From the IMG/VR virus record IMGVR_UViG_3300045950_000158, positions 1-20,966 of that record: 20,966 bases of DNA. One strand, given 5' to 3'. Position 1 is the first letter of the stretch, and each line of letters opens with the position of its first letter. Below the pieces are notes generated by a model, which saw nothing but the letters and a program-made list of their open reading frames with translations, was not told the DNA's origin and ran no database searches. This stretch comes from a virus. Positions 1-20,966 of the stretch are shown one piece after another. A program made the translations under genes and the position numbers.

Positions 1-387
1 AAGGCCGGTTTCACGAACCGTCCGCTCGAAGTCCGGCTCGATCTGCTGATGCAGGATCATCAGGACCATCGCGGAGATGCCCAGCCATTTGTGGACCCGG
101 TACATGCGGTCGAGTCCGCCGAACAATGGCTCCACCAGAGGCGGCCGTGCGGCGAGGATCAGGGTCTGCGCCATTGCGACAACCGCCGCGGCCCCAACTG
201 CAATGCCGAGCGCCGCATCCGCGCCATAGGGCGCATAGGTGTTGAACCCGAGCAGCGCCGCCAGCAGGCATGGCAGCGCTACCAGCAACGGGCCCATCAA
301 GGGCAGAGGCGATATGACGGGAAGCCGGGGCGGTGTCGGAAAGCCGGGCGCCGGGACATCACTGGCGCGATGCACTGCGTCAGTCAT
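1..387 (-). CDS. Ferric-reductase-like transmembrane protein (heme b), 3' end cut by window edge
   Basis: The frame is open from ATG at 387 to the window edge, giving the first 129 residues. Two hydrophobic segments (about 32-50 and 60-80) are followed by RMYRVHKWLG and a third hydrophobic stretch ending ILHQQ. The histidines at residues 99 and 113 are 14 apart, as expected for heme b ligands of the ferric reductase-like transmembrane domain. That family moves electrons across the inner membrane, often to a C-terminal flavin/ferredoxin-reductase module, which would lie outside the window. The start overlaps the PepSY stop by 8 nt and has a strong AAGGAGG ribosome binding site inside the PepSY tail, so the two are co-translated. 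The substrate cannot be told from this fragment. Confidence 0.75.
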   Translation of the reverse strand, partial: MTDAVHRASDVPAPGFPTPPRLPVISPLPLMGPLLVALPCLLAALLGFNTYAPYGADAALGIAVGAAAVVAMAQTLILAARPPLVEPLFGGLDRMYRVHKWLGISAMVLMILHQQIEPDFERTVRETGL

Positions 388-700
388 CGTCGCCTCCTTC
401 GCGATCCCGGCGGGGGCGATCGTCGTCGTCCTCGTCCTCGTATTCGAACTCGATCACCTCGAGCGTCGCCGGATGAACGGTCACCTCGATCCGGCGCCCC
501 TCGGCGTCGCGGCCGTCGATCTCGTAGCAGCCGTCGTCGATCTTGATCCTGCGCACCGTCCAGCCGTTCTCCTCGGCCAACCGGGCGACGGCGTCGCGCG
601 GCTGCCAGTCGGCCATCGGCACGAAGCAGTCGTCGTCCGCCAGCGCGACACCGGCCGGAAAGACGGCGAGAAAGCCGAGAATTGTCAATGTCTTCTTCAT
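380..700 (-). CDS. Secreted PepSY domain protein
   Basis: The protein has 106 residues. It starts with a signal peptide (MKK, hydrophobic core, cleavage likely after ALA at about residue 21). A single PepSY-type repeat follows at about 30-90, with the family pattern of a helix then paired strands (GWTVRRIKIDDGCYEI, then RIEVTVHP...LEVIEFE). The tail is unusually acidic, then Arg/Asp-rich. PepSY proteins are periplasmic and are often encoded beside two-component systems and membrane cytochromes. Their molecular role is poorly defined, with peptidase inhibition or redox/metal sensing proposed. A GAGGAG ribosome site lies just before the ATG. It forms an operon with the downstream ferric-reductase-like gene and is divergent from the response regulator gene, which may control it. 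Confidence 0.82.
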   Translation of the reverse strand: MKKTLTILGFLAVFPAGVALADDDCFVPMADWQPRDAVARLAEENGWTVRRIKIDDGCYEIDGRDAEGRRIEVTVHPATLEVIEFEYEDEDDDDRPRRDREGGDDD

Positions 701-751
701 GGGCCAAACTCCTCGCTGCGGCCATCTTGACGAAATTCATGCGCGGCGAAG

Positions 752-801
752 CTGACGGCAGCCTGAAGGGACGCAGCCCCGCCGCTTCAGCTTCTTGTCA
801 G
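752..801. promoter_or_regulatory. Paired, oppositely oriented response-regulator boxes in a divergent promoter region
   Basis: The gap 701-845 between the PepSY and response regulator genes contains CTGAC-N6-CTGAA on the plus strand (752-767) and the same CTGAC-N6-CTGAA on the minus strand (801-786). The two are symmetric about 776.5. Two 5-bp half-sites with 11-bp spacing match the geometry of OmpR/PhoB-family sites, such as the CTTAA-N6-CTTAA boxes of QseB/PmrA. The inference is that the adjacent regulator binds here and controls both directions. The same dyad could also form a hairpin in a transcript. I could not assign convincing -35/-10 elements. Confidence 0.5.
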
Positions 802-845
802 CCAGACGGATCATGGAGGGTCATCGGAAGAGGACGGGGACGAGG

Positions 846-1505
846 ATGCGAATCCTGCTGATCGAGGACGACACGGTGCTTGGCGCGGCGGTGCGCGACC
901 AGATCGCGGCCGATGGGCAGTCGGCCGATTGGGTGATGCGCCTCGATGCGGCCGGCGACGCGGCGAAATCCGCGTCCTACGATCTGATCCTGCTCGACCT
1001 GATGCTGCCGGACGGTCGCGGGATCGGCTTCCTGAAGAGCCTGCGCGCGCGCGGTGACGTGACCCCGGTCATCATCCTGACCGCGCTCGACCAGGTGTCG
1101 GATCGGATCGAAGGGCTGAACGCGGGCGCCGACGACTATCTCGTGAAGCCCTTCGATCTCGCTGAGTTGTCCGCGCGGATCGGGTCTGTCGCTCGACGCT
1201 ACAGCGGAAACCCTAATCCAATCGTCACCCACGGGCCGCTGGAAATCGACCTCGCCGCCCGCAGCGTTCATCGCGACGGCAAGCTGGTGCAACTGACCGC
1301 AAGGGAATGGGCGCTGTTCGAAGCTTTCCTCGCACGTCCCGGTCAGCTGCTGTCCAAGGCACAGCTGGAGGAGAAGCTCTACGCCTTCGACGCCGAGGTG
1401 GAGAGCAACACCATCGAGGTCCATGTCAGCCGCCTGCGCAAGAAGCTCGGGGCTTCGGTCATCGAGACCGAGCGCGGCATGGGCTACAGGCTGGGCAAAT
1501 CATGA
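846..1505 (+). CDS. OmpR-family two-component response regulator (QseB/PmrA-like)
   Basis: The protein has 219 residues. The start at 846 was chosen because the receiver domain begins there (MRILLIEDD) behind a GAGG ribosome site; an in-frame upstream ATG at 795 would add a non-conserved tail. The receiver domain spans about 1-115, with acidic pocket E7/D8/D9, phospho-acceptor D51 (LLDLMLPD), T79 and K101 (LVKPF). A winged-helix DNA-binding domain spans about 125-219, with the recognition-helix region NTIEVHVSRLRKKL and the C-terminal GMGYRL hairpin. It overlaps the kinase gene by ATGA, so the two form one operon. The likely target is its own divergent promoter region, where paired CTGAC-N6-CTGAA boxes are seen. 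The signal is unknown. Confidence 0.93.
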   Translation: MRILLIEDDTVLGAAVRDQIAADGQSADWVMRLDAAGDAAKSASYDLILLDLMLPDGRGIGFLKSLRARGDVTPVIILTALDQVSDRIEGLNAGADDYLVKPFDLAELSARIGSVARRYSGNPNPIVTHGPLEIDLAARSVHRDGKLVQLTAREWALFEAFLARPGQLLSKAQLEEKLYAFDAEVESNTIEVHVSRLRKKLGASVIETERGMGYRLGKS

Positions 1506-2860
1506 AATGGCCTGCGAGCCTTCAGGGCCGGCTCGGCCTGTCGCTCGGCCTGGCGCTTACGGTGCTGTGGCTGCTCGCGGCGACGGTAACGGCCGTGATC
1601 GTCCGGGGCGAGCTGGACGAGGTCTTCGACAGCGCCCTGCGGGAGACTGCGGAACGGATCCTGCCGCTTGCGGTGACCGATATCGTCGGGCGGGAAGATC
1701 AGGGCGTGACGCAGCGGCTCGCGCCCATCCGGGAGCACGACGAATTCTTCACCTACCTCGTGCGCGATGCCGAGGGGCGCATCCTGCTGCAATCGCACGC
1801 GGCCGACCCTGCCGTGTTCCCACCCTGGGACGGTCAGGGGTTTCGGCAGACCGCAACCCACCGGCTCTACAGCGACGCGGCGCTTCAGGACACGATCCGG
1901 ATCACCGTGGCCGAGCCGCTGGCCCATCGCGCGTCCGTCGCGCGTGAGATCCAGATGGGCCTCGGCCTGCCGCTGCTCATTGTGCTGCCGATCGCGCTGG
2001 CGGCGATCATTCTTGCCGTTCGCTTCAGCCTTGATCCGCTGCGCCGGTTCCGTGCTCGGCTGGATGCGCGCGGCGCCCGCGACCTATCGGAGGTTCCTGC
2101 CAGCGATCTGCCGACGGAGATTAGTCCATTGGCCAAGACGCTCAATGGCCTTCTGGCCCGCTTGCGCGAGGCGTTCGAGGCCGAGCGCAGCTTTGCTGCG
2201 AACGCGGCCCACGAGTTGAGAACGCCTCTGGCCGGCGCAATCGCTCAGGCGCAGCGGCTGAGGGCGGAGACGCAGGAGTCGGCCACCGAAGCTCGTGCCG
2301 CCGAGATCGAGGCGACACTCAAACGTCTGACCCGACTCTCCGAACGCCTCATGCAGCTTGCGCGGGCCGAAGGCGGGCGGCTGCGGATGGACCGGAGCGC
2401 AGATCTCAGGGAGGTTGCACGCGTGATGGTGGACGATCTTGAGCGCGTCAGCACGAAGGGCCGCATCGCGCTGACGCTGCCGAGTACAGCCGTCATGTCC
2501 GACATCGACCCCGACGCCTTCGCCATCCTGTGCCGCAACCTAGTGGAAAACGCGCTCCGGCACGGAGCCGAAAACATGACGGTCGACGTCACGTTGACCG
2601 CGGACGGGCTGCTGTCTGTCGCGAACGACGGCCCGGTCCTGCCACGCGAGATGCTCGACCGCCTCACGGCGCGCTTCGAAAGGGCGAACGCGAATGCCGA
2701 CGGTAGTGGGCTTGGCCTCGCCATCGTCGCCGCCATTGCTGGCCGGATCGGCAGCTCGCTCATCCTGGAGTCGCCACGTCCGGGTGCATCATCCGGTTTC
2801 CAGGCGTCGATCAGGTTGCCAACTGAGGTCTCGGACACCACCGCGAGGCGCGACGCGTAG
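1502..2860 (+). CDS. Two-component sensor histidine kinase (QseC/PmrB-like)
   Basis: The protein has 452 residues. The ATG at 1502 overlaps the regulator stop (ATGA). Transmembrane helix 1 is at about 12-34, a periplasmic sensor region at about 35-152, and transmembrane helix 2 at about 153-174. A HAMP-like linker follows, then the dimerisation/phospho-acceptor helix with AAHELRTPL (H237), the N box NLVENALRH (N346, N350), the G1 motif NDGP (D376) and the G2 motif GSGLGLAI (401-408). This is a complete class I kinase that should phosphorylate the adjacent regulator. The periplasmic part has no motif I can tie to a ligand. The C-terminal dozen residues after RLPTEV are not typical of the core, and the gene ends only 21 bp from the first phage gene. 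Confidence 0.93.
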   Translation: MKWPASLQGRLGLSLGLALTVLWLLAATVTAVIVRGELDEVFDSALRETAERILPLAVTDIVGREDQGVTQRLAPIREHDEFFTYLVRDAEGRILLQSHAADPAVFPPWDGQGFRQTATHRLYSDAALQDTIRITVAEPLAHRASVAREIQMGLGLPLLIVLPIALAAIILAVRFSLDPLRRFRARLDARGARDLSEVPASDLPTEISPLAKTLNGLLARLREAFEAERSFAANAAHELRTPLAGAIAQAQRLRAETQESATEARAAEIEATLKRLTRLSERLMQLARAEGGRLRMDRSADLREVARVMVDDLERVSTKGRIALTLPSTAVMSDIDPDAFAILCRNLVENALRHGAENMTVDVTLTADGLLSVANDGPVLPREMLDRLTARFERANANADGSGLGLAIVAAIAGRIGSSLILESPRPGASSGFQASIRLPTEVSDTTARRDA

Positions 2861-2881
2861 CAGGAGACGGGTGCCGGAACA
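2861..2881. other. Host/prophage boundary zone
   Basis: These 21 bp lie between the TAG stop of the kinase gene (plus strand) and the TGA stop of the terminal phage spanin gene (minus strand). Everything to the left is ordinary chromosome and everything to the right is phage. A junction must therefore fall here or in the last codons of either gene. No tRNA gene, integrase or obvious inverted end is visible, and the matching right end lies outside the window. Confidence 0.4.
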
Positions 2882-3130
2882 TCAGCAAACCCGCGCTTGG
2901 TCCCGCATCACGGCATAATCGGCCATCATGTCCGCGACCGCCGAGCCCTCCGGCAGGAGAGCCAGTTCGTCGGCTGCCTGCGCCTGAAACTCCCTGCTAT
3001 ATTCGACGACCGGCGGACATGCCCCGTGTCCGCCGAGGTCAGAACTGACTGTCGCGCAGCCGCTCAGCCAGATCGTCGCGAGAACGAGGGCGACGCGCGG
3101 TCGCCTCGAGCATCCGTCTCTGTGCGTCAT
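2882..3130 (-). CDS. Outer-membrane spanin lipoprotein (o-spanin, Rz1-like), lysis cassette A
   Basis: The protein has 82 residues. An Arg-rich N-terminus and hydrophobic core lead to the lipobox WLSGC, with lipidated cysteine at residue 25. The mature part is about 58 residues and helical (EFQAQAADELALLPEG...MMADYAVMRDQ). Its 5' end overlaps the 3' end of the neighbouring i-spanin gene in another frame by 92 bp, the hallmark of Rz/Rz1 pairs. O-spanins pair with the i-spanin across the periplasm and fuse inner and outer membranes at the last step of lysis. The start at 3130 was chosen because it gives a proper lipoprotein signal; a longer in-frame ORF to 3280 has no signal. This is the last gene of the phage operon before the chromosome. 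Confidence 0.75.
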   Translation of the reverse strand: MTHRDGCSRRPRVALVLATIWLSGCATVSSDLGGHGACPPVVEYSREFQAQAADELALLPEGSAVADMMADYAVMRDQARVC

Positions 3131-3296
3131 GGGTTTTCTCCATGGTCTCGATCTGCTCGGCCAGCCGGCCGGCGCGCTCGCCGGAGCGTCGCAGGGAAAG
3201 CAGGAACAGAAGGATCGCGAGTGCGATGACGCCGTAGCGGAGCGCCGTGCGCGCCCATGCGGATCCGGCGAGCGTGGCAAGGAGCCCGCCGATCAC
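3039..3296 (-). CDS. Inner-membrane spanin (i-spanin, Rz-like), lysis cassette A
   Basis: The protein has 85 residues. One N-terminal transmembrane helix lies at about residues 19-38 (ALRYGVIALAILLFLLSL). It is followed by a charged, helix-forming periplasmic segment (RAGRLAEQIETMEKTHDAQRRMLE) of the coiled-coil type. The start overlaps the stop of the M15 peptidase gene by ATGA, and the 3' part overlaps the lipoprotein gene. Topology, size and the nested lipoprotein partner all fit the Rz component of a two-gene spanin. Sequence similarity alone would not identify it, because spanins diverge quickly; the call rests on architecture. Confidence 0.72.
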   Translation of the reverse strand: MIGGLLATLAGSAWARTALRYGVIALAILLFLLSLRRSGERAGRLAEQIETMEKTHDAQRRMLEATARRPRSRDDLAERLRDSQF

Positions 3297-3967
3297 CGCC
3301 GCCCCCGGCGCCAGTCATCGAGGCGGGCGTAGATCGTGACCGCGATGCCGCCGAGAGCGACCGCGATGAACACCCACCGCAACGTGTCGAGATACGGCAC
3401 GAGTGGCAGGATTGCGGATTGGGTCTCCGCCAGGACGCTCTGCGCGACCTCCACGCCCGCAGCACCCAACGTCGCCACACCGGCCGCGCCACCGCCCTTC
3501 ATGGTGCGGCTGGCGGCCAAAACCTCTCGCGCTGGTGGCGTTTCTTCGGCGAAGGCAGTCGCCCGGACCGGGAACCGTTCGCCCCACTGTCGCGCCGGAC
3601 CGAGATCGACATGGATGAACCCCGAGCGCGGGTAGAAGCCGAAGCCGAGGAACCCGACCTCGCGCGCCGCAGCCTCGAACGCCACCGGGTCGTGGTTCGC
3701 CATGGCGATGTCGAAGGCGGCGCCATCGAGATGCTTCGACCGGGCCGCGCCGCCGACGGCACGGTTGTGCTCGGGGCTGCGATAGGCCGAGCGGACGATC
3801 AGCGGCTTGCCCAGCCGGTCGCGGAGCGCCTGCAGCTTGTCGAGGGCGGGTTCGTTGATCAGCAGCTTGCCGGTGCCCCGGCAGGCGATCTCGGCGGGCG
3901 AGAAGTTCGGCCAGCGCCAGGTGCTCTCGGGGACATCGCGCCAGTGGTCGTAGAAGGTCGTGGTCAT
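3293..3967 (-). CDS. Peptidase M15 family endolysin with C-terminal membrane anchor
   Basis: The protein has 224 residues. The M15A-type zinc peptidase domain occupies about 1-130. Motif SKHLDGAAFDI supplies S77, H79 and D86, and FIHVDLG supplies H119 and D121, matching the SxHxxGxAxD...HxD zinc/catalytic pattern. An upstream conserved block, RSAYRSPEHNRAVGGA, precedes them. Such enzymes cut peptide bonds in peptidoglycan stems. Unusually, a linker (about 140-190) leads to a C-terminal transmembrane helix at about 196-214 (LRWVFIAVALGGIAVTIYA), so the product may be tethered to the inner membrane. A GGAGG ribosome site precedes the ATG. It is coupled to the spanin pair by ATGA and separated from the upstream genes by an intrinsic terminator. 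Confidence 0.85.
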   Translation of the reverse strand: MTTTFYDHWRDVPESTWRWPNFSPAEIACRGTGKLLINEPALDKLQALRDRLGKPLIVRSAYRSPEHNRAVGGAARSKHLDGAAFDIAMANHDPVAFEAAAREVGFLGFGFYPRSGFIHVDLGPARQWGERFPVRATAFAEETPPAREVLAASRTMKGGGAAGVATLGAAGVEVAQSVLAETQSAILPLVPYLDTLRWVFIAVALGGIAVTIYARLDDWRRGRR

Positions 3968-3980
3968 GGGATCCTCCAGA

Positions 3981-4007
3981 AACGAAAAACCCGCCTCGAG
4001 GGCGGGT
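3981..4007 (-). terminator. Intrinsic terminator upstream of lysis cassette A
   Basis: Read on the minus strand, a 7-bp perfect stem (ACCCGCC / GGCGGGT, 4007-4001 and 3995-3989) with a 5-nt loop is followed at once by TTTTCGTTT. The stem overlaps the first T of that tract. It lies after the DUF6127 gene stop and only about 13 bp before the M15 peptidase start, leaving no room for a separate promoter. Expression of cassette A would therefore need readthrough or antitermination. Confidence 0.75.
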
Positions 4008-4041
4008 CATTGCGGGCTGATGAATGGGGGATGGGGCGCGG

Positions 4042-4329
4042 CTACGGGCCGCCGCCGAAGATCTTGAGCTTGATGGCGATGCCTGCGAGCAGCGCCAGCA
4101 TGACGCCGGTGGTGATCATGCGAACGGCGGTCTGCATCGCGGTGCGCCGCACCAGACGGATGCAATCCACCAGGGAGCGCAGATCGCGGATGTCGAGCGC
4201 GGCTTCGTCGCCGTCGAGCCCGACATCGGCCAGCGCGCGCTTCGCGCCTTCCTCGGCCGCCCGGGTCAGGATCGCTTCGAACTCGGCGTCGGGCATGCGG
4301 ACGTAGCCCTCGGATCGGGGTGGGGTCAT
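4042..4329 (-). CDS. Small membrane protein, DUF6127-like
   Basis: The protein has 95 residues. An acidic amphipathic N-terminal half (EFEAILTRAAEEGAKRALADVGLDG, then DIRDLRSLVD) leads to one transmembrane helix at about 69-88 (VRMITTGVMLALLAGIAIKL) and a short C-terminus, GGGP. The pattern matches the small DUF6127 family found beside phage and GTA tail genes in alphaproteobacteria, from memory of that family's layout; its function is unknown. The start at 4329 was chosen for its AGGAGGA ribosome site. A pinholin- or holin-like role is possible because it sits just before an endolysin/spanin set, but a single C-terminal helix is not diagnostic. Confidence 0.6.
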   Translation of the reverse strand: MTPPRSEGYVRMPDAEFEAILTRAAEEGAKRALADVGLDGDEAALDIRDLRSLVDCIRLVRRTAMQTAVRMITTGVMLALLAGIAIKLKIFGGGP

Positions 4330-4348
4330 CGGGTCCTCCTTCCGCCGC

Positions 4349-5425
4349 TCAGCCGATCTTGCAGCCCCAGAAGGACGTGTGGTCGGCCGCGAAGTAGCCG
4401 TCCGCGACCCGGAAGTACCCCTGCAGCTCGACGGTATCGCCCGCGGTGAGCGGCACCATGGTCTGCAGCCAGATGGCAGTGGCGAGCGAGACGTGGGTGG
4501 CGGAGATTTCGCCGAGGGAGCCGCGGATTTCGGTCGTGCCATTGAGGACGAGCCGCCCGCTCATCCGCGCGGTCGTACTGGCGTTGACCTTGTAGAGCAG
4601 CGTCGCGCCGAAGAGGTAGGTGCCATCCGAAGGCGCCACGAAAATGTTGTTCGCGGCGTCGAACGCGCCCTGATCGTTGTAGTCGGTGTTGTTGAGGCCG
4701 ATCTTCGTCCAGGTTCCGACGCCCACGTAGTTGTCGTAGTTGGTCCAGGCCTTGAAGCGAGGCAGGCGCGGCTGGTCGACGATGCCGGTGGCGTTGTCGA
4801 CGCTCAGCCCGTCGAAGAAGGTGCTGCCGTCGGCCGAGACCGCGAGGCGGAAGCGGTCGGAGCCGAAGAGCCCCACCAGCGCCTTGGTCACGAAGCCGGT
4901 CTGCAGCGTCAGGCCGAGATCGTCGCCAGCGGCCTCCTTGTTCATGGTGTAGAACAGATCGCCGGTGCCACCCTCGGCCACGGACTTCGCCGTCCAAAGC
5001 GCGGCGTTGAGCTTGGCCGAGAACGGGTTCGACGCATCTGCCGTCGTGCCCAACCCTAGCAGCGCCATGTTCTGCAGCGCCGTGGGCGTGGTGCCGACCC
5101 AGTCCGCGCCGTCATAGACCAGCAGCAGGCCCTCGTCCTCGACCCATGCCCGCCACCCGCTCCGCGGCGGCAGACGCAGCCACGCGCCGTCCGTCCAGAG
5201 CGCCACGTTCAGGTCCCACCCCGCCCAGTCGCCGGTGGCGCCGGAGCCGACGATGTAGCGGTCGCCATCGGCAGGGTTCGCTGGTGGTGCTACCAAGTCG
5301 CGGTCGAGCACCGAGAGCTGGACGAGCCCGTCGAGGATCCGCAGCGCCTCGTTGTGGGTGACGTGCTTCTGGGCCTGCGCCGCCAGGATGTAGGGCAGCA
5401 GGAGATGGGTCGTGGCGTCGGACAT
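4349..5425 (-). CDS. DUF2793 tail protein with C1q-like C-terminal domain (probable receptor-binding fibre)
   Basis: The protein has 358 residues. Residues 1-115 match the DUF2793 pattern (LLPYILAAQAQKHVTHNEAL, then PADGDRYIVG, W..G..A.W and GLLLVYDGADW), a domain common at the N-terminus of Rhodobacteraceae phage and GTA-adjacent fibre proteins. Residues about 120-220 are a linker or shaft region. Residues about 222-358 look like a C1q/TNF-type jelly roll: W...T/Y positions, then NNIFVAPSDGTYLFGATLLYK, a central ...AIWLQTMVPLTAGDTVELQGYF, and a terminal HTSFWGCKIG. C1q folds form trimers and bind ligands, so this would be the receptor-contacting tip. The gene follows the giant tail-tip gene by 10 bp. 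Confidence 0.75.
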   Translation of the reverse strand: MSDATTHLLLPYILAAQAQKHVTHNEALRILDGLVQLSVLDRDLVAPPANPADGDRYIVGSGATGDWAGWDLNVALWTDGAWLRLPPRSGWRAWVEDEGLLLVYDGADWVGTTPTALQNMALLGLGTTADASNPFSAKLNAALWTAKSVAEGGTGDLFYTMNKEAAGDDLGLTLQTGFVTKALVGLFGSDRFRLAVSADGSTFFDGLSVDNATGIVDQPRLPRFKAWTNYDNYVGVGTWTKIGLNNTDYNDQGAFDAANNIFVAPSDGTYLFGATLLYKVNASTTARMSGRLVLNGTTEIRGSLGEISATHVSLATAIWLQTMVPLTAGDTVELQGYFRVADGYFAADHTSFWGCKIG

Positions 5426-5435
5426 GGGATGGCCT

Positions 5436-8400
5436 TCAGAGTATCAGCGTGACGGTCTTGGGCGCGCCCCGCCCCACGAGGGCGGAGAGCTGGAAGATGC
5501 GGACGGTGAGGTTGTCGCCGGGGCCGAGCGGCGCGCCCCAATCGGCGCTCTGCTGGGCGGCCGTGTAGGTCGCGCTGGTGGTGGTCGTGCTCAGCACCCG
5601 CTTCACAGTAGGGCCGTCGAGGATCTCCACCTCGTAGGCTTCCAGTTCCTCGGCCAGCGGCACCTCCAGCCCGCCCCAGCTGTCGGCCGCGAGCGCGCGG
5701 GACCGGCGCGTCCAGCGGATGGTGAGATCACCGGGCGTGCGCGGCGCGCGCCATGGCTGCTCGACATGGGCAACCGAGAACGGCCGCAGTCCGACGCCCT
5801 CGGGCGTGAAGGACTGCGCGACGTAGGTCTCGTCGTTGACCGGGCGGCTCGCCGGGCCGATGCGCCAGTTCCACGAGATGCCGAGATCAGCCTCGGCGAC
5901 TGGCAGGGACGCCAGCGCGGTGTCCAGCACAACGACCCGCGCGCCCGCCGGCGCGGGATTGCCCATGGCGCCCTCGGTGCCGCGCTGGCCGCGCAGGAGC
6001 CGGGTGAGATGATACCGACCCGGCGCCAGTAGCTCGGCCGCGCCCGCCTGCACGATCTCCCAGACGCCGGGCGCACTCTCGATGGCGAGCGCGTTGGCCC
6101 CACCGAACAGGGTCAGGTCGGTGACACTTTCGAGCGTGCCGGAGACCAGATCGACGACCAGCGCATTGCCGAGATCGAAGCGCGAGGTCGGGCCCGGATA
6201 GAAGTCCGACACCAGCCTGCCAATCCGGGCGCGGCTGCTGAAGGTGGTCAGCAATGCAAACCCATCCGCCCCCGGGCTGCGGAAGACCGCCAACTCGCCC
6301 GGCCAGGGAACCGCATGGGCGGCCACCATCGGCCGGTGCGCGGGCTGGTCCTCGGACAGTTGCGGCAGGTCGAGCGTCACCACATCCGGCGCACCGAAGA
6401 CCACGGACCGGGTCAGCGTGGCCGGACGCGGATCGCCAGGCGGCAGGTCATAGGCGGCGCGGTCCTGACGGACAGCCTCGATGCCACGCCCATCAGAGTC
6501 CGCGATGGACACCAGCCGCAACTCCATCTCGCGACCGTCATGCGCGAAGCGGATCGCGTCGGCCGGATCGAGCGCGAGCCGCGAGGGCGGCAGACGGAAC
6601 GCCGCCGTCTCGCGCCCCACCCACGCCTCCATCAACGCGCGGCGGCAGCGGCGCTCGGCCTCCTCGGGCGGGACCGCCATGGGAAAGGACTCCGAGCCGA
6701 TCCGGGTCGTGTCGACGGTGATCCGCCGCGCCTCGACGAGGGCCGCGTCGTAGTCTTCGTCGGCACGGGAGACCTGCCATTTCAGGGCCTGCGGCAGTTC
6801 GGTCTCCTGGCCGCGCGTCAGTTCCTGCACGTCGCCCTCACGGGCGGCCACCAGATCGTCGGGCGCGAGGGTGGCGACAGAGGCCCGGCCGCGCATGACG
6901 AAGCGGATCACGCCCTCGGTCTCCACCGCATCGAAGCCGAAGTGGCGCGACAGCGTGGTGATCGAGGCGCGCGGGCTTTCCAGCGCCGTGATGGCGTAGC
7001 CCTCGACCGCGCCCCAGAGGCCCGAGACGTCGATCCGGGGCCCGGGCAACCCCGCACGCAGGCAGAGATGCCGGACCAGTGCTGCCAGCGACACCGCGCC
7101 GAGACGGCCGGTCAGCCAGTGGCCGAGCCGCCAGTTCGCGCCGTCCGTCCAGACGTCGGTGAGCGCCGGGAAGAACGGATAGGGCCGCGCGTCCCAGGTC
7201 CAGGCAGCGCATTCGGGGACGTGCACCATGCGGCCGCCGTAGACCGACGACACCGGGTTGTTCGCCGGAGTGCCCCACCAGAGATACGTCGCTTCCAGAT
7301 AAGCGCGCTGGATCGCGTCATCGCGCCAGCCGCGTGAGAAATGCGGCGTGAAGCTTTCCGACGATTTCGGGTCGAAGAAGACGTTCGGCTGGTTTGTGCC
7401 CCGGTCGATGGCCGGGCAGCCGAGCTCGGTGAACCAGATCGCCTTGGACTCGGGTACCCACGCGGTCGGCGTCCCGCTCTCCACCCCGCCCGGACGGTCG
7501 TAGTGCGCGTTCGACCACCAGGCGCGCAGATCCTTGTAGCGGAAGACCCATGGCTTGCCGGCGGCGCCATCGGTGATGGGCGTCCGGACCTGCGCCGACC
7601 GGTCGGCGGCGCTTGCATAGAACCAGTCGAAGCCCTCGCCACCCGCGATGTTCGCCTGCAGGTAGGCGCGGTCGTAGATCGCGGGCCAGCCCTCGTTCGG
7701 GGGCTCGCTCGAACCGATGGCGCTCGCCCCCTCACCGTCGGCATGCTCGAAGCCGTCGCGCCAGTCGGAGAGCGGCATGTAGTTGTCGATCCCGACGAAA
7801 TCGATCTCCGGATCGGCCCAGAGTGGATCGAGGTGGAAGAACACGTCGCCCGAGCCGTCGCCCGGCTGGTGCCCGAAATACTCCGACCAGTCCGCCGCGT
7901 AGCCGATCTTCGTCCCGGACCCGAGGATCGAGCGCACATCCGCGAGCAGATCCCGATAGGCCTGCACGGCCGGATAGGTGGACGCGCCCGAGCGGATGGT
8001 GGTCAGCCCCGGCATCTCGGTCCCGATGAGGAATGCATCGACCCCGCCCGCCGCCGCGCAGAGATGGGCGTAGTGCAGCACCATGCGCCGAAGACCCCAG
8101 TCGCCCGATGGCCCGGTCCAGGAGACCGACTCACCCGAGACGCTGAAGCTGGCGGGCGTGGCCGCGCCAAACAGCGCCGCCACTTGGCTTGCGGCCGTGG
8201 CGGTCTTGTCCACGGTTCCGGCGAAGCCAGCGGCAGGCGAACAGGTGATCCGGCCCCGCCAGGGGAATACAGGCTGGCCCGTCTCCGCGGCGTTGTCGCT
8301 GTAGGGGTTCGGCAGCGTGTTGCCGGGCGGGACATCCATCAGGATGAACGGATAGAAGGTGACGCGCAGCCCGCGCGCCTTCATCTCCTGGATCGCCTGC

Positions 8401-9437
8401 ACCACGGCGAAGTCGGACGGCGTGCCGCCATAGACCGGGCGGTCCTGATCGTCGCGGCTGACGAGGAAGGCGTTGGCGCGGCTGACGCCGTTCACCGACC
8501 AGCTGGCGGGGGTGGTCGACTTGGCCGACACCTCGACGCCCGGCCGCACCTTGCACGATCCCGCGCGCAGGTCGTCGCCGAACCACGCGACGACGAGGCT
8601 GACGCTCTCGACCGCCGGAACCATGGCCTGCAGCCGGTCGAGCGCTTCCACCATGTCGGTGGAGTCGGCCAGCGCGTTCAGGTTCTCTGGCACCGTCGCG
8701 CCGCCATCGGTCTTGCGGATGGCCTGTGTCGCGTAGGTGAACTCGCCCGAGGCCGGGATCATGGTGACCGCGCGGGTCAGCCCCTCGGCCGTGTCGGGAT
8801 CCGCGAGCGGGCGGAACACCTCGAAGGAGAGCTGCGGCAGGCGGTTGCCATAGGTCGAGAGCGCCAGTTCCTCGAAGACGACATAGGCGGTGCCGCGATA
8901 GGCGGGCGTGTTCGCCGCGCCCATCTTCGCGGCAATGAACGGGTCCGCCGTCTGCGTCTCGTCACCCGGATACCAGCGCCAGGTGACGCCGGAGAGGTCC
9001 ATCGGCTTGCCGTCCGCCCAGATGCGGCCGATGCCGGTGATCGGGCCCTCGCACAATGCGACCGCAAAGCTCGCATAGTACAGATACTCGGTCGTCTTGA
9101 CCTTGCCGCCGCCGCCGCCCTTGCCGCCGCCTTGGGTGGTGGTCTTCGTCTCCTCGCGGAAATCCGTCGCCCAGATGATGTTGCCGCCCATGCGCATCCG
9201 GCCGTAGAGCCGCGGGATGACCGCACCCTCGGTGGCCGAGGTGATGCGCAGCGTGTCGAGCCGCGCTCCCTCGATGCGCTGGGTGGGCGCCAGCGACGAG
9301 ATGATCCAGCTGTCGACGACCGAGCCGATGGTGGAGCCGATGAAGCCGCCGATGGTCGCGGCGCTGACGCCGAGGATCGCGCCGCCGATGCTGCCGCCAA
9401 TGGCGGCACCGGCTGCGCCGAGAACGAGGGTGGCCAT
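5436..9437 (-). CDS. Giant tail-tip/host-specificity protein (GTA g15 'megatron'-like)
   Basis: The protein has 1333 residues. The N-terminus is glycine/alanine rich and hydrophobic (about 1-48), then the conserved tail-tip segment IPRLYGRMRMGGNIIWATDF (about 74-93) and a Gly/Lys linker (102-112). A TIM-barrel-like domain spans about 270-720, with WFGDDLRAG, IGTEMPGL (E474), FVGIDNYMPLSDWRDG and WFTELGCPA (E671). The rest resembles the Phage-tail_3 and C-terminal beta modules of the GTA family, ending in a fibronectin-like region before VTLIL. The two glutamates sit where clan A glycosidases keep acid/base and nucleophile, so glycan cleavage at the cell surface is possible. Order and spacing after the NlpC/P60 gene match the RcGTA cluster. 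Confidence 0.88.
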   Translation of the reverse strand: MATLVLGAAGAAIGGSIGGAILGVSAATIGGFIGSTIGSVVDSWIISSLAPTQRIEGARLDTLRITSATEGAVIPRLYGRMRMGGNIIWATDFREETKTTTQGGGKGGGGGKVKTTEYLYYASFAVALCEGPITGIGRIWADGKPMDLSGVTWRWYPGDETQTADPFIAAKMGAANTPAYRGTAYVVFEELALSTYGNRLPQLSFEVFRPLADPDTAEGLTRAVTMIPASGEFTYATQAIRKTDGGATVPENLNALADSTDMVEALDRLQAMVPAVESVSLVVAWFGDDLRAGSCKVRPGVEVSAKSTTPASWSVNGVSRANAFLVSRDDQDRPVYGGTPSDFAVVQAIQEMKARGLRVTFYPFILMDVPPGNTLPNPYSDNAAETGQPVFPWRGRITCSPAAGFAGTVDKTATAASQVAALFGAATPASFSVSGESVSWTGPSGDWGLRRMVLHYAHLCAAAGGVDAFLIGTEMPGLTTIRSGASTYPAVQAYRDLLADVRSILGSGTKIGYAADWSEYFGHQPGDGSGDVFFHLDPLWADPEIDFVGIDNYMPLSDWRDGFEHADGEGASAIGSSEPPNEGWPAIYDRAYLQANIAGGEGFDWFYASAADRSAQVRTPITDGAAGKPWVFRYKDLRAWWSNAHYDRPGGVESGTPTAWVPESKAIWFTELGCPAIDRGTNQPNVFFDPKSSESFTPHFSRGWRDDAIQRAYLEATYLWWGTPANNPVSSVYGGRMVHVPECAAWTWDARPYPFFPALTDVWTDGANWRLGHWLTGRLGAVSLAALVRHLCLRAGLPGPRIDVSGLWGAVEGYAITALESPRASITTLSRHFGFDAVETEGVIRFVMRGRASVATLAPDDLVAAREGDVQELTRGQETELPQALKWQVSRADEDYDAALVEARRITVDTTRIGSESFPMAVPPEEAERRCRRALMEAWVGRETAAFRLPPSRLALDPADAIRFAHDGREMELRLVSIADSDGRGIEAVRQDRAAYDLPPGDPRPATLTRSVVFGAPDVVTLDLPQLSEDQPAHRPMVAAHAVPWPGELAVFRSPGADGFALLTTFSSRARIGRLVSDFYPGPTSRFDLGNALVVDLVSGTLESVTDLTLFGGANALAIESAPGVWEIVQAGAAELLAPGRYHLTRLLRGQRGTEGAMGNPAPAGARVVVLDTALASLPVAEADLGISWNWRIGPASRPVNDETYVAQSFTPEGVGLRPFSVAHVEQPWRAPRTPGDLTIRWTRRSRALAADSWGGLEVPLAEELEAYEVEILDGPTVKRVLSTTTTSATYTAAQQSADWGAPLGPGDNLTVRIFQLSALVGRGAPKTVTLIL

Positions 9438-9446
9438 GTCGGGGTC

Positions 9447-9881
9447 TCAGCGTTGCGGGAACAGGAAGGCGAAGGCGATGCGCCGCCGCCAGGATGAGGT
9501 GAGCGGTTCCTCGATCACGCCGAGCCGCTCGTAGGCATGGAGGAAGCTGTCGGGGCCGGTCAGAATCCCGACATGCTTGGCGATGGCGCGGGGCCTCATG
9601 CGGAAGAGGACCAGCGCGCCGGGACCGGCATCGGCCGGAGAGATCTCGGGCATAATGCGCCGCGCGCCCTCGGCGAGGACCTCGCGCGGGCCGGTTTCGC
9701 CCCAGTCCCGGCTGTAGGGCGGGATCGGGAACGGCTCGGGGCCGACGACCTCGCGCCAGACGCCCCGGGCGAGCCCGAGGCAATCGCAGCCGATGCCCCG
9801 GAGGCTGGCCTGGTCGTGGTACGGCGTGCCGAGCCAGGAGCGCGCAATTGCGATGACGCGGGTGGAATCGGCGGAGGTCAC
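9447..9881 (-). CDS. NlpC/P60 family tail peptidase (GTA g14-like)
   Basis: The protein has 144 residues, close to the family length in GTAs. The core reads SWLGTPYHDQASLRGIGCDC, giving candidate nucleophile C34 (with C32 beside it) in the CDCLGL motif. H103 (IAKHVGIL) is in the position of the catalytic histidine and H115 (LHAY) of the third polar residue. This fold cuts D-gamma-glutamyl bonds in peptidoglycan; in tails it opens a local passage during DNA delivery rather than lysing the cell. It overlaps the upstream DUF2163 gene by ATGA and precedes the giant tail-tip gene by 9 bp. Confidence 0.88.
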   Translation of the reverse strand: MTSADSTRVIAIARSWLGTPYHDQASLRGIGCDCLGLARGVWREVVGPEPFPIPPYSRDWGETGPREVLAEGARRIMPEISPADAGPGALVLFRMRPRAIAKHVGILTGPDSFLHAYERLGVIEEPLTSSWRRRIAFAFLFPQR

Positions 9882-10762
9882 AGCACGCCCCCGTCATGGC
9901 CGCCATCCTTCGTCGCGTAGCGCAGGATCGTGTCTTGCCCGGGGATGTGCGGGAAGCCGCGGAAGTTGGCTGTGTTCGCGAACTTCGCCCCGCAGGTCTC
10001 CATGCGCTTGTCGCAACCGGCGCGGATGGTGAAGGCGTCGCTCTCGGCGATCGCGCGCACCGGCGCTTCGAGCAGGGTCAGGATGGCGACGCCGTCCGTC
10101 ACGTCATGGCCCAGCACCTCGGCCTGACGCCCCGCGTTGGAGCCGCTGGTCCATTCGATGGTCCCGAAGGTGAACCAGCCGGCCTCGAACCCGCCTAGGC
10201 CCGAAGCGGTGAAGGCCCGGTCGCGCAAGAGATCGATGACGGCGCCCGTGCCCTTGTAGGCCGGGTCCTCGAGATCGACGCCGCAGCGCCCATCGCCGAG
10301 CGCGGCGTCGCAGGTCGCCTGGAAGGTCCGCCCCACGGTCTGGCCGAGGACGTGGGCGAGCGAGCGAACTTCGGCGACGAAGGCCAGCCGCCCGCGCCGG
10401 ATCTGGCCGATGGCGCCCCGGCGCATCAGCACGCGCTGGCCCTTGTCGGCCCAGTTCACCCGCCAGACCTCGACCTCGGCGTTGTCCCAGCGGCCGTCCA
10501 GGATGTCGGTCTCGGTGATCCGGTCCGAGGTCAGTACGCCTTCGGCGTCCTGCGCATCGACGGACAGGTCCGAGCCCGAACGGACCTCGGAAGCCGTCAG
10601 CCCGCTTTCTGGCTCGAAGTCCGTGCCGTCGAAGGAAAGCATCCGGTCATGGTCGGTGAAGCCGAAACTCGTGCCGTCGGCGCGAGTGATGCGCCAGCAC
10701 CAGGCGAGCGTGGTCGTGCCCTCGTCGAGATGGGCCTGCAGAGCGGGATCGAGGGTCTTCAT
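9878..10762 (-). CDS. DUF2163 tail hub protein (GTA g13-like), possible Fe-S protein
   Basis: The protein has 294 residues. The N-terminal domain (about 1-165) contains the family pattern TLAWCWRITRADGTSFGFTD and FEPESGLTASEVRSGSDLSV. The C-terminal block (about 245-285) has AGCDKRMETCGAKF followed by NFRGFPHIPGQD, the most conserved part of the family. Four cysteines (C151, C160, C250, C257) could bind a metal or Fe-S cluster, as in phage lambda tail-tip protein gpL. The role is to link the distal tail ring to the tail tip. It is coupled by ATGA both to the NlpC/P60 gene downstream and to the lysis cassette B lipoprotein gene upstream. In GTAs the upstream neighbour would be DUF2460. Confidence 0.88.
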   Translation of the reverse strand: MKTLDPALQAHLDEGTTTLAWCWRITRADGTSFGFTDHDRMLSFDGTDFEPESGLTASEVRSGSDLSVDAQDAEGVLTSDRITETDILDGRWDNAEVEVWRVNWADKGQRVLMRRGAIGQIRRGRLAFVAEVRSLAHVLGQTVGRTFQATCDAALGDGRCGVDLEDPAYKGTGAVIDLLRDRAFTASGLGGFEAGWFTFGTIEWTSGSNAGRQAEVLGHDVTDGVAILTLLEAPVRAIAESDAFTIRAGCDKRMETCGAKFANTANFRGFPHIPGQDTILRYATKDGGHDGGVL

Positions 10763-11001
10763 CGGCAGGTTCCCGTCATTCGGTCGTCGAGATCCGCGAT
10801 CCAGCTCGCCCAGTCCGGCGGCATGGTTGCGACAGTCTCGGCGGACGGCCGGGCGAGCCGCGCCTCGGCGTAGGAGGCGCAGCCGGCATCACCAGCGCCC
10901 ATCGTTGCGGCGCAGCCGCTCAGCAGGATCGCCGGCACCGCGGCCGTCACGAACCGCGTCGCGCCCGCGTTCGACCTTCTCCACCGTGTCGTCCATCGCA
11001 T
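10759..11001 (-). CDS. Outer-membrane spanin lipoprotein (o-spanin), lysis cassette B
   Basis: The protein has 80 residues. A basic N-terminus (MRWTTRWRRS) and hydrophobic core lead to the lipobox AILLSGC, with lipidated cysteine at residue 30. The mature part is about 51 residues and carries two further cysteines (in DAGCAS and at the end TGTCR) that could form a disulfide. The first 113 bp are nested in the i-spanin gene in another frame. The stop overlaps the hub gene start by ATGA. This is the second Rz1-type gene in the window and is not alignable by eye with the first one. The start at 11001 gives the best lipoprotein signal; an ORF to 11043 is longer without adding a signal. Confidence 0.7.
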   Translation of the reverse strand: MRWTTRWRRSNAGATRFVTAAVPAILLSGCAATMGAGDAGCASYAEARLARPSAETVATMPPDWASWIADLDDRMTGTCR

Positions 11002-11119
11002 CGCGTTCCGCCTCCCGTTTGCCCGCGCGTTTGCCTTCCACACGCCCCCAGACCCGGGCGAGGACGACGCCCCCGACCGCGCCCAAGGCCGCGACCAGCC
11101 AGATCAGGAGATCAGCCAT
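10889..11119 (-). CDS. Inner-membrane spanin (i-spanin), lysis cassette B
   Basis: The protein has 76 residues from ATG at 11119. An N-terminal transmembrane helix at about 2-20 (ADLLIWLVAALGAVGGVVL) is followed by a highly charged helical domain (GKRAGKREAERDAMDDTVEKVERG) and an Arg/Asp-rich tail. The start lies inside the 35-residue gene upstream (16-bp overlap), and the 3' half contains the start of the lipoprotein gene. Architecture fits an Rz-type spanin; the identification is structural, not by sequence similarity. Confidence 0.68.
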   Translation of the reverse strand: MADLLIWLVAALGAVGGVVLARVWGRVEGKRAGKREAERDAMDDTVEKVERGRDAVRDGRGAGDPAERLRRNDGRW

Positions 11120-11211
11120 CGTCCCGCTCCCCGCGCGGCGGCGACGCACAGGGCTGCGACGAAGACGCCGAGGAAGCCGCCCACGACCAGACCGGCGATG
11201 AACTCAAGCAT
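11104..11211 (-). CDS. Tiny membrane protein, DUF3789-like (35 residues)
   Basis: The product has 35 residues, MLEFIAGLVVGGFLGVFVAA at the start, then LCVAAARGAGR and WLIS. It is one transmembrane helix with the small-residue pattern F(I/L)xGxxxGxFxGxF, as in the DUF3789 family of short phage proteins. It overlaps the preceding 76-residue gene by 8 bp and the i-spanin gene by 16 bp, so it is well placed for coupled translation. Its function is unknown; a holin, antiholin or pinholin part in lysis timing is plausible from position and size. Confidence 0.65.
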   Translation of the reverse strand: MLEFIAGLVVGGFLGVFVAALCVAAARGAGRWLIS

Positions 11212-11434
11212 CGCCGCGGAACCCGCGCTCGATCCGGTCGCGCAGGCCGATCAGGCCGAGACCGAGGAACATCAGCCCGGCCGGCGAGGCATCGCCGCTG
11301 CCGGCAAGCAGCGCGACGAGCCGGGACAGTTCGCCGAACGGTCCGGTCGCGGGCAGCGCGAGGGAGGCGATGCCGGTGAGCATGGCGAGCAGTCCCGCCC
11401 ACCAGGTCATCGAGTTGGGACGAACGTAGCGCAT
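11204..11434 (-). CDS. Small membrane protein of lysis cassette B
   Basis: The protein has 76 residues. Two hydrophobic segments, about 10-28 (TWWAGLLAMLTGIASLALP) and about 50-64 (SPAGLMFLGLGLIGL), are joined by a segment with a few charges and followed by a basic RDRIERGFRGDA tail. The gene starts 3 bp after the lysozyme stop and overlaps the DUF3789-like gene. The two-helix topology and position suggest a holin or antiholin, but I recognise no defined family. Confidence 0.6.
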   Translation of the reverse strand: MRYVRPNSMTWWAGLLAMLTGIASLALPATGPFGELSRLVALLAGSGDASPAGLMFLGLGLIGLRDRIERGFRGDA

Positions 11435-11437
11435 GGG

Positions 11438-12094
11438 TCAGGCCCTCCGGATCAGGGTGGAGAAGAAGGCGACCAGCCGGGCGAGCCAGCCGGTCGGCGT
11501 GTCGGGTGCAGGCTCGAGGACTGGAGGGGTCGGCGACGGCCCGCGAGCCAAGGTCAGAGCCTGATCCTCGGTCAGGCGGCGGATAGGCCGGGAGAAGTCC
11601 ACGCGGCCCGTGCGATCCACGGACCAGACCGGGATCGTGCCGCCGGGATAGCGGCCATGGCGGAACAGGTCGCGCTCGGCTTCGCGGCGCGGAATGATCG
11701 AGGCCGGTCGCCGCCAGTTCAGAAACGCGTCGGCGGCTGCAACGCGATTGCCGGCATTGAGGTGCCGAGTCAGCGCAGCTTTCGCGATGCCGCCGGTATT
11801 GTAGTGGAACGAGACCAACGCATCGAACTCGTGGGGCGCCAGCGGCACTTTCACGGCACGCAGAACGGCGGCCTCGTAACGCGCAAGGTCGGTACGGAAG
11901 ACACGGAAGGCATCGCGGATCCCGGCATCGAGGTCCGCGGGCATGCCGCGCGGCATCGTGGCGGGGTCGGGTGGCCCGGCCGCGGCCGTGTGGCCGATGC
12001 CGAAGGTCCAGACCTGTTTCACATCGAGATAGGGTCCGGGCACGAGTCCTTCGTGCCGGACGAGGGCCAGCAGGCCCCGGTCGGTCATGTGCAT
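11438..12094 (-). CDS. Phage lysozyme, glycoside hydrolase family 24 (T4-type muramidase)
   Basis: The protein has 218 residues. The catalytic triad is intact: E15 (RHEGLVPGPYLD), D24 and T30 (TFGIGHT). The spacing of 9 and 6 residues equals that of E11-D20-T26 in T4 lysozyme. The core continues with FDALVSFHYNTGG and ends with a block around RREAERDLFRHG, as in the family. The enzyme cuts the MurNAc-GlcNAc bond of peptidoglycan to lyse the host. The C-terminal 70 residues are extra: a Pro-rich linker (about 183-200) and a hydrophobic/basic end, GWLARLVAFFSTLIRRA, that could associate with the membrane. No N-terminal export signal is present, so release should depend on a holin. An alternative start is M3. 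Confidence 0.9.
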   Translation of the reverse strand: MHMTDRGLLALVRHEGLVPGPYLDVKQVWTFGIGHTAAAGPPDPATMPRGMPADLDAGIRDAFRVFRTDLARYEAAVLRAVKVPLAPHEFDALVSFHYNTGGIAKAALTRHLNAGNRVAAADAFLNWRRPASIIPRREAERDLFRHGRYPGGTIPVWSVDRTGRVDFSRPIRRLTEDQALTLARGPSPTPPVLEPAPDTPTGWLARLVAFFSTLIRRA

Positions 12095-12098
12095 GGGA

Positions 12099-12230
12099 TT
12101 ACCGGAGAAGCGAGAGGATCAGGATCAGTGCCGCGACGACGAGACCGATACGCAGGCGGTGAACGAAGGCCTGCCGGGGGTCGGCGGGGTCGCAGCGGAG
12201 AGAGCGCGCGAGGCGGAGAAGGTCATTCAT
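12099..12230 (-). CDS. Small single-helix membrane protein between holin and lysozyme
   Basis: The protein has 43 residues. A basic amphipathic N-terminal half (MNDLLRLARSLRCDPADPRQ) is followed by one transmembrane helix (about 28-42, IGLVVAALILILSLL) ending in Arg. The start overlaps the holin gene stop by 8 bp, and the stop lies 4 bp before the lysozyme start. I recognise no family. The position suggests an antiholin or holin partner. Confidence 0.55.
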   Translation of the reverse strand: MNDLLRLARSLRCDPADPRQAFVHRLRIGLVVAALILILSLLR

Positions 12231-12573
12231 CGCCGCTGCCTTCGTTGGCGCGGCGCAGCCGGGCGAGCAGCATCTCGATGAAGGCCGGCCCAAAGACGCC
12301 GACGAGATAGGCGGCGGACCCCGCCGCCCCGCCCGCCGGGATCGCCTCGGGCGGCAGGCCGAGCCAGGCGGTGATCACGGCCATGGAAAGGCTGCCCATT
12401 CCGGCTGCGATCAGCCCCCCAAGCAGGATGTGCCGCAGCGCATCGCGCAGCCGCATCCTGGTGGTCAGCGCGTTCGTTGCCCCGCCAAGCGCGCCCCAGG
12501 CGGCCAAAATCACGGCGGTCGATGCCGCGAGCTCGCGCAGCACGGCGGCGACAAAGCTGCCGGTGTCGTTCAT
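12223..12573 (-). CDS. Putative phage holin (LydA/holin superfamily III-like)
   Basis: The protein has 116 residues with three hydrophobic segments at about 16-34, 48-70 and 83-104, separated by a basic loop (TRMRLRDALRH) and a Pro/Gly turn (GLPPEAIPAGG). The short charged C-terminus is RLRRANEGSGDE. Length, three-helix topology, the pattern LLGGLIAAGMGSLSM and a location two genes before a lysozyme fit class I holins of the LydA type. Holins form inner-membrane holes that let the lysozyme out. It overlaps the DUF2460 tail gene stop by ATGA, so lysis cassette B is coupled directly to tail genes. Confidence 0.7.
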   Translation of the reverse strand: MNDTGSFVAAVLRELAASTAVILAAWGALGGATNALTTRMRLRDALRHILLGGLIAAGMGSLSMAVITAWLGLPPEAIPAGGAAGSAAYLVGVFGPAFIEMLLARLRRANEGSGDE

Positions 12574-13196
12574 CGCCGGATCTCCAGAAGCGGTATGGAG
12601 GTGATCGAGCCGAGCCGCTCGAGGTCGAGCGTCACGTCGAGCACGTCGGTGTCGAAGCGGACCGGCACGTCGAAGGCGAAGCCCGCGGTGATCGCGACGC
12701 CCGCGCCCGGCGCGGCGCCGAAGGTGACGACGCCGGTCGTGGTGTCGACGGACCAGCCGGAGAGCTGCTCCGCGCCATCGAGGGCGATGCGCACGGAGCC
12801 GGCGACCGGCTTGGTGATCGTCCGGGTCCATATCTGGCCGCCCGAGGCGTAGCGCTTCAGCAGCTGGAAGCCGGTCGTCGTACTGTCGCCGGTGCCGATG
12901 GGCTGGTCGGTGGGTGCTGGCACCTGCGACGGCAGGCAGGACTTGTGGTCGCCCCAATCCTTGAAGCGGAAGCCATGGAGGCGGCCGTTGCGCGCCTCGA
13001 AGAAGGCGACCACTACCGCCAGATCGTCGGCGCGGCGGATGCCGTAGGCGACATCGTAGCGGCGGCGCGAGTTGGCCCAGCTGGCGTTGCGTTCCTCGTC
13101 GCCCGAGGCGAGCTCGACGATCTGGGTGCGCCGTTCCGGCCCTCCGCGCGCGCCGCGACTGATGTTGTCGGGAAACCGAACCTCGTGAAACGCCAT
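12570..13196 (-). CDS. DUF2460 distal tail protein (GTA g12-like)
   Basis: The protein has 208 residues. It starts MAFHEVRFPDNISRGARGGPE and continues with RRTQIVELASGDEERNASW, RRRYDVAYGIR and RNGRLHGFRFKDWGD, the hallmark motifs of the DUF2460/TIGR02217 family (RcGTA distal tail protein). The C-terminal part (about 120-208) is beta-rich. The family forms the ring at the far end of the tail tube. ATG at 13196 overlaps the tape-measure stop (TGATG); a GTG one codon upstream is also possible. In GTAs the next gene is DUF2163, but here a seven-gene lysis cassette intervenes. Confidence 0.88.
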   Translation of the reverse strand: MAFHEVRFPDNISRGARGGPERRTQIVELASGDEERNASWANSRRRYDVAYGIRRADDLAVVVAFFEARNGRLHGFRFKDWGDHKSCLPSQVPAPTDQPIGTGDSTTTGFQLLKRYASGGQIWTRTITKPVAGSVRIALDGAEQLSGWSVDTTTGVVTFGAAPGAGVAITAGFAFDVPVRFDTDVLDVTLDLERLGSITSIPLLEIRR

Positions 13197-15613
13197 CACA
13201 TGCCCCTCCGTCCCAGCGAGACGGCGCGGGCGATGTCCGCGGCCACCTGTGTCCTTGATTGGCGAAAGCTCTCGGCGTCGCGGGCCATGATGGTGACGTT
13301 GACGCCACGACCCGCGCCGTAGCTTTGCGCTTCGCGCCGCGACAGCACGCGCTCCCCGCGTTGCAGGATCGCGGGCACTTCGTCGTGGCGAAGTCCAGCC
13401 ATGCCGCCGCCATGCATCCGGGGCGCAGCGGCGAAGGCCATGGCCGGGACCATCCGCGAGGGTCCGGTCGATCCGACCATCCCGCCCGCATGCAGGACAC
13501 TGGCGAAGATTCCGCCCGCACCGGAGAACACGCCTGAGAGCGCATTGGCGATCGGCCCGAGGATGAACCGCCGCGCCGCGAGCTGGGCGAGATCGGCCAG
13601 CAGCGAGGTGACGAGGTCGCGGAAGTTCAGCTTGCCGGTCTTCACGAACTGGCCCACCGCGTTCTCGGCCGACTGGAAGGCGCCGACGAGGCTCTGGCCG
13701 ATGTCGCCGCCGATCTCGCGGGCCTTGCTGGCGTAGTCCGAAAGAGCGGCGGTGACGGCCTGCCAGCCGGTGACGGCTGCCTCGGTCGCGGGCTCCGCTG
13801 CCGCAGCAGCAGCCCCTGCGGCCGCGCCCGCACCGGTCGCGGCGCGTCCGGCGTCGCCGAGCGCCGTCTCCAGCCGCTCGGCAGCACCCGTGGCCTCGGT
13901 CAGCGCATCGGCGCTCGCCTCATCGGTGCCGCGCACCGCGTCGCGGAGCGCCTGCCAACTTTCGAGGGGCGCACGTGCCCCCTCAGCCAGATCGCGCGCG
14001 GCGCCGCGATACAGGTTGGCGGACTCGAGCGCGCGGTTCGCCGCCTCGGCCAGACCAAGGTCGGGCGCGCTCAGCGGGTTGTCCTCGAAGGCCCGGTCGA
14101 AAGCCGCCTGCGCAGCTGTCGTGGCGGCACTGGCCGCACCCTCGAAGCGGTTCTCGATCTCGCCGAGGTCGAGGTCCGGCACCAGCGAGATGCGCCGCTC
14201 CGACCCGAGCGCTTCCAGCCCCTGGTTGATCCCCCCGATGAAGCCGTTGATGCGCGAGACCACGCCGTTCAGCATCGCCTCGACGCCGTCGATCAGGCTG
14301 TTGGCCGCCTGAAACGCAAGATCGCCGATGGCGGCAGGCAGCAGACCCCAGATCGCCTTGATCGCCTCATAGGCGCCTTCGAAGGTGTTCGCGGCGGTGT
14401 TGCCGAAAGCCACGACGCTCTCGATGGCGCTCTGCATTCCCGACGCGGCGTCGGCCTTCAGCTCGAAGAACATCGCCGTGGCGGCGGCACCCGCCGCTGC
14501 GGCGCCCATCCTGATGCGTTCCCAAACCTCGACCGCGAGGTCCTTCAGGAGCGACATGGCTTCTCCGAAACCGCCCGCACCGGAGACGAGACGGGTGAAC
14601 TGATAGACGAGCTCGCCCGCGCCGACGATCAGCGCGCCGATGCCCGTGCGGATGAGCGCCCCGCGCAGGACGACCAGCGCTGTGGCGAGGCCCCGGACGG
14701 AGAGCGCGGCGGCGGCCATGCCGGCGACCCAGCGTCCCGCGAGGAAGGCTGCGAAGGTGGCGGCATACGTGGTCAGCCGGCCGATATTGTCGAAGAGACC
14801 GCGGATCGCGATGCCGAGCGGCCCGGTGCGGCTAGCGATGGCGGCCATGGCGTTGGCGACGGCTTCCAGTGCCGGGGCTGCGGCGACGGCCAGCTGGTTG
14901 GAGAGCCCCCGCCAGATGAGCCCGAGGCGCGAGATTGCGTCGTTCGTGCGCTCGATCTGGTCGGCATCCTGCTCTGAGACGACGACACCGAATGCGCGCA
15001 CGTCCTCCGTCGCTTGGCGCAGCGTCTCGGTGTCGATACGGCTCATGGCGATGGAGCCTTCCTCGCCGAAAAGCTGACCTGCGACAGCGGCGCGTTCGGC
15101 CGCAGGCACGAAGTTCTCGATCGCCGCGTTGATCGCACCCACGCGCTGGTCCAGCGGCAGGGCGATCAACTCGTTGGCGGAAAGCCCCAGCCGGTCGAGC
15201 GCGTCGGCAGCCGGGCCGGTCCCGGCGGCCGCCTGGCTGAGACGGCGCGTCAGATCCTTCGTCGCCTGCTCGATGCCGGACATCGACACGCCCGCCAACT
15301 CGCCCGCGCGTTCCAGCGTCTGGATCGAGGCGACGGTGGTGCCGAGGGACTGCGCGAGCTTGGCCTGCGCATCGACGGTCTGCAGGCCGGAGCGGATCAT
15401 CGCCACACCGGCGGCGGCAGCGGCTGCCACGGCGGCGGCGGCCGCGACCCGCACCCGCCGCGAGAAGGCTGCAAGCCGGGCGTTCGCCGCTTCCATCTCG
15501 CGGCTGAGCCGTCCGAAGCCGCGCGACCCGGCCTCGCCGACACCTTCCAGCTCGGCGCGCACCTGCCGCCCGCCCACGGCCGCGAGGCGGACGCTGACCC
15601 TCTTTTCTGCCAT
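13196..15613 (-). CDS. Phage tail tape measure protein
   Basis: The protein has 805 residues. It begins AEKRVSVRLAAVGGRQVRAE, a common opening of siphophage tape measures. A helical N-terminal region follows with an Ala-rich hydrophobic stretch (about 54-72), then a domain with LAQSLGTTVASIQTLERAGE. A membrane-prone central region at about 255-345 would insert in the host membrane at ejection. The C-terminus has LNFRDLVTSLLADLAQLAAR and VNVTIMARDAESFRQSRTQV, typical of the GTA g11/lambda gpH-like group. Length sets tail length; at about 0.15 nm per residue this predicts a tail of roughly 120 nm. Its start codon lies inside one copy of a 12-bp direct repeat at the promoter of the inserted toxin-antitoxin genes. 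Confidence 0.88.
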   Translation of the reverse strand: MAEKRVSVRLAAVGGRQVRAELEGVGEAGSRGFGRLSREMEAANARLAAFSRRVRVAAAAAVAAAAAAGVAMIRSGLQTVDAQAKLAQSLGTTVASIQTLERAGELAGVSMSGIEQATKDLTRRLSQAAAGTGPAADALDRLGLSANELIALPLDQRVGAINAAIENFVPAAERAAVAGQLFGEEGSIAMSRIDTETLRQATEDVRAFGVVVSEQDADQIERTNDAISRLGLIWRGLSNQLAVAAAPALEAVANAMAAIASRTGPLGIAIRGLFDNIGRLTTYAATFAAFLAGRWVAGMAAAALSVRGLATALVVLRGALIRTGIGALIVGAGELVYQFTRLVSGAGGFGEAMSLLKDLAVEVWERIRMGAAAAGAAATAMFFELKADAASGMQSAIESVVAFGNTAANTFEGAYEAIKAIWGLLPAAIGDLAFQAANSLIDGVEAMLNGVVSRINGFIGGINQGLEALGSERRISLVPDLDLGEIENRFEGAASAATTAAQAAFDRAFEDNPLSAPDLGLAEAANRALESANLYRGAARDLAEGARAPLESWQALRDAVRGTDEASADALTEATGAAERLETALGDAGRAATGAGAAAGAAAAAAEPATEAAVTGWQAVTAALSDYASKAREIGGDIGQSLVGAFQSAENAVGQFVKTGKLNFRDLVTSLLADLAQLAARRFILGPIANALSGVFSGAGGIFASVLHAGGMVGSTGPSRMVPAMAFAAAPRMHGGGMAGLRHDEVPAILQRGERVLSRREAQSYGAGRGVNVTIMARDAESFRQSRTQVAADIARAVSLGRRGM

Positions 15614-15668
15614 CGATCAGGGACCTTGCTATCGCCCCGAGGGCGTCTTACGTTTATGCCATCGATCA
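15608..15668 (+). promoter_or_regulatory. Toxin-antitoxin promoter with flanking 12-bp direct repeats
   Basis: TGCCATCGATCA occurs at 15608-15619 and again at 15657-15668. Between them lie a possible -35 TTGCTA (15626-15631), a 17-bp spacer holding the small dyad CGCCC-CGA-GGGCG, and a possible -10 TACGTT (15649-15654). The antitoxin ATG is at 15678. Repeats on either side of the promoter would suit autorepression by the AbrB-type antitoxin. The promoter match is weak (4/6 and 3/6), so the repeats are the firmer part. Confidence 0.45.
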
Positions 15669-15677
15669 AGTGAGAGT

Positions 15678-15896
15678 ATGACCATGGCCGAGACCGCGAC
15701 CCTGTCCTCGAAGTTCCAGATTTCGATCCCCAAGGCGATCCGCGCGGCGCAGCACTGGGAAGCCGGGCTAACCTTTGCCTTCATCCCGAAAGGCACGGGC
15801 GTCCTGCTTGTGCCGGTGCCCAAGCGGGAGGCGCTGAAGGGGCTCGCGCGCGGCGCGTCCGCCACCGATTATCGCGACCGGACGGACCGGTTCTGA
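15678..15896 (+). CDS. vapB: AbrB/SpoVT-fold antitoxin (VapB-like)
   Basis: The protein has 72 residues. The N-terminal swapped-hairpin motif is clear: ATLSSKFQISIPKAIRAAQH at about 7-26, followed by WEAGLTFAFIPKGTGVLLVPV, the classic AbrB/MazE-type DNA-binding barrel. The C-terminal part (KREALKGLARGASATDYRDR) would wrap the toxin. VapB-type antitoxins neutralise the PIN toxin and repress their own promoter. The ATG at 15678 was chosen for the GTGAGAG site ahead of it; ATG 15684 is an alternative. It overlaps the toxin gene by TGATG. Both genes run against the phage late operon that surrounds them. Confidence 0.88.
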   Translation: MTMAETATLSSKFQISIPKAIRAAQHWEAGLTFAFIPKGTGVLLVPVPKREALKGLARGASATDYRDRTDRF

Positions 15897-16276
15897 TGAT
15901 CCTCGTCGACACGTCGGCGTGGATCGAGTGGCTCATCGGCTCGCCGACCGGCGAGAAGCTGTCTGAACATCTGCCCGAACAGGCCGACTGGCTCGTCCCG
16001 ACCATGGTCCAGCTCGAGCTGGCGAAATGGCTGACCCGCGAGGTCGGCGAGGACAAGGCCGATCAGGTGATCGCCTTCACGCAGGTCTGCCAGGTCGTTC
16101 CGCTCGACACCGAGATCGCGCTGGCGGCGGCGGAAGCGTGCCGGGAGCACAAGCTTGCGACTGCCGACGCGATCATCTTCGCAACCGCCCGCGCACAGGG
16201 CGCGACGCTCCTGACCTGCGACGCACATTTCGAGGGACTGCCCGTCGTCACGCTGATCGAGAAGATCAAGGCCTGA
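15896..16276 (+). CDS. vapC: PIN-domain ribonuclease toxin (VapC-like)
   Basis: The protein has 126 residues, a normal VapC length. The four acidic metal-binding positions of the PIN fold are present: D5 (ILVDTSAWIEW), E41 (VQLELAKW), D91 (ATADAIIFATA) and D109 (LTCDAHF). VapC toxins cut tRNA or rRNA when the antitoxin is lost. The gene overlaps the upstream antitoxin by TGATG. Its 3' end overlaps by 11 bp the end of the frameshift-extended tail chaperone reading frame on the other strand. It probably stabilises the prophage or gives a lysogen-expressed anti-phage effect. Confidence 0.9.
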   Translation: MILVDTSAWIEWLIGSPTGEKLSEHLPEQADWLVPTMVQLELAKWLTREVGEDKADQVIAFTQVCQVVPLDTEIALAAAEACREHKLATADAIIFATARAQGATLLTCDAHFEGLPVVTLIEKIKA

Positions 16277-16945
16277 CCCCCGGGCCACCGTTCACCGTCA
16301 ATTCCTCGTTCAGTTTCCGCACCATCGCCGCTTCGATGACGGGCAGCAGTTCGGCCATGGCGAGCGGCGGCACGCCGAGGGCGTCACCGAGCGCGAGCGC
16401 CGCCGACATGTCCCAGCCGATCACAGCGCCCGGCAGCACACGAAGTTGGCCGCCGAGACGGCCGACCAGGTCCCAGACCTGCCACGCCTCATGGGTTAGC
16501 GGCCGGTTCAGCCGCGCCGGGCAGTCTTCGCACGCTTGCGCGCAGGCTTCGCAGTATCGGTCGCCCCCGCCGAAGGACCATTCGGCGAGAGCGCGGAGGC
16601 GTTTTTTTCCTGTTCCAGCAACAGGCCCTTCGAGACGTAGGTCAGCTGGAAGGCTTCGAAGATCGGCCAGACGTCGAGCAGCGCGTCGATGGCTTCGGGG
16701 CTGGGGTCAATCGGCTTGCCGTCGGCGTCGCCGATGCCCTCCCAGACGAGTACCGCCCGGCGAGCGAGCGCCTTGGCGAAGGCGACGGCGCGCTCCTCGT
16801 CGGAGGCCTCCTCGGGCACCGCCTCGACGGCCGCATCGCTGCGCGTCGCCACCATCAGCGCCGTGGTCAGCGGGCGCAGCTGCACCCGCACGCCCGGGGC
16901 GAGGTCTTGCCAGCGCGGAGCGTTGGTCAGGTCGAGCGTCAGCAT
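16266..16945 (-). CDS. Tail assembly chaperone, -1 frameshift fusion product (gpGT-like; extension DUF7697-like)
   Basis: Reading starts at 16945 and shifts -1 on the heptamer at 16607-16601. The first 115 residues come from frame 0. The next codon then starts at 16601 and 111 more codons run to the TGA at 16268-16266, giving a 226-residue fusion. The extension reads well as protein: EWSFGGGDRYCEACAQACED, LNRPLTHEAWQVWDLVGRLG, ...MVRKLNEEL. It has no good independent start. It carries C132, C135, C139 and C142 in a CxxCxxxCxxC cluster. In lambda, the G and GT products bind the tape measure and recruit tube subunits. Position between the tube and tape-measure genes is exactly as expected. An alternative reading is a separately started small gene. 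Confidence 0.78.
16508..16945 (-). CDS. Tail assembly chaperone, unshifted product (gpG-like)
   Basis: The protein has 145 residues from ATG at 16945, starting MLTLDLTNAPRWQDLAPGVR. It is a helical, acidic protein of the GTA/siphophage chaperone type, with EERAVAFAKALARRAVLVW in the middle and IFEAFQLTYVSKGLLLEQEK before the slip site. After residue 115 the frame-0 tail is low-complexity (Ser/Ala/Pro, then Lys/Arg), ending KRAKTARRG. The gene starts 2 bp after the tail tube stop. A longer ORF to 16987 would overlap the tube gene and lacks support. This short form is expected to be the more abundant one. Confidence 0.82.
   Translation of the reverse strand: MLTLDLTNAPRWQDLAPGVRVQLRPLTTALMVATRSDAAVEAVPEEASDEERAVAFAKALARRAVLVWEGIGDADGKPIDPSPEAIDALLDVWPIFEAFQLTYVSKGLLLEQEKNASALSPNGPSAGATDTAKPARKRAKTARRG
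16563..16607 (-). promoter_or_regulatory. Programmed -1 ribosomal frameshift signal (A AAA AAC plus stem-loop)
   Basis: On the minus strand the codons GAA AAA AAC (113-115) contain the canonical X XXY YYZ heptamer A AAA AAC at 16607-16601, in the right phase. After an 8-nt spacer (16600-16593) there is a 12-bp stem, 16592-16581 paired with 16574-16563, with only two G-U pairs and a 6-nt loop (16580-16575). The seven innermost base pairs, CGCCGAA/TTCGGCG, are perfect. Confidence 0.85.
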
Positions 16946-16947
16946 CC

Positions 16948-17889
16948 TCAGTACACCTCTATGTCGTTGATCAGGGTTGCGGTGCACATCCGGCCGACGA
17001 CGCTGTCGCGGGCCGCCTGCCAGTCGAAGGTCGCCTGCACCCCCTGCGGTCCGGAAATCTCGATGCGCGGGCGCGGCAGGTAGACGGCGTGCACGGTGAA
17101 GGTGAAGCTCTCGCCCGAGGGCAGGACGTAGGCGAATTCCATCTCGCAGGCTTCGCCGTTGATCGCCTGCGTCACCAGCGTCTGGTCGGCGAAGCGCACC
17201 TCGATCCGGCCAGTGAGCGCGGCAATGGAGGGGTCCGCGCCGTCGATGCGCCCGTCCGAGCGGATGGTCTCGATCCGGTCGAGGTTGTTGGCGTAGGTGA
17301 TCTCGGCCGAGACCACATTCCCCAAGGCGGTCCCATTGCGGGTAATCGCCCCGTTGAAATGCCCGAAGCGCTTAAGCTCCAGCGCAGCGGGTGTTCCGGC
17401 GCTGGTGGTCGTGCCCACCGTCTCGCCCTGCGCCACCAGCCGCGCCGTCGCGGTCAGCAGGCCAGACCGCTGCATCTGCCAGGTGATCTGGTCGAGGACG
17501 CAGCCGGAATACATCGCATAGCGTGGCACCTCGGGCATGCCGGTCTCGATCGACATGCTGGGCAGCGTCCAGGACCCCGACTGGAACTCGTGGCTGTACG
17601 GCGCTTCCGCACCAGTGGTCGTCGGCGTGCCGAACGCCGCCTTCAGCCAGAAGCCGAAAGCCTCGGCGTCGAGCGGCACGACGACATCGCCGTCGGCCGT
17701 CACCGCATCCTTGATCGGCGCCAGCGGGTCGCGGCCGTAGCCCAGCAACTCCGAGTTCAGCAGCGGCTGCTCCGCCCCCAGCGAGGTGCTGGCGAAGGGC
17801 ATGCGGGTGAAGCCGCTCGCGGGCGGCGTTCCATAGGTCGTTTCGAACGCAAGCGCCATCAGCGCCCGCGCCCCCTGGGCTCGTGCCAT
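16948..17889 (-). CDS. Major tail tube protein
   Basis: The protein has 313 residues. It starts MARAQGARALMALAFETTYG and continues TPPASGFTRMPFASTSLG, the opening of the phage tail tube family of siphophages (Phage_tube_2-like), then a beta-rich body. The RQ..QR region (LDQITWQMQRSGLLTATARL) is the typical strand pair of the tube barrel. The C-terminus has FTVHAVYLPRPRIEISGPQG followed by VQATFDWQAARDS. The last part (after about 240) forms the second half-barrel or an Ig-like add-on. Subunits stack as hexamers around the tape measure. A GAGGAG ribosome site precedes the ATG. It lies between the tail terminator and chaperone genes, the usual order. Confidence 0.88.
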   Translation of the reverse strand: MARAQGARALMALAFETTYGTPPASGFTRMPFASTSLGAEQPLLNSELLGYGRDPLAPIKDAVTADGDVVVPLDAEAFGFWLKAAFGTPTTTGAEAPYSHEFQSGSWTLPSMSIETGMPEVPRYAMYSGCVLDQITWQMQRSGLLTATARLVAQGETVGTTTSAGTPAALELKRFGHFNGAITRNGTALGNVVSAEITYANNLDRIETIRSDGRIDGADPSIAALTGRIEVRFADQTLVTQAINGEACEMEFAYVLPSGESFTFTVHAVYLPRPRIEISGPQGVQATFDWQAARDSVVGRMCTATLINDIEVY

Positions 17890-17913
17890 GGTGTTCTCCT
17901 CGGGTTGTCGGGG

Positions 17914-18333
17914 TCAGGCCAGCTGGTCGGCCGTGGAATAGTGCAGCACCACCGGGATCACGGCGGCCTTCAGGCTGGCCGCGCCCTCGACCGGCAGATC
18001 GACCGGGCGCGGGGCTTCGGCCTCGACCCAGTCGCAGAACCCGCCCAGCGTCCGGTCGCCGGCGAGCACCGTGCCGATGCTCGCGGTCAGCGCGTCAAAG
18101 GCGGCGTCACGTGCAGCGCCCTGAACGACGGCCTCGATCTCGGCCCGGTGCTGGTAATGGTAGCGCAGGGGCGACAGCGTGACCTCAGGCTCACCCGGCT
18201 CGCCATCGCGCAAGATCAGCAGGCCGTCAGCCGGCACGCGCTCGGGCAGGACGTCGCCGCGCAGGGCGGTGGCGGGCAGCGCCGACAGGCGCGCGTGCAG
18301 CGCGGCGAGGATGGTTTCGCGCAGGGTTGGCAT
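17914..18333 (-). CDS. Tail terminator (lambda gpU-like minor tail protein)
   Basis: The protein has 139 residues. The opening helix (MPTLRETILAALHARLSALP) is followed by a beta-alpha body with LILRDGEPGEPEVTLSPLRY and a C-terminal strand ...IPVVLHYSTADQLA. This gene position (between head-tail joining genes and the tube gene), its size and its pattern fit tail terminators, which cap the tube at its final length and receive the head. Relatives in databases are sometimes labelled acyl-CoA transferase, which the sequence does not support. Its 5' side now faces a divergent accessory gene pair only 36 bp away, and no strong ribosome site is visible, which suggests that the original upstream sequence was replaced. 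Confidence 0.7.
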   Translation of the reverse strand: MPTLRETILAALHARLSALPATALRGDVLPERVPADGLLILRDGEPGEPEVTLSPLRYHYQHRAEIEAVVQGAARDAAFDALTASIGTVLAGDRTLGGFCDWVEAEAPRPVDLPVEGAASLKAAVIPVVLHYSTADQLA

Positions 18334-18369
18334 GTGGTATTCGAACCCTGTTCCAGAGTAGGTTGAGGC

Positions 18370-19272
18370 TTGAAATATTTGAAGTTTGGCGAACTCCCGA
18401 AGTTTAACCCCACCACGGTGAAGGCCGCCTCAGAAAAGATTTCTGCGGCGATCAAGTTCGCTGAGCCTCATGCCGACCGCGCTCTCGATTGGGGACGAAG
18501 GCAGCAAGAGAGGGCGAGTTCGCAGTTGCCGAACGCCAGCGAGATTGAAGCATGGGCGCGGAAAAATGCAGAGCGCTATGGCTGGCGCCCAAGGCCGTTA
18601 TCGACCTCCTTGGAACATCTCGAGGAAACGCTCACGCAGATCGTCTCGGCAATCCGCCAGACATCCGACCGACGATCGCGGCTTTTCGTCAACGCAGTCA
18701 TAGGAAAGCTGAGTGGGGCGATGGCAATCGGTGGTATCTCGGGACTCGTTGCCACGTTCGGTGCAGCATCTACAGGAACTGCAATTGCATCCCTTTCCGG
18801 CGCAGCCGCGACGACAGCGCAGCTCTACTGGATTGGTTCTATAGTTGGGCTTGGGGTTGCAGGCGGTGGCCTCATGTTGGCAGCCGGCGGTGTGGGTGTC
18901 GGGGTCGCCGCTGGCATCTGGGGGCGAAGAAAGCTCCTTGGCAAACCTCGTTCCGAAGACGAACTTCAGGAGCACGAGAAAGCCGTCCTTGTAGCGTGCA
19001 TAACGCTGATCAACGCGACGAAGCAGCAAAGAGAGCTGAGCGAGACTGCATCATCTGCAGATATGCGGCTTGTCGCCGAACAAGTGCTCATTCCGCTGGC
19101 GAACCAGATCAATCAGCACTGGGATGATGCTTCCCTCAAAGAGAACGGAAAGTCCGAATGCGAACCATTCACGCGAACACTGGCCTACCTGCAACGGCGC
19201 AAGCTCGATCAGTGCAGGGCCGAACTGGGCCGGATCGCGCTGGCAGCGATGGAGAAGGACGCGGCGGCCTGA
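18370..19272 (+). CDS. Unknown glycine-rich membrane protein of an accessory (moron) gene pair
   Basis: The protein has 300 residues. I do not recognise a family. Residues 1-110 are charged and helical (EPHADRALDWGRRQQERASS, LEHLEETLTQIVSAIR). Residues about 117-184 are strongly hydrophobic and Gly/Ala-rich, with two or three membrane segments (AMAIGGISGLVATFG; LYWIGSIVGLGVAGGGLML; GGVGVGVAAGIW). Residues 190-300 are again helical and charged. The start is TTG at 18370; an in-frame TGA lies one codon upstream, and the first ATG is at residue 118, so TTG is the only sensible start. It runs opposite to the surrounding late operon, has lower GC than its neighbours and uses more A/T-ending codons. 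All of this marks it as an acquired accessory gene. A pore-forming or membrane-sensing role is inference. Confidence 0.7.
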   Translation: MKYLKFGELPKFNPTTVKAASEKISAAIKFAEPHADRALDWGRRQQERASSQLPNASEIEAWARKNAERYGWRPRPLSTSLEHLEETLTQIVSAIRQTSDRRSRLFVNAVIGKLSGAMAIGGISGLVATFGAASTGTAIASLSGAAATTAQLYWIGSIVGLGVAGGGLMLAAGGVGVGVAAGIWGRRKLLGKPRSEDELQEHEKAVLVACITLINATKQQRELSETASSADMRLVAEQVLIPLANQINQHWDDASLKENGKSECEPFTRTLAYLQRRKLDQCRAELGRIALAAMEKDAAA

Positions 19273-19343
19273 CCCGAAGCGCTGCGGTCGTCGTTGCTGT
19301 CACCCTGCAGCGCCTGCTCGATGAACCCACTCGCTCCTGGTCG

Positions 19344-19982
19344 ATGGAAGAGGAACTTGTTCTCGATGCCCTCAGGCGGTCGGCGACGAGCCTGAACGGT
19401 GCCACGACAGAGGAACTGGCCGCTTACATCTCTGAGCTCAATCCCGAACAGCTGCGAGGTGTCGTGTCCAACGTGAAGGGCATCTACCACGAGTTGCTTT
19501 TCGTCCATGCTGAAAACATCGACGCAGATGACGTTGCCGCGCGGGTATTCGAGGCGACCAACCATCCCGGCGCAGATGTGGAGTTCATTGTTGACGGTGA
19601 TGTCATCCATGCCGTTCAGCTAAAGGCAGTCGCCTCGCCAGCCGCGATCTTCGAGCATCTTGCCCGCTATCCGGACATCGAAATTGTCGCGACGGAAGAA
19701 GTGGCGGCTGTCGTTTCCGCTGCAAGTGGTTCAGGTTTTTCGAATGCGGCGATATCTGGCGATGTTTCACGCGTGTTCACCGAACTGCCGGGAGACAGTA
19801 TGGCGGTCGAAATCGCAGAAGGTGCTGCAACCTCTGCTCTGTTGGCGGGAGCCATCTCTGCGGCTCAGGTTCTGCGATCCGGCAAGGTTTCCCGGCAGCA
19901 GTTTGCGACGGCGTTTGGCGACGTCTCCGTAGGCGCCATAACGGCGACAGCATTGGACGTTCTCCTCGACGGACTGGCCTGA
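19344..19982 (+). CDS. Unknown protein with PD-(D/E)XK-like signature, partner of the membrane protein
   Basis: From ATG 19344 the protein has 212 residues. A helical N-terminus is followed by a block that reads like a restriction-endonuclease fold: YHELLF with E50, NHPGADVEF with D78, and VQLKA with Q92 and K94, in the E...D...QxK order of PD-(D/E)XK nucleases. Then comes YPDIEIVATEEVA. The C-terminal third is Ala/Gly-rich and hydrophobic (ATSALLAGAISAAQVL; VGAITATALDVLL). The start is uncertain. The frame stays open upstream: a CTG at 19269 would overlap the first gene's stop, GTG 19212 and ATG 19158 lie inside the first gene, and no start has a good ribosome site. It ends 2 bp from the convergent DUF6441 gene. 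I infer that it works with the preceding gene. Confidence 0.65.
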   Translation: MEEELVLDALRRSATSLNGATTEELAAYISELNPEQLRGVVSNVKGIYHELLFVHAENIDADDVAARVFEATNHPGADVEFIVDGDVIHAVQLKAVASPAAIFEHLARYPDIEIVATEEVAAVVSAASGSGFSNAAISGDVSRVFTELPGDSMAVEIAEGAATSALLAGAISAAQVLRSGKVSRQQFATAFGDVSVGAITATALDVLLDGLA

Positions 19983-19984
19983 TT

Positions 19985-20620
19985 TCAACGCCCCTCCACC
20001 CAATTCGCCACGATCAGCCCCGGCACCGCATCGCGTGCCCGTTCGGCATCCCGTGCCAGATTCAGCCGCTTGGGCAGCCTGACCTGCGGCACCAGCAGGA
20101 AGATCGGCACGGTGGTCAGCCCGCGCCCGGTCTTCGAGCGCGACACCACCGCTTGGCCCTTCGTGTTCAACCGGCCCTCCGCCACCAGCAGGCTCGGTCC
20201 GGTGCGACGATAGACGAAGCGCAGGCGCAGGCCGCGTCGCCGCTCCCATTCGCCGGGGGTGATCCTGCCGCCGCGCAGGCCGCGGCCGGCGGCTGGCGTC
20301 GGGATCGCCAGCCAGAAGCCGTCCCTAGAACGGATCAGCGGTCCGGTATCGTGGGCGCCGACAATGACCGGGGCCTTGGACCAGACGAGCGCCGCGGCGT
20401 TCAGGCTTTCGCCGGCCTTCGGGTAGGTCTGGCTCCGGATCGAGTTCGCGAGCCGTCGCCCGAGCCCGGCGCCTGTGATCTGGCCGCGCCAGGCGGTCTT
20501 CAGCCCGGTGCCGGCCTCGCGCATGGCGGCGGTGACCGCCTTCTCGCCGGCCTTCACCTCTGCCGCCATGGCGGCGACGAGATCGGGCGCGATGTCGAGC
20601 TTCAGCTTCATCGCGATCAT
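19985..20620 (-). CDS. DUF6441-like phage structural protein
   Basis: The protein has 211 residues, starting MIAMKLKLDIAPDLVAAMAA. It has an N-terminal helix with EVKAGEKAVTAAMREAGTGL, then RRLANSIRSQTYPKAGESLN, a beta segment with IVGAHDTGPLIRSRDGFWLA, and a basic C-terminal half. It resembles the DUF6441 family, conserved in alphaproteobacterial siphophages between the head-tail joining and tail terminator genes. Position suggests a neck or tail-completion role like gpZ/HK97 gp10; that function is inference. It is coupled to the upstream gene by ATGA. The methionine at residue 4 is an alternative start. Confidence 0.7.
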   Translation of the reverse strand: MIAMKLKLDIAPDLVAAMAAEVKAGEKAVTAAMREAGTGLKTAWRGQITGAGLGRRLANSIRSQTYPKAGESLNAAALVWSKAPVIVGAHDTGPLIRSRDGFWLAIPTPAAGRGLRGGRITPGEWERRRGLRLRFVYRRTGPSLLVAEGRLNTKGQAVVSRSKTGRGLTTVPIFLLVPQVRLPKRLNLARDAERARDAVPGLIVANWVEGR

Positions 20621-20928
20621 GCCGGGCGCAGATCGACGGTCCAGACCAGCCGCTCGCGGTCGCGGACGGGCTCGCCCTGGATAAGGAAAGCCTCGCCGTC
20701 GATCTCGATCCGGTCGCCGGGACGCGGGTTTGCGACCTCCGCGAGGCGCAGATCCAGCCGAGTGGTTTCCGACCAGATGCGCGCGTCGCCGAAGCCGGTG
20801 ACGTCGTCGGGTCGGCGCAGGATCGCGCGGACCAGCACCGGCGCGCCGCCCTCGGCGGTGTAGACGACGTCACGTGCGAGATGCGCATCGGCGAAGAGCG
20901 CGTCGAGGGCGGCGGCGAAGACGGTCAT
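20617..20928 (-). CDS. Head-tail joining protein (gpFII-like)
   Basis: The protein has 103 residues. A helical N-terminus (MTVFAAALDALFADAHLARD) is followed by a compact beta barrel with VLVRAILRRPDDV, PRPGDRIEIDGEAFLIQGEP and RLVWTVDLRPA. This pattern matches small head-tail attachment proteins of the lambda FII type found next to gpZ-like genes. It would bind the portal side and receive the finished tail. The start overlaps the previous gene's stop (TGATG), and the stop overlaps the next start (ATGA). Confidence 0.68.
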   Translation of the reverse strand: MTVFAAALDALFADAHLARDVVYTAEGGAPVLVRAILRRPDDVTGFGDARIWSETTRLDLRLAEVANPRPGDRIEIDGEAFLIQGEPVRDRERLVWTVDLRPA

Positions 20929-20966
20929 CAGGTCCGTCGTGCTGAGCGCAGCACCTGCGGGCGAGT
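20928..20966 (-). CDS. 3' end of an upstream phage gene (last 12 codons)
   Basis: On the minus strand the frame reads TRPQVLRSARRT and ends with TGA at 20930-20928, which overlaps the next ATG as TGATG. Such overlaps occur at several other junctions in this operon, so this is probably the end of a real head or neck gene. Twelve residues are too few to name it. Confidence 0.45.
   Translation of the reverse strand, partial: TRPQVLRSARRT

Follow-up and report, generated by a model that had tools for sequence, protein, structure and literature searches.

A predicted membrane protein paired with a putative PD-(D/E)XK nuclease: candidate defence cargo in the tail operon of a Rhodobacterales phage

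Why would two small genes run against the late operon of a phage, between two of its tail genes, and what might they do there? The window analyzed here is an entire virus record of 20,966 bases. Its late genes lie on the minus strand, whereas gene 1 (18370-19272) and gene 2 (19269-19982) lie on the plus strand, inside the tail operon. They fill a slot (18334-19984) that reaches from the start of the tail terminator gene (17914-18333, minus strand; phrog_4204, 1.4e-41) to the stop of a DUF6441 gene for a minor tail or head-tail protein (19985-20620, minus strand; PF20039, 5.7e-50; phrog_6367), whose homologues are the minor tail protein in named Rhodobacter phages. The initial annotation, made from the letters of the window, had described this arrangement together with a lower GC content and more A/T-ending codons. 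Both reading frames and both minus-strand flanks are confirmed, and so is the composition: GC is 58-59% in the pair against 68-73% in the phage genes, with GC3 values of 0.63 and 0.83-0.90, respectively. At the left end of the window (380-2860) are genes for a small acidic protein, a response regulator and a histidine kinase, the latter two (795-2860) named by eye. These genes look host-like, so the window most likely covers the border of an integrated prophage. Between 3293 and 13199 lies a tail module, with an NlpC-type protein, a 1333-aa tail protein and proteins of 209 and 294 aa, which we take to recall the tails of the Rhodobacter gene transfer agent.

We compared the interval between the DUF6441 and tail terminator genes across 114 distinct related phage contigs (loci L104-L259), and an insert of 268 to 3,237 bases is found at exactly this junction in 111 of them. 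In the empty allele the DUF6441 and tail terminator genes overlap by 4 bases (three contigs; RcKemmy, RcOceanus). Every one of the 111 inserts is lower in GC than its flanks (mean 55.7% versus 70.5%), so the drop in GC at the pair is a property of the slot. Their 162 open reading frames fall into 136 clusters, almost all with a single member, and no sequence shared among the insert ends was apparent by eye. PADLOC recognized 13 families among 143 cargo proteins, including methyl-directed restriction, a nuclease of the Aga_Nuclease model, PDC-S31, PDC-M19 and PDC-M45, and Pfam found toxins, NYN domains, transporters and enzymes. Most cargo proteins have no listed match, and position in the slot alone is therefore no argument for defence. 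By these comparisons, the slot is a general, hypervariable cargo site. The same pair occupies the same slot in Sagittula salina and in three virus contigs.

The initial annotation had called the pair a moron and had missed the hotspot. The first part is upheld by the slot comparison, as these are extra genes between conserved phage genes, different in composition and absent from relatives. Since the slot is a general cargo site, cargo status is close to certain while a role in defence is only plausible. P2-like phages and P4 satellites are known to carry prophage hotspots of antiviral systems (PMC9122126), and the present slot shares with those the form of a small, high-turnover locus (about 1-5 kb) between two conserved phage genes. 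It differs in lying within a Rhodobacterales siphophage tail operon, at a 4-nt gene overlap, and in holding cargo that is mostly unrecognized. Our literature search found no description of this hotspot. Elsewhere in the window, at 15684-16276 on the plus strand, a VapBC-like pair, with an AbrB-type antitoxin recognized by eye and a PIN toxin found by Pfam (1.4e-21), also runs against the late operon, in the interval between the tape-measure and tail-chaperone genes. That interval exceeds 400 bases in 22 of 102 relatives, and hence may be a second cargo site. A related, partly degraded Paracoccus prophage (L043:7086-8681) carries a fused form of gene 1 and gene 2 at a third position, on the opposite strand and flanked by lysis-type and tail-fibre-like genes.

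A PD-(D/E)XK-like E...D...QxK signature had been read in gene 2 from the window, and an alignment of 55 homologues argues that this signature is not due to chance. E74 (19491-19493), D102 (19575-19577) and K118 (19623-19625) are invariant, as are G63, N67, K69, G70, I71, H73, T96 and E143, and Q116 (19617-19619) is at least 90% conserved. Gene 2 thus has the conserved E, D and (Q/E)xK residues expected of the PD-(D/E)XK group, in a predicted catalytic core at 19491-19625. An AlphaFold model of the protein, of moderate confidence (mean pLDDT 69, with blocks at 70-94 from residue 11 to 160), has a helix at 58-83 that holds E74, strands at 88-92, 103-107 and 110-118, a helix at 124-132 and a strand at 137-140. 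D102 immediately precedes the second strand and the QxK ends the third. This order fits an alpha-beta-beta-beta-alpha-beta core at moderate confidence and with a non-significant fold match, and it recurs in the model of a fused Paracoccus protein (mean pLDDT 64, again moderate). Foldseek returned no significant fold match in the PDB for either model; the PD-(D/E)XK enzymes Ecl18kI, PA endonuclease, DdmDE and FAN1 recur below significance in the match lists. With the residues and the models considered together, gene 2 is very probably a PD-(D/E)XK nuclease.

Gene 1 encodes a helical protein of 300 aa with a TTG start. Its Gly-rich hydrophobic core (18688-18939, residues about 107-190) is recognized by hydropathy and by conserved G/T/A positions, and carries the motif STGTAI..LSGAA....W.G. 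In the window this core has four K/R and no D/E over 84 positions, and in each of the 39 relatives of gene 1, whether split or fused, 19-residue hydropathy exceeds 1.6 in or beside it. The membrane core proposed earlier thus recurs throughout the family, and a simple hydropathy scan predicts that gene 1 is membrane-inserted. It is this part of the protein that varies most among close relatives. Against two related loci, L009 and L011, there are almost no differences at either end of gene 1 or over nearly the whole of gene 2, and codons about 91-220 of gene 1 differ at 17-30 bases per 90. Over the core (18640-19030), up to a third of the bases differ. This pattern marks gene 1 as a mosaic produced by recombination within the membrane part, and suggests that this part is swapped between alleles. 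On a Vibrio parahaemolyticus plasmid (L004:4521-5555), a gene 1 relative stands without gene 2, adjoins a UvrD-type helicase and weakly resembles LeoBC.

The two genes meet in a way that bears on how they are translated. The frame of gene 2 is open already from an ATG at 19158, but conservation of its protein begins only at 19269-19272. We compared the 111 bases before 19269, which lie inside gene 1, with two relatives. Differences from L007 number 8 synonymous and 5 non-synonymous when read in the gene 1 frame, versus 2 and 15 when read in that of gene 2; the corresponding counts against L012 are 10 and 7 versus 3 and 18. As the 37-codon extension (19158-19268) is without coding constraint in the gene 2 frame, we rejected the ATG as a start; the extension is probably not translated as part of gene 2. 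At the homologous junction, several relatives have a start-stop overlap of ATGA or GTGA, and CTGA stands there in the window and its near relatives. Gene 2 likeliest starts at this CTG, overlapping the stop of gene 1, with its translation coupled to that of gene 1. A programmed -1 frameshift fusing the genes was also considered, as gene 2 lies in the -1 frame. We prefer the CTG start, because no slippery heptamer was evident by eye and the frame offsets of relatives differ. A search upstream of the pair for a sigma-70-like promoter found none, with a consensus that covers alphaproteobacterial promoters poorly.

Do gene 1 and gene 2 belong together? The initial annotation had argued so from adjacency and shared composition, and comparison across genomes supports it. 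A scan of bacterial genomes with the gene 2 alignment gave 55 loci, and profile searches found gene 1 with gene 2 in 51 of them, adjacent and directly upstream in 22 and fused in 29. In the split forms the genes overlap or abut, and one of these loci (L028) is broken by frame changes. Among the four remaining loci, one starts at a contig edge and another has a different membrane-like protein upstream. Thirty single-protein forms were seen, including those of Yoonia plasmid pBS5-3-1 and of a Paracoccus prophage, and a split form is borne by the 17-kb conjugative Sulfitobacter plasmid pTHAF37_g. The pair therefore recurs well outside this prophage.

Co-occurrence was also found when the two proteins were sought independently. 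Two PADLOC models were searched over the same 295 Rhodobacterales genomes, in which M72B, the model matched by gene 2, was found at 17 places in 14 genomes and M09A, the model matched by gene 1, at 13 places in 12 genomes. All 13 M09A-like places adjoin an M72B-like place, which would occur by chance with a probability of about 1e-19. By these counts gene 1 and gene 2 are a conserved unit. A tree of the nuclease domain parts fused from split forms by one change with weak support (77/45), and the two forms may thus trace back to one fusion or fission event. Other N-terminal partners are also seen. In Desulfovirgula (L065:410-1882) another protein, membrane-like and of DUF697 type by eye, lies upstream of the nuclease homologue. 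In Mangrovimicrobium (L088:5675-9432) a second M72B-like gene is joined to a different, hydrophobic-looking N-terminus, directly upstream of a PsyrT-type helicase (1.1e-268).

The company that the pair keeps in bacterial genomes points to defence. Taking up to three proteins on each side, we counted PADLOC families at E <1e-10 among 262 neighbours and obtained 484 (178 and 306 in two batches). They include Zorya, Hachiman, Gabija, type I RM, MADS, Tmt, Bov, HEC-05 and several PDC-S. Arbitrary regions of genomes carrying the module served as a control, and their 96 proteins gave 6 families, mostly housekeeping look-alikes. These tallies count matched families rather than proteins, and large known families inflate the ratio, yet the contrast is still large. 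Defence genes are strongly over-represented around the pair in bacterial genomes, which answers the question, raised with the first description, of whether it recurs beside them.

How does the pair relate to systems already catalogued? Pfam and NCBIfam hold no usable family for either gene, and searching the sequences of solved structures with profiles of the two families returned only designed helical proteins and chance matches. PADLOC is more helpful. Gene 1 matches PDC-M09A (PDLC04407, 8.4e-17), mainly over the Gly-rich core, and so do 39 of 39 relatives. Gene 2 matches only PDC-M72B (PDLC04784, 1.1e-31; PDLC04785, 5.2e-25), beyond which it carries an extra helical N-terminus and C-terminus. 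PDC families are candidate defence families, experimentally unvalidated (PMC12988326). Canonical PDC-M72, from two genomes, consists of a 382-aa ankyrin protein followed by a short M72B nuclease; the one such ankyrin protein that was scanned (L085) matches M72A at 5.4e-157. The pair shares the M72B nuclease domain with PDC-M72. Its partner differs, being a predicted membrane protein that is often fused to the nuclease, and by gene content the pair is not a member of PDC-M72, as M72A is not adjacent. With PDC-M09 it shares the M09A component, but the partner here is M72B-like and filed under another candidate. On these matches the pair combines components of two different PADLOC candidates. The earlier statement that no named system has this pair needs qualifying, because both proteins match existing candidate families. 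It holds in that the components are filed under different candidates and that we found no paper naming PDC-M72 or PDC-M09 in the literature searched. As a whole, the initial annotation is partly supported, being right on anatomy and pairing and cautious on function, for which it offered superinfection exclusion or abortive defence.

We propose a model where the pair is one defence machine, carried as interchangeable prophage cargo, in which a membrane-tethered nuclease cuts incoming DNA. The precedent is SNIPE, a membrane-anchored nuclease that cuts phage DNA during injection and is toxic to its host once the anchor is removed (PMC13190303). In the proposed model, the Gly-rich core of gene 1 would insert into the inner membrane, and gene 1 would recruit gene 2, keeping the nuclease on the membrane and clear of the chromosome. 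The tethered nuclease would then cut DNA injected by a competing phage at the point of entry, as SNIPE does with its GIY-YIG nuclease. The model supposes that gene 2 binds gene 1 where the proteins are separate, that DNA is a substrate of the nuclease, that lysogens express the pair, and that incoming DNA is attacked while the cell survives. Reasoning from sequence comparison and from the analogy with SNIPE, we put the probability of this reading at roughly one half.

The analogy is one of design rather than descent. SNIPE is built from a single-pass anchor, DUF4041 and a GIY-YIG nuclease, and the anchor region is its most variable part (PMC13190303). Like SNIPE, the pair joins a membrane anchor, here predicted by hydropathy, to a nuclease; the anchor is variable, and in the fused forms all is housed in one protein. 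The diversified N-terminal region of SNIPE resembles the mosaicism of the membrane core here, set beside a near-identical gene 2. The parts differ, in that no match to the GIY-YIG or DUF4041 Pfam domains is seen in the 39 relatives scanned, of which 18 are fused, and the core here is of PD-(D/E)XK type. Since the parts are unrelated, the pair would be a functional counterpart of SNIPE rather than a version of it. Nor is tethering general for the M72B nuclease, whose canonical partner is an ankyrin protein and not a membrane protein.

A serious rival to the tethered nuclease is abortive infection, which we consider rather unlikely. Gene 2 would then sense phage DNA or its processing, upon which the nuclease would destroy host DNA or gene 1 would open the membrane, and death of the infected cell would protect the rest of the lysogen population. 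Abortive systems often use membrane effectors, and the helical, Gly-rich core might act as a pore. The relative of gene 1 in Vibrio shows a weak resemblance to LeoBC of Eleos (4.5e-6), but that similarity is seen in just one of 39 relatives and the dynamin-like GTPase partner of Eleos is absent here. The catalytic residues are invariant in 55 of 55 homologues, which argues that gene 2 is more than a sensor, and the many lineages with a fused anchor and nuclease are explained by tethering no less well than by a triggered pore. The presence of homologues on the conjugative Sulfitobacter plasmid and on the Yoonia plasmid brings to mind a different target: the pair might act on plasmids or other mobile DNA and not on phages, or serve in competition between plasmid and phage. 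We regard this as improbable, given prophage positions at several sites and the dominance of antiphage systems among the neighbours.

Two further readings would take the pair out of defence. The overlap of the genes, and the toxin-antitoxin-like VapBC pair at a neighbouring cargo site in the window, might suggest an addiction pair in which gene 1 restrains a toxic nuclease. Here the partner is a predicted membrane protein, and parts fused in many lineages are a poor fit to a labile antitoxin, which makes this reading more doubtful still. Location inside a tail operon would be natural for structural or morphogenesis genes. Against this, neither gene has a PHROG match of meaningful score, gene 2 is absent from the 50,697 phage records searched, and the pair lies on the opposite strand at low GC. 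Unrelated genes replace it in 111 related phages, and it occurs on plasmids and chromosomes as well. We therefore reject a role in morphogenesis, whose probability is negligible, and assign neither gene to a known morphogenesis family.

Returning to the tethered nuclease, we expect the slot to be useful whichever reading proves correct. The stop of DUF6441 and the start of the tail terminator are a landmark for collecting and screening well over 100 different small cargo genes, most of which have no known function. The natural fused and split forms, in turn, are ready-made constructs for testing tethering. The finding has solid comparative support, and its mechanism is putative. It is tempting to go further, though at somewhat less than even odds, and to speculate that the pair represents an undescribed class of entry-stage immunity. 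In such a class, a PD-(D/E)XK nuclease with an exchangeable Gly-rich membrane tether would occur in split and fused forms across Pseudomonadota, and would be loaded in Rhodobacterales into a tail-operon slot rich in new genes for phage competition. If so, SNIPE would be no one-off, and nuclease tethering would be a general, repeatedly evolved way to discriminate entering DNA from the chromosome.
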